A DNA stretch of 64,000 nucleotides, taken from the NCBI GenBank assembly GCA_900107185.1, contig FNPA01000013.1, forward strand, positions 1 to 64,000, given 5' to 3'. Of the stretch, positions 1-64,000 are shown piece after piece (position 1 is the stretch's first letter; each line of letters begins with the position of its first letter). A program made the position numbers and the translations under genes. The stretch comes from Ruminococcaceae bacterium YAD3003 (lineage in GTDB: Bacteria; Bacillota; Clostridia; Saccharofermentanales; Saccharofermentanaceae). Below the pieces are notes generated by a model, which worked only from the letters and a program-made list of their open reading frames with translations, ran no database searches and had not been told where the DNA came from.

Positions 1-245
1 TAGACAGGATGCATCTTAGAAATAGAATGCATCTTAAATCATTAATAATCGAAAATCAGGATGCATATCGAAATACTTATGCGACCTGATTAGATTATTT
101 TTAAAGAATAGGATGCATGCGAGAATGCAAATGCATCCTAAAGAGATATTTTTTCGAGATTAAGATGCATATATAAAATCAAATGCATCCTCAATTACAA
201 ATTTTCGCTAAATAGGATGCATCAGATAGTCTGAGAAAATCCAGA
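1..245. repeat. Periodic 52-bp inverted-repeat array 1 (truncated by window start)
   Basis: Left half-sites of form AGGATGCAT start at 6, 58, 110, 162 (AAGATGCAT) and 214. Right half-sites of form ATGCATCCT start at 27, 79 (degenerate, ATGCGACCT), 131 and 183. The period is exactly 52 bp and each pair is offset by exactly 21 bp, so a unit is 9 bp, 12-bp gap, 9 bp, 22-bp spacer. Gaps and spacers are AT-rich and poorly conserved, except for a TCGA-like tetramer about 5 bp left of most left half-sites (49-52, 154-157, 205-208). The array probably continues upstream of base 1. It lies directly 3' of the DUF3021 gene, whose stop codon is at 246-248. No coding potential is evident. The same layout recurs at 30411-30866. 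Confidence 0.9.
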
Positions 246-665
246 TTACTCTTCGTCTCTTATCGCATCCAACGCGTTATTGATAGCCTTGTCTTCGCGC
301 TTATAAATCCACAGCATCGCGACCCACGTAAACGCGTATACGCAGATAAAAATGCCCATGACGATTGCATATCCGAAGAGGTTCGAATACCACTTAAACA
401 GAAATCCCAAAAGTGATACCGCAATGAAGAGGACGCAGAAATGAATGGCGAGTTTAATCTTAAAACTCTTAACGTTCTCACCGCACAGGATGAGTGACGG
501 CAAAGAGCAGAGAATGCCTGCAAAAATGACACTCAACGAGAAATACCATTCGGGTGAGTAATCCTCGCCGTTTAAGTGGTATATCAGCTGTGTGATTCCG
601 ACGCCTAAAAATATTCCTACAGAGATAAAGCTGGCCTGCGTAAAAAGCATTTTGAGTCTGCTCAT
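246..665 (-). CDS. DUF3021-like integral membrane protein, partner of a LytTR regulator
   Basis: This 139-residue protein has four hydrophobic segments (about residues 8-28, 40-60, 70-90 and 98-118) and a short charged cytoplasmic tail, which is the size and layout of the DUF3021 family. Its ATG overlaps the TGA of the upstream LytTR gene in an ATGA junction, so translation is probably coupled. LytTR/membrane-protein pairs of this kind (for example the HdrRM and BrsRM systems of streptococci) are known to work as a DNA-binding activator held by a membrane inhibitor; applying that here is inference. Its 3' end abuts periodic array 1. Confidence 0.75.
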   Translation of the reverse strand: MSRLKMLFTQASFISVGIFLGVGITQLIYHLNGEDYSPEWYFSLSVIFAGILCSLPSLILCGENVKSFKIKLAIHFCVLFIAVSLLGFLFKWYSNLFGYAIVMGIFICVYAFTWVAMLWIYKREDKAINNALDAIRDEE

Positions 666-1096
666 AGATCAAGCCTCCTTTTGATTTCTTTTACATAACC
701 TCTCGATATCACGATCTTCTCATCGTTGAGAAGCGTGGCCTCCATCCTGCCGCTCAGGTCGGACTTAACGCATTTGATCTTTTTGAGATTGACGATCATG
801 GACTTCGAAATGCGCAGGAAATAAGCGCCGAGAGTATCTTCGAGCTCATATAATCTGAGCCTCGTCTCATAACAATTGGACCTGGAATATACGAAAGTTT
901 TCTTATCGACAGACTCCATGTAATAGAGAGCTGATGTCTCCACGAAAACATTATTCCCATCCTTGAGGAGGGGAATCTTACGTTCGTTTCCTTCAAGAAG
1001 ATCGATCGCTGCTTTAATGTCTACGGTCTCTGTCTGAGCCCTGATGACAGCCTCTTCCTTATCCGGAGAATCAACCTGTTCGAACCTTACACGCAT
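662..1096 (-). CDS. LytTR-family DNA-binding regulator without receiver domain
   Basis: This 144-residue protein has a LytTR DNA-binding domain over about residues 45-144, including the typical stretch FLRISKSMIVNLKKI and a C-terminal GYVKEIKRRL helix. No phosphoacceptor receiver domain precedes it; the first 45 residues are short and charged. It is followed at once by the DUF3021 membrane protein, so it likely belongs to the LytTR regulatory systems in which the membrane partner controls activity. The ribosome site is weak. A 17-bp perfect palindrome lies between start and upstream gene and could be an operator or an RNA hairpin. Confidence 0.85.
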   Translation of the reverse strand: MRVRFEQVDSPDKEEAVIRAQTETVDIKAAIDLLEGNERKIPLLKDGNNVFVETSALYYMESVDKKTFVYSRSNCYETRLRLYELEDTLGAYFLRISKSMIVNLKKIKCVKSDLSGRMEATLLNDEKIVISRGYVKEIKRRLDL

Positions 1097-1097
1097 G

Positions 1098-1114
1098 AAG
1101 TTATTTTATAACTT
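1098..1114. promoter_or_regulatory. 17-bp palindrome just upstream of the LytTR start codon
   Basis: AAGTTAT-TTT-ATAACTT is a perfect inverted repeat 2 bp upstream of the LytTR ATG (minus strand). It occupies the place where a Shine-Dalgarno would be expected, so it could be a hairpin limiting translation or a protein-binding site. Function is inferred. Confidence 0.4.
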
Positions 1115-1144
1115 TATCCGCCGGCTTTGAATAAGCTTTATCAT

Positions 1145-1675
1145 TTAGAACTCTTTTTCCAGTTCTAGACCTCTGTTATAAATCTCCTGCAGTTCCTCAG
1201 GTGTCAGGTACAACTCATTAAAAGCTCTGTAATCCGAATGCATGTCATGAAATCCACGGTCATTTGTGAGGTTACCGTCTGTAAAGTCATCTTTGAACTC
1301 AAACTTCATCATCTCATTAAAATGGGACACGTTGCCGTTAGCAAACGTTTCAGTACACGGACGCACGCATAAAACTGACATCCTGTTGTTCTTTTCTTTG
1401 CTGATTGATATCTCCATCTCATAGCCGGATTCTCTGCCCGTATCCATTACGAGAACCGCTTTCCTGAAAAACGGTTTGTTAAACCAGCAGTCGTAATAGT
1501 AATCGACGCCATCACCGGAAACGTAGAAAGTATTGTCGTCTACCTGTTCTACTTCGTAGCCTTTGCTGTCTAATTCTTCAACAATATTCGTGCTGTCAGA
1601 TATCATGCTGCATGAAGTGACTGAGCAAATCATGACAGCAAACAATAAAACTCCCAAGAGCCTTCTTCGTACCAT
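1145..1675 (-). CDS. Putative lipoprotein, unknown function
   Basis: This 176-residue protein starts with a basic, hydrophobic leader ending in a plausible lipobox (SVTSC, Cys about residue 22), so it is probably a surface lipoprotein. The mature part is acidic with no motif I recognise. It sits 48 bp upstream of the LytTR gene and 22 bp downstream of another small membrane-anchored protein on the same strand, so all four genes at 246-2210 probably form one operon. An AAAGGGA ribosome site precedes the ATG. It could be a sensed or regulated surface component of the LytTR/DUF3021 system, but the sequence does not show this. Confidence 0.6.
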   Translation of the reverse strand: MVRRRLLGVLLFAVMICSVTSCSMISDSTNIVEELDSKGYEVEQVDDNTFYVSGDGVDYYYDCWFNKPFFRKAVLVMDTGRESGYEMEISISKEKNNRMSVLCVRPCTETFANGNVSHFNEMMKFEFKDDFTDGNLTNDRGFHDMHSDYRAFNELYLTPEELQEIYNRGLELEKEF

Positions 1676-1697
1676 TTTTCTATCCCTTTTCCCTTAT

Positions 1698-2210
1698 TTA
1701 AGTATTGTGTATGTTTACTGCAAAACGGTATGTTCCGTCCGGATATTCGAGAATGTAATAATACTGGAACACGCCGTAGAAGTAGTATTCATACTTCTCA
1801 TCCAGATCACCTTCGGATGCTACAGGCAGGTTCGGCACATAGTAAACCATTACCTCATTGCCTGCGATGTCTTTATCCTGCTGAGGTTCGCCCTCAAACG
1901 CCATTTCGATTGAATCTTTGTAATCGGCCGGGAGCGAAGCGGTCATGTCATCAACATCACTGTACAAACGTGTCTCAGCCTGATATTCCGAATCGCGCAT
2001 ACCTCTGTCCGCATAACGAACCAGCTCACTGCCGACCGACGGGAGCAAAGCCATTGAACTGTATTTTTCCTGCTCTTCTGCAGTCATCGGCTCGTGGATG
2101 TCCCATGTCATCTGGTTCTTGAAATGCATATAGAACGTGCCGACAACTGCGCCCATCGATAATACGATTCCCGTAAAGATAGCTAAACCGATAATGAAGC
2201 CCTTTTTCAT
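1698..2210 (-). CDS. Small membrane-anchored protein, unknown function
   Basis: This 170-residue protein has one N-terminal hydrophobic helix (about residues 5-27) and a polar domain rich in Tyr, Asp and Glu, probably outside the membrane. I recognise no family. It is the first gene of the apparent minus-strand operon 2210-246. A GGGAA ribosome site precedes the ATG. Confidence 0.55.
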   Translation of the reverse strand: MKKGFIIGLAIFTGIVLSMGAVVGTFYMHFKNQMTWDIHEPMTAEEQEKYSSMALLPSVGSELVRYADRGMRDSEYQAETRLYSDVDDMTASLPADYKDSIEMAFEGEPQQDKDIAGNEVMVYYVPNLPVASEGDLDEKYEYYFYGVFQYYYILEYPDGTYRFAVNIHNT

Positions 2211-2356
2211 TTCCCTTATTCTCCTGGCTGTTTATTCCGCGGTTGATGCTATATTAACACCGTCAGTATTGTTTTTCAATCACTTTTTATCGTTTTGCGA
2301 TATATTTTTATTATTTTGCCATAATTCGAAAGTTCTTTCGCGCGGAGACAAAATAA

Positions 2357-2382
2357 GGGGCTGCCTCATAAGAGACAGCCCC
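2357..2382 (-). terminator. Rho-independent terminator of the xylanase gene
   Basis: A GGGGCTG...CAGCCCC stem with loop ATAA is followed, on the minus strand, by TTATTTTG. It lies about 30 bp beyond the xylanase stop codon. Confidence 0.85.
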
Positions 2383-2410
2383 AACGGAGATTCTTTAGAT
2401 CTTAATCTGA

Positions 2411-4432
2411 TCAGTCTACAGTCTCGATCTTAACGCTGTCGAGATAGAACGGGCTCATGTCTGTGCTCTCCCAATAGATCTGGAGAGTCATGCCGTCGTC
2501 AACGTGATAGTCGCCTTCAGCAAGATGCCACTCGCCGTCTGAAGTATTAACTTCAACGATGTTAGGCCATGTACCGTCGATATCAGCCGTAAGCTTGCAG
2601 GTATCAGCCTTTGACTTGATTGCGAAGGTAACGTGGATCGTATGACCTGCGTAATTGGAAACATCGATTGCATATCCGTCGTACTCAGCGTAGCCTTCGG
2701 AGTTCTCGAGGCACCAGTCGCCTTCGTAAGCGTCGCCGACTACCTTCTGTACTGAGCTGTATCTCGGACCGCCTGTGAAGCTCTTGTCTTCGTAGTCTTC
2801 AACAAAAGGTGTTGTATCAACTACAGGCTCAACATAGTCAGCAGGCTTTGCAACTTCGCCGCCATTGATTGCGCACATAACGCCCTCGTAAGCCGGCTTG
2901 GGTGAAAGGTTTCCGTAGAAGAGCAACGGCTTTGTGGAAGACTTCCAGCTCATGTCGTCTGTAAGACCCCAGACTGTTACGCACTCGATCGGAACGCCAG
3001 CCTTGTCAGCTTCGATGATTGCAGTGAAGAGCTTCTTCATGTAGAGGCCCTGGTCGTACATCGGGTTAGCAGACTTAGGAGCCTGAACGTCGAGCTCTGT
3101 GATGTGGATGACAACGCCGAGTTCGTCCGCGTATCTCTTTGCAGCGCCTACATAGTTGTCTACATCAAGACCGGAGCTGATGTGGCTCTGCATGCCCATA
3201 CCGTCGATATTGCCGGCATCAGCAACAGGCTTAAGCATCTTGAGGATGTCTTCCTGCTTTGATGTCTGATATTCGTTGTAATCGTTGTAGAAGAGTTCTA
3301 CATTTGCAGGAGCGTGCTTTCTTGCGAACTCGAAAGCCTTCTCGACATAATCTTCACCGATTGTCTGTGTCCAGTAGCTCTGTCTCATTCCGCCTGCATC
3401 GTCAACAGCTTCGTTTACAACGTCCCATGCATAGATAACGCCGGGATAGTTCGTCTCGCACCAGTTGATAACTGCATCAATGTAGTTCTCCATTCTGGTC
3501 ATCATGAGCTCCCTGCTCGCGAGCTTTCCGTTTACATCGTAGTTCTCATAGAAGAACCATGAAGGTGTCTGTGAGTACCAGATAAGAGTATGGCCTCTCA
3601 TCTGAATTCCGTTCTGCTTACAGAAGTCCAGAATGGGCTTTGCAGCATCGAAATGAATTGCAGGGCACTCGTTATACTTAGCAGGATCTGCAAGTGTTGT
3701 AGCAGCATCAAGAACGTTCTCAGGCTTCAATTCGTTTTCAGGTGTAACTGAGTTGAACTGTGTGAGAATGAGGTTTCTGAAGCCGTCGTTCTTGTTTGTC
3801 ATTACTGTTGCAGGAGATGCTACACCGAATCTGAAATAATCAGCATATGCAGCAGAGAGTGAAGCTGTCTTTGTAGGATCAACCAAAGACTCAACAGGTG
3901 TGCCTGTGAGGTCGTTGAAATCACCGACAATGCTTACCTCAAAGAAAGATACTGTGTAATCTCTAACGTCGCTAGCTTCGAGATAAACCATTGCATCTGT
4001 TGCATTTGCAGGAATCTCGATCTGGCCTGAGAGCTCAACAACGCCTGAATCATTCTTACCGCCGCCAACGATATTTACATAAGAAACGTTTCCGAAGATC
4101 TCATATTTCAACGTGAGAGTTAAAGAGTCGTTGTCTGTTGTAGCCTTAGCGGAAGCCTGGATAGTATTTCCTCTGTAATCAGGGCAAGGTACTGCAACAC
4201 CTGTGTTGCTGGCCTTACGGTCTGTAACTGTAGCAGAACCGTCCTTGATCGTGACCTTACAGTCACCATACTTTACCCAGTTGCCTTTGCCTTCCTTCTT
4301 TGTGAAGTCCGCAGTGATTGTTGTCGGAACTTCGCGAGGACCGTCGGTTCCCTTGGGGAGCACGTCGCAGCCGCCAAGGAGGATCAGACCGGCGATCAGA
4401 CCGGCCGTGATTTTAATGATTTTACTTTTCAT
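2411..4432 (-). CDS. GH10 endo-beta-1,4-xylanase lipoprotein with flanking CBM-like domains
   Basis: This protein of 673 residues is predicted to hydrolyse xylan at the cell surface. A lipoprotein signal ends at LLGGC (Cys 22). An N-terminal beta-sandwich resembling CBM22/CBM4_9 spans about residues 35-175. The GH10 barrel (about 190-525) has the acid/base glutamate in WDVVNEA (E341) and the nucleophile in ITELD (E446), spaced as usual for the family. A second carbohydrate-binding-like beta-sandwich follows (about 545-672). I chose the ATG at 4432 because GGGAGGG lies 4 bp upstream; an in-frame ATG at 4468 has no such site. It is monocistronic with its own terminator and a hairpin in its leader. 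No other polysaccharide-utilisation genes adjoin it. Confidence 0.95.
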   Translation of the reverse strand: MKSKIIKITAGLIAGLILLGGCDVLPKGTDGPREVPTTITADFTKKEGKGNWVKYGDCKVTIKDGSATVTDRKASNTGVAVPCPDYRGNTIQASAKATTDNDSLTLTLKYEIFGNVSYVNIVGGGKNDSGVVELSGQIEIPANATDAMVYLEASDVRDYTVSFFEVSIVGDFNDLTGTPVESLVDPTKTASLSAAYADYFRFGVASPATVMTNKNDGFRNLILTQFNSVTPENELKPENVLDAATTLADPAKYNECPAIHFDAAKPILDFCKQNGIQMRGHTLIWYSQTPSWFFYENYDVNGKLASRELMMTRMENYIDAVINWCETNYPGVIYAWDVVNEAVDDAGGMRQSYWTQTIGEDYVEKAFEFARKHAPANVELFYNDYNEYQTSKQEDILKMLKPVADAGNIDGMGMQSHISSGLDVDNYVGAAKRYADELGVVIHITELDVQAPKSANPMYDQGLYMKKLFTAIIEADKAGVPIECVTVWGLTDDMSWKSSTKPLLFYGNLSPKPAYEGVMCAINGGEVAKPADYVEPVVDTTPFVEDYEDKSFTGGPRYSSVQKVVGDAYEGDWCLENSEGYAEYDGYAIDVSNYAGHTIHVTFAIKSKADTCKLTADIDGTWPNIVEVNTSDGEWHLAEGDYHVDDGMTLQIYWESTDMSPFYLDSVKIETVD

Positions 4433-4744
4433 AAAACCCTCCCGAAAATTGTTTTTAGACTTTACCACGGTTAATGATACAGCAAGAATGGATAAGCAAA
4501 CAGAGCAACGCCATAGTGAATGTTCAATAAATAAAAGGCAGTAAGTTTTGTATATCTGCCTTTGTTTTACATTTCTTGCTATCGTTTTTGAACTATCGCA
4601 AGTTTTGTACTCTTTATATATTGCAGAACTTTCGAGGCGTTCCTATACAAGTTTTTTTCGGAATGACCAAAAATAAAGAAAAATAGAGAAAATACTTAAA
4701 AAATCAAAGTATTTAATATATTATTCCATTAGAGGGAGGGGCTA
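4433..4744. other. Divergent intergenic region between xylanase and plsC
   Basis: This 312-bp AT-rich gap separates two divergent genes and must hold both promoters; I could not fix -35/-10 pairs with confidence. It contains a hairpin at 4534-4563 and an inverted repeat AAATACTT-N9-AAGTATTT (4690-4714) 30 bp upstream of the plsC start, a possible operator. No coding sequence is evident. Confidence 0.6.
4534..4563 (-). promoter_or_regulatory. Terminator-like hairpin in the xylanase leader
   Basis: AAAGGCAG...CTGCCTTT forms an 8-bp stem with a 14-nt loop. It is followed on the minus strand by TTATTTATT and on the plus strand by TGTTTT. It lies about 100 bp upstream of the xylanase start codon. 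As a leader element it could attenuate xylanase transcription; alternatively it ends plus-strand readthrough. Confidence 0.45.
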
Positions 4745-5509
4745 ATGAAATATTTGATCTGGCTGCTGATTATTCTTATAGCGAGTATTCTCGAATATCT
4801 TTTGCTGCTCATCTTCAGTGCATACGCAGTAGATTCGAAACGCATTTACGAGAAACACAGCAGCTACTACCGCTGGCTCCTCAACAGTTCCACATGGATA
4901 CTGGTATTTTTCGGCCGCGTGCATTACCACACTCATGGTCTGGAAAAGATTCCGAGAAACCAGCGTTTCGTTCTGGTATGCAATCACAAATCCAAATTGG
5001 ATCCGATCACGACATGGTACCTCCTCAAAGATTTTGATCTCGCATTCATTTCCAAGGAAAAGAATTTCCACGTGCCGATCTGGGGCAGGATCATCAGACG
5101 CTGCTGCTTCCTCTCCATAGACCGCGAAAATCCGAGAAAAGCCATGGAGACAGTCAACAAGGCTGCTGAGCTCATCAAGAACGACCAGGTATCCATCGCA
5201 GTATATCCTGAAGGAACAAGAAATTTCGGCGAAGGCCTCCTGCCTTTCCACAGCGGTGTCTTCAAGATCGCTCAGAAGGCAAACGTTCCTGTCGTTGTCT
5301 GCGGCATCATGGGCGCTGAGAAAATGAAAAAGAATTACCCGTTCCACAAGAGCGATATTTATTTCGACGTCTTGGACGTCATACCTGCTGAAGAGGTTAA
5401 ATCAATGCGTTGTAATGACATCGGCAGTCACGCAAGAGAGTTGATGTCATCTTTTGTTGAATACCACGAGAAGGAGAAAGATTATGTCAACTTACGTACT
5501 GTACAATGA
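4745..5509 (+). CDS. plsC: 1-acyl-sn-glycerol-3-phosphate acyltransferase (PlsC family)
   Basis: This 254-residue enzyme would transfer an acyl chain to lysophosphatidate in phospholipid synthesis at the membrane. An N-terminal hydrophobic helix (residues 1-28) precedes the acyltransferase domain, which carries the catalytic HX4D motif (NHKSKLDP, near residue 81) and the substrate-binding YPEGTR motif (near residue 157). A strong GGGAGGGG site precedes the ATG. Its last 26 bp overlap the start of the lipid-kinase-like gene, so the two are co-translated. Confidence 0.9.
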   Translation: MKYLIWLLIILIASILEYLLLLIFSAYAVDSKRIYEKHSSYYRWLLNSSTWILVFFGRVHYHTHGLEKIPRNQRFVLVCNHKSKLDPITTWYLLKDFDLAFISKEKNFHVPIWGRIIRRCCFLSIDRENPRKAMETVNKAAELIKNDQVSIAVYPEGTRNFGEGLLPFHSGVFKIAQKANVPVVVCGIMGAEKMKKNYPFHKSDIYFDVLDVIPAEEVKSMRCNDIGSHARELMSSFVEYHEKEKDYVNLRTVQ

Positions 5510-6335
5510 GCTTTCCGGTAACGGAACCGGTAAGGAAAAGGCCCAAGTGGTCAACAAATTCCTGACCGGCAAGGAGATCGTCTATCAGGACATCACCAAG
5601 ATTTCCGATTACAAGACATTTTTCGAAGGGCTCAATGCAGACGACGAACTCGTACTCTGCGGGGGCGACGGTACACTTAACAGATTCATCAATGACACAG
5701 ACGGCTTAACATTCACGCAGCCTCTTTCCTACTATCCTACAGGAAGCGGAAACGACTTCTGGAACGATCTCGGCAAGGGTCCTGATGCAGGTCCCGAGAG
5801 GATCGAGCAGTATATCAAGGATCTTCCTTTTGTTGAAGTAAACGGCATGAAGAAACGCTTCATCAACGGTATCGGTTACGGTATCGACGGTTACTGCTGT
5901 GAGGTCGGTGACCAGCAGAGAGCCGCAGGCAACCAGAAGATCGACTATGCAGGAATCGCCATCAAGGGACTCCTCTTCCACTACAAGCCTACTAATGCTG
6001 AGATCGAAGTTGACGGACAGAAGTTCTCATACAAGAAGGTATGGCTCGCTCCTTCAATGAACGGACGTTATTACGGCGGCGGCATGATTGCAACACCTGA
6101 TCAGGACAGATTAGGCTCTGACCGCCTTCTCTCACTTCTCCTGTTCCACGGCAGCGGCAAGATCAGAACACTCGCCATCTTCCCTTCGATCTTCAAGGGT
6201 AAGCATGTTAACCACACAAAGGTCGTAGAGGTTAAGACCGGTCATAAGATCACAGTTACTTTCGATCGTCCTGTTGCGCTCCAGATCGATGGTGAGACAG
6301 TACTTAACGTAACAACATATACTGCCTATAAGTGA
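5484..6335 (+). CDS. Diacylglycerol/lipid kinase family protein (DAGK_cat)
   Basis: This 283-residue protein has the nucleotide-binding CGGDGTLN motif (near residue 59) and the PTGSGND motif (near residue 83) of the DAGK_cat/YegS/LCB5 fold. The family phosphorylates lipids such as diacylglycerol. The ATG at 5484 has AAGGAG 8 bp upstream; an earlier in-frame start at 5454 does not. Overlap with plsC points to a joint role in glycerolipid turnover, for example recycling diacylglycerol to phosphatidate. The exact lipid substrate cannot be told from sequence. Confidence 0.85.
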   Translation: MSTYVLYNELSGNGTGKEKAQVVNKFLTGKEIVYQDITKISDYKTFFEGLNADDELVLCGGDGTLNRFINDTDGLTFTQPLSYYPTGSGNDFWNDLGKGPDAGPERIEQYIKDLPFVEVNGMKKRFINGIGYGIDGYCCEVGDQQRAAGNQKIDYAGIAIKGLLFHYKPTNAEIEVDGQKFSYKKVWLAPSMNGRYYGGGMIATPDQDRLGSDRLLSLLLFHGSGKIRTLAIFPSIFKGKHVNHTKVVEVKTGHKITVTFDRPVALQIDGETVLNVTTYTAYK

Positions 6336-6356
6336 GAATAAATACAGAAAATAATA

Positions 6357-6388
6357 AAGGCTGCTCGTAACGGGCAGCCTTTTTTTAT
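6357..6388. terminator. Bidirectional Rho-independent terminator
   Basis: AAGGCTGC...GCAGCCTT forms a stem followed by TTTTTT on the plus strand and by TTATTATTTT on the minus strand. It lies between convergent genes (lipid kinase and ABC fusion) and can serve both. Confidence 0.9.
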
Positions 6389-6395
6389 GTGGTTT

Positions 6396-9300
6396 TTATT
6401 CGGTTCGCAGTGCCGTAACAGGATCCTGTCTCGATGCCGATTTCGACGGGATGAGACCTCCGATAAACGTCAGGAATATACTCAGAATTATGAGAACTAC
6501 TGCTGCAGTCCAGGGAAGAGCTGCGCTGATGTCTGAAGATTCCGCGAGCTTATGAATCAGCAAGTTGATCGGTATGAGCAGGATGAGCGATATTCCGACA
6601 CCGAACAATCCTGCCAGGAAACCGGTGATCATGGTCTCTGCGTTAAATACCTGTGCAACGTTATGCTTTGATGCGCCCATGGCACGGAGGATACCGATCT
6701 CCTTTTTACGCTCGAGAACGCTGATATATGTGATGACGCCGATCATTATGGAAGATACGATGAGCGAGATCGAAACAAATGCGATGAGCACGTAAGAGAT
6801 CGTGTTGATGATCTTTGTAACTGACTTCATCAGGGCACCTACGATATCGGTATAAACGATATTCTTATCGTCAGCGCCTTCATCTGAAACCTTCTTGTTG
6901 TAGTCGTTGATGATCTTTGTAACCTGATCCTTTGACTCGAAATCCTTAGGATAGATCGTGATGGAGGACAAGTCATCCTTGTCGCAATAACCGAATGCAG
7001 CCAGGTTGTTCTCAGCAGAAGACATACCGGAACCGCCGAGCATCTCGCTCATGAAGGACTGGAGTTCATCGCTATCCATATTGAACTGGAACGCATCCGC
7101 AAATGCGTCCTGATCGATCGTAAGAGCGCTGCCCATATTCTCGAAAGTCTTGGTAAGTGCAGCTGTCATGTTCTCTGCAAGACGTGCAACGACCAATCCG
7201 ATCGCATTCTGGATTCCTGCAGCCAACTGGGTCATCATGTCTGTTGTCATGTTAGTGACGTTAGCCATGATAGCAGAAGTAATCTCTTCAGAATTGATTG
7301 ATGTCATGAGCACGTATGTGATCATCTGCTGTGCTCTGTCAGTTCCGAGATAACCCTTCAATGACTCTTCGAGCTTGTTGGGATCAGGAAGATTATTCTC
7401 TGTAGCATACGCTGCATAACCTTCAAGAAGTGCTGCCGCAACTTCCTGTGCCTGCTCAGGAGTTATCTCGATATTGTTCGTGATTTCTTCCGTAATCCTG
7501 TTTGTCTGCTCAGTAATGGCTGCCTGGCCTTCAGGGCTGTCTAAATAAACCTGGAGATTATTAGGATCCAAAGGATCGAGTCCGTGAGTGATCGCATACT
7601 GGGGGAACCCTGCAATGATTGCCTCATAAGCTGATGCAACGAGCTGGGGATCGATATTTGCAGCACCGGACTCAGTAACTATCTTAACTAACTGTTCTCT
7701 TAATACTGCTGTTCCTGCAGGTGAAGAAATATACTGCGTAATTGCATCAGGAAGAGTCGCATAATCGGTAGTCGGATCAGCAGAAGCATAATCCAAATAA
7801 TCTGTAAGAATGCTTGCCAATCCCGTTCCCAATGCATCAGAATCTATCTTGAGATTTACACCGCTAAGGAGTGCGTCAATCTGGTCAGATGAGAGATTCG
7901 GCATCGCACTGCCCAGAGCACTGGAGAAATCGATTCCGCTCATATCACCGAAAGCTTCTTCATCGAACACAATCTTATCTTCATCAAACTTAAATGCATT
8001 CTGGATTGCATCTTCATCGATGGAAAAGAGGTTGCTCATATCGAAGTCAGGCTTTTCCTCATCGAATCTCTCACCTGTGAGAACGTTTACTTCGCGGTCA
8101 GCGAGCTGAGCCTTAACGATTTCAGCGTCTTCGGCTTCGTCTCTCAGTTCTTCAACGAGGGAGTCGTAATAGTAAATGCCTGAATCAAGCATCCAGATAT
8201 CTTCACCGGGCTTAGGCTGGACGATTCCGACGATCTTAAGATCACGTCCGTTCTTAACAAGGTCTCTCATATAAGTTTCACTGTTTCTCATATCGGTATA
8301 AACCTTGTTAACTTCGTCATATTTATAGAAATCAAATGCGGGAACCACCTTAAATGTAGTACCCATGAAGTCCTCATAGAGCCATGTGTAATATTCCTGA
8401 TCGGTTTCGACCTCAATACCGTTGCTGAAGTCTCTGATCATCTTATCGAGTTCATCAGGATCTCTTAATCCGAATGCATAGCAGATGTAGTCAGATACTG
8501 CACCTCTCTGTGTGAGTACGAGAACTGCCTCATTTGAATTCTCAGGCCATCTTCCGATCTTTACGTTGTACTGGTCGATATAGAGGCTCTCGTTATCAGG
8601 CAGCTCGAAAAATACATTCATGCTGTATGCAGAAGAGAAAACACTGGATGAAGACAATCCCATAGAAGCGAAATCGTTATTAGGATTTACCTGTCTGTAA
8701 TCGCCTGTTCCCTTATCGTAGTAGAAGATCTGGGGCTGAATGCTGTATGAGTACTCGACACCGTTTGTGAGTTCATAGATATTGGTAGCACCGCTGTCAA
8801 AATATTCTTTAAGTGAGATAAGGTCATTGGTTGTAACTGTAGACAGGAGCTGGCTTACGGAAGGCACCTCAGTAATCTCACCTTCTGCTGCAGGATCCCA
8901 TGTCTCAGTCGGTACCATCATCATGGACATGAACGATATCGATGAATGCTCGATCGATAACGGATACTGCGACAGTGTCTGCTGCTCAGTCTGGTCAATA
9001 TACGTGTTGACGCCGTTCGAGAGCGACGCGATAAGAGCAATGCCTATGATTCCGATGGAACCTGCAAAAGCAACCAGTATTGTTCTCGCCTTCTTGGTCC
9101 AGAGGTTATTAAAGCTCAAGACCAAAGATGTAAGGAAGCTCATTGAAGCTTTACCGAGATTCTTGTGGACGGGAGCTGCCGCATTTGCCTTAGCCTCAAG
9201 CTCGAAAGGATCACTGTCATCGATGATGCGACCGTCCTTAACCCTTACGATCCTGGTTGCATACTCTTCTGCAAGCTCAGGGTTATGCGTAACCATTACA

Positions 9301-9878
9301 ACGAGACGGTCTTTCGCGACTTCCTTCAAAAGATTCATGACCTGGATACTGGTTTCTGTATCAAGAGCGCCCGTAGGCTCGTCTGCCAGAAGGATGTCAG
9401 GGTCATTTACGAGAGCTCTTGCTATTGCAACTCTCTGCATCTGGCCGCCAGACATCTGGTTAGGCTTCTTGTGGGCCTGCTCGCGGAGTCCGACCTTCTC
9501 TAACGCATCAAGACATCTCTGTTTACGCTCTCTTGCCGAGATTCCGGAGATAGTCAGGGCGAGTTCTACATTTGAGAGAACTGTCTGGTGAGGAATCAGG
9601 TTATAGCTCTGGAATACGAAACCGATCGTGTGGTTACGGTAAGAGTCCCAGTCCCTGTCCTTATATCTCTTTGTGGATACGCCGTTGATAATGAGGTCAC
9701 CCGAATCGTAACGGTCGAGACCTCCGATAATGTTAAGAAGCGTGGTCTTACCGGAACCTGAAGGTCCCAAAATGGCCACGAACTCATTGTCCCTGAGATT
9801 CAGGGATACACCATCCAGCGCCTTCTGAACGAGGCTGCCGGTCTTATACTCTTTTCGAATGTCTTTAATCTGTAGCAT
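6396..9878 (-). CDS. ABC transporter, ATPase fused to FtsX/MacB-type permease with giant extracytoplasmic domain
   Basis: This 1160-residue protein combines both halves of a MacB-like exporter. The N-terminal ATPase (1-230) has Walker A GPSGSGKT (residues 38-45), signature MSGGQMQRVAIARAL and Walker B ILLADEPTGALD. One transmembrane helix follows (about 262-285), then roughly 720 residues of extracytoplasmic sequence, then three helices near the C-terminus with the FtsX permease domain (about 1010-1155, including LERKKEIGILRAMGASK). MacB-type proteins are mechanotransducers or lipoprotein/peptide exporters rather than conventional importers. The extracytoplasmic part is far larger than in MacB and has repeated helical segments. 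The ribosome site is weak. No partner gene adjoins it. Confidence 0.9.
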   Translation of the reverse strand: MLQIKDIRKEYKTGSLVQKALDGVSLNLRDNEFVAILGPSGSGKTTLLNIIGGLDRYDSGDLIINGVSTKRYKDRDWDSYRNHTIGFVFQSYNLIPHQTVLSNVELALTISGISARERKQRCLDALEKVGLREQAHKKPNQMSGGQMQRVAIARALVNDPDILLADEPTGALDTETSIQVMNLLKEVAKDRLVVMVTHNPELAEEYATRIVRVKDGRIIDDSDPFELEAKANAAAPVHKNLGKASMSFLTSLVLSFNNLWTKKARTILVAFAGSIGIIGIALIASLSNGVNTYIDQTEQQTLSQYPLSIEHSSISFMSMMMVPTETWDPAAEGEITEVPSVSQLLSTVTTNDLISLKEYFDSGATNIYELTNGVEYSYSIQPQIFYYDKGTGDYRQVNPNNDFASMGLSSSSVFSSAYSMNVFFELPDNESLYIDQYNVKIGRWPENSNEAVLVLTQRGAVSDYICYAFGLRDPDELDKMIRDFSNGIEVETDQEYYTWLYEDFMGTTFKVVPAFDFYKYDEVNKVYTDMRNSETYMRDLVKNGRDLKIVGIVQPKPGEDIWMLDSGIYYYDSLVEELRDEAEDAEIVKAQLADREVNVLTGERFDEEKPDFDMSNLFSIDEDAIQNAFKFDEDKIVFDEEAFGDMSGIDFSSALGSAMPNLSSDQIDALLSGVNLKIDSDALGTGLASILTDYLDYASADPTTDYATLPDAITQYISSPAGTAVLREQLVKIVTESGAANIDPQLVASAYEAIIAGFPQYAITHGLDPLDPNNLQVYLDSPEGQAAITEQTNRITEEITNNIEITPEQAQEVAAALLEGYAAYATENNLPDPNKLEESLKGYLGTDRAQQMITYVLMTSINSEEITSAIMANVTNMTTDMMTQLAAGIQNAIGLVVARLAENMTAALTKTFENMGSALTIDQDAFADAFQFNMDSDELQSFMSEMLGGSGMSSAENNLAAFGYCDKDDLSSITIYPKDFESKDQVTKIINDYNKKVSDEGADDKNIVYTDIVGALMKSVTKIINTISYVLIAFVSISLIVSSIMIGVITYISVLERKKEIGILRAMGASKHNVAQVFNAETMITGFLAGLFGVGISLILLIPINLLIHKLAESSDISAALPWTAAVVLIILSIFLTFIGGLIPSKSASRQDPVTALRTE

Positions 9879-9977
9879 AGCATCAAAATTCTATCACGCG
9901 CAAATCTGACAATCTTTACTGTTTCTGTGAATTATTAGCAAAATTAGTGCAAACTAACTTGTTCTAACCATGACCCA

Positions 9978-10022
9978 TCCCCCGCTTTGCGCGTGTTTCC
10001 CCTTATTCCATTCAGTGGGGGA
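9978..10022. other. Imperfect inverted repeat between ABC fusion and SseB-like gene
   Basis: CCCCC and GGGGG runs about 35 bp apart could pair in this 180-bp gap. A tighter stem, CGAAGCCCCG...CGGGAGCTTCG, lies at 10047-10075 and holds the stop codon of the SseB-like gene in its loop; neither is followed by a clear U-run on the minus strand. The role is unclear. Confidence 0.3.
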
Positions 10023-10057
10023 CAGATCTATTTTTTAGGCTTAAGCGAAGCCCCGTA

Positions 10058-11527
10058 TCATAACGGGAGCTTCGAATAAAGCCATTTACTTCTCTTTGCA
10101 AATGTTTCCTTATCAGCCATCTTTGAATAGAGCTGGAACTGGATCGTCTTAATGGACTTCATGAAAGGCTTCATTACGGGAACAAGGCCCTTGCACTCAT
10201 CCTGGAAAACATCTTCCGGACAATCGATGATGCAGAAATACTTCTGATTCTTCGGTTCAGACTCAGGAGCGAGCATCAGGATCATGAGCTTTGCGATATT
10301 TGCTCTGGATCCGCAGTAAGACTTTACAGCCTTCTCAATGGCCAGAAATTCAGGATTGTTAGTAGGATTTGAGATTATGATCTTCTGAAGACCCGGGATG
10401 TCAGGACCGCCGTTGCCGATGAAGTTATCGAGCTTTGTGTTGCCAGTGCCGCCCAGAGCCAGAGATGGGTTATCAGCAGCGCCTTCACCGAATCTGTCCT
10501 TAAATGTCTTCGTCTTTACCATGTCATTAATGAGCTTGGTAGGGATCGTAATCGTAACGGGGCCGCCCGGATTTACGAGGAAACCCTTGTGGTGATCATC
10601 TCTTGCAATAGCTGCCGTCTGGGCAAAGCTCATTACAAAACGCTGGTCGAGACCGGGGCCTCCGAATCCGTGCTCCTGAGCTCTCTTAATGAGCTTGTTG
10701 TCCGTAAATACAGGAAGGAACGGTGTATCAGGATCCTGCTTGGATCTTACACCTGCGAAAGACAGGCTGCTCTTACCGTTCTTGAGCTGCTGGATCTTAA
10801 CGGGAGTTACGAACTCAGATGTCATGAGTGAATCCATAGTAATGCTGAAGTATTCGGGGTCTTTTCCGAATCTTCCGTACTCACAGAGCATAGCGAGTGT
10901 TCTGGGATTACCGGCTGCTGCCATTCCTCTGCATGTGGGATCTGACATATCTTCGATACCCTTTGCATCAGTGAGGACAGCAAATCTTCTTACAGGTCTG
11001 GAAGCATCCTCATCAGGATCAGTGGGCTGAGGCAGATTGCCTCTTGTGATCTCCAATTCAACCCTCTCGAAAGAGATCTCGTCAACATATTCCCTGTTGT
11101 CGTTTCTGATCTTCTCGATCTTTACTGTGAACTTATCGCCATTTCCCTGATAGAGATAAACCTCTGCACCGGCCTTAACAGTACCTCTCAGATTACCGCG
11201 GATGATGATGTTTCCCTCTGTTTCAGGAATTGCGCTAAGCGGGATCTCATCACAGACCATGAAGAATGTCATGCCCTGGGGTGCATAGGGTTCAGATAAC
11301 AGCTTCTGTGCAGCGAGTTTTGCCTGATCTTCGATCTGGTCCTTTGCCTTTACGGCTTCGTCCTGCTCCTGCTGTCTCTCCAGTGCCTTGGCTTCTCTCT
11401 CCTTCTGCTCTTCTTCACGAGCCTCAAGGATTATCTTCATCTCGTCTGTAACACTGTTATTCTGCTTATTTTCAGCGGGTTGAGCCGCAGTCTCTTCAGT
11501 TTTCTTTTTCTTTCCGAACAATGCCAT
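10058..11527 (-). CDS. SseB-domain protein with N-terminal coiled-coil and beta-barrel-like domain
   Basis: This 489-residue cytosolic protein opens with a charged, Lys/Glu/Gln-rich segment (about 1-85, probably coiled coil). A beta-rich section follows that resembles translation-factor domain 2 (IIIRGNLRGTVKAGAEVYLY, about 115-170). The C-terminal 280 residues carry SseB-type segments, including LPVFTDNKLIKRA, FLVNPGGPVTI and an SseB_C-like end. SseB proteins were named for a serine-sensitivity phenotype and have no firm biochemical role. The start is uncertain: an AGGGAGG site lies 12 nt before the ATG used here and directly abuts an alternative in-frame ATG at 11539. Confidence 0.65.
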   Translation of the reverse strand: MALFGKKKKTEETAAQPAENKQNNSVTDEMKIILEAREEEQKEREAKALERQQEQDEAVKAKDQIEDQAKLAAQKLLSEPYAPQGMTFFMVCDEIPLSAIPETEGNIIIRGNLRGTVKAGAEVYLYQGNGDKFTVKIEKIRNDNREYVDEISFERVELEITRGNLPQPTDPDEDASRPVRRFAVLTDAKGIEDMSDPTCRGMAAAGNPRTLAMLCEYGRFGKDPEYFSITMDSLMTSEFVTPVKIQQLKNGKSSLSFAGVRSKQDPDTPFLPVFTDNKLIKRAQEHGFGGPGLDQRFVMSFAQTAAIARDDHHKGFLVNPGGPVTITIPTKLINDMVKTKTFKDRFGEGAADNPSLALGGTGNTKLDNFIGNGGPDIPGLQKIIISNPTNNPEFLAIEKAVKSYCGSRANIAKLMILMLAPESEPKNQKYFCIIDCPEDVFQDECKGLVPVMKPFMKSIKTIQFQLYSKMADKETFAKRSKWLYSKLPL

Positions 11528-11670
11528 TTTAACTAGCATCCTCCCTGATTCTTTTTACAAAAAAGAATTATAACACACAGGGGGTATACATTTCCTGCCC
11601 AAGCCTTTACAGTTCGCAGCCATGAGGAATAAAATATCGCCATAACACATATCAAAAAGGACTCCTGGTC

Positions 11671-12303
11671 ATGGAAGAATACGACAGACAAGATATTTTC
11701 GATAAGGCTGCACAGGCTTACGATCACGCTGAAGCAACGATCAAGGCCATGGATGATGTTTTCCAGAATGTCACCGGCAATAATTACGATGCTTCCTTAA
11801 CACTCGCCCAGTTCGACATGATCTTACAGGGTGTCCTCTTGAGCGTCGCCTGCGCCGACGGTACTTTCGATGTGTTAGAGCAGGATTTTATAAGGCAGTT
11901 TGCCATGCACGGCGACCTCCTGGAATACATCAGATCCGATTCCAACGGCGAAGTTGACCTCACATGGGATGCGATCGCGGATCTGCCTGATGAACTGGTC
12001 TCAACGATCCTTCAGGTCCTGCCCAGTGTTCTCGATGACCAGTGTGAGAGCTTCGTATATCCTCTCGCGGCCGTCGACTTCTCATACAGCCAGTACGGCA
12101 GCGTAATAACAACGCCCGGAGATTTCCTTAAGTCCATTGAATCTGACATGATCCAGATTGCGGGCCTTTTGGCATTCGTTGATTCTGAAGGCACAGATGA
12201 AGAGATCAATGCCGCAGTTCAGATGATCTACGAATTGGAGGGCAAGCATTGGAGAGATCTGTTGTCAGGAAGAGCATTGGGCTCCGGCCAGGAAAAACAG
12301 TAA
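11671..12303 (+). CDS. Hypothetical cytosolic protein with TerB-like segment
   Basis: This 210-residue acidic, helical protein has no signal or membrane segment. The stretch LSVACADGTFDVLEQDFI (around residue 55-72) resembles the helical pattern of TerB/tellurite-resistance-like domains, where an ADG...E motif is typical. This is weak evidence, so I do not assign a function. It is divergent from the SseB-like gene and convergent with the CAP-domain gene, with only 8 bp to the latter. AAGGA precedes the ATG. Confidence 0.5.
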   Translation: MEEYDRQDIFDKAAQAYDHAEATIKAMDDVFQNVTGNNYDASLTLAQFDMILQGVLLSVACADGTFDVLEQDFIRQFAMHGDLLEYIRSDSNGEVDLTWDAIADLPDELVSTILQVLPSVLDDQCESFVYPLAAVDFSYSQYGSVITTPGDFLKSIESDMIQIAGLLAFVDSEGTDEEINAAVQMIYELEGKHWRDLLSGRALGSGQEKQ

Positions 12304-12311
12304 TTTCCTGA

Positions 12312-13661
12312 TCAATAACCGAATTCCTGTACCCAGTAGTAGTAATATCCGCCGTCCATGTAATAGAGCGCGGCGCCGAATGTCCTGTAATCAGGATTCA
12401 TAATATTGTCACGGTGTCCCGGTGAATTCATCCATGCGTTGAATACTTCCTGAGCAGAAGTCTGGCCATACGCAATATTCTCAGCCCACATAGCATCCTG
12501 ATTTACCGTATACCAGGAAGATCCGTCAGGTCTCTCGTGGTTTCTGTTCTGTTCTTCACTTAAGTACGGGAGCTCTCCGGCACGGATAGCGGCACAGTTC
12601 TCGAGCGTGGAAGACCATGTGAGCGGAGCAAGACCTGCTGCAGTGCGTGCTTCGTTCGTAAGGTCCAGGAGTTCCTGGCCATAAGATGATGCGCCGGAAT
12701 AGGAATCACCTGATCCTGAAGTGTCTTCGTAATATGTATCAGCAGCTGACTCTTCTACAGGAGTAGCATCTCCGCCTGCTGAAGATGCTGCATCGGCTGC
12801 CTCGGGTGAACCAGCGGGAGCATAACCAGTATTATCAATGATCTCCTCGTCAGGATTCTCTTCGATCCATGTGTCTCTGGGCTCAAGATAGCTCAGGACG
12901 TAATACTCTGCGTTCATGTAAACGATCTTGTACCATTCACCGGAAACGGCAGCAACGATAACACGCTCACCTGCCTTGAGATCCATGCTGTTACCAGTGC
13001 TCTCAATATCAGGCATGTTATATGCCCTGGTATTCATGGTAACTACGTACTCAAAATCAGTACCGGTAACGGGAACAAAATATCTGATTCCCTGTGAATT
13101 CTCAGGATCAATATGCTTGTCAGCGGCATCTTCGGGAGCATCTGTCTTAATGATGTCCGCACTCTTTACGAAATAGATCTGGCCTCCGAATCTGATCGAT
13201 GCCCATCCGTCTCTGGAAAAGCCCAGGACCTCAAAGGATCTGCCTTCCTGGAGCGACGGTCTCTCATCTTCTGTCTCGACATCTTTGGGCTCGGCATACA
13301 GAGTGAGTCTGCCCTCTTTGGACATGTAGTAATTATCGCCGACAGGTGTCGTTATGAAAATGAGAATGTTATCGTGTTCATTTACGGGGATCAGCTCAAC
13401 GAAATCCTCGCCGTTATCCAAAGCGGCTTCAGGATCTATATCGCCTTCTTCGGTTGGCTGTGTTTCCTGTGAGAGTTCGACCTCAATAAGAACCGTACCC
13501 TCACTGCCTACAGGCGCAATGATGGGTTCAGGCTGGGTATCGGATCTGGTGTATTTTGTAACCCTGTAAATCGCAAAGGCAAAAATACCCAAAACAATAA
13601 CCAGAAGTCCTGCGATGAGGAATTCATACCTGGTCTTTAAATCTGTTTTCTTTCCGGTCAT
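12312..13661 (-). CDS. Membrane-anchored CAP (SCP/PR-1) domain protein with SH3-like modules
   Basis: This 449-residue protein has an N-terminal transmembrane anchor (about 12-34) and an extracellular part. Two SH3b-like modules appear at about 105-170 and 200-265, followed by a Ser/Ala/Glu-rich linker. A C-terminal CAP domain (about 325-449) carries the family motifs HERPDG, AENIAYG and WMNSPGHRDNIMNP. Bacterial CAP proteins with SH3 domains are thought to act at the cell wall; the biochemical activity is unknown. I chose the ATG at 13661 because GAGGG lies 6 bp upstream; an earlier in-frame ATG at 13673 lacks a site. Confidence 0.85.
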   Translation of the reverse strand: MTGKKTDLKTRYEFLIAGLLVIVLGIFAFAIYRVTKYTRSDTQPEPIIAPVGSEGTVLIEVELSQETQPTEEGDIDPEAALDNGEDFVELIPVNEHDNILIFITTPVGDNYYMSKEGRLTLYAEPKDVETEDERPSLQEGRSFEVLGFSRDGWASIRFGGQIYFVKSADIIKTDAPEDAADKHIDPENSQGIRYFVPVTGTDFEYVVTMNTRAYNMPDIESTGNSMDLKAGERVIVAAVSGEWYKIVYMNAEYYVLSYLEPRDTWIEENPDEEIIDNTGYAPAGSPEAADAASSAGGDATPVEESAADTYYEDTSGSGDSYSGASSYGQELLDLTNEARTAAGLAPLTWSSTLENCAAIRAGELPYLSEEQNRNHERPDGSSWYTVNQDAMWAENIAYGQTSAQEVFNAWMNSPGHRDNIMNPDYRTFGAALYYMDGGYYYYWVQEFGY

Positions 13662-13865
13662 AACAACCCTCATTCCCGGTTTTCCGATGCGTCACTCGAA
13701 CGCCCCCTGCCCGAAAAACCGAATTCCACCTATTAATAATAATATTGCGAAAACCTGTTTGCAACCTTTCGAGGTGTACGGGACCCGGCATGGGGAGGGT
13801 GTATCAAGCAAAACTGTCAAATTTTTGCTATACTTTTAGAAGTTTGAATAAGAGGAGGGACTTTC

Positions 13866-15332
13866 ATGGATAAGAAAAAGGGACTTATCATCGGAGGTTC
13901 GGCAGCAGGCGCGGCTCTGATCGCACTGGTAGTTTCATCTCTGGTGCTCGCTAACAGACCCAATGCCCTGATCATAAGAGCTGCAGCTAACACTATTTCA
14001 GATGCCAAGAGAATTGAGATCATCGACCTCGCAGACGATGTTGCAAACGGCGGTTCCATCGCGGTTTCCGCAAACCTCGACAAGCTGGCAAATGACGATG
14101 TTTATGCTGAGGCAAAGATCTATACAAATGCTGCTAATCTGAAAAGCGCTTATGAATTGACATTAACAGAGGACGACGACGTAATCCTCAATTCAAAGGC
14201 TATGTTCAATGAAGGCAAGTTCGCCTTCTCATGTCCTGAACTCTTCGACGGCACATACGGCGTTAACTATAGGAACCTCGCCAAGAATCTTCCCGGATCG
14301 ATATTCGATCCTGATGAAGAGACAGACTATTCATTAGATGACGAGCAGTTCGAACGCTACCTGAATCTTAATGACACAGTTAAGAACGATAAAAACCTCC
14401 AGCGTGATGTAACAAACATGACAGCTAAGTACAGACAGGTTGCCATCAAGACATTCGTCAAGTACGCTGAGGTCGGCAGAGGCAGCAAGACAATTACTGT
14501 CGGCGGCGAGAAGATCAACTGCACGGTTATCACACTGACACTTGATGAAGAAGCTCTCGCAGCAGCAACAAGAGACATTATCGAGTATGCAAACAACGAT
14601 AAGGATCTCGAGAAGCTCCTTTACCGTGTTGCTTCTAACAGCATGTATACGGATCCTGATGAATACGTAGACAATTTCTTCGATTCATTGGATGAGATGG
14701 ACGACGCACTCGATAATCTCGAAGATGAGGATATCGAACTCTCAATGGATTTCTACATCACAAAATCAGGCAGAAGACTCGCAAGACTCGATGCTGAAGT
14801 TGAAGTCGACAGAGAGAGAACTGAATTATCCATCCTCCTCGGTAAGAACGTTAAAACTTCAAAGGAGATCAGCCTCACAGCTTCCAACAGTGACGGCGAT
14901 ACTTTCTCCATCACATACACTGTCAAGGAAAACAGCGCAAAGGCTTATGAAGCTGAGCTCGAGTTCTCAGAGGGCGACTCAAGATACGGATACGAAGACA
15001 AGGTCGTAGTCAAGGTTGAGTGGGATAAGAAGTCCGGAGATTTCGAGTTCAAGTATAAGGGTGATTACGACAACCTCGTCATCAAGGGTAATCTCCTCCA
15101 GAAGGGTGACAAATATATCTTCGAGCTCACAAATATCAGAACTGGAAACTCACCTGTTCCTTACGTAAAAACTCTCGAACTCACGATTACAATCGACAGA
15201 AATGACCCTATGCCCAACGTTCCTGCAAGATATACCGAGATCACGACAATGAACGAGCGCGATTTCAAGCATCTGAAAGAAGATATTGAGGACGGTATCA
15301 ATAAGATCGAAGAGGAGTATTTCGAGCATTAA
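13866..15332 (+). CDS. Exported or membrane-anchored protein of unknown family
   Basis: This 488-residue protein has an N-terminal hydrophobic segment (about 6-28) and a large hydrophilic, beta-rich extracellular domain with many Asp, Glu and Lys residues. I recognise no domain. It has a strong GAGGAGGGA ribosome site, stands alone and ends in its own terminator. The anchor plus a tandem beta-rich body is the layout of surface lipid-binding or protein-binding proteins, but nothing in the sequence fixes a role. Confidence 0.6.
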   Translation: MDKKKGLIIGGSAAGAALIALVVSSLVLANRPNALIIRAAANTISDAKRIEIIDLADDVANGGSIAVSANLDKLANDDVYAEAKIYTNAANLKSAYELTLTEDDDVILNSKAMFNEGKFAFSCPELFDGTYGVNYRNLAKNLPGSIFDPDEETDYSLDDEQFERYLNLNDTVKNDKNLQRDVTNMTAKYRQVAIKTFVKYAEVGRGSKTITVGGEKINCTVITLTLDEEALAAATRDIIEYANNDKDLEKLLYRVASNSMYTDPDEYVDNFFDSLDEMDDALDNLEDEDIELSMDFYITKSGRRLARLDAEVEVDRERTELSILLGKNVKTSKEISLTASNSDGDTFSITYTVKENSAKAYEAELEFSEGDSRYGYEDKVVVKVEWDKKSGDFEFKYKGDYDNLVIKGNLLQKGDKYIFELTNIRTGNSPVPYVKTLELTITIDRNDPMPNVPARYTEITTMNERDFKHLKEDIEDGINKIEEEYFEH

Positions 15333-15370
15333 ACAACTCTTTCGGGCAGCGAAAGAAATTTTAATTAACT

Positions 15371-15406
15371 AAAGTCCCGCCCTTTAAATCGGCGGGGCTT
15401 TGTTTT
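15371..15406 (+). terminator. Rho-independent terminator
   Basis: AAAGTCCCGCC...GGCGGGGCTTT forms a GC-rich stem with loop CTTTAAATC, followed by TGTTTT. It ends the exported-protein gene upstream of pntAA. Confidence 0.85.
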
Positions 15407-15466
15407 ATACTTTAAAAGTTCACGTGTATTTTTATTTACACAATCCTAGTCAAAAGAGGTGTGCAC

Positions 15467-16594
15467 ATGAAGAAAGTTCTGGTATGCAAGGAAAGCCTGC
15501 CTGCCGAGACTCGTGTTGCGCTTATCCCCGATGACATCAAGAAGCTCACGGGTATGGGCTTCGAGTTCACGGTCGTAAGCGGCGCAGGTCTTAAGAGCGG
15601 CTTTGAAGATGCGGATTACGAACAAGCCGGTGCCAAGATCGTCAAGAAAGAAAAAGACGGTCTCAAGGATGCCGAGATTGTTGTCAGAATCCTCAAGCCC
15701 GATACAGCTGACGGCATGAATCCCGACACGGTTCACATCAGCTATCTTGACCCCTTCAACGAGAAGGAACTCCTCAACGGATTTGCCAAGAACAACATCC
15801 AGGCAGTATCCCTCGAGATGATCCCCAGAACAACACTGGCCCAGAAGATGGATGTTCAGTCTTCACAGACATCTCTTGCAGGTTACGTTGCAGTTCTCAA
15901 TGCAGCTGCCCGCATGCCTAAGATCCTTCCGATGATGGTTACACCTGCAGGAACTATCAATCCTGCCAGAGTATTCGTTATCGGCGTAGGTGTTGCAGGA
16001 CTCCAGGCTATCGCTACTGCAAAGAGACTCGGTGCACGTGTTGATGCCTTTGACACCAGACCGGTCGTTGAAGAGCAGGTTAAATCTCTTGGTGCTAACT
16101 TCGTTAAGATCGACCTCGGCGAGATGGGCCAGACAGCACAGGGTTATGCAAAGGAACTCACACCCGAGCAGATCGCCAAGCAGCAGGAAGCTCAGGCTAA
16201 GGTTTGTGAGAAATCTAATATCATCATCACTACAGCGAAGGTCTTCGGACGTAAGGCTCCTGTCCTCATCAAGAAGGACGTTATCGACCGTATGCAGAAG
16301 GGTACTGTCATTGTAGATATGGCTGTTTCCACAGGCGGTAACGTTGAAGGCAGCGACCCTGAGAAGGTTGTAGTTACAGACAACGGCGTAGTCATCCTTC
16401 CGGGTGACGAGTTACAGCGTCAGGTACCGTGGGATGCTTCAAAGATGCTCTCAGGTAACATCTACGCATTCCTTACACACTTCTATAACAAGGAGACAAA
16501 GGAATTCGAAGTTAAGATGACTGACGAGATCATGAAGGGCTGCCTTCTCACACAGGGCGGTGCCATCATCCACGACAGATTTAAGGAGGCCTAA
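15467..16594 (+). CDS. pntAA: NAD(P) transhydrogenase alpha subunit part 1 (NAD-binding domain I)
   Basis: This 375-residue soluble subunit binds NAD(H) in the proton-translocating transhydrogenase, which exchanges hydride between NADH and NADP+ using the membrane proton gradient. The alanine-dehydrogenase/PntA fold is clear: an N-terminal domain starting KVLVCKESLPAETRVALIP, then the NAD-binding loop VIGVGVAGLQAIATAKRLGA with FDTRP after it. The ATG at 15467 follows AGAGGTG; an in-frame GTG at 15461 overlaps that site and is less likely. It is the first gene of a pntAA-pntAB-pntB operon, the split three-subunit form common in bacteria. Confidence 0.95.
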   Translation: MKKVLVCKESLPAETRVALIPDDIKKLTGMGFEFTVVSGAGLKSGFEDADYEQAGAKIVKKEKDGLKDAEIVVRILKPDTADGMNPDTVHISYLDPFNEKELLNGFAKNNIQAVSLEMIPRTTLAQKMDVQSSQTSLAGYVAVLNAAARMPKILPMMVTPAGTINPARVFVIGVGVAGLQAIATAKRLGARVDAFDTRPVVEEQVKSLGANFVKIDLGEMGQTAQGYAKELTPEQIAKQQEAQAKVCEKSNIIITTAKVFGRKAPVLIKKDVIDRMQKGTVIVDMAVSTGGNVEGSDPEKVVVTDNGVVILPGDELQRQVPWDASKMLSGNIYAFLTHFYNKETKEFEVKMTDEIMKGCLLTQGGAIIHDRFKEA

Positions 16595-16597
16595 TAT

Positions 16598-16912
16598 ATG
16601 GAGATTTCCACAGATACAATTATGCTCTTGATCTTCGTATTCATTATCGCTGCCTATTTAGGTGTCGAGCTCATCTCGAAGGTCCCTTCACAGCTTCATA
16701 CTCCTCTCATGAGCGGTACGAACGCTATCTCCGGTATCACGATCGTCGGTGCTATCGCAGCTACGGCTATTAACGCATCCGGCAATCACGTTTTCGGAAT
16801 CATTCTCGGTACGATCGCTATCTTCTTCGCTACCGTTAACGTTATCGGCGGCTATCTCGTTACAGACAGAATGCTCGCTATGTTCAAGAAGAAGGAGGCA
16901 CCTAAGAAATGA
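16598..16912 (+). CDS. pntAB: NAD(P) transhydrogenase alpha subunit part 2 (membrane)
   Basis: This 104-residue protein has three to four hydrophobic helices and the conserved LGVELISKVPSQLHTPLMSGTNA region of the PntA C-terminal membrane domain. It forms part of the proton channel (domain II). It begins 3 bp after pntAA with a good AAGGAGG site and overlaps pntB by 4 bp. Confidence 0.93.
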   Translation: MEISTDTIMLLIFVFIIAAYLGVELISKVPSQLHTPLMSGTNAISGITIVGAIAATAINASGNHVFGIILGTIAIFFATVNVIGGYLVTDRMLAMFKKKEAPKK

Positions 16913-18303
16913 GTGACTATATCTGCATAGTGCTTTACATGGTTTCTTGTGTCCTCTTCATCATGGGCATCAAGAAACTCGGAAAAGCAGACACAGCCCG
17001 TAAGGGTAACCTCTATTCTTCAATCGGTATGCTCATCGCAGTCGTATCCGTTCTCATTTCACAGGACGTTATCGACGGCGGTTTCGTAAGCTACCTTCTC
17101 ATCATCCTCGCTGTATTAGGCGGTAGCGTTGTAGGCTTCATCTGGTCAAAGAAGGTCGAGATGACAGGAATGCCCCAGCTCGTTGCTCTCTTCAACGGTT
17201 TCGGCGGTCTGTCCTCAATGCTCGTTGCTATCTCACAGTTCGTAGCAGGCGTTACAGAGGATGCATTCACAGCTCTCACACTGGGCCTCACGATCCTCAT
17301 CGGTGCTGTTGCTTTCACAGGTTCACTTATTGCCTGGGGTAAGCTCGCAGGCCTCAAGATTTTCAAGAAGAATTTCGTAATTCCCGGCAAGAACTTCATC
17401 AACGCAGGTATCCTCGCTGTTGCTCTTCTCGGAATCCTCTTCATCTGCATCTCACCTGAAGGCGGTCTCGGTGTTGCAGGCGTCATCCTCACAACACTCG
17501 CATCACTGGTATTGGGCGTCACAATGGTTATCACCATCGGAGGCGGCGATATGCCGGTTATCATTTCTTTCCTTAACGCACTCTCAGGTCTCGCTGCTGC
17601 TTTCGCAGGTTTCCCTATCGGAAATACGGTTCTTATCGTATCAGGATGCCTCGTAGGTGCATCAGGCGTCATCCTTACACTCATCATGTGCAAGGCTATG
17701 AACAAGTCTTTCGCATCTCTCCTCTTCAAGACAGTTAAGAAGAAGGCTTCTGCTGTTGAGGGTGAGCACAAGGAACCCAAGTCAATGTCTGTTGAAGACG
17801 CATTCCTCATTCTCGAAGCTGCAAAGAGCGTCGTATTCGTACCCGGTTACGGTATGGCTGTTGCCCAGGCACAGCATGCTGTTAAGGAACTCTGCGACGT
17901 ATTGGAAGAGAACGGTTGTGAAGTTAACTTCGCTATCCACCCTGTTGCAGGACGTATGCCCGGTCACATGAACGTTCTCCTCGCTGAGGCTAACGTTCCT
18001 TACGAGCAGCTCAAGACATCCGACGAATTGAATCCCCAGATGGCTAACACAGACATCGCTATCGTCATCGGTGCTAACGACGTTGTTAACCCCGCAGCTA
18101 TCAACGATGAGTCCTCACCTATTTACGGTATGCCTATCGTTAATGCTTTCGAGGCGCGCACGGTATTCGTACTGAAGCGTGGTCAGGGTACAGGTTTCTC
18201 GGGCATCGAGAACCCGCTGTTCACAATGGACAACACCATCATGATCTACGGCGACGCAAAGCAGACTGTTTCACAGCTCGTTGTCGAGTTCGAGAACAAC
18301 TGA
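16909..18303 (+). CDS. pntB: NAD(P) transhydrogenase beta subunit
   Basis: This 464-residue subunit has eight to nine membrane helices (about 1-265, proton channel domain II). The C-terminal NADP-binding domain III carries VPGYGMAVAQAQH, HPVAGRMPGHMNVLLAEA and IGANDVVNPAA, all standard for PntB. Length is typical. The ATG overlaps pntAB (ATGA). The complete operon suggests the cell needs NADPH for biosynthesis at the expense of NADH and proton-motive force. Confidence 0.96.
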   Translation: MSDYICIVLYMVSCVLFIMGIKKLGKADTARKGNLYSSIGMLIAVVSVLISQDVIDGGFVSYLLIILAVLGGSVVGFIWSKKVEMTGMPQLVALFNGFGGLSSMLVAISQFVAGVTEDAFTALTLGLTILIGAVAFTGSLIAWGKLAGLKIFKKNFVIPGKNFINAGILAVALLGILFICISPEGGLGVAGVILTTLASLVLGVTMVITIGGGDMPVIISFLNALSGLAAAFAGFPIGNTVLIVSGCLVGASGVILTLIMCKAMNKSFASLLFKTVKKKASAVEGEHKEPKSMSVEDAFLILEAAKSVVFVPGYGMAVAQAQHAVKELCDVLEENGCEVNFAIHPVAGRMPGHMNVLLAEANVPYEQLKTSDELNPQMANTDIAIVIGANDVVNPAAINDESSPIYGMPIVNAFEARTVFVLKRGQGTGFSGIENPLFTMDNTIMIYGDAKQTVSQLVVEFENN

Positions 18304-18321
18304 TAAAAGTTCAGATAAAGC

Positions 18322-18354
18322 AAAGGCTGTCTCTTAGGAGGCAGCCTTTTTTAT
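18322..18354. terminator. Terminator after pntB
   Basis: AAAGGCTGTCTC...GGAGGCAGCCTTTT forms a strong stem with a short TTA loop, followed by TTTTTTAT. It lies between convergent genes. Confidence 0.88.
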
Positions 18355-18368
18355 TTGTGTGATTATGT

Positions 18369-18800
18369 TTAAGAGAAAATGGCGAGGGCTATCAGAATAA
18401 CGAAAAATATCGCTACAGGCAACATGAGCGAAGAGATAACGATTTCAGCTATGGCCAATATTTTTCCTTTTGTTTTATGGCTTTTTGTTTTCTTCAGACC
18501 GACGATCGCGAAGATCAAACCTGATATAGGACCTGCCGCTATAAGGAAAGCCGTACCAAAAACAATTATGTGATATACCACTTGCGAAAAGGAATTATAG
18601 TAATAGGAATCGCGGTCTATGAAATAAAAGAATACCGGAGCTGCGATAATAGCCAGAATATCTGAAATAAGAGCTATCAGCACTCTTTTTTCAAAACGTG
18701 GTTTAACTGTAATTGTTTCACCCGGAAATAAGGCACCGCACAAATCACATTTCGGTAAACCGTCAGCCTGTGGTGCTCCGCAATTAGGACATGTTTTCAT
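18369..18800 (-). CDS. Zinc-ribbon membrane protein (DUF4190-like), paralogue 1
   Basis: This 143-residue protein starts with a zinc ribbon (CPNCGAPQADGLPKCDLCG, four Cys in two CxxC pairs at about residues 4-22). Three hydrophobic helices follow (about 42-64, 72-100 and 115-140). The GLIFAIVGLKKTK stretch resembles DUF4190. It is a close paralogue of the next gene upstream, with the same ribbon and layout. The function of such zinc-ribbon membrane proteins is unknown. A similar ribbon starts the protein at 22893-23762. Confidence 0.7.
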   Translation of the reverse strand: MKTCPNCGAPQADGLPKCDLCGALFPGETITVKPRFEKRVLIALISDILAIIAAPVFFYFIDRDSYYYNSFSQVVYHIIVFGTAFLIAAGPISGLIFAIVGLKKTKSHKTKGKILAIAEIVISSLMLPVAIFFVILIALAIFS

Positions 18801-18841
18801 AAGTCGTCTCCTTATGGAGGCATTTTACCTTGAATTGGGTA

Positions 18842-19291
18842 TTACGTCGATCCAAGTTCGTAAATAAAGAAAAAGACGATGAATAAAATCAATAAAACAG
18901 ATACCACGAGGGTCATCGAAGACAGAATGATTCCAGCGATTCCGAATCCCTTGCCGGTCATGTTTGGAGTTTTGTTTTTCTTGAGGCCGATGATGGACAG
19001 GATCATGCCCGCAAACGGGAAAGTGATCGCGCCGGCAACTCCCACTAACAGAAATATTACAACGGCCATGGTCTCATAAGGATCTTCGACAATATCCATT
19101 TTCTCGGCCATGGCAAAGATCAATATTGTTGATCCGACCGCGAGAATTGCGCAGAGCAGTCCGAATACACCCGCAAAATTGAAACGCTTATGGGTTTTAG
19201 GCTTTTTCTCGCCCGGGAACAACATACCGCACAAATCACATGTCGGTATACCATCTGCCTGGGGAGCGCCGCATCTCGGACAATTTCTCAT
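18842..19291 (-). CDS. Zinc-ribbon membrane protein (DUF4190-like), paralogue 2
   Basis: This 149-residue protein has an N-terminal zinc ribbon (CPRCGAPQADGIPTCDLCG), a basic linker and three membrane helices with a GMILSIIGLKKNK segment. It is a tandem duplicate of the 18369-18800 gene. The ATG is 4 bp past the stop of the PAP2-type gene, so all three may be co-transcribed. Confidence 0.7.
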   Translation of the reverse strand: MRNCPRCGAPQADGIPTCDLCGMLFPGEKKPKTHKRFNFAGVFGLLCAILAVGSTILIFAMAEKMDIVEDPYETMAVVIFLLVGVAGAITFPFAGMILSIIGLKKNKTPNMTGKGFGIAGIILSSMTLVVSVLLILFIVFFFIYELGST

Positions 19292-19295
19292 AAGA

Positions 19296-19958
19296 TCACC
19301 TGGTTTTGTTAACCGGCCTGATAACGAAGCAGATCACGATAAATGTAGGGATGAAGATGACGAATGCGCCAATGACATCGATGATCGAATGCTGCTTGAT
19401 GAATACTGTCGAAAGAACTATCAGGAGAGATAAGAGGTCGCTCGCAATGAGTACCCATTTCTTATCTTTGAATGTAAGGTGAAGACCTGCCGCAACTACG
19501 ATCGCATCGTAAACGTGAAGACTCGGGAATACATCAGTAGGTGTATCGATTGAGTGCAGGTAGTTGATGCATGTCATGAAGATATTGTCGCGGTCGGGAA
19601 TATGCGCACGGAGTTCGAGCGCATTGGGGTAAACCAGAGAAATGATAATGAACAATGTCATTCCGGTCATGAGCATATAAGAGGTCTTTCGTGAGAGTGA
19701 GCGGCTCCTGATCGCGATGGCGATCATGCCGATAACAAGATAAGGGAGCCAGAGCGCATAAGGAATGATGAATACCTCAACAACGGGGATCATGTCATCG
19801 ATCGCAGTATGAATGATATGGAAACCGCCTGCAGGATTAAGGCTCTCTACCCAGAAAAATGTGGGCATGTATACGACCATATAAATGGCCATAGGAAGAA
19901 GTGTTACGACCACATATAAGATCTTCTGCAAGAGCGTTTTGTCAGCGGCTTTTTCCAA
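19296..19958 (-). CDS. PAP2-superfamily membrane phosphatase, TTG start
   Basis: This 220-residue protein has six hydrophobic helices and two of the PAP2 phosphatase motifs: PSLHV (near residue 150) and KQHSIIDVIG (near residue 188). The first family motif (KxxxxxxRP) is not obvious. PAP2 enzymes remove phosphate from lipid phosphates such as phosphatidate or undecaprenyl diphosphate. I chose a TTG start at 19958 because GAGGAG lies 7 bp before it; the upstream in-frame ATG at 20018 has no ribosome site and adds a polar, untypical leader. It is the likely first gene of the 19958-18369 operon. Confidence 0.7.
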   Translation of the reverse strand: MEKAADKTLLQKILYVVVTLLPMAIYMVVYMPTFFWVESLNPAGGFHIIHTAIDDMIPVVEVFIIPYALWLPYLVIGMIAIAIRSRSLSRKTSYMLMTGMTLFIIISLVYPNALELRAHIPDRDNIFMTCINYLHSIDTPTDVFPSLHVYDAIVVAAGLHLTFKDKKWVLIASDLLSLLIVLSTVFIKQHSIIDVIGAFVIFIPTFIVICFVIRPVNKTR

Positions 19959-20107
19959 TTTAAATCTCCTCACAAAAACATACGAAATGCCTTGGGAGCG
20001 GGCGGCTCCTGAAGGCACTTCGCATATTATACCTTGTGAAAGGAAAAATAGAATGGGCGATTTTACAGTCTTTCGGGCGTTTTAGCCCTCTGACTACAAC
20101 GATTTCA

Positions 20108-21412
20108 TCAAACCTCGTTAACTGTTCCGACGAATACCGGAGCCATTGTTTTGATGTCAACGATTGCGTAAACGAACGGTCTGTTGCAGTTAACGGTTTT
20201 ATAATCCTCCATTGTAACCTCAGCACCTTTTGTGCGGAGATCTACTGCCGTAACAGCTGCTGCTCTGGTTCCGTTGCTGTCTACCTCGATATGTGTCTTG
20301 TGGATTACTTTTGATACATAAATATCACCGGGCTTACCGGCTATGCCTGATAAATCAGCGGTCCTGTCAGAGAATACATCTGTTACTCCGAGATTTTTGA
20401 GTGTGTCATTAACCAGGAAAGAATAATCTGATTCGAACTCAGGCATCTTGGAATATACGTCGTATTCATAAGTGACACTGTTTATAAATGCTTCGTAATC
20501 TTCTGCTGTAAAGTTTGCAGCGAAATCATTTGCGCTGATTGATCCATCTGTAGGAAGGATTGCCAGGAACGCATAATCCCCGCCCTTGTAGTACTTGATG
20601 AATCCTATTGCCTTATCTGTCTCATAATAAGCATTTGTCTTGTCGCTCAGGAACATTGCCTGTGAAGTAGTTCCGTCATGATTTGTGAAAACACCTTCAT
20701 TAACCTTATCTTCCTCATAAGGTTCTTCCCACTTGGCGTCAAAGGAAATCGCATTTACGAGGACCATAACCGTAAGCGGATCTAACTCGTCAATAACTTT
20801 ATCGATCATGTGGTCTGTGTGCTCAAATACCCAGGCGTTGATCTCGTCAGGGGTATTGCCGTCGAATTCAGTGACTGTGTACTCTGCCAGGAATGTGTCC
20901 TTTATGTAGTCGACATAATCCATGTTGACCTTATCTCCCAGGAGCTTGCCGTTATTCCAGACGGCATTCGCACATGCGAAGTCAACATCTTTGGCGCCGT
21001 TGATCTTATCCATCAGAGCTGCTGCATAAGCCTGCTGTGTAAGAGGTCCCTGACCTGCTGCGAAAAGATTAGTAAGCTGGGCTAATGAATCGCCCTTTGC
21101 GCCTGCAGCGACCATATCAAGAGCCATCATGATCGACGCGGGTGAGATCATTATGTTGTCGTTTCCACCGTGGTCCCTTACAGTCTGGCTGAAGATATTG
21201 AAGCAGTATTCCCTGTAGAGAGAGTCCATTTCAGCTGCATCGTATGTTGTATTCTGAACATCTTTGAGATTGATCTCTGTCTTGATCTCAGGGTCATTTC
21301 GAAGCGACGTGCCCGTAACAGGATCCTTGTTGACATTACATCCTCCGAGGAGCATTGCAGATGTCATGAACGCCGTAATTATCTTTATGTCTTTGCCGGA
21401 ACAGATCTTCAT
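20108..21412 (-). CDS. Lipoprotein serpin 1 (serine protease inhibitor)
   Basis: This 434-residue protein has a lipoprotein signal ending MLLGGC (Cys about residue 25) and a complete serpin fold from about residue 55. Family segments include DNIMISPASIMMALDMVAAGAKGDS, VNAISFDAKW and HKTHIEVDSNGTRAAAVTAV, and a C-terminal RPFVYAIVD. Serpins trap proteases when these cut the reactive loop. Counting from the hinge glycine (P15), P1 would be Lys before Gly, a trypsin-like target. The loop is about six residues longer than in antitrypsin, so this is tentative. P13 is Arg instead of the usual Glu. GGAGGG precedes the ATG at 21412. It is second in an operon with serpin 2. Confidence 0.93.
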   Translation of the reverse strand: MKICSGKDIKIITAFMTSAMLLGGCNVNKDPVTGTSLRNDPEIKTEINLKDVQNTTYDAAEMDSLYREYCFNIFSQTVRDHGGNDNIMISPASIMMALDMVAAGAKGDSLAQLTNLFAAGQGPLTQQAYAAALMDKINGAKDVDFACANAVWNNGKLLGDKVNMDYVDYIKDTFLAEYTVTEFDGNTPDEINAWVFEHTDHMIDKVIDELDPLTVMVLVNAISFDAKWEEPYEEDKVNEGVFTNHDGTTSQAMFLSDKTNAYYETDKAIGFIKYYKGGDYAFLAILPTDGSISANDFAANFTAEDYEAFINSVTYEYDVYSKMPEFESDYSFLVNDTLKNLGVTDVFSDRTADLSGIAGKPGDIYVSKVIHKTHIEVDSNGTRAAAVTAVDLRTKGAEVTMEDYKTVNCNRPFVYAIVDIKTMAPVFVGTVNEV

Positions 21413-21441
21413 TTTTCTAGCCCTCCGAAAGTGTTTCTGGA

Positions 21442-22746
21442 TCAAACCTCATTTACTGTACCGATGAATACTGGAGCCATTGTCTCTACATCAACGATAG
21501 CATATACAAAAGGTCTGTCGCAGTATACTTCACGTGTTTCTACTTCCATAGGCTCACAGCTTGCTGCATCCAATGTAACTACAGTAACTGCTGCTGCCTT
21601 TGTTCCGCTGCGGTCTACTTCGATATGTGTCTTGTGAATAACCTTGGTTACATAGAGGTCGCCGGGAGCTCCTGCGATGCCGGAGAGATCAGCTGTCTGT
21701 GCGTGGAAAATATCTGTTACTCCGAGATTCTCGAGTGTGTCATTAGCAAGGTATGAAAAATCTGATGTGAACTCAGGCATCTTGGAATAAACTTCATATT
21801 CAGAAGTTTCACTGTTGATGAATGCTTCGTAATCTTCTGCGGTAAAGTCCGCAGCGAAATCATTTGCATTTATTGATTCATCTGTAGGAAGGATCGCGAG
21901 GAAAGCATAATCGCCACCCTTATAGTACTTGATGAATCCTGTTGCCTTATCTGTCTCGTAATATATGCCTGTGGTGTCATTCAGAAATGTTACATTCTGT
22001 GTGCTGCCGTTTGCTGCGTGGAACTCGTCTTCTCTGATCTGATAATCTTCATAAGCATTTGCCCACTTAGCTTCGAAAGCAATTGCGTTAACGAGAACCA
22101 TAACTGTTGTAGGTTCGAGCTTATCAATTGCCCTGTCGATCATGTGGTTTGTGTTCTCATCGATCCATGCATTGATCTCATCTACTGTATCGTCGCTAAA
22201 CTCTGCAACTTTATATTCAGAAAGGAATGTATCCTGAATGTATTCAACATAATCCATGTTGATGGTGTCACCCAGAAGAGCTGCATTGCTCCATACTGAA
22301 TTTGCACATGTGAAATCAATATCTTTCGCGCTGTTGATCTTATCCATAAGAGCTGCTGCGTAAGCCTGCTGTGTGAGAGGTCCCTGGCCTGCTGCGAAAA
22401 GATTTGTGAGCTGGTCTAATGAGTCTCCCTTTGCACCTGCGGCGACCATATCAAGCGCCATCATGATCGATGCAGGTGAGATCATGATATTGTCTTTTGT
22501 ACCGTAATCCCTGACCGTCTGGCTGAAGATTTCTACGCAATATTTTCTATATGCAGCATCCATCTGATCTTCATCATATTCAGTATCTGCCACTTCCTTG
22601 AAATTGATAGCTGCCTTGATCTGCGGATCACCCTTAAGCTCAACTGTAGTTGTTTTGGGTTTTACTGATGTGCAGCCGCCGAGAAGAAGTGATGCTGCCA
22701 TAATTCCTGTAATAGCTTTAATGTCTTTTGTTGAACAAACCTTCAT
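21442..22746 (-). CDS. Lipoprotein serpin 2 (serine protease inhibitor)
   Basis: This 434-residue paralogue of serpin 1 has a lipoprotein signal (LLLGGC) and the same serpin fold; long blocks are identical between the two. The hinge is SGTKAAAVTVV, with Lys at P13. Counted from the hinge glycine, P1-P1' would be Ala-Ser, an elastase-like target, unlike serpin 1. The reactive loops share little sequence, while the bodies are conserved. It is the promoter-proximal gene of the serpin operon; the 29-bp gap to serpin 1 has a strong ribosome site. An ECF-type promoter lies about 40 bp upstream. Confidence 0.93.
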   Translation of the reverse strand: MKVCSTKDIKAITGIMAASLLLGGCTSVKPKTTTVELKGDPQIKAAINFKEVADTEYDEDQMDAAYRKYCVEIFSQTVRDYGTKDNIMISPASIMMALDMVAAGAKGDSLDQLTNLFAAGQGPLTQQAYAAALMDKINSAKDIDFTCANSVWSNAALLGDTINMDYVEYIQDTFLSEYKVAEFSDDTVDEINAWIDENTNHMIDRAIDKLEPTTVMVLVNAIAFEAKWANAYEDYQIREDEFHAANGSTQNVTFLNDTTGIYYETDKATGFIKYYKGGDYAFLAILPTDESINANDFAADFTAEDYEAFINSETSEYEVYSKMPEFTSDFSYLANDTLENLGVTDIFHAQTADLSGIAGAPGDLYVTKVIHKTHIEVDRSGTKAAAVTVVTLDAASCEPMEVETREVYCDRPFVYAIVDVETMAPVFIGTVNEV

Positions 22747-22786
22747 TTTTATATCCTCCAGAAAACTGTGTTTGATTTGCTTTATG

Positions 22787-22821
22787 CCCTATATACAGAC
22801 CGGAGGAGAAAAATGTTGCAG
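22787..22821 (-). promoter_or_regulatory. ECF-sigma promoter of the serpin operon
   Basis: On the minus strand CTGCAACATTT (-35 region) is followed, after exactly 12 bp, by CTGTATATAGGG (-10 region). Both elements are identical in sequence and spacing to those upstream of the ECF sigma gene (25554-25588). A conserved GAAAATTC also lies just 5' of both -35 elements. The position, about 40 bp before the serpin 2 ATG, suits a promoter. Confidence 0.8.
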
Positions 22822-22840
22822 AAGAATTTTCGTGAGGCAC

Positions 22841-22869
22841 AAAAAGAGGCTGCCCATAGGACAGCCTCT
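22841..22869 (-). terminator. Rho-independent terminator of the zinc-ribbon/YIP1-like gene
   Basis: AGAGGCTG...CAGCCTCT forms a strong stem followed, on the minus strand, by TTTTTGTG. It separates this gene from the serpin promoter. Confidence 0.87.
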
Positions 22870-22892
22870 CTAATAGTAATTTGTTTTACAGT

Positions 22893-23762
22893 TTAGAAAC
22901 TGAAGTAGTTCGCAATGACTGCTGTTACAGCTAACAGGCAGATGAGAACGAATCCCTTCTTGTTTCCTGTAAGCTTTGTCTCTGCGCTGAGTCCCTCATA
23001 GAGCATTACTACATAGTAGAGATATGCTGCTGTGTAGATGAGGCTGCCGAATCTTACTACAGGGATAAGTCCCAGGTATGATCCGAGGAGATCGCTTACG
23101 AGATAAGCAGGTGCTACTGCCATTGAAGCGATAGCGAGCATTCTCGGGAATGAGAACTTCTGTTTAACGATAAGACCTGCAAGGAGTGACAGACCAGCCA
23201 AACCGAAAGTCTTGATCGCATAGAAAATGAACGGGAAGAAAATATCCTTAAGAACGTTTCCAACGATGTTGGATGTCCAGTATTTTCCATATTCAGCATA
23301 GTGGATAAGATCGATAGACAGAGCTACCATACCGCCAACGATGCTGCAGATTACAACTACGATTCCTGCAAGGAAAAGAGCGTTGCCGATCTTATCATAT
23401 TGAGGAGTAACCTCTGCGATACCTGTAACAGGATGGATAGCAGCCTTAAAAAGATTCTTGAAGTGCTGTCCGAAAGGAAGCATATCAGAAGGCTGCTTGG
23501 GCTGTGCCTGTGCCTGAGGCTGGGGCTGGGGAGCAGCTGTGGGCTGCTGAACCGGCTGAGGCTGAGCTGCTGCTACGGGAGCTGCTGCAGCTACAGGTGC
23601 TGCTACGGGCTGAGGTGCAGGCTGGGGAACGGGCTGAGGTGCGGGTGCAACGGGTGCTGCAGGTGCCGCGGGAGCTGCTGCGGGTTTTCCGAGAGCCATT
23701 CCGCATCCGGCGCAAAAAGCTACACCATCGGGATTCTCTTTACCACAATTAGGACAAAACAT
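22893..23762 (-). CDS. Zinc-ribbon protein with Pro/Ala/Gln-rich linker and YIP1-like membrane domain
   Basis: This 289-residue protein begins with a zinc ribbon (CPNCGKENPDGVAFCAGCG). A low-complexity Pro/Ala/Gln/Val linker of about 70 residues follows (about 28-100), then a membrane domain of five helices resembling the YIP1 family (FGQHFKNLFKAAIHPVTGIAEV). I chose the ATG at 23762: AAAGGA lies 8 bp upstream and the ribbon starts at once, whereas an earlier in-frame start at 23822 would add an untypical leader. The function is unknown. Confidence 0.7.
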   Translation of the reverse strand: MFCPNCGKENPDGVAFCAGCGMALGKPAAAPAAPAAPVAPAPQPVPQPAPQPVAAPVAAAAPVAAAQPQPVQQPTAAPQPQPQAQAQPKQPSDMLPFGQHFKNLFKAAIHPVTGIAEVTPQYDKIGNALFLAGIVVVICSIVGGMVALSIDLIHYAEYGKYWTSNIVGNVLKDIFFPFIFYAIKTFGLAGLSLLAGLIVKQKFSFPRMLAIASMAVAPAYLVSDLLGSYLGLIPVVRFGSLIYTAAYLYYVVMLYEGLSAETKLTGNKKGFVLICLLAVTAVIANYFSF

Positions 23763-23877
23763 GATTAATATCCTTTCCTCGGGCATAAGAACCCGATAAA
23801 CATGATAGGTTAATTGTAACACAACAATTAATATACAAGCATAACAACAATTGAAACGGTTTTTGTTGCAAATTAAT

Positions 23878-23912
23878 ACCCGCTAAATCTGCGGATAACA
23901 GATTTAACGGGT
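23878..23912. terminator. Inverted repeat after the anti-sigma gene
   Basis: ACCCGCTAAATCTG and CAGATTTAACGGGT pair over 13 of 14 positions around a 7-nt loop. The U-run on the minus strand is weak (TATTAATTTG), so termination is likely but not certain. Confidence 0.6.
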
Positions 23913-23933
23913 AATCTAAATCTTTTTAATAAA

Positions 23934-24869
23934 TCAGACTGCGTCGACTACACCGAGGATGACGTCAGTGCTCTGGACGTCGGAGAATACTAACAGATAT
24001 GTGTGACCATTCTTTGTAAAGAGAGCCGCATTAAACTCTGTTGCAGTCTCACCGTTTGCCGGAGTAATTACATTGCCGAACGCGAGCTTAAAGAGCTTAA
24101 CCTGTGTTCCCAGAGGAGATACAGCATCCTGTCCTGTACTCTTGTTGGAAGAATCAAAATCCTTAACCAGATCTGCGCCTTCGTCAGCTGTGTAAAGGAC
24201 TACCTTCTCGCCGCCTTCACCGAGGAATACTTCGGTAACGATTCCGTCAGCCAGTTTTCCTTTTCCATTTCCCTTCAGATCGAAAGGAAGAGCGGATCCG
24301 ATATTAGTAACGCGGTCATCAACAACACCATCGGTATTTATATCTACCGTGACAGTTCTCAAATCTGTATTCGGGTCTTCTACAGAATCATCGTATGTTC
24401 CGCTGCCTGCATTAGGAGCACCGGCAGTATCTGCGCCGTCAAGGCCGGCTTCCGGAACAGGAGTCTCGATATAGTAAAAGACTGATTTCTGGGATGTTGT
24501 TTCCTCCATCTCTTCTACGGCTTCGGTTGCATTAGCAATATCCGCACTATCAATGCCGAGATGTTTTGCTTCATCCTGAGTCGTACTGGCTCCTTTGCTG
24601 CTCATCAGATTGAAAATAAACAGTGCGCCAAGCAAAACAACTATTGCAGCGGCAATTGAAGAAATAACCACGATGGGGGTCTTCTTTGCCTTCTTACCCG
24701 TTCTGGTCTTTGTATATTCGGAATTCTCATTTGAATGGAGTTCAGTAACGATCGCAGCGCCTTCAGCCTGTTCCTTAATAGCTGTAGAGACGGCACTCAT
24801 AACCCTGCTCTTCATCTCAGGGTCAATCGTTACGCGTTCCATGATTTCATTATACTTATTCAAAATCAT
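23934..24869 (-). CDS. Putative anti-sigma factor with large extracytoplasmic domain
   Basis: This 311-residue protein has a cytosolic N-terminal part (about 1-68) with IMERVTIDPEMKSRVMSAV, a pattern common in Firmicute anti-sigma proteins. One transmembrane helix (about 70-92) and an extracellular domain of about 215 residues follow. The gene overlaps the end of the ECF sigma gene by 14 bp, the usual context for a membrane anti-sigma that releases the sigma factor on an outside signal. The extracellular domain is acidic and beta-rich, of no family I recognise. The assignment rests mainly on context and topology. Confidence 0.75.
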   Translation of the reverse strand: MILNKYNEIMERVTIDPEMKSRVMSAVSTAIKEQAEGAAIVTELHSNENSEYTKTRTGKKAKKTPIVVISSIAAAIVVLLGALFIFNLMSSKGASTTQDEAKHLGIDSADIANATEAVEEMEETTSQKSVFYYIETPVPEAGLDGADTAGAPNAGSGTYDDSVEDPNTDLRTVTVDINTDGVVDDRVTNIGSALPFDLKGNGKGKLADGIVTEVFLGEGGEKVVLYTADEGADLVKDFDSSNKSTGQDAVSPLGTQVKLFKLAFGNVITPANGETATEFNAALFTKNGHTYLLVFSDVQSTDVILGVVDAV

Positions 24870-25524
24870 CCGCCTCCTTCAGCAATTCTCTCAGTTTGTC
24901 ACGGGCGCGCTTCAAATCTGAGCGGACCGTTGCCTCGCGTCTGCCTGTAAGAATGGCAATCTCCGAGGTTGAATAGCCTTCCTGATAGAAAAGGTGGATT
25001 GCTTCACGCTGGTGTACGGGTAAACTCATAACGGCATCCCAAATAGCCTTATACTCGTCTCCGTTATCAAGGTCTTCCTGCACCTCACCTGCGATCTCTT
25101 CATTGAGTTCCATGGTGTCGCGGACTTTGTTGTAATCAATGCGGTTCTTCGCAAGATTGGATGCTACTCGCATGAGCCAGGCCTTGCGGTGTGCTTCTGT
25201 CTCAAAATTTGGCCTGACGGTAACGAACTTGATCATCGTCTCCTGCAATATGTCTTCCGCGTCCTCCTTGTTGTGAAGGTAAGAAACCGCAAGACGCAGG
25301 ATGGAATTACCATGAAGGTCTAAGATCTCTTCCGCTTCCTTTTCTATCTCCTCGTCGGACTTCCGTTCTCCTCCTATTGTAGGAATGTCGTCGGAATGGT
25401 CAGCTGTCTCGTCACCGGGTCTCGATCTTCTTAAGACAAACTGGTCTCCAGAAGAACCCGACATCGCAAACAACACGGCGAGTCTTCGTAAAAGCGGTAG
25501 ATTGGCTTCGTATGTAAGTTCCAT
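24856..25524 (-). CDS. ECF-type RNA polymerase sigma factor
   Basis: This 222-residue sigma-70 family protein has region 2 at about residues 65-130 (EDAEDILQETMIKF, the core-binding and -10 recognition part) and region 4 at about 165-218 (LPVHQREAIHLFYQEGYSTSEIAILTGRREATVRSDLKRAR). An N-terminal extension of about 50 residues precedes region 2, longer than usual. The start at 25524 follows AAGGG; a longer in-frame start at 25599 would lie upstream of the predicted promoter and is rejected. The same promoter motif precedes the serpin operon, so this sigma factor probably drives itself and the serpins. Confidence 0.9.
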   Translation of the reverse strand: MELTYEANLPLLRRLAVLFAMSGSSGDQFVLRRSRPGDETADHSDDIPTIGGERKSDEEIEKEAEEILDLHGNSILRLAVSYLHNKEDAEDILQETMIKFVTVRPNFETEAHRKAWLMRVASNLAKNRIDYNKVRDTMELNEEIAGEVQEDLDNGDEYKAIWDAVMSLPVHQREAIHLFYQEGYSTSEIAILTGRREATVRSDLKRARDKLRELLKEADDFE

Positions 25525-25553
25525 TGATCCCTTCGAATTCAACTCCGCTTTCA

Positions 25554-25588
25554 CCCTATATACAGATGAAACGGAGTAAATGTTGCAG
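25554..25588 (-). promoter_or_regulatory. Autoregulatory ECF-sigma promoter of the sigma/anti-sigma operon
   Basis: On the minus strand CTGCAACATTT-N12-CTGTATATAGGG precedes the sigma ATG by about 30 bp. It matches the serpin promoter at every position of both elements, and the spacer length is the same. The 12-bp spacers themselves are different, which argues against simple duplication. Confidence 0.8.
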
Positions 25589-25743
25589 TGAATTTTCAAA
25601 CACTGACATAGATTATACTAATGCAAACAAATCAAATCAAATTGTTTAATTTACCTGTTAATATATATCTGATTTTCTAAATTTAATATTAAATTAATAT
25701 ACGAGTAACACAACGCTATTAAAAGCATAGGATAATAGGCAGT

Positions 25744-27567
25744 ATGAGGAATAATGACAGCAGACTGTTTATAAAAAACGACGCGGTTTATGTCACCATC
25801 GTATTTGTGAGCGTGGTGATTTTTATCGCGCTTCTTGCTGCCCAGATTTTTACGAGCCTCACTCCCGTCAGATATTACATCGGAATCGGCCTTATGCTCC
25901 TGGCGTTCCTGATGAATGTTTTCGAGGGTAAATTCGGATATTACATTACTTTCGCGCTGAACTTCGTACAGTTCATGATCTACACATATGAATATGTCAT
26001 TATGAGAAATGAGTCAGCTCCGTTGCTGCTCATGATGACATTCCTCGTCATGGTCATCAATCTCCTCCTGCAGTACTACATCATCAAGGTCGCAGGTAAG
26101 ATCCAGCATATCGAAGATGCAAAGCGCAACGAGCGCGGTAAGGCTATCCGCAAGGAACTGGAAGATGAGATGTTCTCACGTACGAGCCTCATTGTTAACC
26201 ACGAATCAATGGGAAGCCATCACGGTCTGAGCGAAGCGATCGGAAGAAACCTCACATCTTCTATCGACCCTCTGACTACACTCCCCGGACGTGACATGAT
26301 CACGGAGAGAGCATATAAACTCATCAGAGAAGATATTGCAAATATGCGTGAGAGTGACGTGCCCGATTCAGCTTGCCGTCCGTTCACGGTTATATATCTC
26401 GCACTCGACCATTTCGATAATTTCACGAGATCAATCGGCCATAAGTCCATGGACCTCTTTATCCAGAACATGGCACACCGTCTCCGTGAAGCGGCAGAGC
26501 CTACTGATATGGTCGCAAGGATCGACGACGCAGACTTCGTTATCCTCTCGAGAAGAACATTGGCATCCGAAGCAGAAGTAAAATATGCCGATAAACTCTC
26601 CAAAGAAGCATCCAAGGCTTTTGCCGCAGGCATCGATTCAATGAATGCAACTTTCCATTACGGTTTTGCACATTATCCTGATGATTCACGTCATGCAGGC
26701 GAACTCATTGCCAAGGCAGAAGAGCGTATGGGCATTGCTGCCGGAACGATCAAGAATGTTGATGATACAGTAGGGCTCCCTGGCGAAGAGATCTTCAAGA
26801 ACAAGTCCAAAGATGAGATCATTGCGATCTTCGAGCAGGCTATTACGGATGGTTCATTCCACATTACTTTCCAGCCCTGCTTTACATATGACAGGAAGCT
26901 CACTGGATTTGAGGCATTCCTCAAGTTCGACAATAACGGCGACATTATTCCGCCTCCGGTATTCCTCGCAGCAGCTGAGAACGCTGGCTATATGCGCCGT
27001 GTCGGAACATTCTCTCTGGAAAATTCCCTCGGTGCTCTCGCAGCGATCAACAAGATCGATCCTACCCTTACGATGAACATCAATATCTCAAACTACCAGT
27101 TGAGAGAACCTGATTTTATCCAGTCTTTCTCCAACATCGTATCGAGCACTGAATGTAATGTTGATAATCTCGTTTTGGATCTCCAGGAAGAGAGCCTTAT
27201 CACATCGCTTCCTGATATCAGAATGACTATCGAAGAATTAGCTACCACAGGTGTTAAGATGGCTCTCGATAACTTCGGAAGAGGATATTCTTCATTCAAT
27301 GCGATCCCTCTCCTCCCTGTTTCAGTCTTAAAACTCGATGGTAATTTCACATCGAGACTCGCAACTGATGCCACTGTAAGAATCCTTACACGTTCTGCCA
27401 TCTCACTGATGCACGATATCGACATCACGGTAACGGCTACAGGTGTAGGTCAGGAAGACCAGTTCGAGATCCTCGCAGGCAGCGGTTGCGACAGATTCCA
27501 GGGACTCTTCCTGGGCCACGCCATCACCAGTGACGAATTAGAAGAGTTCATAAACGAACAGGGCTGA
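25744..27567 (+). CDS. Membrane GGDEF-EAL protein, both domains degenerate
   Basis: This 607-residue protein has four N-terminal membrane helices (about 14-120), then a GGDEF-like domain (about 175-340) whose signature reads RIDDADF in place of GGDEF. A C-terminal EAL-like domain (about 360-605) reads EAFLKF in place of EAL-R, and DNFGRGYSS in place of the metal-binding DDFGTGYSS. It keeps the ISNYQL, KLDGNF and QGLFLG segments. Loss of the GGDEF residues and of one of the paired aspartates suggests it neither makes nor cleaves cyclic di-GMP efficiently, and may be a c-di-GMP or protein-binding receptor. The gene stands alone, upstream of an ABC exporter operon. Confidence 0.88.
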   Translation: MRNNDSRLFIKNDAVYVTIVFVSVVIFIALLAAQIFTSLTPVRYYIGIGLMLLAFLMNVFEGKFGYYITFALNFVQFMIYTYEYVIMRNESAPLLLMMTFLVMVINLLLQYYIIKVAGKIQHIEDAKRNERGKAIRKELEDEMFSRTSLIVNHESMGSHHGLSEAIGRNLTSSIDPLTTLPGRDMITERAYKLIREDIANMRESDVPDSACRPFTVIYLALDHFDNFTRSIGHKSMDLFIQNMAHRLREAAEPTDMVARIDDADFVILSRRTLASEAEVKYADKLSKEASKAFAAGIDSMNATFHYGFAHYPDDSRHAGELIAKAEERMGIAAGTIKNVDDTVGLPGEEIFKNKSKDEIIAIFEQAITDGSFHITFQPCFTYDRKLTGFEAFLKFDNNGDIIPPPVFLAAAENAGYMRRVGTFSLENSLGALAAINKIDPTLTMNINISNYQLREPDFIQSFSNIVSSTECNVDNLVLDLQEESLITSLPDIRMTIEELATTGVKMALDNFGRGYSSFNAIPLLPVSVLKLDGNFTSRLATDATVRILTRSAISLMHDIDITVTATGVGQEDQFEILAGSGCDRFQGLFLGHAITSDELEEFINEQG

Positions 27568-27599
27568 TCTCCTTTTTTATTAGGTTAATACTTCTATGC

Positions 27600-27605
27600 T
27601 ATAAT
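27600..27605 (+). promoter_or_regulatory. Likely -10 element of the ABC-2 exporter operon
   Basis: A perfect TATAAT lies 31 bp before the ATPase start codon. The -35 partner is poor (TTATTA region), so the call is tentative. Confidence 0.45.
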
Positions 27606-27636
27606 CTCCCTATTGCAAAGGAGTGCTAAAAAGCCT

Positions 27637-28278
27637 ATGTCCGAATCAATCGTTTCTGTAGAAAACGTCTCGTTAAAATACAAGAAAACCGTCCTTACCG
27701 ATGTATCGGTAAGCGCTTCAAGCGGTGAAGTTGTAGGCCTTTTGGGTCTCAACGGTTCCGGTAAGTCTACTTTGCTGTCCGCGATCGCAGGCCTTCGTAA
27801 ACCCGCTTCCGGCACCATAAAAGTTAATGGCAAAGCAGGCTTTGTCACTCAGGAAAACGCCCTGATAGATGAGCTCACTGCAATGGATAATCTCAAGATG
27901 TGGACATCCTTAAGCCGTCAGGAGATATTAAAAGAACTAACGGAGACTGAGCTCTCGATCCTTAAGGTTTCTGATTTTATCGACCTCAAGGTAAAGCGTA
28001 TGTCCGGCGGTATGAAAAAGCGTCTGGCAATAGCATCCGTGCTCCTCGCAAAACCTAACATCCTTCTCATGGATGAGCCTCTGGCAGCACTCGATATTCC
28101 TGCTAAAAACGACATTATCAATTTCATAGATTCTTTTAAGAGCAAGGGCGGAACGATCCTTATCGCGAGCCACAGCGAAGAAATGTTCAAACATTGCTCG
28201 AAGATATATCTGCTCAAGTCCGGTAAATCGACTCTGCTCCCTGCCGGAATATCTCCCGCGGAGGCACTGAATGATTAA
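27637..28278 (+). CDS. ABC-2 type exporter, ATP-binding protein
   Basis: This 213-residue ATPase has Walker A GLNGSGKST (near residue 38), signature MSGGMKKRLAIASVLLA and Walker B ILLMDEPLAALD. It is somewhat shorter than typical ABC ATPases (about 230-300 residues). The ATG at 27637 begins the conserved fold; a TTG at 27613 lies before the AAGGAG site and is excluded. It overlaps the first permease by 8 bp and forms a three-gene exporter with the two following genes. Confidence 0.9.
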   Translation: MSESIVSVENVSLKYKKTVLTDVSVSASSGEVVGLLGLNGSGKSTLLSAIAGLRKPASGTIKVNGKAGFVTQENALIDELTAMDNLKMWTSLSRQEILKELTETELSILKVSDFIDLKVKRMSGGMKKRLAIASVLLAKPNILLMDEPLAALDIPAKNDIINFIDSFKSKGGTILIASHSEEMFKHCSKIYLLKSGKSTLLPAGISPAEALND

Positions 28279-29359
28279 AGCGTACTTAAAAAGAGTATTG
28301 CTTTTCCTCCCTTATGTATTGTGCTATTTCCTGGCGCTCGGTATTGCCATGCTGTCTTTGGTTTTGTATGCGTCGGAATTCCTTTTCGAGGACAACACTG
28401 ACAGCATCGTATCAGTCGCCTGCTACGTTCCTGACGACAGCGCCTATAACCGTCTGGGAATCGGTATTGTCCAGCAGATGGACAGTGTAAAACACACGAT
28501 CGACATCAATATGGTCGACAAAAAATCAGAGGTTCTGGAACTGGTTGAAGACGGTGATGCCGTTGCGGGAATCATTATTCCAGAAGGCTTCATTGAATCG
28601 ATGGGAACACCTGATGCAAAGCAGGCTCAGATTATTTACCGCGACGCCGATACATACGAGGAACATATCGTAAACGATCTGATCTATGCAATGAGCGATC
28701 TCCTCGGAACAACGCAGTGCACGATCCTTACAGCAGGAGAACTCGCTGAAGAACTGGGCGCAGAAACCGGCGAAGTCTATGCGATCGAGAATGACGTCTC
28801 AAACAATCTTTTAGACTACATAATGAACCGTAAGACTCTTTTCCGCGCATTGGACATCGACGATCTCGTTGCAAAATATGCAGTAAGGGAGAGGCTTACA
28901 GCTTCTTATACTCTGTACATCATAATGATGTCCGTCTTCGTAATCTCGTTCTTCTATAAGGGAAATAATCCGATATTCAGAGCGAGAGCGAAGCTGTCAG
29001 GAATCAAGACATGGAAAATATTCCTTATTGAATCAGTCTGCACAGCGGCCATGATGTATCTTCTCTATGTTTTGATCTTCGTTGCGTTGAGTTTTGTTTT
29101 CGACACGGCGAAAATTCTGTCACTGCTCACGGTAATCCCCGTGATCCTTATCGTGGCTCTCATGGGCACCGCCCTCTGCTATATCGTTAAGAGTCCTGCG
29201 GCAGTCTCTTATATCATGTTCGGTGCCGGCACGAGCCTTATGTATCTTGCCGGCGGTCTTATCCCGCTAGATTACATGCCGAAGTTCTTCCAAACTGCGG
29301 CACACTATAACCCGCTCTACTATCTGATTCAGTTCTTTATGAGGTCTATGTTCCTATGA
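28271..29359 (+). CDS. ABC-2 type permease subunit 1
   Basis: This 362-residue protein has one N-terminal helix (about 10-33), an extracytoplasmic domain of about 180 residues, and five to six C-terminal helices (about 215-360). This is the ABC2_membrane_3/YhgE-like layout of exporters for peptides, drugs or lipids. It is paralogous in design to the next gene, and the pair probably forms a heterodimer. The substrate is unknown. Confidence 0.8.
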   Translation: MIKAYLKRVLLFLPYVLCYFLALGIAMLSLVLYASEFLFEDNTDSIVSVACYVPDDSAYNRLGIGIVQQMDSVKHTIDINMVDKKSEVLELVEDGDAVAGIIIPEGFIESMGTPDAKQAQIIYRDADTYEEHIVNDLIYAMSDLLGTTQCTILTAGELAEELGAETGEVYAIENDVSNNLLDYIMNRKTLFRALDIDDLVAKYAVRERLTASYTLYIIMMSVFVISFFYKGNNPIFRARAKLSGIKTWKIFLIESVCTAAMMYLLYVLIFVALSFVFDTAKILSLLTVIPVILIVALMGTALCYIVKSPAAVSYIMFGAGTSLMYLAGGLIPLDYMPKFFQTAAHYNPLYYLIQFFMRSMFL

Positions 29360-30393
29360 AGCTATTCTTAAACAGGTTACAGGTCCTCTCAAAGCGCAGT
29401 CTCATAAATCCTGCCATGTATGTCATGGCCGGAATAATCGTTCTTTTGGCACTGCTCGTTATTTTCGTGCCGGAGAAAGAAACATCGGCTTACATTCCCG
29501 TTGCGATCCTTAACGAAGATAATTCTCCTGAGTCAGAAGCAATCGTAGATGAGCTCTGCACGATGAATTCCGTATTCTCATTCTATGAAGTAGATGACGA
29601 AGAAGAACTCTACAAAGACATCGCCTCAGGCAAAGCAAACACGGCTTACATATTCCCCAAAAACTTCCTGGACCACCTGACCGAAAAGGGTTCCAAGTAC
29701 GATGTCAAACAGGTAGCAACACCTGCTTCGAGTTTCAAGTTCCTGTCCAGAGAGGAAGTTTTCGGAAGGTTCTTCGGATATGGAGCACGCCAGATAATCT
29801 CAGATACGATGGCTGAGTACGGATATGAAGTATCAGTCCACGATCCTGAGCTCATGAGACTCTACGGCAAATACATCGACGACCAGACACTCTTCGCGTT
29901 AGAGAGTGTTGAAGGAACTGTCTACAACGCAATTACACGTTCAGAGAAGATCCCGATCCCTCTGTATAAATTTGCGGGATTCTTTATCTTCACTGCTGCA
30001 CTTCTGGGCGCGCTCGCATTCTTAAATGACCAGGATAACCGCATATATTTAAGATTCAAGTTGTTCGAGCGTATTTATTTGGGCCTCATCCAGGTCGCTG
30101 TATTCACCATCCCTGCAGCATTCGTATCCATCATCTGCTTCCTCGTCTCGAGGACGGAATTTAAGATACTGCACGTGCTGTTATACACGCTCATCGTAAC
30201 TCTCATCGCATTCGTGGTCGGCACGGTAATGACTCTGCTGCCCATCCGCCAGGCGCGCTCAAAGATATTCTCATCCGTGCTCCCTGTTTACCTGATCCTC
30301 TCATTCCTGTTTAGCGGAATCCTGATGGATCTTACAAACTTCGGTCCTGCGTTGAGAACTCTGTCGAGATTGTTCCCGCCGTCGATGTTCTGA
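29356..30393 (+). CDS. ABC-2 type permease subunit 2
   Basis: This 345-residue protein has the same design as permease 1: one N-terminal helix, a roughly 160-residue outside domain and a C-terminal helix bundle. It overlaps permease 1 by 4 bp (ATGA). Its stop codon at 30391-30393 is followed 17 bp later by the first half-site of periodic array 2. Confidence 0.8.
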   Translation: MKLFLNRLQVLSKRSLINPAMYVMAGIIVLLALLVIFVPEKETSAYIPVAILNEDNSPESEAIVDELCTMNSVFSFYEVDDEEELYKDIASGKANTAYIFPKNFLDHLTEKGSKYDVKQVATPASSFKFLSREEVFGRFFGYGARQIISDTMAEYGYEVSVHDPELMRLYGKYIDDQTLFALESVEGTVYNAITRSEKIPIPLYKFAGFFIFTAALLGALAFLNDQDNRIYLRFKLFERIYLGLIQVAVFTIPAAFVSIICFLVSRTEFKILHVLLYTLIVTLIAFVVGTVMTLLPIRQARSKIFSSVLPVYLILSFLFSGILMDLTNFGPALRTLSRLFPPSMF

Positions 30394-30410
30394 GTATTAA
30401 AACCTGAATA

Positions 30411-30866
30411 ATGTATTCCGATTTTGGAGAATCTTAAAGTGCGAATACGCTATCTGCGAAAAATGTATTCGCGTTTTTAATTTTTTTGATTTGAGAATAC
30501 AAAATTTCCTGGATTTGTATTCCAATTCGCGAAAAATCTTAATTGCGAATACATGGCTGGCAAAAAATGTATTCCAATTTTTGAAAATCCACAAACTCGA
30601 ATACAAAATCGTTGAAAAACGTATTCCAAATCTCGAAATATCGTAATTTCGAATATATATTTTGAGATAAATGTATTCCAATTCTCGAAAACACAGAAAA
30701 GCGAATACAAATTCTTCCAAAAATGTATTCCTACTTTCGAGAATTCAAAAAAGAGAATACAAAAACGTCTGGATCTGTATTCCTACTTTCGAGAATTCAA
30801 AAAAGCGAATACAAAATAATCCAAATTCTTATTCGCAATCAGGTAAATCTCAAAAGAAGAATATAT
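30411..30866. repeat. Periodic 52-bp inverted-repeat array 2
   Basis: Core TGTATTC half-sites start at 30412, 30464, 30516, 30568, 30620 (CGTATTC), 30672, 30724, 30776 and 30828 (CTTATTC). Core GAATACA half-sites start at 30443, 30495, 30547, 30599, 30651 (GAATATA), 30703, 30755, 30807 and 30859 (GAATATA). Both series have a period of exactly 52 bp, with a 21-bp offset from GAATACA to TGTATTC and 31 bp to the next unit. In the 22-bp spacer a TCGA-like tetramer starts 5 bp after the right half-site; it reads TCGA at 30633, 30685, 30737 and 30789. Gaps and other spacer bases vary. The period is not a multiple of three, so the conserved pattern is not protein coding. Confidence 0.95.
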
Positions 30867-30924
30867 TTAGTCTCAACTTTCTCCAAAAATGCATACTTTT
30901 TCATAACACCTCTCTATAATCCAA

Positions 30925-30941
30925 GCAGGAGGTAGTCCTGC
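30925..30941 (+). promoter_or_regulatory. Hairpin sequestering the ribosome site of the nuclease-like gene
   Basis: GCAGGA-GGTAG-TCCTGC is a perfect 6-bp stem ending on the base before the ATG at 30942. The AGGAGG Shine-Dalgarno lies in its 5' arm and loop. This would limit translation initiation unless the hairpin is opened. Confidence 0.65.
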
Positions 30942-31733
30942 ATGAACATTAATTTGAAAAGCGATATAAGTGCAAGAAGTGATTTAATCTCTTCTCTGAT
31001 AAATCCGGTAGAAAAGAAACTGGAGAAACTGCCTGCCGGAAGACTGAAGATATGCCATCACGGGAATAAAACCTACTATTACTATTGTGAAAACAGCAAC
31101 AGTTCACCCATACTTCTTGACCGCAATGATGCAAAACTGATTGCGGACCTTGCTCAGAGAAGCTACCTGGAGAAAGTCCTTAAAGTGTCTAAAAAGGAAG
31201 TCTCTGCTCTGAATCACGCGTTGAAATCTTTCCCCGAATATGTTGCAGAAGAAATCTACGACAACTTAAACGAGGAACGGAAGAAAATAGTAAAGCCAAT
31301 AACAATTTCCGATGAGCAATTCATAAAAGAATGGCTGGAAAAACCTTATGCTCATAAATCTTTCAATGAAGGACAACAGGTTTTTTATACAGCGCGCGGA
31401 GAAACAGTAAGATCCAAATCAGAGGTGATAATTGCCGACAGACTATTTGCTAATGGTATTCCATACAAATATGAATGCCCGATAAAAATCGGAAAAATAA
31501 CTATCCATCCCGATTTCACTATACTCAGAATCAGCGACAGGAAAATAATGTATTGGGAGCATAATGGAAAAATGGGAGACCCTGATTATGTTGAAAAAAT
31601 GGTGAACAGAATAAATCTTTATAATCAGGCAGAGATCTTCCAGGGAGATAATCTGTTTCTTACATTCGAATCTGAAAAGACACCATTCGATATAAAAACT
31701 CTCGATAACATAATCAACAGGTTTTTCAAATAA
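30942..31733 (+). CDS. PD-(D/E)XK nuclease-like protein, unknown role
   Basis: This 263-residue cytosolic protein has a C-terminal half with a restriction-endonuclease-like pattern: RSKSEVIIADRL (E161), a beta-hairpin region KYECPIKIGKITIHPDF (D191) and YWEHNGK (E206, K210). These fit an E...PD...ExxxK layout known from nuclease-fold domains in Firmicutes. The N-terminal half (1-130) is helical and charged with no family I know. It is downstream of periodic array 2, begins with a hairpin over its ribosome site and has its own terminator. It is AT-richer than its neighbours, which hints at transfer. Nuclease activity is inferred from motifs only. Confidence 0.6.
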   Translation: MNINLKSDISARSDLISSLINPVEKKLEKLPAGRLKICHHGNKTYYYYCENSNSSPILLDRNDAKLIADLAQRSYLEKVLKVSKKEVSALNHALKSFPEYVAEEIYDNLNEERKKIVKPITISDEQFIKEWLEKPYAHKSFNEGQQVFYTARGETVRSKSEVIIADRLFANGIPYKYECPIKIGKITIHPDFTILRISDRKIMYWEHNGKMGDPDYVEKMVNRINLYNQAEIFQGDNLFLTFESEKTPFDIKTLDNIINRFFK

Positions 31734-31734
31734 A

Positions 31735-31768
31735 AAGGCTGTGCCACCAGAGCACAGCCTTAATTATT
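31735..31768. terminator. Bidirectional terminator
   Basis: AAGGCTGTGC...GCACAGCCTT forms a 10-bp stem with loop CACCAGA. It separates the convergent nuclease-like gene and the acidic lipoprotein gene, and is flanked by AT-rich runs on both sides. Confidence 0.85.
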
Positions 31769-31789
31769 GATTTGAATTCAGATCAAAGA

Positions 31790-32713
31790 TCAGATATCCC
31801 AATCCTCATCGTCGTAATCGTCATCATAATCGTCGTAATCATCAACAAAAGCTGAAGAACCGAGCAACTTGTTGCCGTAGTTGTCGATAGCATCTTCAAC
31901 TGCTTCTTCAACAACGTCCTGGTTCATAGGAACCTTTGTAGGGTTGTTAGCAGCACCGAAAGCACTTACGAATGAGCCGAGTGTAGAAGCCTTCTGGTTG
32001 AGTGAACCGCCAACGAGAACGAAAATGTTAGTACCGTTGATCTCAACAGAAACTGCTACGTCACCCTTAAGACCTGAGAGAACCTCTTCGAAGTCGTCAG
32101 CATCTGAATACATGTCAACGAGATCCATGATGTCGTCATTCTCGAGGATAACCTTAGCGAGCTTAGAAACTTCAACGTGGAATCTGAAGTAACCGTCGTT
32201 CTTACCAACATAGAACTCTTTGTTTGTAAGATCCTTTGAACTGATGCCTGCCATGTCGAGCATATCATCAAGGTAATCCATAAAGTCTCCGGCATATCCG
32301 TCATCAGCGAGTGAAACCTGGAAAGCCATAGCGCCGTCGATCTGGAGGTCAGCAATATCTTCGATATCACTAATATCCTCGATATCTCCTAAACCTGTGC
32401 ACTTAGCAGCAAGAGCAAAGGAAGTAACATCATCTGCATCGATGATCTCAGACAGACCCATATCCTGGAGCATGCCTTCAACATCAACATCGCCATCCTC
32501 AACTGCTTCTTCATCTGCTACAGCATAGAAACCGTCTTCGAGGTCATCCATATCCGGTGCATCATCATCAATATCAAATTCCTCGAGCTTAAGTCTCTCA
32601 CATGCCTTAGCGAACTTCTCTGTTGTAATCTTTGTTGTCTTGCTGCATCCGGCAAAAATACCAACGAGCATAACAGCAGAAAGCACGCATGCAATAGCCT
32701 TTATTTTTTTCAT
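31790..32713 (-). CDS. Acidic lipoprotein, paralogous to the N-terminal domain of the next gene
   Basis: This 307-residue lipoprotein has a signal ending GIFAGC (Cys about residue 22). The mature domain is acidic and ends in a run of Asp, Tyr and Glu. It aligns along most of its length with residues 20-300 of the 32900-34828 protein (both begin CSKT, then TEKF and LEEF, later NKEFY/DKEFY, LSGLKGD/LSGLTGD and VPMN/LPMN). No known family is recognised. AAGGAGGG precedes the ATG at 32713. Confidence 0.65.
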   Translation of the reverse strand: MKKIKAIACVLSAVMLVGIFAGCSKTTKITTEKFAKACERLKLEEFDIDDDAPDMDDLEDGFYAVADEEAVEDGDVDVEGMLQDMGLSEIIDADDVTSFALAAKCTGLGDIEDISDIEDIADLQIDGAMAFQVSLADDGYAGDFMDYLDDMLDMAGISSKDLTNKEFYVGKNDGYFRFHVEVSKLAKVILENDDIMDLVDMYSDADDFEEVLSGLKGDVAVSVEINGTNIFVLVGGSLNQKASTLGSFVSAFGAANNPTKVPMNQDVVEEAVEDAIDNYGNKLLGSSAFVDDYDDYDDDYDDEDWDI

Positions 32714-32899
32714 AAAGCAAAAACCCTCCTTCTGGGAATAAAAGAATAATACCACAAAATCACTTTAATTTGACTTGTTCTGAAAATATAAATAATACCC
32801 ATTGTTTGAGGCTCTGATATCTGTCTTTGCGACATTTTCACCTAAAACAAAGGGTATTATCTGAAATCCTACTTTCGGGCAGGGATACAGACTCTATGG

Positions 32900-34828
32900 T
32901 CAGATGAAATCTGTCTCACTATAGTATCCGCTGTCGACAAGGATGGTCTTATAGTTGTTCTCATCTACGAAAATCGGAGAGCAGAGGTATGACGGAACTG
33001 TCTTGACTCCGTTGTTATGAGTTGAGTTGTCATTGACATCAACCACTTCACCTTCTGCAATCTGCATGACCATTTTCGCCGTCTGGTCAACCAAAGTGCG
33101 GGTATCCTTAAATACAGACATGGCCTGTTTGCCGGCAATGATGCTCTTAACGTTAACCAGGTCACAATCCTGGCCTGTAATTATCGGATAAGTTCCTTTG
33201 TAATTTCTACTCTCGAGAGCCTGTATTACGCCCCAGGCTGTTGAGTCATTGGAGCAGAGCCATGCATCTATATCCGTACCGTCTGAATAATATGAACTGA
33301 TGATGTTCTCGGCACGGGCCTTGGCCTGATCAGTTTTCCAGCCGCTGGTGGCAACATCTTCAAATGCTGTCTGGCCGGAAACAACCTTGATCTGACCTGA
33401 TGCAATATACGGGCTCAGCACATCGTAAGCACCGTTGTAGAAAAGCCGTGCGTTAAAATCTGACGGATCGCCTGCCGTGAGCTCGATGTTGAACGGTCCG
33501 CGGTTATTTTCGATATCCAATGCGTTGATAATGTACGTAGCCTGCAAAACACCGACCGTGTAGTTGTCAAATGATACGTAGTAATCAACACATTCCGTCG
33601 CCATGATCAGGCGGTCGTAAGCAATAACTTTGACGCCCTTTGCAGCTGCTTCCTCGAGAACTGTTGTCAAAGACGAACCATCTATGGCGGCAATTACGAG
33701 GATCTTGCAGCCACTGTTTATCATGTTCTCGATCTGGGCGACCTGAGTGTTAATCGTGTTGCCAGCATACTGGAGATCAACAGTGTAGCCGTTCTCCTCG
33801 AGCTGTTCCTTAAGGTTCGACCCGTCCTGGTACCATCTCATGAGATCCTGTGTAGGCATTGAGATTCCGACCTTGAAACCGGAATCGCCATTGATATCAA
33901 CGTCAACAGAACCGCCATCAATGTCTACGTCACCGCCATCATCAATAATGTCACCACTTGCTATGTTTGTGATCACATATGCATTGATAGCCAAACCTGC
34001 TTCCTCAACAGCAGTCTCAGCAACCGTTTCATTCATGGGAAGTTTCAGAGGATCATAAGCCACACCAAATCTTTTTATGAAATCCTTCAGTGTATCCGCG
34101 TCCCGGTTAAGAGAGAAACCTGCAACGACTAAAACGTTGGCACCATTCACTTCAACGGACAAAGCGATGTCGCCCGTAAGCCCGCTTAACAGATCTTCCA
34201 TATCTTCGTTGAGTGTGAGTTCTGCATATTCATCCAGATTATCATTGTCGATAACCATCTCGGCGAAATCAGCGACGTTGATATGAAGTCTTAAGTAACC
34301 CTCTTTGGGGGATGAATAGAATTCTTTATCAGACAGATCATCGGTGCTGATATCGTATTTGTCGAGCAGTTCGGTGAAATAGCTCATGATGTCTTCTGAG
34401 TAGTTGTCATCAAGAGTCATCTGGAATGCAACGGCTCCGTCAACTTCCAGGTCTTCTAATTCCTTCGGGTCTGCTCTCTTGAGATCCTTGTAACCATCGA
34501 CCCTTGCAGCGAAGCCAACAGACTCTACATCGTCGGGATCGATGAAGTCGACGATACCAATAAGAGAAGCGATATCATCTATGCCGTGTCTGAACTGAGG
34601 TCCGATAAGTTCTTCGGCTTCATCACCATCTGCAGCTATGTAATAACCTTTTTCAACATCTCTCGGTTTGGGCATTTCGCCGTCGATCTCGAACTCCTCG
34701 AGGCCCATCTTCTCGCATATCTTCGTGAACTTTTCTGTAGAGATGTTTGCTGTCTTGCTGCACCCGGCGAAAACACCGGCCAGCATAGAAACTGCCAATA
34801 CAGTTGCTGCTATCTTTATTCTTCTCAT
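32900..34828 (-). CDS. Lipoprotein fusing an acidic domain to a CUT2-type sugar-binding domain
   Basis: This 642-residue protein has a lipoprotein signal ending GVFAGC. An N-terminal domain (about 25-305) is homologous to the 31790-32713 lipoprotein. A short linker and a complete periplasmic-binding domain of the ChvE/ribose-binding type follow (about 315-642), starting KVGISMPTQDLMRWYQDG and including AQIENMINSGCKILVIAAIDG and YPIITGQDCDLVNVKSI. Such proteins bind monosaccharides for ABC import or chemotaxis, but no permease or ATPase gene adjoins it. The ATG at 34828 follows GGGGG at 8 bp; in-frame ATGs upstream lack spacing. Confidence 0.85.
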   Translation of the reverse strand: MRRIKIAATVLAVSMLAGVFAGCSKTANISTEKFTKICEKMGLEEFEIDGEMPKPRDVEKGYYIAADGDEAEELIGPQFRHGIDDIASLIGIVDFIDPDDVESVGFAARVDGYKDLKRADPKELEDLEVDGAVAFQMTLDDNYSEDIMSYFTELLDKYDISTDDLSDKEFYSSPKEGYLRLHINVADFAEMVIDNDNLDEYAELTLNEDMEDLLSGLTGDIALSVEVNGANVLVVAGFSLNRDADTLKDFIKRFGVAYDPLKLPMNETVAETAVEEAGLAINAYVITNIASGDIIDDGGDVDIDGGSVDVDINGDSGFKVGISMPTQDLMRWYQDGSNLKEQLEENGYTVDLQYAGNTINTQVAQIENMINSGCKILVIAAIDGSSLTTVLEEAAAKGVKVIAYDRLIMATECVDYYVSFDNYTVGVLQATYIINALDIENNRGPFNIELTAGDPSDFNARLFYNGAYDVLSPYIASGQIKVVSGQTAFEDVATSGWKTDQAKARAENIISSYYSDGTDIDAWLCSNDSTAWGVIQALESRNYKGTYPIITGQDCDLVNVKSIIAGKQAMSVFKDTRTLVDQTAKMVMQIAEGEVVDVNDNSTHNNGVKTVPSYLCSPIFVDENNYKTILVDSGYYSETDFI

Positions 34829-34936
34829 AAGCATTACCCCCTTATGCATCCGCCGTAATTTTAGCATATAATCATATATCTTTGACTTGCCCTAAATTAA
34901 ACAAGTATTTATTATCTGTGCGAGGGGGTGTTTTAT

Positions 34937-36490
34937 ATGCGCGAAAAATGGTCTTCCAGATCTGCCTTCATTCTGGCAGCTATCGGTTCTGCCGTAGGCT
35001 TGGGAAATGCCTGGAGGTTTCCGGGACTTGCCGCTAAGTATGGCGGTGGAGCTTTCCTTTTCGTTTATCTCATTGCAATGCTCGTTATCGGAATCCCGCT
35101 TCTCATGATGGAGATCTCTGTTGCGAGATACACCAGACAGGGTGCGCCCGGTTCTATGCGCGCTCTTAACAAGAAGGCCGAGAGCATCGGCTGGATCGCG
35201 GTATCCAATGGTATCGGCATCTCGATCTACTATGCTGCGGTTTTCGCATGGGTCATCCTGATGTTCGTAATTAGCTTCAAGTTCATGAACATGACAGGAG
35301 ACACGGATGCAGCCAGCAATCTCTGGGCTGAGACGATCAAGACCACGGGAACGACTTCAGGATTCACGACGATCTCATGGCCAGTTCTCGGCTGCCTCAT
35401 CGCCGCTTGGGTCCTCTGCTATGTCTGCATCAGAAACGGCACGACAACGGTAGGCAAGGTCGTTAAGTTCACCGTATCACTCCCTGTCATCTGCCTCCTT
35501 ATTATGGCAGTCAGAGGTATCATGATGCCCGGCGCAATGACAGGTCTTGCAAAGCTCTTCATCCCCGAATGGACAGCACTCGCTGATTCCAATATCTGGG
35601 TTGACGCCATCGGCCAGGTATTCTATTCACTCTCAACATCAATGGCGATCATGTTCGCTTACGGTTCATTCCTTGATAAGGACTCCAACATCGTTATCGA
35701 CACATTCATCATCTCATTCTCCGACATGTTCATCAGCATCCTCGCAGGCGTCGTAATGTTCACAACAATGTCCGGCGTAGGAATGCTCGACCAAATGTCC
35801 GATTCAGGCATCGCAACAGCATTCATCATCTATCCTCAGGCAATCGTCCAGATCTCGTCAAGCCCTGTCTTCAACATGATCTTCGCGTTCATCTTCTACT
35901 TCTGCCTGATCACGCTCGCGATCGACTCGCTTTTCTCAATCATCGAGGGCATCTCGACTGCCGTATCCGATAAGTTCAAGCTCAGCAAGAAAAAGACTAC
36001 TCTCACGATCTGCATCATCGAAGGCATCTTAAGCCTCATCTTCGTAACCGGTGCAGGCCTCGCGGTGCTCGACATCGTCGACCATTTCATCAACAGCTTC
36101 ACTCTCATCATCACGGGAATTCTCGAAATGGTCGCAGCCGGATGGTTCTTCAAGACAACCAAGATTCTCACCGAGCTCAACCGCAACACAAAGAAATTCA
36201 AGATGCCTTCCTGGTGGTTCCTGCCGTCGATCAAGGTCATCTCGCCCGTTGCGCTTGCAGGCCTCTTCGCCTGGAACGTTTATGGTCTCTTCAAGAGCGG
36301 CGGTATCTACGGTGCTGCTACTGACGAAAATTCTGTCGGCTACTCGCTCGCATCCAACATCATCTTCGGATGGTGCCTCATCGCCCTTATCCTCTTATCC
36401 GGCCTGATCATCAGGATCATCGTCAAGGTTAAGTCCAAAAAGGGTTATAAGGAAGACGACAGAACCTGGGACGATTTTAAAGAGACTTAA
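34937..36490 (+). CDS. Sodium-dependent neurotransmitter:sodium symporter (NSS/SNF) family transporter
   Basis: This 517-residue protein has about 12 membrane helices and the NSS signature near its start (FILAAIGSAVGLGNAWRFPG, with the Na+-binding GSAVGLGN region), then GGGAFLFVYL. Bacterial NSS proteins import amino acids or related amines with sodium, as LeuT and MhsT do. The substrate cannot be told from this sequence. The ATG at 34937 has GAGGGGG 8 bp upstream. It stands alone with a terminator. Confidence 0.92.
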   Translation: MREKWSSRSAFILAAIGSAVGLGNAWRFPGLAAKYGGGAFLFVYLIAMLVIGIPLLMMEISVARYTRQGAPGSMRALNKKAESIGWIAVSNGIGISIYYAAVFAWVILMFVISFKFMNMTGDTDAASNLWAETIKTTGTTSGFTTISWPVLGCLIAAWVLCYVCIRNGTTTVGKVVKFTVSLPVICLLIMAVRGIMMPGAMTGLAKLFIPEWTALADSNIWVDAIGQVFYSLSTSMAIMFAYGSFLDKDSNIVIDTFIISFSDMFISILAGVVMFTTMSGVGMLDQMSDSGIATAFIIYPQAIVQISSSPVFNMIFAFIFYFCLITLAIDSLFSIIEGISTAVSDKFKLSKKKTTLTICIIEGILSLIFVTGAGLAVLDIVDHFINSFTLIITGILEMVAAGWFFKTTKILTELNRNTKKFKMPSWWFLPSIKVISPVALAGLFAWNVYGLFKSGGIYGAATDENSVGYSLASNIIFGWCLIALILLSGLIIRIIVKVKSKKGYKEDDRTWDDFKET

Positions 36491-36516
36491 TCATTAACAC
36501 AGACATTAACTTCGAG

Positions 36517-36546
36517 AGTGTGCCTCAGACCGGGGCACACTTTTTA
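36517..36546 (+). terminator. Rho-independent terminator of the NSS transporter gene
   Basis: AGTGTGCC...GGGCACACT forms a stem followed by TTTTTA. Confidence 0.85.
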
Positions 36547-36643
36547 CGAGGATTTACCCGCGGAAATCAGAAAAATAACGGGCCAGCGGTTTTTGATGTA
36601 TAATCTCTTTGATAGACAAAGTAATCAAGGACGTTTAACATTT

Positions 36644-37807
36644 ATGAACATAACGATCATCTGCGACGTTTTGGGTAAAGCCAATAACGGAACATCCGTC
36701 GCAGCTTACAATCTGATAAATCATTTGAAGGCTCAGGGACACAATGTCACTGTTGTTTGTTGTGATGCCGACAAAGAGGGTGAGAGCGGCTACAAGATAG
36801 TGCCCACCCTGAAGTTCGGTCCGATTGTCAATGCCGCTCTGGCACGCAACGAGGTCGTGCCCGCAAAAGCTGATCCGGTCATCCTTGAAGAAGCAATAAA
36901 AGACGCTGACGTTGTACATCTCCTGATGCCGTTCCCGCTTTCCTGGAAGGCAGTCAAGATATGTGAGAAGTATGGCGTGCCCATGACATCGAGCTTCCAC
37001 GTCCAGGCGGAGAATTTCACCTGCCATATCGGATTGATGAAATCTTCTTTCGCGACTAAGGAAGTCTATAAATATTTCTACAGGAAGGTATACAGCCACT
37101 GCGCATATACTCACTACCCTACTGAATTCATCAAGCAGGATTTTGAGAGCAACATAAAGAAGAGTGTCCCTTCGAAAGTCATTTCAAACGGTGTAAGCGA
37201 ATCTTTTTTTGAGCGGGCTCCTGAAGAGGCCATCGACAAGCAGAAAGCCAAGCATAAGGACAAGTTCACTATTGTGGTGGTCGGAAGATACTCGGCAGAA
37301 AAGGCGCAGCAGGTTCTCATCAAGGCTGTCGCTAAATCCAAATACAAGGACAGGATCCACCTGATCCTCGCGGGCGAAGGTCCGAAGAAAAGAAGATATA
37401 AGCATCTTGCCAAGAAGAACGGCGTTGACTGCGAGATGAGATTTTTTGATCACGACGAACTCAAAGAAGTTCTTAACGCAGCCGACCTGTACGTGCACAC
37501 GGCTTATGTCGAGCTCGAATCCATCGCATGCCTCGAGGCGATCGTAACGGGTCTGGTGCCTATCATCTGCAATTCAAAAAGGAGCGCGGCGAGATTTTTC
37601 GCGCAGGATGACAGATGCCTTTACCACAAGTGGGATTCCGAGGATCTGAAGAACAAGATCGAATACTTCATGGATAACCCGGAAGAACTCAAGGCCTGCA
37701 AGCGCAAGTACAAGAAGCAGGCGAATGTTTCAAGGCTCGGTGACTGCATGAACAAGATGGAAGAAATGCTCGTAGAAGCTGCAGGCACCCGCGCGAAAGA
37801 GGCCTGA
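36644..37807 (+). CDS. Glycosyltransferase family 4-like protein
   Basis: This 387-residue cytosolic enzyme has the GT-B fold: an N-terminal Rossmann half (NITIICDVLGKANNGTS, then GHNVTVV) and a C-terminal half with VVVGRYSAEKAQQVLIKA, ILAGEGPKK and ESIACLEAI, the donor-binding Glu motif region. It probably adds a sugar to a lipid or surface carbohydrate. The ATG at 36644 begins the fold. It is followed 5 bp later by a PlsC-like gene and then two CmpB-type membrane genes, which suggests a lipid-glycan role. Confidence 0.87.
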   Translation: MNITIICDVLGKANNGTSVAAYNLINHLKAQGHNVTVVCCDADKEGESGYKIVPTLKFGPIVNAALARNEVVPAKADPVILEEAIKDADVVHLLMPFPLSWKAVKICEKYGVPMTSSFHVQAENFTCHIGLMKSSFATKEVYKYFYRKVYSHCAYTHYPTEFIKQDFESNIKKSVPSKVISNGVSESFFERAPEEAIDKQKAKHKDKFTIVVVGRYSAEKAQQVLIKAVAKSKYKDRIHLILAGEGPKKRRYKHLAKKNGVDCEMRFFDHDELKEVLNAADLYVHTAYVELESIACLEAIVTGLVPIICNSKRSAARFFAQDDRCLYHKWDSEDLKNKIEYFMDNPEELKACKRKYKKQANVSRLGDCMNKMEEMLVEAAGTRAKEA

Positions 37808-37812
37808 TCCAC

Positions 37813-38601
37813 ATGAAGGAACGGACCTACTATTATTCAGATCCGGTTAATGATGATTTTGCAGGCACGAAAATCAACACTACCGAACTCCCCTCCGATT
37901 ACAGTTATTTCCCGAAAACTGCAATAAGACGCGGGTTCGCTTTTTTCCTCTACCATATCTTTGCGGCGCCGATCGTTTTGCTTCTGCAGTTAATTGTTTA
38001 CGGCGAGAAATATGTTGGCCGCCAAAAACTTAAAGAATACAGAAAAGACGGCTTTTTCCTCTATGGAAATCACACCAGGTGCATGGGCGATGCTTACTGT
38101 CCGGGTCTTTTGGCGTGGCCTAAAAAGGCCTACATCATTGCCGGCATGGATGCGTTCTCGATCAAGGGCATAAGAAGGATCGTTGAGGATCTGGGCGGAG
38201 TGCCGCTCCCTAACAACGTTAAGGGCCTTCGTAAGTTCAACCAGGCGATCAGGGAGCATATGGATAAATGTCACATTGTTACAATCTTCCCTGAAAGCCA
38301 CATCTGGCCACACTACACCGGTATCAGGCCGCTTAAGGCATCGACATTCCACTACCCTGCCGAGACGGGTAAGCCCGTGTTCACTTTCACGACGACATGG
38401 CAGAAGAGGAAGATCCTGCCCGGTTCCAGAACGGTCGTTTATGTTGACGGCCCGTTCATCCCCGACATGGACCTGCCGATCGACAAGCGTAAGGAAAAAC
38501 TCAGGGACCAGGCATTTGAGGCCATGACCGCGAGTGCCAAGAATTCAAATTATGAGAAAAACCACTTTATTTACCGTCCCAAAGACAGCGTTTCTGAATA
38601 A
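37813..38601 (+). CDS. PlsC-like lysophospholipid acyltransferase
   Basis: This 262-residue protein has a hydrophobic segment (about 40-62) and an acyltransferase domain with GNHTRCMGDAYCPG (a variant of the HX4D motif with one extra residue) and FPESH in place of the usual PEGTR. It resembles the plsC family, but both motifs are altered, so the acyl acceptor may differ. The tight spacing to the glycosyltransferase argues for shared function in membrane lipid modification. Confidence 0.75.
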   Translation: MKERTYYYSDPVNDDFAGTKINTTELPSDYSYFPKTAIRRGFAFFLYHIFAAPIVLLLQLIVYGEKYVGRQKLKEYRKDGFFLYGNHTRCMGDAYCPGLLAWPKKAYIIAGMDAFSIKGIRRIVEDLGGVPLPNNVKGLRKFNQAIREHMDKCHIVTIFPESHIWPHYTGIRPLKASTFHYPAETGKPVFTFTTTWQKRKILPGSRTVVYVDGPFIPDMDLPIDKRKEKLRDQAFEAMTASAKNSNYEKNHFIYRPKDSVSE

Positions 38602-38613
38602 GGAGAATTCATT

Positions 38614-39147
38614 TTGAATAAGCCCGGTCTGAAAAAGCTTATCCCGCTTCTTATGCTGACATTCGTCTTCGCTGGCATTGTCGGTTTTATCTATGAGACC
38701 ATCTGCGTCTATATCAATGAGGGCGTGTTTTTCAAACGTGGAACAACTTACGGACCGTGGATCCCGATTTACGGATTCGGCTCGCTGATAATCTATTTCA
38801 CGACATTAAAACTCCGTAAAAAGCCGTGGGCAGTATTTCTGACCAGCGCCATCCTCTGCGGAACACTGGAACTGGCATCCGGCTTTATTCTCGACAAGGT
38901 TTTCCACTTAAGACTCTGGGACTATTCACTCGTTATCCTTAACTGGGGAAATCTCAATGGATACATCTGTGTAAGATCCGTAATTACATGGGGTCTCATG
39001 GGTTTATTCTTCATGTGCGTGATGCTCCCGCTGTTCGAGAAATTCCAAAACAGGAAACCAAAAGCATTTAATGTGGTATCATTCGTGATGTTCGGCCTGT
39101 TTGTGGCGGACATCGTCTTGAGCCTGACACTTAATACACCGGGATAA
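38614..39147 (+). CDS. CmpB-type membrane protein (PF06541-like), copy 1, TTG start
   Basis: This 177-residue protein has five hydrophobic helices and the conserved GFIYETICVYINEGVFFKRGTT / GPWIPIYGFG region of the putative ABC-transporter type IV/CmpB family, whose function is unsettled. A TTG start at 38614 follows AAGGAG at 8 bp. The next gene is a clear paralogue (shared RGTTYGPWIPIYGFG-type core and LRLWDYS), so this is a tandem duplication. Confidence 0.75.
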   Translation: MNKPGLKKLIPLLMLTFVFAGIVGFIYETICVYINEGVFFKRGTTYGPWIPIYGFGSLIIYFTTLKLRKKPWAVFLTSAILCGTLELASGFILDKVFHLRLWDYSLVILNWGNLNGYICVRSVITWGLMGLFFMCVMLPLFEKFQNRKPKAFNVVSFVMFGLFVADIVLSLTLNTPG

Positions 39148-39159
39148 AGGAGCCATCTG

Positions 39160-39705
39160 ATGAGCAAATTGCCGCCCAAATCCAGAATACCGATGCTGAT
39201 GCTCGTTTTCGCATTCGGCGGAATCTTCGGCTTCATTTATGAAGAGATCTTCTACCGTTTTGACCTTGGCGAATGGGTAAAGCGCGGCACGACCTTCGGC
39301 CCCTGGATCCCCATCTACGGCTTCGGTGGAATCCTCATTCTCGGTCTGACTTATACAGTAAAAAAGAATCCGTTCCTGGTATTTCTTCTCGCAACTGTTG
39401 TTTCCGGAATACTCGAATTTGCGACCGGTTACGTGGTCCTCAAACTCTTTGGCGTGAGGCTCTGGGACTACTCCACAGAAATACTGAACTGGGGTAACAT
39501 CGGCGGATTTGTCTGCGCGAGATCGGTCCTCTTCTTCGGCATCTCAGGTGTGTTCTTGCAGTTTGTAGTAATGCCTGTTTTCGAGAAGATCGAGAAAAAG
39601 ATGCCGCGCAAAGCATGGCTGTGTTTGTGCTTTATTCCCGCAGGACTGTTTATCGCCGATATTATTGTCAGCATGACCTGCAGAGCGCTGGGAATAATTA
39701 CCTGA
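39160..39705 (+). CDS. CmpB-type membrane protein (PF06541-like), copy 2
   Basis: This 181-residue paralogue of the preceding gene has five hydrophobic helices and the GFIYEEIFYRFDLGEWVKRGTT / GPWIPIYGFG core. AAGGAGCC precedes the ATG. It is the last gene of the 36644-39705 cluster, and its 3' end overlaps the convergent TetR gene by 8 bp. Confidence 0.75.
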   Translation: MSKLPPKSRIPMLMLVFAFGGIFGFIYEEIFYRFDLGEWVKRGTTFGPWIPIYGFGGILILGLTYTVKKNPFLVFLLATVVSGILEFATGYVVLKLFGVRLWDYSTEILNWGNIGGFVCARSVLFFGISGVFLQFVVMPVFEKIEKKMPRKAWLCLCFIPAGLFIADIIVSMTCRALGIIT

Positions 39706-40279
39706 GGAGCCTGTCGCCCTTCAGCATCTCTTCCCAATCGAAAGTAGTCTCCACCCCTGACATGCATGCAATAGACGCAAGGCCGTGTGCAGTGGCCCAC
39801 AGCTGCAGGAGCTCAACCTCCTGCTCTTCCTTACTCTTCTTAAGCTTTTTCTCTTTAAGATATTTCAGATAAGTACTTTTGAGCAAAACAAACGGCGGAT
39901 AATCTTCTGCAAAACTCTTGTCGGGGATGGTGTGTGCAATGACATTCTGGCTGCCGAACAGGAATTTGAAATAATCAGGCTTACGGATAAAGAATGAAAC
40001 ATAATGCTTACCCATTTCAACGAGAGCCTGCTCAGCATCAGCAGCGCCGTTAACGGCATCCGTCAGCTCTTCCATGAACTGTTCCGTAACGCTCGATTTG
40101 ATCGCTCCAATTAACTCATCCTTATCCTTGAAATGCGCATAGGGAGCTGCATGTGAAACCTGACATGCAGACGCAGCCTTACGGAGCGAGAGGCTCTCTT
40201 CTCCACTCTCGTTGATAATCTTTATTCCCGCATCTATCAGGGCCTGTCTCAAGTTGCCGTGATGGTAACTGTCACTCAT
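39698..40279 (-). CDS. TetR-family transcriptional regulator
   Basis: This 193-residue protein has an N-terminal TetR helix-turn-helix (SLRKAASACQVSHAAPYAHFKDKDELIGAI, about 25-55) and a helical ligand-binding domain. It overlaps the small hydrolase-like gene by 8 bp and is co-transcribed with it. A palindrome overlapping the operon promoter (40564-40608) is the likely operator, so it probably represses its own operon. The ligand is unknown. Confidence 0.88.
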   Translation of the reverse strand: MSDSYHHGNLRQALIDAGIKIINESGEESLSLRKAASACQVSHAAPYAHFKDKDELIGAIKSSVTEQFMEELTDAVNGAADAEQALVEMGKHYVSFFIRKPDYFKFLFGSQNVIAHTIPDKSFAEDYPPFVLLKSTYLKYLKEKKLKKSKEEQEVELLQLWATAHGLASIACMSGVETTFDWEEMLKGDRLLR

Positions 40280-40547
40280 TGCAGCATCTCTCCTTTATCT
40301 GCCTTAAGATATCACATGTCGCGCCGGGATTCTCCCATAACGGGCTGTGCGCGCTATCAGGTATCAGGTAAAAACCTTTATCGGGCGCCTCTATTATCTC
40401 ACAGTACTCTTTCACGAGTTCCCAGGGACAGTTGTAATCCGTGTCGCCGCTTATGAAATAGACAGGGATCTCAAGTGATGTAATTGATTCTCTGTAATCG
40501 AAATCATCCAGCTCTTTTGCCAGAGGCGTTTTGCGGTACATCTTCAT
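40272..40547 (-). CDS. Mini alpha/beta-hydrolase: C-terminal part only
   Basis: This 91-residue protein matches the C-terminal third of an alpha/beta-hydrolase: IPVYFISGDTDYNCP (Asp region), APDKGFYLIPDSAHSPLWE (catalytic His region). The nucleophile elbow and N-terminal two thirds are absent, and the bases upstream hold a promoter, not lost coding sequence. The ATG has a good GGAG site 9 bp upstream. So it looks like a truncated gene that is still expressed ahead of the TetR gene. It cannot be a complete hydrolase; it may be a remnant kept for its place in the operon. Confidence 0.65.
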   Translation of the reverse strand: MKMYRKTPLAKELDDFDYRESITSLEIPVYFISGDTDYNCPWELVKEYCEIIEAPDKGFYLIPDSAHSPLWENPGATCDILRQIKERCCNE

Positions 40548-40563
40548 CGGCCTTTCTCCAATC

Positions 40564-40608
40564 TTGACACTGTAAAGATATTATAATCACAATCTTTACG
40601 CTGTCAAG
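40564..40608 (-). promoter_or_regulatory. Promoter and palindromic TetR operator
   Basis: On the minus strand TTGACA (plus 40602-40607) and TATAAT (plus 40580-40585) are 16 bp apart, a near-consensus promoter. The palindrome TTGACACTGTAAAGAT-N12-ATCTTTACGCTGTCAA covers both elements; its arms mismatch at one pair. Binding there would block RNA polymerase, fitting autorepression by the TetR protein. Confidence 0.8.
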
Positions 40609-40788
40609 TTGTTGGAAATAAGATAATTTCGCAGTTTTCATACACTTGTCTAGAAAACGTTTATTAATTAAAATTATTTAACAAACGGTTAATAGCTATT
40701 ACATTTAACTTTGTTAGTATGCTCTTAATCTATTGTGTTTTAGGCAATAGGCGTATTACGGTTTTTTTGATAGACAAGGAGTTCCGTT

Positions 40789-42879
40789 ATGGCTACTCGC
40801 AAGAATCTGAACAATGATCTCAGAGCGGTTCTGCTGGTCCTGATCTGTCTGGCTATTAACTTTATCCTGGGTAAGATCGCCAGTCTCACCAGCATTCCCT
40901 TTTACTTTGACTGCATAGGTACAATCCTTGCTGCCATGATCGGCGGCTTCCTGCCTGGCGTTATCGTCGGCTTCTTTACGAACATCATCAGCAGCATTGG
41001 TGAACCTACCAACATCTATTATGGTGTCGTAAATGTCCTTATCGCTATCTGCGCGGCAGCATTCTCCCAGAAGGGTACATTGCGCCAGCTCTCATGGAAA
41101 TTCATTGTTCCCGTCCTTTACTTCACGGTAATCGGCGGCGGTCTCGGTTCAGTAATCACATGGGGACTTTTTGGCAACACGATGGGTGAGGAACTCGCCT
41201 CATCACTTGCAGGACGTATCTACATGAATGTTGTAAGTGATGCATTCTTTGCACAGCTCTACGCCGGTCTCATCGTTGATCTCCCTGACAAGCTCATCAG
41301 CACGCTCGTTGCATTCCTCATCTACAAGAATTATCCCAATAACTTAAGACCAAGAAGAAACGAACTGGATGTTGAAGCCATAGCCAAAAAGGGTATTTCC
41401 TTAAGCGGCAAGATCTCTTTATCTGTAACCGCCATCTTCATCGTTGCAGCGGCTGTAGTGTCTTTCGTAAGTTTCAGACAGTTCCGTGAAACAATGATCG
41501 AGCAGGAAAAGAAGTATGCGCAGGACGTTGCGTCTTTTGCCTCCACGCTGGTTGATCCTAACCTTATTGATGAATACATCGAGAGACAGAATGCCGCAGA
41601 GGGATTCTACCGCACGAACAGATACTTAGGCCTTATCTGGAACAGTTCCGAGAAGATCCAGTATCTCTATGTTTATCAGATAAAACCTGACGGCTGCCAT
41701 GTTGTTTTCGACGTGGATACGCCTGATATGCCCGGTTCTGAGACAGGTGAAATAATCGAGTTCGATGAGAGCTTCGATCCATATCTGGATGATCTTCTCG
41801 CGGGCAGACCGATCGATCCGATAATCACTAACGATACATACGGATGGCTCTTGTCAGCTTATGTTCCGATCTATGACGATTCAGGAAAGTGTACTGCTTA
41901 TGTCTGTGTTGATGTATCAATGCCGAACATTGCAGAAGTCGAGCGCGAGTTTGCTTTTAAGATCACTACGCTCCTTTTGGGATTCTTCCTCACCGTCCTC
42001 ACGATCTGCGTTTACCTCGCAAAGCGTTTCATCGTCAATCCGGTAAACAAGCTCGCAAAGATGACATACGAGTTCGCATATACCAATGACGAAGCACGCG
42101 AAGAGACACTCGCGAGCATCAGTGAACTCGAGATCAAGACGGGTGATGAGATCGAACATCTCTATAACGCCCTCGCGAAAACGACCCGCGACACTGTAGA
42201 TTACATCAGTGAATCACAGCGTAAGAATGAGGCTATCGCCACATTCCAGAGCGGCATGATCAGCGTTATGGCTGACCTCGTTGAGAGCCGTGATAAATCA
42301 ACAGGTACGCACATCAAGAATACAGCTGCTTATGTTGAGATCATCTGCGACCAGATGATCAAGGACGGATTGTATCCTGACGTGGTAAACGAAGACTACA
42401 AGAATAATGTTGTAGCTTCTGCGCCAATGCATGACATCGGTAAGATCAAGATATCTGATGCTATCCTCAACAAGCCCGGCAGGTTTACACCTGAAGAGTA
42501 TGAGATCATGAAGACTCACTCTGAAGAAGGCGCAGCGATCATCCGCACGGTTAAGAAGACCGTCGACAGCAAAGAACTCAAAGAAAACTATCTGGGTGAA
42601 GCCGAGAATATGGCCCATTATCACCATGAGAAGTGGAACGGCGAAGGTTATCCTTGCGGACTCAAGGGTGAAGAGATTCCTCTGTCTGCGAGAATCATGG
42701 CCGTTGCAGATGTATTCGATGCTCTGGTATCAAGACGTGTATATAAGCCCGGCATGCCTTTTGATGATGCAATGGCAATCATCAAAAAGGACGCAGGTTC
42801 ACACTTCGACCCTGTATGCGTAGAAGCATTCGTGCATGCTGAAGCAAAGGTCAGAGCCGTAACCGAAGAGATTCACTGA
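40789..42879 (+). CDS. Membrane HD-GYP protein with N-terminal multi-helix and sensor domains
   Basis: This 696-residue protein has an N-terminal bundle of about six helices (about 10-180) resembling ECF-transporter S components (FYFDCIGTILAAMIGGFLPGVIVG). A further helix (about 205-225), an extracellular sensor domain (about 225-380), a helix with HAMP-like linker (about 385-440) and an HD-GYP domain (about 490-690) follow. The HD-GYP part keeps HDIGK, HSEEG, HHEKWNGEGYPCGLKG and ADVFDAL, so it is probably active in hydrolysing cyclic di-GMP. AAGGAG precedes the ATG. The S-component-like domain suggests sensing of a small ligand, which is inference. Confidence 0.9.
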   Translation: MATRKNLNNDLRAVLLVLICLAINFILGKIASLTSIPFYFDCIGTILAAMIGGFLPGVIVGFFTNIISSIGEPTNIYYGVVNVLIAICAAAFSQKGTLRQLSWKFIVPVLYFTVIGGGLGSVITWGLFGNTMGEELASSLAGRIYMNVVSDAFFAQLYAGLIVDLPDKLISTLVAFLIYKNYPNNLRPRRNELDVEAIAKKGISLSGKISLSVTAIFIVAAAVVSFVSFRQFRETMIEQEKKYAQDVASFASTLVDPNLIDEYIERQNAAEGFYRTNRYLGLIWNSSEKIQYLYVYQIKPDGCHVVFDVDTPDMPGSETGEIIEFDESFDPYLDDLLAGRPIDPIITNDTYGWLLSAYVPIYDDSGKCTAYVCVDVSMPNIAEVEREFAFKITTLLLGFFLTVLTICVYLAKRFIVNPVNKLAKMTYEFAYTNDEAREETLASISELEIKTGDEIEHLYNALAKTTRDTVDYISESQRKNEAIATFQSGMISVMADLVESRDKSTGTHIKNTAAYVEIICDQMIKDGLYPDVVNEDYKNNVVASAPMHDIGKIKISDAILNKPGRFTPEEYEIMKTHSEEGAAIIRTVKKTVDSKELKENYLGEAENMAHYHHEKWNGEGYPCGLKGEEIPLSARIMAVADVFDALVSRRVYKPGMPFDDAMAIIKKDAGSHFDPVCVEAFVHAEAKVRAVTEEIH

Positions 42880-42889
42880 TAAAGCGGGA

Positions 42890-43249
42890 TTATTCCTCTA
42901 ACGGATCGTCATCATCCAGTTTGTCCAAAAGGTCAAACTGTGCCTTGATAATGGCCTTGGGATCGTCCTCAAAAGCGACCTCGAGGTCACCTTCCTGGAC
43001 TGTCTCGCTGCAGAGAGCCACATCCTCAAAGAAACCGTTCGCATCTTCCTCACCATATCTGCTGATGAAGAGATTCTCGAAGTTTCTCGCACTGATAAGT
43101 TCATCAAGATAGAGCCTTGTTACGCTGACGAATGCTTCGTACAACTCACGCTTGCTGTAGTCATTTTCAGGGTCAGCAAAAAACTCAATAGTCTTTCTGA
43201 AATCTATTTCTTCAAAACCTGATTCATTTTTATTGTTATCGTTATCCAT
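42890..43249 (-). CDS. Small acidic cytosolic protein, unknown function
   Basis: This 119-residue protein is very acidic and helical, with no signal or membrane segment. I recognise no family. The ATG at 43249 follows AGGAGG at 9 bp; a TTG two codons upstream is too close to that site. It lies between the HD-GYP gene (convergent) and an esterase gene (divergent). Confidence 0.55.
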   Translation of the reverse strand: MDNDNNKNESGFEEIDFRKTIEFFADPENDYSKRELYEAFVSVTRLYLDELISARNFENLFISRYGEEDANGFFEDVALCSETVQEGDLEVAFEDDPKAIIKAQFDLLDKLDDDDPLEE

Positions 43250-43428
43250 TTCCAATTACCTCCTTTGTGAAGCGGTTGGATTAATAATCTGTTCTGTTGT
43301 CATAATAATAGAATGATATACAAGTGTCAAAACAAAACAGGGCCGAGAATAGGACAATTATCTCTAACCCCCATGTTATAATTGAAAAACTGACAGAAGA
43401 ATAGTTTTCGAGGGGAGTTGAGCTTCAT

Positions 43429-44400
43429 ATGGAAAAGATCACATTATGGCAGGAAGGCGAATATACTTACCCTTTGGCTTTTGAATTCGTACCCAATATG
43501 AGGCCTTATCTCTTAGACGACGGAAAGACCCATCCGTGCGTTATCGTGCTCCCCGGCGGCGGCTATGCTGTCGTTGTTCCACCCGAAAGCGAACACGTTG
43601 CAAAGGCATTTAATAAGCTCGGATATAACTGCTTCGTAATGACATATACAACGAACCAGATGATGCGTGTTCCCGTCGGCACACAGGCAATGCGGGATCT
43701 CGCACGTGCCATCCGTTATGTCAGAAAAAACAGTTCCGAATATCTCATAGATCCTGACAGGATATTTGTGTGCGGTTTCTCTGCTGCAGGCCACGTCTGT
43801 GCGAGCGTATGCGATTACTGGGATGAGATCACAGATGAGAATCCTGAATATAAAGACATCTCCTGCCGTCCTGATGCGGCTATATTGTCTTACCCTGTTA
43901 TCACTTCGGGAGAATATGCACACAAGGATTCATTCCGTTTCCTTCTAGGTGCAGATATTTACGAGAGAACTGATAGCGAGGCTAAGGCCCTTTTAGACCG
44001 TTTCTCACTTGAGAAGCACGTTAAGAACACCAATCCTCCCTGCTTCGTATGGCAGACTGAGACGGATGACCTGGTGCCCGTACAAAACAGTTATCTCTAT
44101 GCTGAAGCTCTAAAAGCAAACGGCGTTCGTTACGAGCACAAGACCTTCCCCCAGGGTCCTCACGGATTGTCCATTCCGGACGACGACTGGGCAAAGGGAA
44201 GACACGGAGAGCCCTATACTGCAGAGCAGAGTTTTGCTCTCGTCAATGCGATCAGATCCGGTAAACTGGATGATCCTGACGGCAATTGCGATACATTGCT
44301 CGCATATCTGGATCCCCCGCCGGCAGACATAAGGATCCCTGCTTTCCCTGAGGTATGCGTCTGGCCTGATCTGGCAGATGCTTTCCTTAAGAGTCTTTAA
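43429..44400 (+). CDS. Alpha/beta-hydrolase of the BD-FAE/acetyl-xylan-esterase type
   Basis: This 323-residue protein lacks a signal peptide, so it probably acts in the cytosol. It has the oxyanion-hole motif LPGGGY, the nucleophile elbow GFSAAGH (Ser near 118), an acid in TETDDLVP and a histidine in GPHGLS. This set is typical of carbohydrate esterases that remove acyl groups from xylo-oligosaccharides. A role downstream of the surface xylanase is plausible but the genes are not adjacent. It stands alone with GAGGGGAG upstream. Confidence 0.85.
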   Translation: MEKITLWQEGEYTYPLAFEFVPNMRPYLLDDGKTHPCVIVLPGGGYAVVVPPESEHVAKAFNKLGYNCFVMTYTTNQMMRVPVGTQAMRDLARAIRYVRKNSSEYLIDPDRIFVCGFSAAGHVCASVCDYWDEITDENPEYKDISCRPDAAILSYPVITSGEYAHKDSFRFLLGADIYERTDSEAKALLDRFSLEKHVKNTNPPCFVWQTETDDLVPVQNSYLYAEALKANGVRYEHKTFPQGPHGLSIPDDDWAKGRHGEPYTAEQSFALVNAIRSGKLDDPDGNCDTLLAYLDPPPADIRIPAFPEVCVWPDLADAFLKSL

Positions 44401-44409
44401 TTCAGTTTC

Positions 44410-45681
44410 TTAGAGTTTGCCCGCGATCTCTGAGGCGTCATCAGCCTCAGGCTTGATCCTGGTTACGCCGAATCCTTCGGAGATCTTGACCGAAGCCTCA
44501 CCGAACTTTGTCATGACCTTCTCCTGGTGTCTGACGAGCTTGAATCTGTCCATTGCTATATATCTGATTCCGATTGTCTTTGTATTCTCGAAAATCAGTT
44601 TTGCGAACTTTTCCTTGTCTTCAGGTTTTGCAATTACGGTAAGAAGAATGCCCGGGCGGTTCTTCTTCATGTAAACAGATGTGGTAAAAACATCGAGAGC
44701 GCCGTTCTCCATGAGAACGCCGGTAGCATAACCGATTTCCTCACCTGTCATGTCATCGACGTTGCACTGCATCTCAATAACTTTATCGTCGTCTTCTGAG
44801 ACTTCATTTCCGATAAATGTTCTGAGCATATTTGCCTTTGCAAAATCTTTCTTTCCCATTCCGTAACCGGTCTTTTCAATTGCCATAACAGGTCTTTTGC
44901 CAAAGCCGTCTGCAAAGTGCCTGAGCAGCGCTGCACCTGTAGGTGTTAACAGCTCGCCTTCAACATCACCGCTGTAAGAAGGAATGCCTTCAATAATGTG
45001 CGCTGTTGCAGGCGCGGGAACAGGCAGGATTCCGTGTGCACATCTTACCTGGCCAAATCCTGTTGCCAGAGGTGACACAACGATTCTGTCAGCACCGATC
45101 TGCTCTAACAAAACACATACGCCGACTATATCTGCAACGGCATCCATGGTTCCTACTTCGTGGAAATGGATCTCGGTTATCTCTTTGCCGTGAGCCTTGC
45201 TCTCAGCCTCAGCGATGAGGCCGTATACTGCGAGTGCATCGGACTTAACTTTATCTGATACGTTAAGACCGCCGATTATCTTCTCGATATCACTCATATG
45301 AGTGTGGTGATGATGGTGATGGTGTTCACCCTCGTGATCATGATGGTCGTGAGTATGTTCTTCATGAGTATGCTCGTGATGGTGGTCGTGCTCATATTCA
45401 TGAGAGTGCTCATGTGAATGTTCATGCTCTTCGTGATCGTGGTGGTGATGCTCATGCTCATGCATGTGCTCATCTTCTTCTACACCCAGTGCAACAACAC
45501 GAGCGTGAGTGCCCTTTATACCGCACTTTACGCTGTCTTCGAAGTTATAAGTAACATCAGGGATTCCCAATGAGTTGAGCTTTGCCTCACACGCTTTAAC
45601 GTCGCCTGTGAGTTCAGCCAGTGATGCCAGGAGCATGTCTCCTGCAGCGCCCATATTGCATTCGATATAAAGTGTCTTCAT
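44410..45681 (-). CDS. larC: Nickel-pincer cofactor biosynthesis protein LarC
   Basis: This 423-residue enzyme inserts nickel into the pyridinium-dithiocarboxylate precursor to finish the nickel-pincer nucleotide cofactor. The N-terminal YIECNMGAAGDMLLASL and middle IHFHEVGTMDAVADIVG motifs are conserved in LarC. A His/Glu/Asp-rich stretch of about 60 residues (about 72-132) is likely a nickel-storage or binding loop. In Lactobacillus plantarum larC is read through a programmed frameshift as larC1/larC2; here it is one open frame. It is the last gene of the operon larE-larB-larC. Confidence 0.95.
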   Translation of the reverse strand: MKTLYIECNMGAAGDMLLASLAELTGDVKACEAKLNSLGIPDVTYNFEDSVKCGIKGTHARVVALGVEEDEHMHEHEHHHHDHEEHEHSHEHSHEYEHDHHHEHTHEEHTHDHHDHEGEHHHHHHHTHMSDIEKIIGGLNVSDKVKSDALAVYGLIAEAESKAHGKEITEIHFHEVGTMDAVADIVGVCVLLEQIGADRIVVSPLATGFGQVRCAHGILPVPAPATAHIIEGIPSYSGDVEGELLTPTGAALLRHFADGFGKRPVMAIEKTGYGMGKKDFAKANMLRTFIGNEVSEDDDKVIEMQCNVDDMTGEEIGYATGVLMENGALDVFTTSVYMKKNRPGILLTVIAKPEDKEKFAKLIFENTKTIGIRYIAMDRFKLVRHQEKVMTKFGEASVKISEGFGVTRIKPEADDASEIAGKL

Positions 45682-45685
45682 CAGG

Positions 45686-46426
45686 TTAACCTCCGATGTG
45701 ATTTATCATGCTGGCAGAATAGCCTGCTCCGAATCCGTTGTCGATATTTACTACTGTAACGCCGCTCGCACATGAGTTCATCATGGCCAGCAATGCCGTG
45801 AGCCCCTCAAAAGATGCACCGTATCCTACGCTCGTGGGTACCGCGATAACAGGACAGTCGACCAGGCCTCCGATAACGCTCGCGAGAGCGCCTTCCATGC
45901 CGGCTACAGCGATAATGACACTCGCACTCATGAGTTCTTCTTTGTGTGACAGGAGCCTGTGTAATCCAGATACACCGACGTCGTATACGCGGTTTACTTT
46001 GTTGCCTAACAGCTCTGCCGTAACTGCCGCTTCCTCTGCGACAGGAAGGTCTGATGTACCGCCTGTAGCAACAACAATGGTGCCTTTCGCAGCAGGCTCA
46101 GGGATCTCGCCTGCAACGCCTATGCGTGCAATGTCGTAATATTTGACGGGAATTGTAAGGGCAGCCGCTTTCTCAGCCGACAGTCTCGTAATCAGAACGG
46201 TCTTTTGGCCGCCTTCGATGAGACTGGATGTAATGGCATCTATCTGACCGGGAGTTTTTCCCTCGCCATAAATAACTTCCGGAACGCCCTGTCTCAAACC
46301 TCTGTGGAGGTCAGGCTTGGCAAAACCAAGATCGACAAAGGGCTTCATCTTCAGTTGGAGTTCAGCCTCTTCGGCCGTCATCTCACCGCTTGCTACCTTC
46401 TCCAAAATGTCTCTGGTATCGCTCAT
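45686..46426 (-). CDS. larB: Nickel-pincer cofactor biosynthesis protein LarB
   Basis: This 246-residue protein has an AIR-carboxylase-like fold. The family carboxylates nicotinate adenine dinucleotide to the dicarboxylated mononucleotide that begins nickel-pincer synthesis. Visible motifs are [42 protein letters not shown] and [17 protein letters not shown]. It lies 4 bp upstream of larC and 12 bp downstream of larE. Confidence 0.95.
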
Positions 46427-46438
46427 AACAAACCTCTG

Positions 46439-47251
46439 TTACTTGTCTAATACTTCGTTCATGCTGCCTGTGCGGTAGCCTTCCATGTCTATTGCTACAT
46501 ATTTGAAGCCGAGACGTTTCAATTCTTCTGAGATCTCTTTTCTTGTACGTGCATATGTGAGCAATACTATGTCATCAGGATCAGCTTCGATCCTCGCAAT
46601 ATCGCCGTGCACTCTTACACGTATTCCCGTAAAACCCAGATCCTTGATGAATTTCTCTGCAGAGGCAACTCGCACCAATCCTTCGTCAGTGATCTCTTCG
46701 CCATATGCAAATCTCGATGCCAGGCATGCAGCTGACGGATGGTCCCATGTCGGGAGCCCTGCCTCTTTGGAGAGTGCGCGGATATCTGCTTTCGAGAGGC
46801 CTGAATCCTTAAGCGGGCTCGCTATTCCGAGTTCAGAGATGGCACGCATACCGGGTCTGTAATCGCCCGTGTCGTCAACATTGCTGCCGTCAGCGACCTC
46901 ATATTCCGGAGCAGCATTCTTTATACTCTCGAAAATCCTCCTCTTACAGTAATAGCATCTGTCCGGAGGATTGGACGCGAACCCGGGCGTTGAGAAAACA
47001 TCAAAATCAATTACGATCTGAAGGATCTTGTTCCCTGAACAGAATTCAGATGTCCACCCGAACTCTTCGTCGGTAAGCACCTGGGACTTAACAGTAACTG
47101 CGATGCAGTCATCACCTAAAACCTCGTGAGCTTTGTAGAGCAGATATGTGGAATCCACCCCACCTGAAAAAGCGACCGCCAGTTTCCCGGCGGCCTTAAT
47201 ACGCTCTGTGAGCGCAGTTTCTTTATTTCTGATGTCCTGTGCGGTATTCAT
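46439..47251 (-). CDS. larE: ATP-dependent sacrificial sulfur transferase LarE
   Basis: This 270-residue enzyme of the PP-loop ATPase family adds sulfur to the LarB product. The PP-loop AFSGGVDSTYLL lies near residue 30. CYYC (near residue 98) and the cysteine in AACLASRF (near residue 178) are candidate sulfur donors or Fe-S ligands; LarE types differ in this. The start codon overlaps the stop of the upstream small membrane protein gene (TAATG), showing coupling. Confidence 0.94.
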   Translation of the reverse strand: MNTAQDIRNKETALTERIKAAGKLAVAFSGGVDSTYLLYKAHEVLGDDCIAVTVKSQVLTDEEFGWTSEFCSGNKILQIVIDFDVFSTPGFASNPPDRCYYCKRRIFESIKNAAPEYEVADGSNVDDTGDYRPGMRAISELGIASPLKDSGLSKADIRALSKEAGLPTWDHPSAACLASRFAYGEEITDEGLVRVASAEKFIKDLGFTGIRVRVHGDIARIEADPDDIVLLTYARTRKEISEELKRLGFKYVAIDMEGYRTGSMNEVLDK

Positions 47252-47556
47252 TATTTGGATGCGAGCATAGCCTTGACCTTGCCCTCAGGATCCTTAACGA
47301 TGAGAATAACGAGCCAGATGACCATGCCGAGTGCGACTACGCAAAGTCCGAGATATGCATCGTTGAGCATGTCTGCGGGAGCCTGTTCAAAGAACTCAGC
47401 GCCGAGTTCGATGTATTCAACTACAGCGTCAACGAGCCACATAAGGCTTGCGCCCCAATACATAAGAGCAAGTGTGCCGAGTTTTCTGTCAGATTTTGAG
47501 TTATACCAAAGGATTGTTGCAATAGCTGCAGCGAAAACAGTGATAAGTAAAGTCAT
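47251..47556 (-). CDS. Small membrane protein in the lar operon, copy B
   Basis: This 101-residue protein has three hydrophobic helices and a conserved acidic region between them. It is joined to larE by a TAATG overlap and follows a second small membrane protein by 13 bp. The constant link to larE-B-C suggests a role in nickel supply, but I see no known transporter motif. The ATG at 47556 is chosen over an upstream start that would add a basic, untypical leader. Confidence 0.65.
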   Translation of the reverse strand: MTLLITVFAAAIATILWYNSKSDRKLGTLALMYWGASLMWLVDAVVEYIELGAEFFEQAPADMLNDAYLGLCVVALGMVIWLVILIVKDPEGKVKAMLASK

Positions 47557-47569
47557 ATTATTTCCCCCT

Positions 47570-47929
47570 TCATGCCTTTGCCTTAGCCGTAGCAGGCGCT
47601 TTCTTTTTGGAGATGGCATTCGATACAAGTACCATCACTACCCACGCCAGCGTTACGAGAATTGCCATGGCAACTCCGCTCGTGCTCATCTCGTGAATCA
47701 TCTCAGCTGCGTCAGCGGGATTTGCTGCTGCAGTAAGGAAAGGGAACCACGGTGTAACTTCACCGTGCCAAACGTGCTCAAAAGCAAGGAGTGCAGAACC
47801 GCCCCAAAGCATATTGTTGAGCCAGCCCATCTTCTTGATGAACATATTGTCAGAACCATTTTTGTCACCAATCTTCTTGATTACAGTTGTTACAACTGCC
47901 TCTGTTGTAGGTACTAAAAAACATGCCAT
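47570..47929 (-). CDS. Small membrane protein in the lar operon, copy A
   Basis: This 119-residue protein has two to three hydrophobic helices, an FEHVWHGE segment with two His that could bind metal, and a Lys/Ala-rich tail. It starts the apparent operon with the 47251-47556 gene and larE-larB-larC. The DtxR-type regulator gene lies 87 bp upstream on the same strand. A metal-transport or metal-sensing role is inferred from position. Confidence 0.65.
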   Translation of the reverse strand: MACFLVPTTEAVVTTVIKKIGDKNGSDNMFIKKMGWLNNMLWGGSALLAFEHVWHGEVTPWFPFLTAAANPADAAEMIHEMSTSGVAMAILVTLAWVVMVLVSNAISKKKAPATAKAKA

Positions 47930-48016
47930 AAAATACACTCCTTTATTTAAAATATTCAGTTAACAACATACTATCAGAGTAATTTTTCAGGTATATACCA
48001 AATCGAATACTTAAAA

Positions 48017-48430
48017 TTATGATTTTTTTACTTTCTTCGGGGAACTGCATGTCTTGCAATGCTCAAGACAATTGCAGAGCGCTTCGAAAGTCTGGTCGCT
48101 GATGTCGTGCTCGATCTTGCATGCGTCATCTTCGGCAACTTCAGGATCAACACCCAATGCGATGAAATAGTCAGTAAGCTTCTTGTGACGGGTATAGATC
48201 TTGTTTGCGATCTCCAGACCCTTCTCTGTTACGGTGATAAAACCGGAACGGTTCATCTCAATATAGCCTTCTTCACGGAGACGCTTCATTGCATTACTTA
48301 CACTGGGCTTTGTAACACCGAGAAGTTCAGAAATATCAACAGAACGGACATAACCGTTCTTCTCCTTGAGAATGAGCATGGATTCGAGATAATCTTCAGC
48401 TGATTTACCGAGTTCATTAGAATTTTTCAT
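48017..48430 (-). CDS. DtxR/MntR-family metal-dependent regulator
   Basis: This 137-residue protein has the winged helix (VRSVDISELLGVTKPSVSNAMKRL, about 20-50) and dimerisation/metal-binding helices of the DtxR/MntR family, with Cys/His residues (DACKIEHDIS, NCLEHCKTC) that could bind metal. Family members repress uptake genes when Mn2+ or Fe2+ is plentiful; the position here suggests nickel or another metal linked to Lar synthesis. The ATG at 48430 follows GGGG at 8 bp. A palindrome at 48467-48486 overlaps its promoter. Confidence 0.85.
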   Translation of the reverse strand: MKNSNELGKSAEDYLESMLILKEKNGYVRSVDISELLGVTKPSVSNAMKRLREEGYIEMNRSGFITVTEKGLEIANKIYTRHKKLTDYFIALGVDPEVAEDDACKIEHDISDQTFEALCNCLEHCKTCSSPKKVKKS

Positions 48431-48466
48431 ATGACTTACCCCGCGTTGTTTATACATACTCCGGTT

Positions 48467-48516
48467 AATCGGAATTAACTCCGATTATATAACAAAATCA
48501 TACCCCTTTGTGTCAA
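48467..48516 (-). promoter_or_regulatory. Promoter and palindromic operator of the DtxR-type regulator
   Basis: On the minus strand TTGACA (plus 48511-48516) is followed, 17-18 bp on, by TTATAT/TATAAT. Directly downstream lies the perfect inverted repeat AATCGGA-N6-TCCGATT (48467-48486), a typical autorepression arrangement. A related half-site CTCCGGTTAAT continues to the left. Confidence 0.75.
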
Positions 48517-48575
48517 AATTGGTTTCTTATTTCTGATATTATGAGGCTAAATAAAAAATCGAAAGACATCTGCTT

Positions 48576-49412
48576 ATGAAGACTATTGAGAATCTGATCA
48601 CAGACGAAGAACGCGCGCTATACGGGAGCATTGATCTCACCGTTATAAACAGCCGTTTTGACGGTCCCGCCGATGGCGAGAGCGCCCTTAAAGAGTGCCG
48701 CAACATCATTGTCAGGGACAGTTATTTCAATCTCAGATATCCCTTCTGGCATGTGCACGGTCTTAATATAGATTCTTCTGAGATGACCGATAAATGCAGG
48801 GCTGCCCTGTGGTATTCGGATAATATAAAGATCACCAACACAAAGCTCCATGGAATAAAGGCATTAAGAGAATGTGCTGATGTTTCAATCGAATCTTCGG
48901 ACATCATTTCGCCTGAGTTCGGATGGTCTGTTACAGGCCTTAAAACGAAGGGTGTTTCTGCTGAGTCTGAATATTTCCTCATGAGGTCTTCTGATATTAC
49001 GCTCGACAACTTCAGCCTTACTGGAAAATATTCTTTTCAATACGTAAATAACTGCGAGATAAAAGATTCTACCCTTAACACCAAGGATGCCTTCTGGCAC
49101 GCAGTAAACGTTACCGTAAGAGACTCTGTAATTAACGGTGAGTACTTAGGATGGTACTCTGAAAACCTCACGTTCATTAACTGCACTATAAAGGGTACAC
49201 AGCCGCTCTGCTACTGTAAAAATCTGAAGCTCATCAACTGCAGAATGGAAGAGTGCGACCTGGCTTTCGAGAGGTCAGATGTTGAGGCTGAGATCACAAC
49301 ACCTGTTATAAGCATCAAGAACCCTCTGTCAGGCCACATCCGTGTGCCTGCGGCTGATGAAATAATCAGGGATATTCCTGAAGCAAAAGGCGAAGTTATT
49401 TTAGGAAATTAA
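48576..49412 (+). CDS. DUF3737-family right-handed beta-helix protein
   Basis: This 278-residue protein has the repeating short-strand pattern (SRFDG, SYFNL, SEMTD, TKLHG, SDIIS...) of a right-handed beta-helix and fits DUF3737, a family with no assigned function. There is no signal peptide. It is convergent with the MscS gene, with a 4-bp overlap of the ends. Confidence 0.8.
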   Translation: MKTIENLITDEERALYGSIDLTVINSRFDGPADGESALKECRNIIVRDSYFNLRYPFWHVHGLNIDSSEMTDKCRAALWYSDNIKITNTKLHGIKALRECADVSIESSDIISPEFGWSVTGLKTKGVSAESEYFLMRSSDITLDNFSLTGKYSFQYVNNCEIKDSTLNTKDAFWHAVNVTVRDSVINGEYLGWYSENLTFINCTIKGTQPLCYCKNLKLINCRMEECDLAFERSDVEAEITTPVISIKNPLSGHIRVPAADEIIRDIPEAKGEVILGN

Positions 49413-50260
49413 TCCTTATCCTTCATGACAACGTTAACGTAATTGAACGGTATCTCGATTCCTTCCTCGTTGAAGATATCGTTAACTCTCGTATTGATAT
49501 CGCTCATGACAGATTCTGTCGGATTCGTCGGCGGATAGTATACGGTCGTTGCCAGAACGAGACTGCTGTCAGCATATGAGATGAAGTATACAGGGCCGTA
49601 TTCTTCCTTGCCCTTCCATGCGGGAATGGTCAATTCAGATTCTGTAACCGCCTTCCTGATCGCAGCCATTGCCTTCTCGATATTTGTACCGTAAGCAACG
49701 TTGAATCTCATGTGGACAGAACGGACTTTGGATTTGAAACTCGTATTTGTGATCGTGCTCGAATTGATCTTGCTGTTGGGAACTATGACATCGATCGTAT
49801 CAATGGTTCTGATGACAACATGTCTGATAGTGATGTCCATTACGATTCCCTTGATGCCGTTGTCGAGTTCGATGCGGTCGCCAATCTCAAAAGGTCTGTT
49901 GTAGCTTAAAGCGATACCGCTGAACAGGTCGCCGATAACAGGCTGGGCAGCAAGACCTACAACAGCACCGATTATCGCAGTTCCCTGGAAGAGAACCTTA
50001 CCGATATCAGTGGTTGCGGATGAGCTCACGAGGACCCAGATTATGGCAATGATTACGATGAGTGATCTGATAATGTTCTGAGTGAAGCGGATCTGGATAT
50101 CATTCTTCTCCCTGAGCTTCTTTTTAACGAATCTGTTGTATATCGCAAGGATAACAGCAGTGACGACTGCAGCAATAGCCGTATAGATCAGGAATTCAAG
50201 GACCTGGCCTATAACGGTTGTCTTATCGAAATATGAAGTGATATCAAAATCTCCGAACAT
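49409..50260 (-). CDS. Small-conductance mechanosensitive channel (MscS family)
   Basis: This 283-residue protein has an N-terminal helix, a pore-lining helix with GTAIIGAVVGLAAQPVIGDLFSGIALSYNRPFEIGD (near 95-130), and the cytoplasmic beta/alpha domain of MscS. It opens on membrane tension to release solutes under osmotic shock. It is 19 bp downstream of the beta-propeller-like gene on the same strand, so probably co-transcribed. Length fits short MscS proteins. Confidence 0.9.
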   Translation of the reverse strand: MFGDFDITSYFDKTTVIGQVLEFLIYTAIAAVVTAVILAIYNRFVKKKLREKNDIQIRFTQNIIRSLIVIIAIIWVLVSSSATTDIGKVLFQGTAIIGAVVGLAAQPVIGDLFSGIALSYNRPFEIGDRIELDNGIKGIVMDITIRHVVIRTIDTIDVIVPNSKINSSTITNTSFKSKVRSVHMRFNVAYGTNIEKAMAAIRKAVTESELTIPAWKGKEEYGPVYFISYADSSLVLATTVYYPPTNPTESVMSDINTRVNDIFNEEGIEIPFNYVNVVMKDKD

Positions 50261-50279
50261 AATCCTGCCCCGCTTTATG

Positions 50280-51317
50280 TTATGTCAATTCATCTACATC
50301 AGTAGCATAGCACCATCTGCCGCCTGTAAGATTTCCGAAGAAATATTTATTCGATGCGGACTCGCTCATGATGAGGATCTTATCATCAACAAACACGATC
50401 TCTTCTGCCATAGGAGGCGCGTCGAAAGAAGATACAAATGTTGAACTGTCTAACGCATATACATTCAAAGAACCACCTGATGCCAGGCTGATATTCTTAC
50501 CTGATGTTGTGTCAAACAGGTTGTAGCAGCATATGGTCGAAGTCTGTGTGGCATAAGACTGGGACAGCCATATCTTGCCATCCTCAATTGCCACTCCCTG
50601 AACCAGTCCCGGAATTGAGAATGCAGCAGAAGGCTTGGTCTCTATTCCAAAATTTGTTCCGTCGCCTTCACCTAATTTGTAGCAGAGCATAAGGGCATGG
50701 TTCTCATCACCTGATTCCCACTCGAAAACATGTGAATCAGGCGTAGGGTATGTAGGATCCTTATAGAACTCTCCTACAAAGAATCTGTCTTCTGCAAAAC
50801 ACATAAAATCAGCGCGGATCCCGCCGTCACCGTATGTTGTATAAAACTTGCCCAAAGACAGGATCACTTCGCCTTTTTCAGAATTCAAAACGTCTTCTAA
50901 TCTGTATACATAAACGAAAGCGTCTTCGTCACCTGCAACATAAACAAATTTGCCGTAAGCAGCAAGACCTCCCGCATGGGGAGCAATGCCCTTTCCGGAT
51001 TCATCGCCCATGCAGACATAACCCAGTGACTTACCGGTTTTTCCGTCTACCTTATAGATTCGCGAAGGACTGCCGTCCTTCTGATAACCTCCGACAAGAT
51101 ACAGATCTTCATCTTCAAGGTAATCAAGGCCCTGAGGAACGAGATTGCTCATAAGACCGGGAATGGCAAAAGCCTTCTCAGATGCTTTGTAGTAATCACT
51201 GACAGGTGTTCTGAAGTAAATTCTGGCTCCGATGAATACTATGGCAACCAATGCCACCAATACGATCAAAACCGTAACTATCGCTTTCTTTGCTTTCGAA
51301 CCGCCTTTTTTACTCAT
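50280..51317 (-). CDS. Membrane-anchored beta-propeller-like protein
   Basis: This 345-residue protein has one N-terminal helix (about 10-34) and an extracellular domain with repeated strand blocks such as LVGGYQKDGSPSRIYKVDGKTG and KFVYVAGDEDAFVYVYRLE, the pattern of a beta-propeller. No family name can be given. AAGGAG precedes the ATG. It is upstream of the MscS gene. Confidence 0.65.
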   Translation of the reverse strand: MSKKGGSKAKKAIVTVLIVLVALVAIVFIGARIYFRTPVSDYYKASEKAFAIPGLMSNLVPQGLDYLEDEDLYLVGGYQKDGSPSRIYKVDGKTGKSLGYVCMGDESGKGIAPHAGGLAAYGKFVYVAGDEDAFVYVYRLEDVLNSEKGEVILSLGKFYTTYGDGGIRADFMCFAEDRFFVGEFYKDPTYPTPDSHVFEWESGDENHALMLCYKLGEGDGTNFGIETKPSAAFSIPGLVQGVAIEDGKIWLSQSYATQTSTICCYNLFDTTSGKNISLASGGSLNVYALDSSTFVSSFDAPPMAEEIVFVDDKILIMSESASNKYFFGNLTGGRWCYATDVDELT

Positions 51318-51344
51318 ATGGCCTTACTCCTTTTGATTTTTAGA

Positions 51345-51547
51345 TCAATACCAATCTTTATGTCTCTTAATGTATATCACTTTCATGATCTGTGCAAAAA
51401 TGTGGATAACCATCGTCTGTGAGATGACACCGAACATGAACCATCCGCACTGGAAATATCCTGCGAGCTCAGGCTTATTATATCCGAAGATGAACCACAG
51501 TACGAGGAAGCACAAAACGTCCAATACAGTGCTTAAAAGACCGATTT
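51345..51547 (-). pseudogene. mgtA: MgtA-type P-type ATPase remnant (C-terminal end only)
   Basis: On the minus strand the frame that ends at TGA 51345-51347 reads IGLLSTVLDVLCFLVLWFIF, then GYFQCGWFMFGVISQTMVIH. This matches the conserved last membrane region of MgtA/MgtB magnesium-transporting P-type ATPases. About 65 codons survive out of roughly 900; the frame loses similarity upstream of about 51545, where the VanZ terminator begins. The last 15 codons diverge from the usual RT-KIPF ending. There is no start codon or ribosome site for an independent gene, so it is a decayed fragment. Confidence 0.75.
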
Positions 51548-51558
51548 GTCTGCAACAA

Positions 51559-51589
51559 GGAAAAGCCGTATTCCTTGCGGAAAACGGCT
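51559..51589 (-). terminator. Rho-independent terminator of the VanZ-like gene
   Basis: AGCCGT...ACGGCT with inner TTCC/GGAA pairs around a GCAA-type loop is followed, on the minus strand, by TTTTCC. It lies 28 bp beyond the VanZ stop codon. Confidence 0.75.
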
Positions 51590-51616
51590 CTTATTCACAG
51601 CAGTCTGTCATTATGC

Positions 51617-52165
51617 TTATCTTTGCTTAAGAACCCCCGGAAGGTTTGCCTTCTGTTTTCCCGGATTCTTTGCATAGCGCACGATCATGTAGATGACATA
51701 ACCTGTGGCAACGCCCAATGTATTCATGATGAGGTCGTCAACGTCAGATGCCCTGTCGGCAAACGGCAGCTGGAGTATCTCTATACTCAAAGATATGAGG
51801 AATCCGGTTCCTAAAACCTTGAAGAAATTATCCAGGCGCTTATAAAGCACAGGCAATACTATTCCTGTCGGGACAAACATAAAAATATTGCCGAAAACGT
51901 TATAGATCATGTGTGCCCCACTATCGTAATCCAACAGATACACGAACGGAATCAGGTTGATCCTGCAGTTGAAGATCTCATTCAGATCCAGACAAAGCGG
52001 TGAGAAAGTGAAGTATATGATGACAATAAGATTTATGTACATCAGAATATGAAGCATCTCCCGCTTCCAGTCGATCTTCTTATTGCGCAAGCTGACTGCG
52101 GCCCTTACGAGCAGATATATGGCTGTATAGACCGCTGCTATGTAAACATACGGTATCACTAACAT
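51617..52165 (-). CDS. VanZ-family membrane protein
   Basis: This 182-residue protein has four to five hydrophobic helices and VanZ-type motifs: INLIPFVYLLDY, NVFGNIFMFVPTGIVLPVL and SIEILQLPFADRASDVDDLIMNTLGVATGY. VanZ is linked to teicoplanin resistance, but most relatives have no known role. The ATG at 52165 lies 9 bp after GGAG; the earlier ATG at 52174 abuts it. Confidence 0.85.
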   Translation of the reverse strand: MLVIPYVYIAAVYTAIYLLVRAAVSLRNKKIDWKREMLHILMYINLIVIIYFTFSPLCLDLNEIFNCRINLIPFVYLLDYDSGAHMIYNVFGNIFMFVPTGIVLPVLYKRLDNFFKVLGTGFLISLSIEILQLPFADRASDVDDLIMNTLGVATGYVIYMIVRYAKNPGKQKANLPGVLKQR

Positions 52166-52757
52166 TCCTATCATCTCCTAATATTGTTTGCGGCTGACCT
52201 ATCCCCATATGTCAGCTTACGAATATTATAACGGTCAGGAAATATTAAGCTTGCGCAGAAATAGGGCAAACACCTTAAGATTATATTAAGTTTTAAGGCA
52301 TAAACAGCCCGTGATGATCTTTATATGCAAGCTTTTCGATTATAAGGACAATACGTGTTTTATGAGCATAACATCTCTGTATTTGTCCCATTAAGTTAAT
52401 GTGAAAGGTCTTGCTTTTTTATAAAGAAATAAGCCGCCCCTCCGTCCAAGAAGATGCGGCTTATTTAGCTAAACTTCGAGGATAACCGTCTATACGGTAA
52501 TGCCTCATTCCTAAAACAATTATAGCTTCTGCTTAATACACCGTCAATTTCGTTTTTAGGACAATAAATCCTGTTACAGCTTCAGCATAAACAGCCCGTG
52601 ATGATTGCAGTAAGAATATAGTTTCCTAATGCAGTTTTTCCTGAATCTCGTCTCACAAGGTCCTTCCGGATAGAGCTTAACGATATGTTACCCCCGCATC
52701 GTGGAATGACGGGCATGGTATTCCCTTGTGATTTTTTTGGATTATAAAAGTTCAGTT
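52166..52757. other. 592-bp gene-free stretch with a 21-bp direct repeat and hairpins
   Basis: A 21-bp perfect direct repeat starting GCATAAACAG occurs at 52298-52318 and 52585-52605, 287 bp apart. Hairpins include CCTTAA...TTAAGG (52272-52298, next to the first repeat) and AAATAAGCCGC...GCGGCTTATTT (52427-52466). Outer arms CACAAGG (52654) and CCTTGTG (52724), followed by seven T, form a plus-strand terminator-like structure. Minus-strand short frames across both repeats share HHGLFM; only the first has an ATG (52391 to 52293, 32 residues) and it lacks a ribosome site. The stretch could hold one or two small RNAs on the plus strand; none is of a class I can name. Confidence 0.55.
52654..52738 (+). 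ncRNA. Candidate plus-strand small RNA 3' end (terminator-like fold)
   Basis: CACAAGG/CCTTGTG closes a 63-nt domain that contains the smaller hairpin GGAAT...ATTCC (52703-52724, which overlaps the outer stem) and is followed by T7. No plus-strand gene lies upstream to need a terminator, so it may end an unannotated RNA. This rests on fold and position only. Confidence 0.35.
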
Positions 52758-54170
52758 TTAAAGGGGTCTCGGCAGCATTATCGAGAGGACGAAAGTGTTC
52801 TCTTCAGATGAGACCTTTAATATACCGTCGCAGGCTTCTACCGTGCGCCTGACATTCATGAGGCCGAAGCCGTGGCTCTCTTTATCCTTCTTGGATGTGT
52901 AACCTGTGGAGTTCAGGAGCTTCTCGATATCAACCTTGCCTGATGCCGAATTCGTTATCTTGAATACGAAGAATTTATCCGTTCTCTTGATGGAGAATGA
53001 CACAAAAGGATCTTCACATGAAGAGGCTGCCTCGATCGCATTATCCAATGCGTTTGCGAAAATGCTGCACATATCCATCGGCTTGATCTTCAGACCGCCG
53101 TCAGCTACGCCTTCGAGCGCGAAACGGATATTCAATTCATCCATTTTATCTGCTTTCATCGAGATGATAATGTCGAGCATCTCATCACCGGAAACATATT
53201 TGGGAGAGAGCGAACTGATATTGCCAAGCATATCACGGATGTGTTCTTTTGCCTGATCTGACTGACCTTCTTCAAGCATCATCTGCGTCATCGCCAGCTG
53301 GTTATTTATGTCGTGCCGGAAAGCTCTGGTCTCAGTCTGTTTGCGCTTATACTGTTCGATATATTCCAGTTCGGCGCTAATATATGCTTCCTGGGCCTTG
53401 TTCTTCTCAAGATAAGATCTCTCAGCCGAGGAGATTACTACAAAAACCGGAGCGGCAAGTCCGAGAATGATAATGCCCAAACCAAACATTACGCTCATGA
53501 TGTGATATCTTTCTTCGAATGTGATGAACTCTGACGGAATCAGAACGGGAATGATGGGCATGAACAGGAATGTGACTATCCACACAATAAACAATACCCT
53601 GGCAGGAACGTTGATAATGCAATACTTTTTCGGCTTGTAGAAACCAAAATATGTAATGAGGAAAAGAGCCAGAGTAAAAATGAAATTGGCGCTTGTCATC
53701 GCCAGCCAAATAGGTCCTATTCCCAGTTTCTCGTAAAACAATACATATGCCAGTTCATCAGTTCCGCCAACCAGATAAAAAACGGTCATGTTGGAAAAGG
53801 TGGATATATATTGGTTAAAAAGGAAAAACCAGATCCATGCTTCAACAGCACGCTTTAATCTTTTCTCTTTGAATGCAACAAGGAAGAATACAAATGCATA
53901 AGCATAAAAGATTCCGGCAATAAAATATTGTAAAACCAATACCAGATCACTATCTGCATTTGCGAAAAAAATATTAACTAAAACGGTGCAGATTAAAGTT
54001 ACGCCGGTTATACCGAAGGCCGATAAGATCAGTTTTTTTGAGAATTCAACCTGTCTTCCGAGAAAACAGACCTCAATGACAACCATCAAGAGCAAAGCAA
54101 CAACGATCTGAAAATTGCTCACTATCGTAGTTGAAATACCAATAATATCGTTTGCCAATGTATCCGTCAT
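52758..54170 (-). CDS. GHKL-family sensor histidine kinase (AgrC-like)
   Basis: This 470-residue protein has six to seven N-terminal helices (about 15-240), then a coiled region, the H-box FRHDINNQL (His near 281), the N-box SIFANALDNAIEAAS and the G-box SHGFGLMNVRRTVEACDG. It fits the HPK10/AgrC-like kinases that pair with LytTR response regulators and often sense peptides. No agrB or agrD gene is adjacent. It starts 1 bp after the stop of its regulator gene. Confidence 0.9.
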   Translation of the reverse strand: MTDTLANDIIGISTTIVSNFQIVVALLLMVVIEVCFLGRQVEFSKKLILSAFGITGVTLICTVLVNIFFANADSDLVLVLQYFIAGIFYAYAFVFFLVAFKEKRLKRAVEAWIWFFLFNQYISTFSNMTVFYLVGGTDELAYVLFYEKLGIGPIWLAMTSANFIFTLALFLITYFGFYKPKKYCIINVPARVLFIVWIVTFLFMPIIPVLIPSEFITFEERYHIMSVMFGLGIIILGLAAPVFVVISSAERSYLEKNKAQEAYISAELEYIEQYKRKQTETRAFRHDINNQLAMTQMMLEEGQSDQAKEHIRDMLGNISSLSPKYVSGDEMLDIIISMKADKMDELNIRFALEGVADGGLKIKPMDMCSIFANALDNAIEAASSCEDPFVSFSIKRTDKFFVFKITNSASGKVDIEKLLNSTGYTSKKDKESHGFGLMNVRRTVEACDGILKVSSEENTFVLSIMLPRPL

Positions 54171-54171
54171 A

Positions 54172-54873
54172 TCAGAAAGCAGTTCCTTCTACATATGCAT
54201 ATAATGCTTCTTTTAACGCCTTTACGTTGCTGCGGCTAACCGGAAGAGAAATATCCCCATCCATTACGACATCGTTTTTTACGATCTTCTTTACTTTGGA
54301 TAAAGATATCAGATAACTTCTGTGGCTCCTGAAAAAACCACTGTTCTTCAGTTCCTCTTCATAGTCACTGATGTTGTATCTTGTGATGTATTCACTTTTG
54401 GAAGTAACGATCCTGACGTTCTTATCCAGGGATTCTATATAAATGACATCGCTTATATCGATCACGATGTCTTCGCCCTCCTGCTTGATCATGATCTGAC
54501 GCGAATTATTCTTTTTGTCCTGGATAAACTTCAGAACTTCGCTGAGCTTATTCATATCAACCGGCTTTACGAGATATCTTAATGCATTGACCTCATATCC
54601 CTCGAGCGCATATTCGATGTGGGATGTGAGGAACACTATCTGGACATTTTCTGATACTGCCCTTAATCTTTTCGCGAGCGTAATACCGTCAATTCCCGAC
54701 ATCTCAATATCAAGGAATACCAGATCGAAAGGGTTTTTTAAGAAGGCTTCATAAAGGCTTGAACCACCGGAAAAAGTGTCAATATCGTACTCGGAATTAA
54801 CAAGCACTTTATCAAGGATAGTTTTAAACTCTATCCGGAATAACTCTTCATCATCACAGACAGCGATACGCAT
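54172..54873 (-). CDS. LytTR response regulator (AgrA/VirR-like)
   Basis: This 233-residue protein has a receiver domain (about 1-120; RIAVCDDEELF acidic pair, phosphoacceptor Asp in VFLDIEMSGIDG near 54, Lys in LVKPVD near 103) and a C-terminal LytTR DNA-binding domain (about 135-230; GFFRSHRSYLISLSKVKKI). It is the first gene of a two-gene operon with the GHKL kinase. GGGGG precedes the ATG at 54873. Confidence 0.92.
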   Translation of the reverse strand: MRIAVCDDEELFRIEFKTILDKVLVNSEYDIDTFSGGSSLYEAFLKNPFDLVFLDIEMSGIDGITLAKRLRAVSENVQIVFLTSHIEYALEGYEVNALRYLVKPVDMNKLSEVLKFIQDKKNNSRQIMIKQEGEDIVIDISDVIYIESLDKNVRIVTSKSEYITRYNISDYEEELKNSGFFRSHRSYLISLSKVKKIVKNDVVMDGDISLPVSRSNVKALKEALYAYVEGTAF

Positions 54874-55035
54874 ATTTACCCCCAAAGCCGGATTTACTGA
54901 TTAGTATTATAAATGTTTTTCGCTGATAACATACCATTTACGGCAGAAAACCAACCATTCACGCCACCTTTTTTATTTTCAGGATACCAGGGTGATATAC
55001 TTCCATGGTTATCAATATAAAGGGGAATGCTAATT

Positions 55036-55947
55036 ATGGCTAAGGAATTATCTACTCAGGCAAGATGGAAACCATGGAAGGGCGTCATTTTATTTGTCAT
55101 TGCGCTCGCGTGGCTCATTATAGGAAGCATTATCGGAGGAATCTTCTTAGGTTCTTTTACAACACTCGTTATCCAGTTGGGTTTTCTGGGCATTGCAATC
55201 GTTGCATGTCTTATCAATAAGACTCCTTTAAAAGAAGTTTTTCCCATTAAGAAAATAACGGTGAGAGATTTCTTCGGAACGGTACTTATGTGGATGGGAG
55301 CTCTTCCTTTGGGAATGCTTAGCGCGGTTGTCATCGGCAAATTCATGCCGCAGACATTTGAGAACGTGACATCCGGCGTTCAGGAGATAGCAAGCGTAGC
55401 AGTAATAGGTTTTATCGCTACAGTCATCTGTCCCCCTATCTGCGAAGAAGCAATAATGAGGGGCGCAATATTAAGCAACTTCCGTGGAATTAAAAAGGAC
55501 TGGATCATCGTACTCATCATCGGAGTCATGTTCGGCATTCTTCACACCGACACCGTCAGATTCATAAACACTGCTTTAATGGGCGGATGTCTGGCATACC
55601 TTATGGTAAAGCGCAACAATTTCCTTCTTCCTGCGCTCTATCACTTTATCAACAACTTTTTGCTTATCGGTTTGAGCACCATCACCTCAATGCTCGCCCA
55701 GCAGCAGGAACAGACAGTAACCGCGGCAGAAGCTACATCAGCCGCTGTCGATTCAATACCGTCACTTATGATCCTGGCTACCCTGTCACCTCTGTTTCTC
55801 GTCCTCGGCGTACACCTCATCAAGCGCCAGACTGAGATATCTGAAGGCATGGAAAAGAAGGGCATGAAGCTTGGCGCAAAGATCGGGATCTCCATTATTC
55901 CCTGTGTGCTTCTGCTCGCAGGCGGAATTGCCCTCATGATCCTGTAA
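55036..55947 (+). CDS. CPBP-family intramembrane metalloprotease
   Basis: This 303-residue membrane protein has eight helices and the CPBP (Abi) motifs: EEAIMR (near 137), FGILHTD (near 166) and HFINN (near 202), which bind zinc in this family. Such proteases cleave prenylated or membrane substrates, or serve bacteriocin self-immunity. The ATG at 55036 has AAGGGG 10 bp upstream. It is divergent from the LytTR operon, and functional coupling with that sensor is possible but unproven. Confidence 0.88.
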   Translation: MAKELSTQARWKPWKGVILFVIALAWLIIGSIIGGIFLGSFTTLVIQLGFLGIAIVACLINKTPLKEVFPIKKITVRDFFGTVLMWMGALPLGMLSAVVIGKFMPQTFENVTSGVQEIASVAVIGFIATVICPPICEEAIMRGAILSNFRGIKKDWIIVLIIGVMFGILHTDTVRFINTALMGGCLAYLMVKRNNFLLPALYHFINNFLLIGLSTITSMLAQQQEQTVTAAEATSAAVDSIPSLMILATLSPLFLVLGVHLIKRQTEISEGMEKKGMKLGAKIGISIIPCVLLLAGGIALMIL

Positions 55948-56071
55948 TCCGGATTATTGCATTTCGCGACATAATAAACTCCATTCACGGCACTTTGATT
56001 TCCGGGACCGTTTTACCTGGTACTATCTCGTTGTCAAAGGAAAATACAAACGAAAAGTGAGGAAAACAGTT

Positions 56072-56752
56072 ATGGATTACGTAAAAGGTTGTGATTTCTA
56101 CGAGCTTTCAAAGTACATCTTAAAGCACGTCGCAAACGGCAAGATCGGAATAGCCGAAGGATTAAAAGATGAACTTACTTATCCCGCATTAAGCAGCATG
56201 CTCGAAAACGCAAAGACAGATTTTGTAGACGGAAACGGCAAGACGATCAAGGACATGCCTTCAGCTGAGATCTTTATAATGACCAAAAAGATCGATAAGA
56301 AAAAGTACATTATCGGTTTATCCTTGAGCAGAAGAATTGCAGGCACACCGTCTGGGAAAAAGGGAATTGAAGTCTGGTTCGAAGAATCAAGAGACAGGAT
56401 GGTTGAAGAGATCAGATTTTTCGCAGAAGGATACGAAAAAGAACAGGCATATTTTGACCACTGCATGATCGATCACTTCAGAAACTCCGTAGGCATGGGA
56501 CAGCTTAATGAAGCAGAGTATCAGGATAAGCTCATCTCAAGAGCAAAGAGCAAAACGGTACTGGGCATCACATTTACAAAAACAGGATTGTTCATAGCTA
56601 TGATCATCCTCTGGAGCTTGGTGTTCCACAACATCGCACTCGGCTTTATCTTTGCACTCTGCATGGTAGGAAGCTTCACGTTAGTTACAAACAAGGTAAA
56701 GTCCCAAGAGAGCGATCTGGTTAAAGAAGATCAGGTTAAAAACGAGATTTAA
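56072..56752 (+). CDS. Hypothetical protein with C-terminal membrane helices
   Basis: This 226-residue protein has a soluble N-terminal part (about 1-165) and two adjacent C-terminal helices (about 170-205). No family is recognised. GTGAGGA precedes the ATG. It stands between the CPBP gene and an EamA gene on the same strand. Confidence 0.55.
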   Translation: MDYVKGCDFYELSKYILKHVANGKIGIAEGLKDELTYPALSSMLENAKTDFVDGNGKTIKDMPSAEIFIMTKKIDKKKYIIGLSLSRRIAGTPSGKKGIEVWFEESRDRMVEEIRFFAEGYEKEQAYFDHCMIDHFRNSVGMGQLNEAEYQDKLISRAKSKTVLGITFTKTGLFIAMIILWSLVFHNIALGFIFALCMVGSFTLVTNKVKSQESDLVKEDQVKNEI

Positions 56753-56786
56753 TTACAAACAATATTAACCTAAGCCTTTGACAATC

Positions 56787-56850
56787 GTGCCGGCTTCATT
56801 GTTGACAGTTTCAACTGTTTTCCGTCAACAATAGGCCGGCACTTATATTT
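56787..56850 (+). terminator. Long interrupted hairpin upstream of the EamA gene
   Basis: GTGCCGGC...GCCGGCAC (8 bp) and ATTGTTGAC...GTCAACAAT (9 bp) nest around a 17-nt loop, followed by TTATATTTTTG. The stem is unusually long for a terminator and could also act as a leader or mobile-element relic. Confidence 0.6.
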
Positions 56851-56894
56851 TTGCTGTTCCGTTGTTATAATGCCTTCGTTGGAAGGAGTATGAC

Positions 56895-57788
56895 ATGGAA
56901 AAGAAGGGTTATCTTGGCGACATCCTGATAATAATTGCCGGACTGTTCTGGGGCAGCATGGGCATCTTTGTGCGCCACTTAAATGACCTCGGTTTTTCAT
57001 CCATACAGGTCGCATGCCTGCGCCTTACAACTGCAGGGATCCTTTTCGCGCTGATACTTCTCATCAAGGACCGCAAAGGCTTTAAGATCGCTTTGCGCGA
57101 CATCCCGTTATTCCTCGCATTGGGTCTTGTGAGCATCCTCTTCTTTACTTGCTGCTACTTCACTGCAATCCGTCTTATGACGATGTCTACGGCAGCGATA
57201 CTTCTTTATACATCTCCGATCTGGGTCATGATCCTCGCGATCATCTTCCTCAAGGAAAAGTTCACTATACAAAAACTCATCGCGCTCATTCTCGCATTTG
57301 CAGGCTGTGTTCTCGTATCAGGCTTCGGTGGCAAAATAACTGTCATTGGCATTCTTGTCGGCTTGGGTTCCGGCCTGGGATACGGCCTTTACAGCATTTT
57401 CGGAACTTTCGCGCTGAAAAAATATTCGCCTTTCACCGTTACCTGCTACACATTCCTGATCGCTGGCCTGGGCTCCATTTTTGTTGCTAATCCTGTTGAT
57501 CTGGCATCTAAGATTTCTGCCGTCGAGAATAAGCCGGCCCTGTTCGGCTTCGTTCTTCTTACAGCCGTCGTCACAGCGGTAATCCCATTCCTTCTATATA
57601 CTTTGGGCCTTAACATGACAACCGCCGGCAAAGCCGCAGTGCTCGCAACCGTGGAGCCCGCAGCCGCAACATTATTCGGCTTCTTCGTGATGAAGGAAAA
57701 AGTCGGACCTGTCGCGATCGTTGGAATTGTACTGGTTTTCGCAGCGATAATCGTATTGGGGCTGAAGAAAAAACCAGCTGATCAATAA
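56895..57788 (+). CDS. EamA (DMT superfamily) transporter
   Basis: This 297-residue protein has ten hydrophobic helices in two EamA repeats (each about 5 helices; the repeat motif GLFWGSMGIFVRHL recurs as LGYGLYSIFGTFALKKYSP). EamA proteins export amino acids, metabolites or drugs; the substrate is unknown. GGAAGGAG precedes the ATG. The 3' end overlaps the convergent gene by 7 bp. Confidence 0.9.
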   Translation: MEKKGYLGDILIIIAGLFWGSMGIFVRHLNDLGFSSIQVACLRLTTAGILFALILLIKDRKGFKIALRDIPLFLALGLVSILFFTCCYFTAIRLMTMSTAAILLYTSPIWVMILAIIFLKEKFTIQKLIALILAFAGCVLVSGFGGKITVIGILVGLGSGLGYGLYSIFGTFALKKYSPFTVTCYTFLIAGLGSIFVANPVDLASKISAVENKPALFGFVLLTAVVTAVIPFLLYTLGLNMTTAGKAAVLATVEPAAATLFGFFVMKEKVGPVAIVGIVLVFAAIIVLGLKKKPADQ

Positions 57789-58159
57789 CTGGCGAGCTTC
57801 ATGATGAGCGCGATAAACGCCCATGTGATAAGTGCTGAGATAACGAGCGTAATGCTGATATAAACGATATTTACAACAGCCCACTTGCTCTTCGGATTCC
57901 ATACCTTCGCAACAATGGATGCCGCAAGGCTCGCAATTATATTCAGGGCACAAAAGCCCAATATCAGAAACGAACCGTTTGTGTTCTTTGCAGTTGTCTT
58001 CAGCGTGTCGATCAGCCACAGATAAACAGCTATCGGATTCAAAATGAAACTGATAGTAGACATGCCGGTAGCAAGACCGCATAAAACTGATGTAATACCT
58101 GTGAGGTCTTCTCCCGTGACCGGATCTATATTTCTCTTATTCTCTGTATTTTTTGCCAT
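57782..58159 (-). CDS. Small four-helix membrane protein, unknown function
   Basis: This 125-residue protein has four hydrophobic helices and a polar N-terminus (about 1-20). No family is recognised. The ribosome site is weak. It is convergent with the EamA gene, sharing 7 bp. Confidence 0.5.
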   Translation of the reverse strand: MAKNTENKRNIDPVTGEDLTGITSVLCGLATGMSTISFILNPIAVYLWLIDTLKTTAKNTNGSFLILGFCALNIIASLAASIVAKVWNPKSKWAVVNIVYISITLVISALITWAFIALIMKLASY

Positions 58160-58207
58160 GTTAATAACTATCCCGCCGGAGCGATTATTTTGCTCCGCGA
58201 TTACACA

Positions 58208-59002
58208 TTATATCTTCTTTTTGAGAACAGCCAATGCACAATAGTGCAAAATATCGAACTGTTCGGGCGCGATTTCTGCTAACAATGCCCTATGTTCCTT
58301 ATCCCATTTCTCGAGTTCTTCAGGTGAGAGCGACGCGCCGATACCCCTGCTCGCAAAGATTCTGCCGTGCCATGAATCCCTTGTAAAAGGCACATTAACA
58401 TCGTAGATCTCCTGGTCTTCCAGTTCGAACAGATCGAAAGCACATTCAGGAATCCAGATAGGTCTTCTCGTCTCTCGACCGCCTGACCATGTGGGATTGT
58501 ATTTGAGGATCATTTTCTCGCTCGCAGCGGCGATTTTATCTTCTTCCGGGAGCCATGCCATGAAGAGGATCACGATCCTTCCGTCAGGTTTTAAGATCTT
58601 GTAGAGTTCAGGCATTACTTTCTCGTGGTCAAAATACCAGAAGCACTGGCACGCTGTGACAACATCAAAAGCACCTTCAGGGAAATCGAGCTTCTCGGTC
58701 GATACTGCCCTGAAATCGATATCCATATTTCCTTCTGATGCCAGGATCTTCGCCTGTTCGATCTGTTCAGGCGAGATATCCGTGCCTGTCCACTTCGCTC
58801 CGAACTTATACATGTTGCGGGGCAAAACGCCTGTGCCCGTACCGAGATCCAAAACCTTCTGGCCGTCAACGCACAGACCTCTGTCTGCTACTTTCTGGTA
58901 GAAGATATCAGGATAAATATCCCTGAATTTTGCATACTCTCTGGATGTTCTTCCCCAGTCGAATGCTTTTCCTGAATCGATCCTGTTGTCTTTGATTTCC
59001 AT
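58208..59002 (-). CDS. Class I SAM-dependent methyltransferase
   Basis: This 264-residue enzyme has the AdoMet-binding motif VLDLGTGTGVLPRNM (near residue 50), followed by GTDISPEQIEQAK, and a Methyltransf_11/25-like core with FDVVTACQCFWYFD. The substrate is unknown. It follows the LysR gene by 13 bp on the same strand and is likely controlled with it. Confidence 0.88.
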   Translation of the reverse strand: MEIKDNRIDSGKAFDWGRTSREYAKFRDIYPDIFYQKVADRGLCVDGQKVLDLGTGTGVLPRNMYKFGAKWTGTDISPEQIEQAKILASEGNMDIDFRAVSTEKLDFPEGAFDVVTACQCFWYFDHEKVMPELYKILKPDGRIVILFMAWLPEEDKIAAASEKMILKYNPTWSGGRETRRPIWIPECAFDLFELEDQEIYDVNVPFTRDSWHGRIFASRGIGASLSPEELEKWDKEHRALLAEIAPEQFDILHYCALAVLKKKI

Positions 59003-59015
59003 ATCTATTCCTCCC

Positions 59016-59894
59016 TTATTTTCCTGACGATACTATTTCCGTAAATCCTTCTATCGCCTTACTTAATCTCTTATCCTTGTGAACTATTATCTGCGAATAT
59101 ATATCAAAATTGCTACCCTTCCACTTAATTTTCTTAAGTGTTTTATTTGCGACCTCATTTTCTGCGGTCATGTCCGGAATAAATGCGATACCCAGGCCGT
59201 TAGATGCGAACTGTTTTAAGATCTCCTTGCTGCTCGTCTCCAGAACGATATCGGAAGTTATGCCTGATTTTGTAAGATCGCTTATGAGCATCTGTCTGAA
59301 ACTGCAATTCTGCGAAGTTACAAGGAGCGGCACATTTTCCAGATCCTTTTCCGCTATCGTTTTCCTGCTCATGGGATGGGAGGGCGATGCATAAAAACCC
59401 AGCTTCTCGCTCTGCTTATAGAGCATCGTGAGATTTTCATCAATTAGCAGAGGATTTAAAGTATACGCCAGATCGATCTCGCCCGTCTTAAGGAGCGGTG
59501 TTATCTGTTCGTGCGTTACAAACTGCATCTTAATGTCGACCTTCGGATAACGGTTCTTAAACTCCATCAGGATCTTCGGAAGCCTGTTATAGCAGAGCGA
59601 CTCTGACACGCCGAGTTTCAGGATACCGGACGGCTCCTGTGAGTCCGGTACTTCCATATGGATCTCGCGCTCTAACTGGAGCAGTTTTTCTGCATATACC
59701 AGGAGTTTTTCACCTTCGGGTGTTAAGATGATTGTTTTGCCCAAACGCTCGAAAACAAGACAGCCCAATTCATCCTCCAGGAGCTTTATCTGCGTAGTGA
59801 CCGTAGACTGCGCATACCCGAGTTCGTTTGCCGCAGAAGTAAAATTCTTCGTCTGTGCAATCTTCAAAAATGTCTCAAGCTGTGTGATCGTCAT
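59016..59894 (-). CDS. LysR-family transcriptional regulator
   Basis: This 292-residue protein has the LysR winged helix-turn-helix (TQLETFLKIAQTKNFTSAANELGYAQSTVTTQIKLLEDELG, residues 3-43) and an effector-binding domain. It is divergent from the DinB-like gene across a 112-bp gap with repeats of CAATTTTA and TCGATT, as expected for LysR control of a neighbour and itself. The effector is unknown. Confidence 0.92.
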   Translation of the reverse strand: MTITQLETFLKIAQTKNFTSAANELGYAQSTVTTQIKLLEDELGCLVFERLGKTIILTPEGEKLLVYAEKLLQLEREIHMEVPDSQEPSGILKLGVSESLCYNRLPKILMEFKNRYPKVDIKMQFVTHEQITPLLKTGEIDLAYTLNPLLIDENLTMLYKQSEKLGFYASPSHPMSRKTIAEKDLENVPLLVTSQNCSFRQMLISDLTKSGITSDIVLETSSKEILKQFASNGLGIAFIPDMTAENEVANKTLKKIKWKGSNFDIYSQIIVHKDKRLSKAIEGFTEIVSSGK

Positions 59895-60006
59895 TTGCGT
59901 ATATCAATTTTATCGATTGTTTTATTCGATTATTTCAATTTTACTGATAGTTCTGATGGTGCTATTGTACATTCAAAGACAAACACATTCAAGGAGGATA
60001 AAGACC

Positions 60007-60543
60007 ATGAACGAATTATGTAAGGTCATAAGAGACGTAGTACAACCAAACTTTTTGAATATCAGAACCGCCATCAGGGCTTACGACAGAGATGCAATCA
60101 TCTGCGGTGCTCCATGCTGGAGATGGGCATATCACGCACTTCACTCTGCAGATAAGTGGTTCATCAATCCTTTCGAGTATGAAGAGCCTTCTTTCCACGA
60201 AGAAGGAATGGATAATCCTGATAATCCCTGTTCCGTTGTTTTGTCTGATGAACAGCTCCTGGAATATCTCGATAAGATCGAAGAGAAAACATATTCTTAT
60301 CTTGATTCACTGACAGATGACATGCTCTATGAGAAGCCCGCAAACTGCATCTACACAAGACTGGAACTCGTATTAAGACAATTCCGTCATATCTCTTTCC
60401 ACACGGGAATGATAAATGGCCAGACAGCGCTTAGCACAGGTGAGTTCCCCATGTGGGTATCACAGGCTGACCAGTATATAGATGACGGTATTCTGTTCGG
60501 AAGATACAGAAAAGGCCAGATCACGGCAGAAAATAAGAAGTAA
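60007..60543 (+). CDS. DinB-superfamily-like protein
   Basis: This 178-residue protein has a four-helix bundle pattern with the histidines of the DinB/YfiT fold (RWAYHALHSADKWF and RQFRHISFHTGMING). DinB-like proteins often bind a metal and act as thiol-dependent transferases; the substrate is unknown. The ATG at 60007 follows AAGGAGG; an earlier in-frame start would lie inside the divergent LysR gene. It is probably under LysR control. Confidence 0.75.
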   Translation: MNELCKVIRDVVQPNFLNIRTAIRAYDRDAIICGAPCWRWAYHALHSADKWFINPFEYEEPSFHEEGMDNPDNPCSVVLSDEQLLEYLDKIEEKTYSYLDSLTDDMLYEKPANCIYTRLELVLRQFRHISFHTGMINGQTALSTGEFPMWVSQADQYIDDGILFGRYRKGQITAENKK

Positions 60544-60562
60544 TACTTTCGAGATGCAAAAT

Positions 60563-60592
60563 AGATGCCCCATTATTTGTGGCATCTTTTAT
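60563..60592. terminator. Bidirectional terminator
   Basis: AGATGCC...GGCATCT with a longer pairing of GCAAAATA/TATTTTGC outside gives a stem between convergent genes, followed by TTTATTTT on the plus strand. Confidence 0.8.
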
Positions 60593-60614
60593 TTTGCAAA
60601 TTTCTCTGTAGAGA

Positions 60615-62021
60615 TTATCTCTTGAGTTCAGGGTGCTCAGCGTAGAACTGCGCTTTGTCCTTATACATGCGCTCATCGGCAACATGCATTGCCTTGCGGA
60701 TCTCTGCTGAATCGTCAGTCCAATACCAGCCGGTTGCAAAACATGCGTAGCCGAATTTGAGATCACTGGACTTAACCTTTTGGCAGAATTCTTCGAGCTC
60801 TTCATCGTTCGTATCGGGAATGATGATCATGAACTCGTCACCGCCTGCACGGTAAACATCACATCTTCTGAATACATCTCTTAAGATCTCAGCCGCACGC
60901 TTGAGGAGCTGGTCGCCGGCGAAGTGGCCCTGTTCATCGTTGATGCGCTTGAGACCGTTGATATCAGCAAATACGATACCGAGATTACGGATATTATCTT
61001 CTCCTGATACGATGCGGTTAACGCGCTCGTTCATCTCGTTACGGTTCATTACACCTGTGAGCATATCAACTGAACCCATGATGCGGAGCTGTCTCAAGAG
61101 CTGGAAGTTAGCTACGGAAGATGAGACGAAATACATTGTGAGCTGCATGATCTCCTTGATCTCGTTAGCTTTCTCAACATCGAAATTCGTGGCCCACATG
61201 TAACCTAAAAGCTCTAACTCATATCTGATCGGGAAGAGAATGAGACTGGTTACGCCGTGCTCAATAAGAGACTCGCTCCACTTCTTGTTCTTCTGCTTGA
61301 TATATTCCATATCAGTTTCATTTTTGATGATGAGGCAGTTAGTGCCTGCGAGAGTATCTTCCCAGGATTCAACGAGATCATAGAAATCGTTATCGCCCTT
61401 TAAAACATGTGCAACACTCGCTTCAACTCTGGGATCGTCACGGTCTTCAGCGAGAACAGAGCACTTCCTCTCGTGCTGGTTCATGAGAATGAATGTGCAG
61501 GCATGCGCGCCGCAGATGCCACGGATATCCTTGATTACTTCCTTCATCTTCTCCTTGTAATCGCCGGCACCATTAAGCTTGATACATGTATTGAGAACTG
61601 TAGAAGTTGTCTCCTGCGACAGGTTCGACATCTTGGCAGAATCTGCAGCAGCCGTAACTACCTGGGTATAAGTGCAGTAATAAATGTTTCCTTCATTTGC
61701 GAGAGGGAGCAGATAGAGATCAAACCAGAAATCAAATCTGTCCGGATGAACATAGGTGTGAACAGGTGTTTTCTCAACAGCGGCACGATAACATACCGTT
61801 TCAAAATTGAGGTCTGTCGGGAAATAATTCTGATAGCGGCTGCCGGGAACAAACTTATTGCTCATCAGCTGGGGGCCGTCGTAAGCTAATTCAATTGACT
61901 TAACATACGCTTCATTACCGCAGACAATACAGATATCGCCGTAATGACCGTCTTCTTTCATCTCTACAGATATAACACAGGTAACTGCGTCAATGTTGTC
62001 AACAAAAGCCTGCCAATCCAT
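60615..62021 (-). CDS. Diguanylate cyclase-type protein with N-terminal sensor
   Basis: This 468-residue soluble protein has an N-terminal PAS-like part (about 1-140), a GAF-like middle part (about 155-300) and a C-terminal GGDEF domain (about 305-465) with LTGVMNRNEMNERV and an intact AGGDEF signature. It probably makes cyclic di-GMP in response to a cytosolic signal. The usual inhibitory RxxD site is offset by one residue. GAGGAGA precedes the ATG at 62021. Confidence 0.88.
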   Translation of the reverse strand: MDWQAFVDNIDAVTCVISVEMKEDGHYGDICIVCGNEAYVKSIELAYDGPQLMSNKFVPGSRYQNYFPTDLNFETVCYRAAVEKTPVHTYVHPDRFDFWFDLYLLPLANEGNIYYCTYTQVVTAAADSAKMSNLSQETTSTVLNTCIKLNGAGDYKEKMKEVIKDIRGICGAHACTFILMNQHERKCSVLAEDRDDPRVEASVAHVLKGDNDFYDLVESWEDTLAGTNCLIIKNETDMEYIKQKNKKWSESLIEHGVTSLILFPIRYELELLGYMWATNFDVEKANEIKEIMQLTMYFVSSSVANFQLLRQLRIMGSVDMLTGVMNRNEMNERVNRIVSGEDNIRNLGIVFADINGLKRINDEQGHFAGDQLLKRAAEILRDVFRRCDVYRAGGDEFMIIIPDTNDEELEEFCQKVKSSDLKFGYACFATGWYWTDDSAEIRKAMHVADERMYKDKAQFYAEHPELKR

Positions 62022-62093
62022 AGTTTCTCTCCTCATTAATATAGAATGCCAAAATACTTATGCCCTAAAACACCTTTTGCATTTTCTCACTTT

Positions 62094-62459
62094 TTACCGA
62101 TATGTGTAACCGTTTTCAGATAAAACCGTAAGAGCTTTCATGTAATTTTCTTCTTTAACGAAGATGTAATCCGTGTTGTATGTAGACACGGCAAAAATTC
62201 CGATTTTATTGTCGGCTAAGATTCCTGATATCTTCGACAGGATTCCTATAAGCGAGAAGTCCAATACACCTTCGATCCGGAAGCCTCTCCACCCGTCATC
62301 GCGTTCAATGGTATCAGCCGGAGTATCTTCTGTTTTGCATACGAGCGAGATCTCTTCATCAGTCTTGCCGATGAAGTAGAAATCTTTGCTAAGATCGATC
62401 TCTGCCGTGGAAGGCACTTTGCAAACTGTAAGATTATTTTCTAATGTCTTTAACTGCAT
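62094..62459 (-). CDS. ACT-domain protein
   Basis: This 121-residue protein has two ACT-like halves, the second with GVLDFSLIGILSKISGILADNKIGIFAVSTYNTDYIFV, typical of the CASTOR/ACT_7 family that binds amino acids. Its regulatory target is not visible. GAGAGGA precedes the ATG. Confidence 0.8.
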   Translation of the reverse strand: MQLKTLENNLTVCKVPSTAEIDLSKDFYFIGKTDEEISLVCKTEDTPADTIERDDGWRGFRIEGVLDFSLIGILSKISGILADNKIGIFAVSTYNTDYIFVKEENYMKALTVLSENGYTYR

Positions 62460-62499
62460 TTTTGGATCCTCTCAATCACTAAAATGTATATTGATGGCT

Positions 62500-62967
62500 T
62501 TAACCTTTTTCGTAGAAAACTATATCCATTCTGTCGTTAATGTGTTCAACCTGACCTGTTTGATGGTATCCCATCTTCTCATAAAGATAGCAGTTGCCCT
62601 TCTCCTGAAGAATTGTATCAAGGCTCCAGTTCTCTTCTCCGTAGATTTCCTCTACTGCCCTGATCGCCTGCTGGGCAAAGCCTTTGCCCCTGTATTCAGC
62701 CATTATCCACAGCGGTGATATTCTCTTCCTGCTGCCGTCTTTTTTATCGATAACGCGGATAACACCTACCTTCTCACCTTCTGCTTCTATGAAATAATAG
62801 AATGATCCGGGCATCTCGAATCTGGCGATGATGTTATCTATGGGTTCAGCTCCGGGACTTAAGTCGTAATCCTGATATCTGTTCAGCAATTCGGAGAACG
62901 CATCATGCTGCATTCTCCAAACTGTTTCCAAGTCTTCTCTGGTTACCTTAACTAACGTTATCCCCAT
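62500..62967 (-). CDS. GNAT-family N-acetyltransferase
   Basis: This 155-residue protein has the GNAT fold with the acetyl-CoA-binding region WIMAEYRGKGFAQQAI (near residue 95). The substrate is unknown. Its start overlaps the stop of the flavodoxin-like gene (TAATG), so they are coupled; this fixes the start at 62967. Confidence 0.85.
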   Translation of the reverse strand: MGITLVKVTREDLETVWRMQHDAFSELLNRYQDYDLSPGAEPIDNIIARFEMPGSFYYFIEAEGEKVGVIRVIDKKDGSRKRISPLWIMAEYRGKGFAQQAIRAVEEIYGEENWSLDTILQEKGNCYLYEKMGYHQTGQVEHINDRMDIVFYEKG

Positions 62968-63689
62968 TAAGCCGCCTTCCACGGTCTGACACTGCCGAGC
63001 CAGCCGTTTGCTTTCCAGTATTTGAAATCAGTATACTCCGGATTTTCTTTTCCGAGACCTGTCTGCATCGAACGGACCATATAAAACTTAACCTTTGTAA
63101 TGAGATTGGTGCCTGCCTTTTTACTGTAGTCGATGGCTGCGAACTTCTTTGCCATCCTTGCTATTCCGTTTGTCATTGAGCGGCGCTTCTTCTCGCTCAG
63201 CCTGTCCCAGACAACATCGCCCATGAGCTTGAATTTACAGATCTTAATGTAGCTGATGCCCCACCATGAGAGGCTGTCCTTTATATCTTTTGCAGTCGAA
63301 CCTTCGCCGGCACCGAGTGCCTGTGTGATGATGACCGCGCGCTTACCGAACATCTCTTTCGCAGGGCGGTGAGGCATCCATCTGTAACCGAAGTGGTCGA
63401 GCAATGCCTTCATTGCACCTGTGGGATGCATGACATAAGAAGGTGATGTGAATACGAGGAGATCAGCCTCGAGTAAAGCCTTCTCGATCTTCTGGATGCA
63501 CGCAGCATCTTTGCAGAGTTTCTCGCCCTTGCCAAAGCATGTGATGCAGCCGACACAGTATCCCGGGCCGTCTTTGGGCAGATAGAATTCCGTGATCTCA
63601 GCCTTGTCCTTAAAGGGCTCTAAGAACATCTCTTTTAGTTTATATGTGATTCCGTGTTTCTCGGTTCCGTTAACAACCGTGATCTTCAT
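62967..63689 (-). CDS. Flavodoxin-like NAD(P)H-dependent oxidoreductase
   Basis: This 240-residue protein has the flavodoxin-like fold (ITVVNGTEKHGITYKLKEMF at the FMN-phosphate site, then VFTSPSYVMHPTGAMKALLDHFGYRW) and a Cys-rich segment (CVGCITCFGKGEKLCKD) typical of the iron-sulfur flavoprotein/NADPH-dependent FMN reductase group. It probably reduces quinones or nitro compounds. The ATG follows GGGAGGA and is next to the TetR stop codon. Confidence 0.85.
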   Translation of the reverse strand: MKITVVNGTEKHGITYKLKEMFLEPFKDKAEITEFYLPKDGPGYCVGCITCFGKGEKLCKDAACIQKIEKALLEADLLVFTSPSYVMHPTGAMKALLDHFGYRWMPHRPAKEMFGKRAVIITQALGAGEGSTAKDIKDSLSWWGISYIKICKFKLMGDVVWDRLSEKKRRSMTNGIARMAKKFAAIDYSKKAGTNLITKVKFYMVRSMQTGLGKENPEYTDFKYWKANGWLGSVRPWKAA

Positions 63690-64000
63690 TTATTTGTTCC
63701 TCCCGTAAAGTCTGTCAAACTGTGTGATGTGCTCATCCAAAAGCTTCAGCATTTCAGGTTCCCTCTCAGGTTCCCTGTCGCAGATAGTGAGCATGAAATA
63801 GATCGGCGAATAGAAGTGCAGTGTCATGACACGGACGTTATCTGTTTTGAGCACTCCTGCCGTCACCATGAATCCGAAGAGCATCCCCTGATATGAGAGA
63901 GGGTCGTCGACGTAGAGCTTTGAGTATACTTTTGCCAGTTCCTGGTTTTGGAACTGCTCGAGTGTCAGCATCTTCCTGAATTTTCTGTTGTAGTCGTCAT
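63690..64000 (-). CDS. TetR-family regulator, C-terminal part (cut by window end)
   Basis: The reading frame continues to the window edge as DDYNRKFRKMLTLEQFQNQE, so the start codon lies outside. The visible helical part resembles the ligand-binding domain of TetR regulators found next to flavodoxin-like genes; the DNA-binding part is not visible. The stop codon abuts the flavodoxin-like gene, so the regulator, reductase and acetyltransferase form one operon. Confidence 0.65.
   Translation of the reverse strand, partial: DDYNRKFRKMLTLEQFQNQELAKVYSKLYVDDPLSYQGMLFGFMVTAGVLKTDNVRVMTLHFYSPIYFMLTICDREPEREPEMLKLLDEHITQFDRLYGRNK

Follow-up and report, generated by a model that had tools for sequence, protein, structure and literature searches.

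What holds short inverted words at an exact 52-bp period between the genes of a clostridial bacterium, and does a particular gene go with them? The question is raised by positions 30412 to 30865 of the window, the 64,000-nucleotide stretch of Ruminococcaceae bacterium YAD3003 DNA analysed here (contig FNPA01000013.1, positions 1 to 64,000). The reading favoured below, to which we give a probability of just under 0.6, is that of a two-part system resembling REP elements and their RAYT proteins, in which the array is paired with a family of small predicted PDDEXK proteins, one member being encoded directly downstream.

Structure of the Array and Its Surroundings

The array (30412-30865, assigned to neither strand) consists of nine units of the form TGTATTC-N24-GAATACA followed by N14, with unit starts at 30412, 30464, 30516, 30568, 30620, 30672, 30724, 30776, and 30828. 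All eight steps are exactly 52 bp. The 14 core bases are complete in six units, and the remaining three units retain 13, 12, and 11 of 14; the last unit reads CTTATTC/GAATATA. Eight units with at least 12 of 14 core bases were found in 480 bp, compared with a maximum of one in shuffled sequence (n = 2000), in full agreement with the original prediction of a nine-unit inverted-repeat array of exact 52-bp period. A search of the whole genome with TGTATTC-N20..28-GAATACA returned 25 exact forward matches (two of them one array seen at overlapping contig ends), every one with the N24 spacing, and the reversed control returned none.

The array had also been predicted to be neither a CRISPR locus nor a simple tandem duplication. 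The first distinction held, as the arms are inverted and alternate, unlike the constant direct repeats of CRISPR; no Cas genes were noticed by eye among the flanking ORFs. The second held in part. The 24-bp interiors of the units at 30724 and 30776 are nearly identical, showing that arrays expand by tandem duplication, with later divergence outside the arms.

An ABC-2 permease gene (29356-30393, forward strand) ends 18 bp before the array, and the order permease-array-nuclease is repeated in another species (G023, locus L098), where the arms are TGTAATC/TGTATTC. Between the array and the gene that follows lies an AGTCTCA element (30869-30875, forward strand). Of 70 genes of the family described below, 40 have this heptamer in the 200 bp upstream and none has it in the 200 bp downstream; it is perhaps a shared regulator or promoter element. 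At several family loci, AGTCTCA is found near GAGAC-N2-GTCTC. The TATAAT at 30915-30920 (forward strand) is, judged from the sequence, the likely -10 box of the nuclease gene, in which case the array would sit upstream of that gene's promoter. Further downstream, two lipoprotein-like ORFs (31790-32755 and 32900-34867) have N-terminal halves that appear similar by eye; the later part of the second resembles a sugar-binding protein.

The window contains a second array, which was overlooked in the original prediction. It stands alone at the contig start (28-235, assigned to neither strand) and has four units with TGCATCC arms, a word that is also that of a PDDEXK paralogue at contig 11:84061-84846.

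The Linked Protein

The array is followed, after 76 bp, by a forward-strand gene (30942-31733) for a 263-residue protein with a predicted helical-hairpin N terminus carrying a three-strand insert and a predicted C-terminal PDDEXK (TnsA-like) domain. The AlphaFold2 model (mean pLDDT 92.2, pTM 0.64) places the helical hairpin at residues 5-28 and 61-96, with a small sheet, and an alpha/beta domain from about residue 147. The best structural alignment of the C-domain was with TnsA (1f1z; Z 8.7, rmsd 3.1, 114 residues), followed by Bax1, VRR_NUC, Hjc, and others, and it should be noted that Z values above 8 were also given by helical matches to the N terminus. Foldseek returned no match to the model at E ≤ 0.001, no convincing family was found in Pfam, NCBIfam, or PHROG, and a sequence search of solved structures gave nothing below E 0.3. 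The predicted C-domain fold is like that of TnsA from Tn7, but the N terminus is different; neither TnsB/TnsC nor a transposase was noticed by eye among the flanking ORFs. The C-terminal part of the PADLOC candidate PDC-S68 matched 29 of 29 members of the family (best value 3.6e-28), consistent with a similar nuclease domain, but PDC-S68 models are 1202-1273 positions long.

In the 29 relatives aligned, residues E161, D191, and E206 are invariant. The ExK lysine is absent from its usual place in the family (E-H-x-G), so catalysis is uncertain; nuclease activity is a plausible prediction. The window genome holds 13 matches to the gene, itself included, some of them confined to the C-terminal part, and 84 of the 85 genus genomes gave a match at E ≤ 0.001. 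Four viral relatives (L156-L159) match through the C termini of frames of about 1130 residues, with no arrays near the match in any of the four.

Arrays Upstream of PDDEXK-Family Genes

The linked gene was at first set aside, as it lies beside only one of seven arrays that share the TGTATTC word (family A), and a motif-free scan of its paralogues reversed that judgement. A motif-blind score for inverted arms at 52 bp located arrays directly upstream of paralogues with the words TGCATCC (L017), GTGTAGTTTT (L018), and TTTACCCC (L019). Among 68 genus loci with both flanks, which were selected for best match to the window gene and not at random, a score of at least 19 was reached upstream at 23 and downstream at one (Wilcoxon p = 3.6e-10). 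The other 45 have no upstream array at this threshold, some weaker arrays being visible. The loci on which the idea was formed gave 17 of 36 upstream and one of 36 downstream. Those fetched afterwards gave a lower share, six of 32 upstream, and none of 32 downstream (Fisher 5.6e-5 and Wilcoxon 5.9e-5 against 121 controls). The controls, defined by length as ORFs of at least 120 residues and not by annotation, in 200 kb from five congeners, reached the score upstream in none of 121 cases (Fisher 3.7e-12 against all 68 loci). Within the window, one of 59 ORFs did so, namely the 263-residue gene. When periods of 40-65 were scanned blind, the score peaked at 52 (gain 4.0), followed by 51 (3.5), with all others at or below 2.32.

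The control stretches do hold some arrays: when they are cut into 320 tiles (600 bp each), one tile attains a score of 19, and TRF reports seven rows of period 38-100 in five of 20 stretches. These include a 74-bp array with TTACCGACTAAA arms (L229, 570-760) and a 52-bp array with TTTTAGAGAA arms (L231, 560-900), both in genome G107, and a 52-bp repeat with TTAGTACGTAA in G005 (L221, 6400-6560).

Across the genomes compared, arrays stand upstream of PDDEXK-family genes far more often than of other genes. The original prediction had proposed counting loci and looking for a linked gene, and that search led to the PDDEXK-like family.

A Second Bacterial Family

A further family of the class (f7) gave matches to the gene at 1e-25 in 61 of 200 genomes, in some cases through the C-terminal part alone. 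A TRF array of period 38-100 was present within 1 kb upstream at 24 of 38 loci and downstream at four of 38, a downstream count that leaves out the L143 array (75 bp), which lies partly beyond 1 kb. Some loci, for example L140, have arrays on both sides. The upstream periods were 51-54 (12 loci), 61-62 (five), 73-75 (four), 83 (one), 45 (one), and 39 (one), and an inverted 7-mer pair was present in the consensus unit at 20 of these 24 loci and absent at four. At one f7 locus (L141), a 17-bp tandem repeat, unlike the inverted-arm arrays, flanks the PDDEXK gene on both sides.

The steps of about 10.5 bp between f7 periods are only suggestive of helical phasing: a quantisation test gave 25 of 20000 if the loci are taken as independent (all ten longer arrays) and 3059 of 20000 on distinct values. 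Selection on geometry, as originally proposed, is the best fit to the period peak at 52 in the genus and to the f7 periods near 52, 62, 74, and 83, the latter being statistically only suggestive.

Half-Sites Kept as Sequence

TGTATTC words occur at six further places in the genome: contig 29:64397, 10:52418, 10:82802, 11:158284, 15:14445, and one array split over contigs 10 and 24, the join of the two contig ends being inferred. All seven family-A arrays occupy gaps between long ORFs, each adjoining at least one ORF 3' end, and four of the seven lie between convergent ORFs (counting the inferred contig 10/24 join). Of 46 steps in family A, 43 are exactly 52 bp and the other three are 51 or 53. 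In an alignment of its 54 units, the 14 core positions average 1.75 bits and the other positions 0.55 bits. Arms extend to ∼12 bp in several relatives, giving a unit of 12-14-12-14 in which arm direction flips every 26 bp. Exact-pattern matches in Mediterraneibacter (L078) and a gammaproteobacterium (L079) were dismissed as chance, the motif-free scan having given nothing there, and a viral candidate (L096) was set aside as a short AT-rich repeat.

Family A contains 39 deviating core pairs, of which one is compensated, and GU pairs (13) are no commoner than AC pairs (17). Pairing therefore does not keep the arms within the genome. Each half-site is kept as sequence in its own right, which favours DNA read by a protein over RNA hairpins. 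Two mechanisms in the original prediction fare accordingly: a repeated RNA fold is disfavoured, and of the polymerising DNA-binding protein, the idea of a protein that reads the half-sites fits the uncompensated core deviations best, polymerisation being conjecture.

Arm words vary between species and between loci, and three dispersed families are present in the window genome alone. At one locus common to nine species (A3), whose orthology was judged by eye from shared upstream sequence, the arms have changed in concert, with covariation of 0.42-0.46 compared with 0.18-0.19 after shuffling. The central spacer at A3 consists of an A-tract, about five bases, and a T-tract, and the two-unit arrays found there have kept their symmetry about it. 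In the species compared, arm words change together and the 52-bp geometry stays. Such concerted change is expected if the recognising protein changes.

Covariation of the arms between species could also be claimed for an array that acts once transcribed, as a small RNA, a terminator, or an RNA antitoxin. Type III toxin-antitoxin loci do have tandem repeats directly before a nuclease-like gene, and the present array likewise precedes its gene. Unlike type III loci, the arrays described here are dispersed with the same word, are conserved in a DNA-like manner, and probably have a promoter between array and gene; no ToxN family was found among the matches of the PDDEXK protein. An RNA-level role could also draw on the transcription of 52-nt repeats reported for Bacillus coagulans in the accessible part of one study (PMC8625621). 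It is hard to square with the single compensated pair among 39, the lack of preference for GU over AC, and the position of the likely promoter, and an Rfam search of 29000-32000 returned no family at cut-off. We regard an RNA-level explanation as improbable.

Words Common to Genes and Stand-alone Arrays

Each of the 12 stand-alone arrays found in the window genome has a word that also occurs in one of three arrays linked to genes: TGTATTC (family A, six arrays), TGCATCC (family B, two, including window 28-235), and TTTACCCC (family C, four). The six family-A arrays were found with the window-gene word, so that their match to it is built in; the remaining six were detected by the motif-free scan (window 28) or by a covariance model, R1, the training of which drew partly on families A and B, and arrays with distant words may be missed. 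For 26 stand-alone arrays, the mean best arm match within the same genome was 7.35 of 8, compared with 6.27 (sd 0.25) under permuted labels, and none of 2000 permutations reached as high. The best same-genome match was 8 of 8 in 17 arrays, at least 7 in three more, and below 7 in six, the last being two each in G074 and G107 and one each in G023 and G027 when set against sampled genes of their own genome. The own genome was strictly the best match for 11 of the 26, ties being partly with sister species. In G092, the stand-alone word TGTATGTCAAA is present at one of three sampled gene loci, the gene array having been fetched after the stand-alone arrays were seen. Gene-linked and stand-alone arrays of one genome, as compared here, often have a common word.

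Similarity of protein and similarity of arm were correlated (Mantel r = 0.36, 0 of 5000 permutations as high), with r falling to 0.20 when pairs above 70% identity were left out. The proteins of L112 and L114 are 83% identical and their words differ. The arms of L127, L136, L197, L207, L274, L278, L282, and L284 were typed by hand from the sequences. In three species, the proteins of L020, L197, and L207 are 97-98% identical and share the same array word, in a set where 322 of 378 pairs fall below 55%; recent horizontal transfer is possible for these loci.

The words also bear on whether the array is a nucleoid or insulator element read by some other, unlinked protein, with the PDDEXK gene as passenger. 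Constant geometry would suit such a role, as would the intergenic sites, with four of seven family-A arrays between convergent genes, and a polymerising protein has been proposed by Subirana and Messeguer in the accessible part of their report (PMC8161180), as it was in the original prediction. A passenger gene would not be expected to stand downstream of arrays in two bacterial families, nor to share words with the stand-alone arrays, and the presence of several words side by side in one genome also speaks against it. This explanation seems to us quite unlikely.

Copying of Whole Arrays

In G092, two inverted array copies are 95.4% identical over 196 bp, a similarity whose limits fall no more than 2 bp from those of the arrays; none was found in the 400-bp flanks. 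Family-C array pairs of the window genome are 74.9% (247 bp) and 76.7% (249 bp) identical, and here too the similarity stops at the ends of the arrays or close to them. A search with model R1, which leans to TGTA arms, gave some match in 28 of 85 genomes and revealed a burst of copies in G092. Correlation with absence of the gene is weak: G078, the sole genome of the 85 without a gene match, has no R1 match, and neither have 56 others. Each of the 20 further G092 copies measures 193 bp, has eight half-sites, and shares 76.9-80.5% identity with the array at the gene; three of them are no more than about 200 bp from the end of a contig and might be overlaps. Copies G064 C28 and C60 probably represent a single locus seen at two contig ends and were left out of the copying count. 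Whole multi-unit arrays, as the aligned copies indicate, have been copied to new places as cassettes.

The left flanks of the G092 copies are made of several modules and switch exactly at the first half-site, and the right flanks of many are common for some 43 bp. These loci (L334-L353 and L097) are mosaic dispersed repeats of exchangeable modules, the array being one module. Because the G092 arrays are embedded in these larger mosaics, some copies may have been carried passively. Inspection by eye revealed no target-site duplication at the array copies, and no clean empty site was found. An empty-site test at the nspC 3' site, where the array score is at least 19 in five of 30 loci, failed, as leuS was beside nspC in none of 29 other loci.

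Mosaic repeats of this kind, together with visible recent tandem duplications and the several arrays found at contig ends, could be taken to indicate a neutral satellite produced by slippage and recombination with no partner. Cores at 1.75 bits against 0.55 elsewhere speak against this, as does the association of arrays with a single gene family in both bacterial families, and a neutral origin is very improbable.

The copies have a bearing, too, on the view that the array serves as an operator for autoregulation, lying before the promoter, with stand-alone arrays titrating or recruiting the protein and mobility incidental. The position of the array before AGTCTCA and TATAAT, here and at many relatives, would suit such an operator, as would the symmetric two-unit arrays at A3. 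Nine units far exceed the need, however, stand-alone family-A arrays adjoin gene 3' ends, with four of the seven arrays of the family between convergent genes, and about 20 copies in one genome (G092) count against it as well. We consider the operator reading unlikely.

Relation to Known Repeats and Proposed Mechanism

The array had been called undescribed, and this must be withdrawn. Subirana and Messeguer have described, in Bacillus and some other Firmicutes, noncoding 52-nt repeats of constant size and variable, species-specific sequence, with a period of 52 (51-53), mostly 4-10 units, several families per genome, and short conserved words often found together with their reverse in one repeat; in the accessible part of that report, no protein is known for them and their function is unknown, a polymerising protein or small RNAs being discussed (PMC8161180). 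The arrays described here are likewise noncoding, have a 52-bp (51-53) period, species-specific words, and several families, and carry a word and its reverse in each unit. By descriptive criteria the window array is a member of the published class. The present arrays come from one genus of Clostridia and from another family in that class, and the match to the Bacillus repeats is one of description, on the accessible part of the source; a plasmid search returned eight records, none of Bacillus. Unlike the published repeats as described there, the present arrays have a candidate partner gene, 12-14-12-14 arms, words common to gene-linked arrays and stand-alone ones, and cassette copying. The open-access literature searched yielded no pertinent report of a nuclease linked to such repeats, and as far as that literature shows, the partner gene, the shared words, and the cassette copying are new.

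A close parallel is with REP/BIME elements and RAYT (TnpA-REP) proteins, in which, according to the accessible part of the source, an enzyme gene lies beside its own repeats, sites alternate with regular spacing, and extragenic copies, cognate words, and co-evolution are found (PMC2817692). The PDDEXK gene similarly adjoins repeats of the same word as dispersed copies (a match of at least 7 of 8 for 20 of the 26 stand-alone arrays). The predicted PDDEXK fold differs from the IS200/IS605-type tyrosine (HUH) transposase of RAYT, the half-sites are spread over a 52-bp unit instead of forming compact palindromes, and the repeats lie mostly on one side of the gene (downstream at one of 68 loci in the genus). 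The PDDEXK-array system would on this comparison work like REP/RAYT and is no member of it, given the difference in modelled enzyme fold.

The mechanism that we propose is as follows. A protein, most simply the linked one, would bind half-sites spaced 21 and 31 bp, or two and three turns, apart on a single helical face, and would read their sequence and no hairpin. The nuclease, alone or with host repair, may then copy or maintain arrays between genes, frequently past the end of a gene, a form of spread or renewal that can be likened to the action on REP/BIME elements attributed to RAYT transposases in the accessible part of the report cited above (PMC2817692). A host role in nucleoid packing or in insulation between genes could be added. 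Binding, cutting, and mobilisation by the PDDEXK protein are what we infer from this pattern.

A wider reading is tentative and, on balance, doubtful. It would make the PDDEXK proteins and their arrays an undescribed class of element, each protein with its own helix-phased array, spreading in trans through clostridial genomes and co-evolving with the arm words, and would make these proteins the missing partner of the Firmicutes 52-nt repeats (perhaps also of 20-21-nt repeats, at two turns).

The 52-nt repeats have so far been defined by constant size, with no conserved sequence, function, or known protein, and a candidate partner family can now be put beside them. If the two-part reading is true, the family would be a PDDEXK-based counterpart to REP/RAYT, and it would provide a rare case in which protein-DNA specificity has diversified several times within one genome, with the target words beside each gene.
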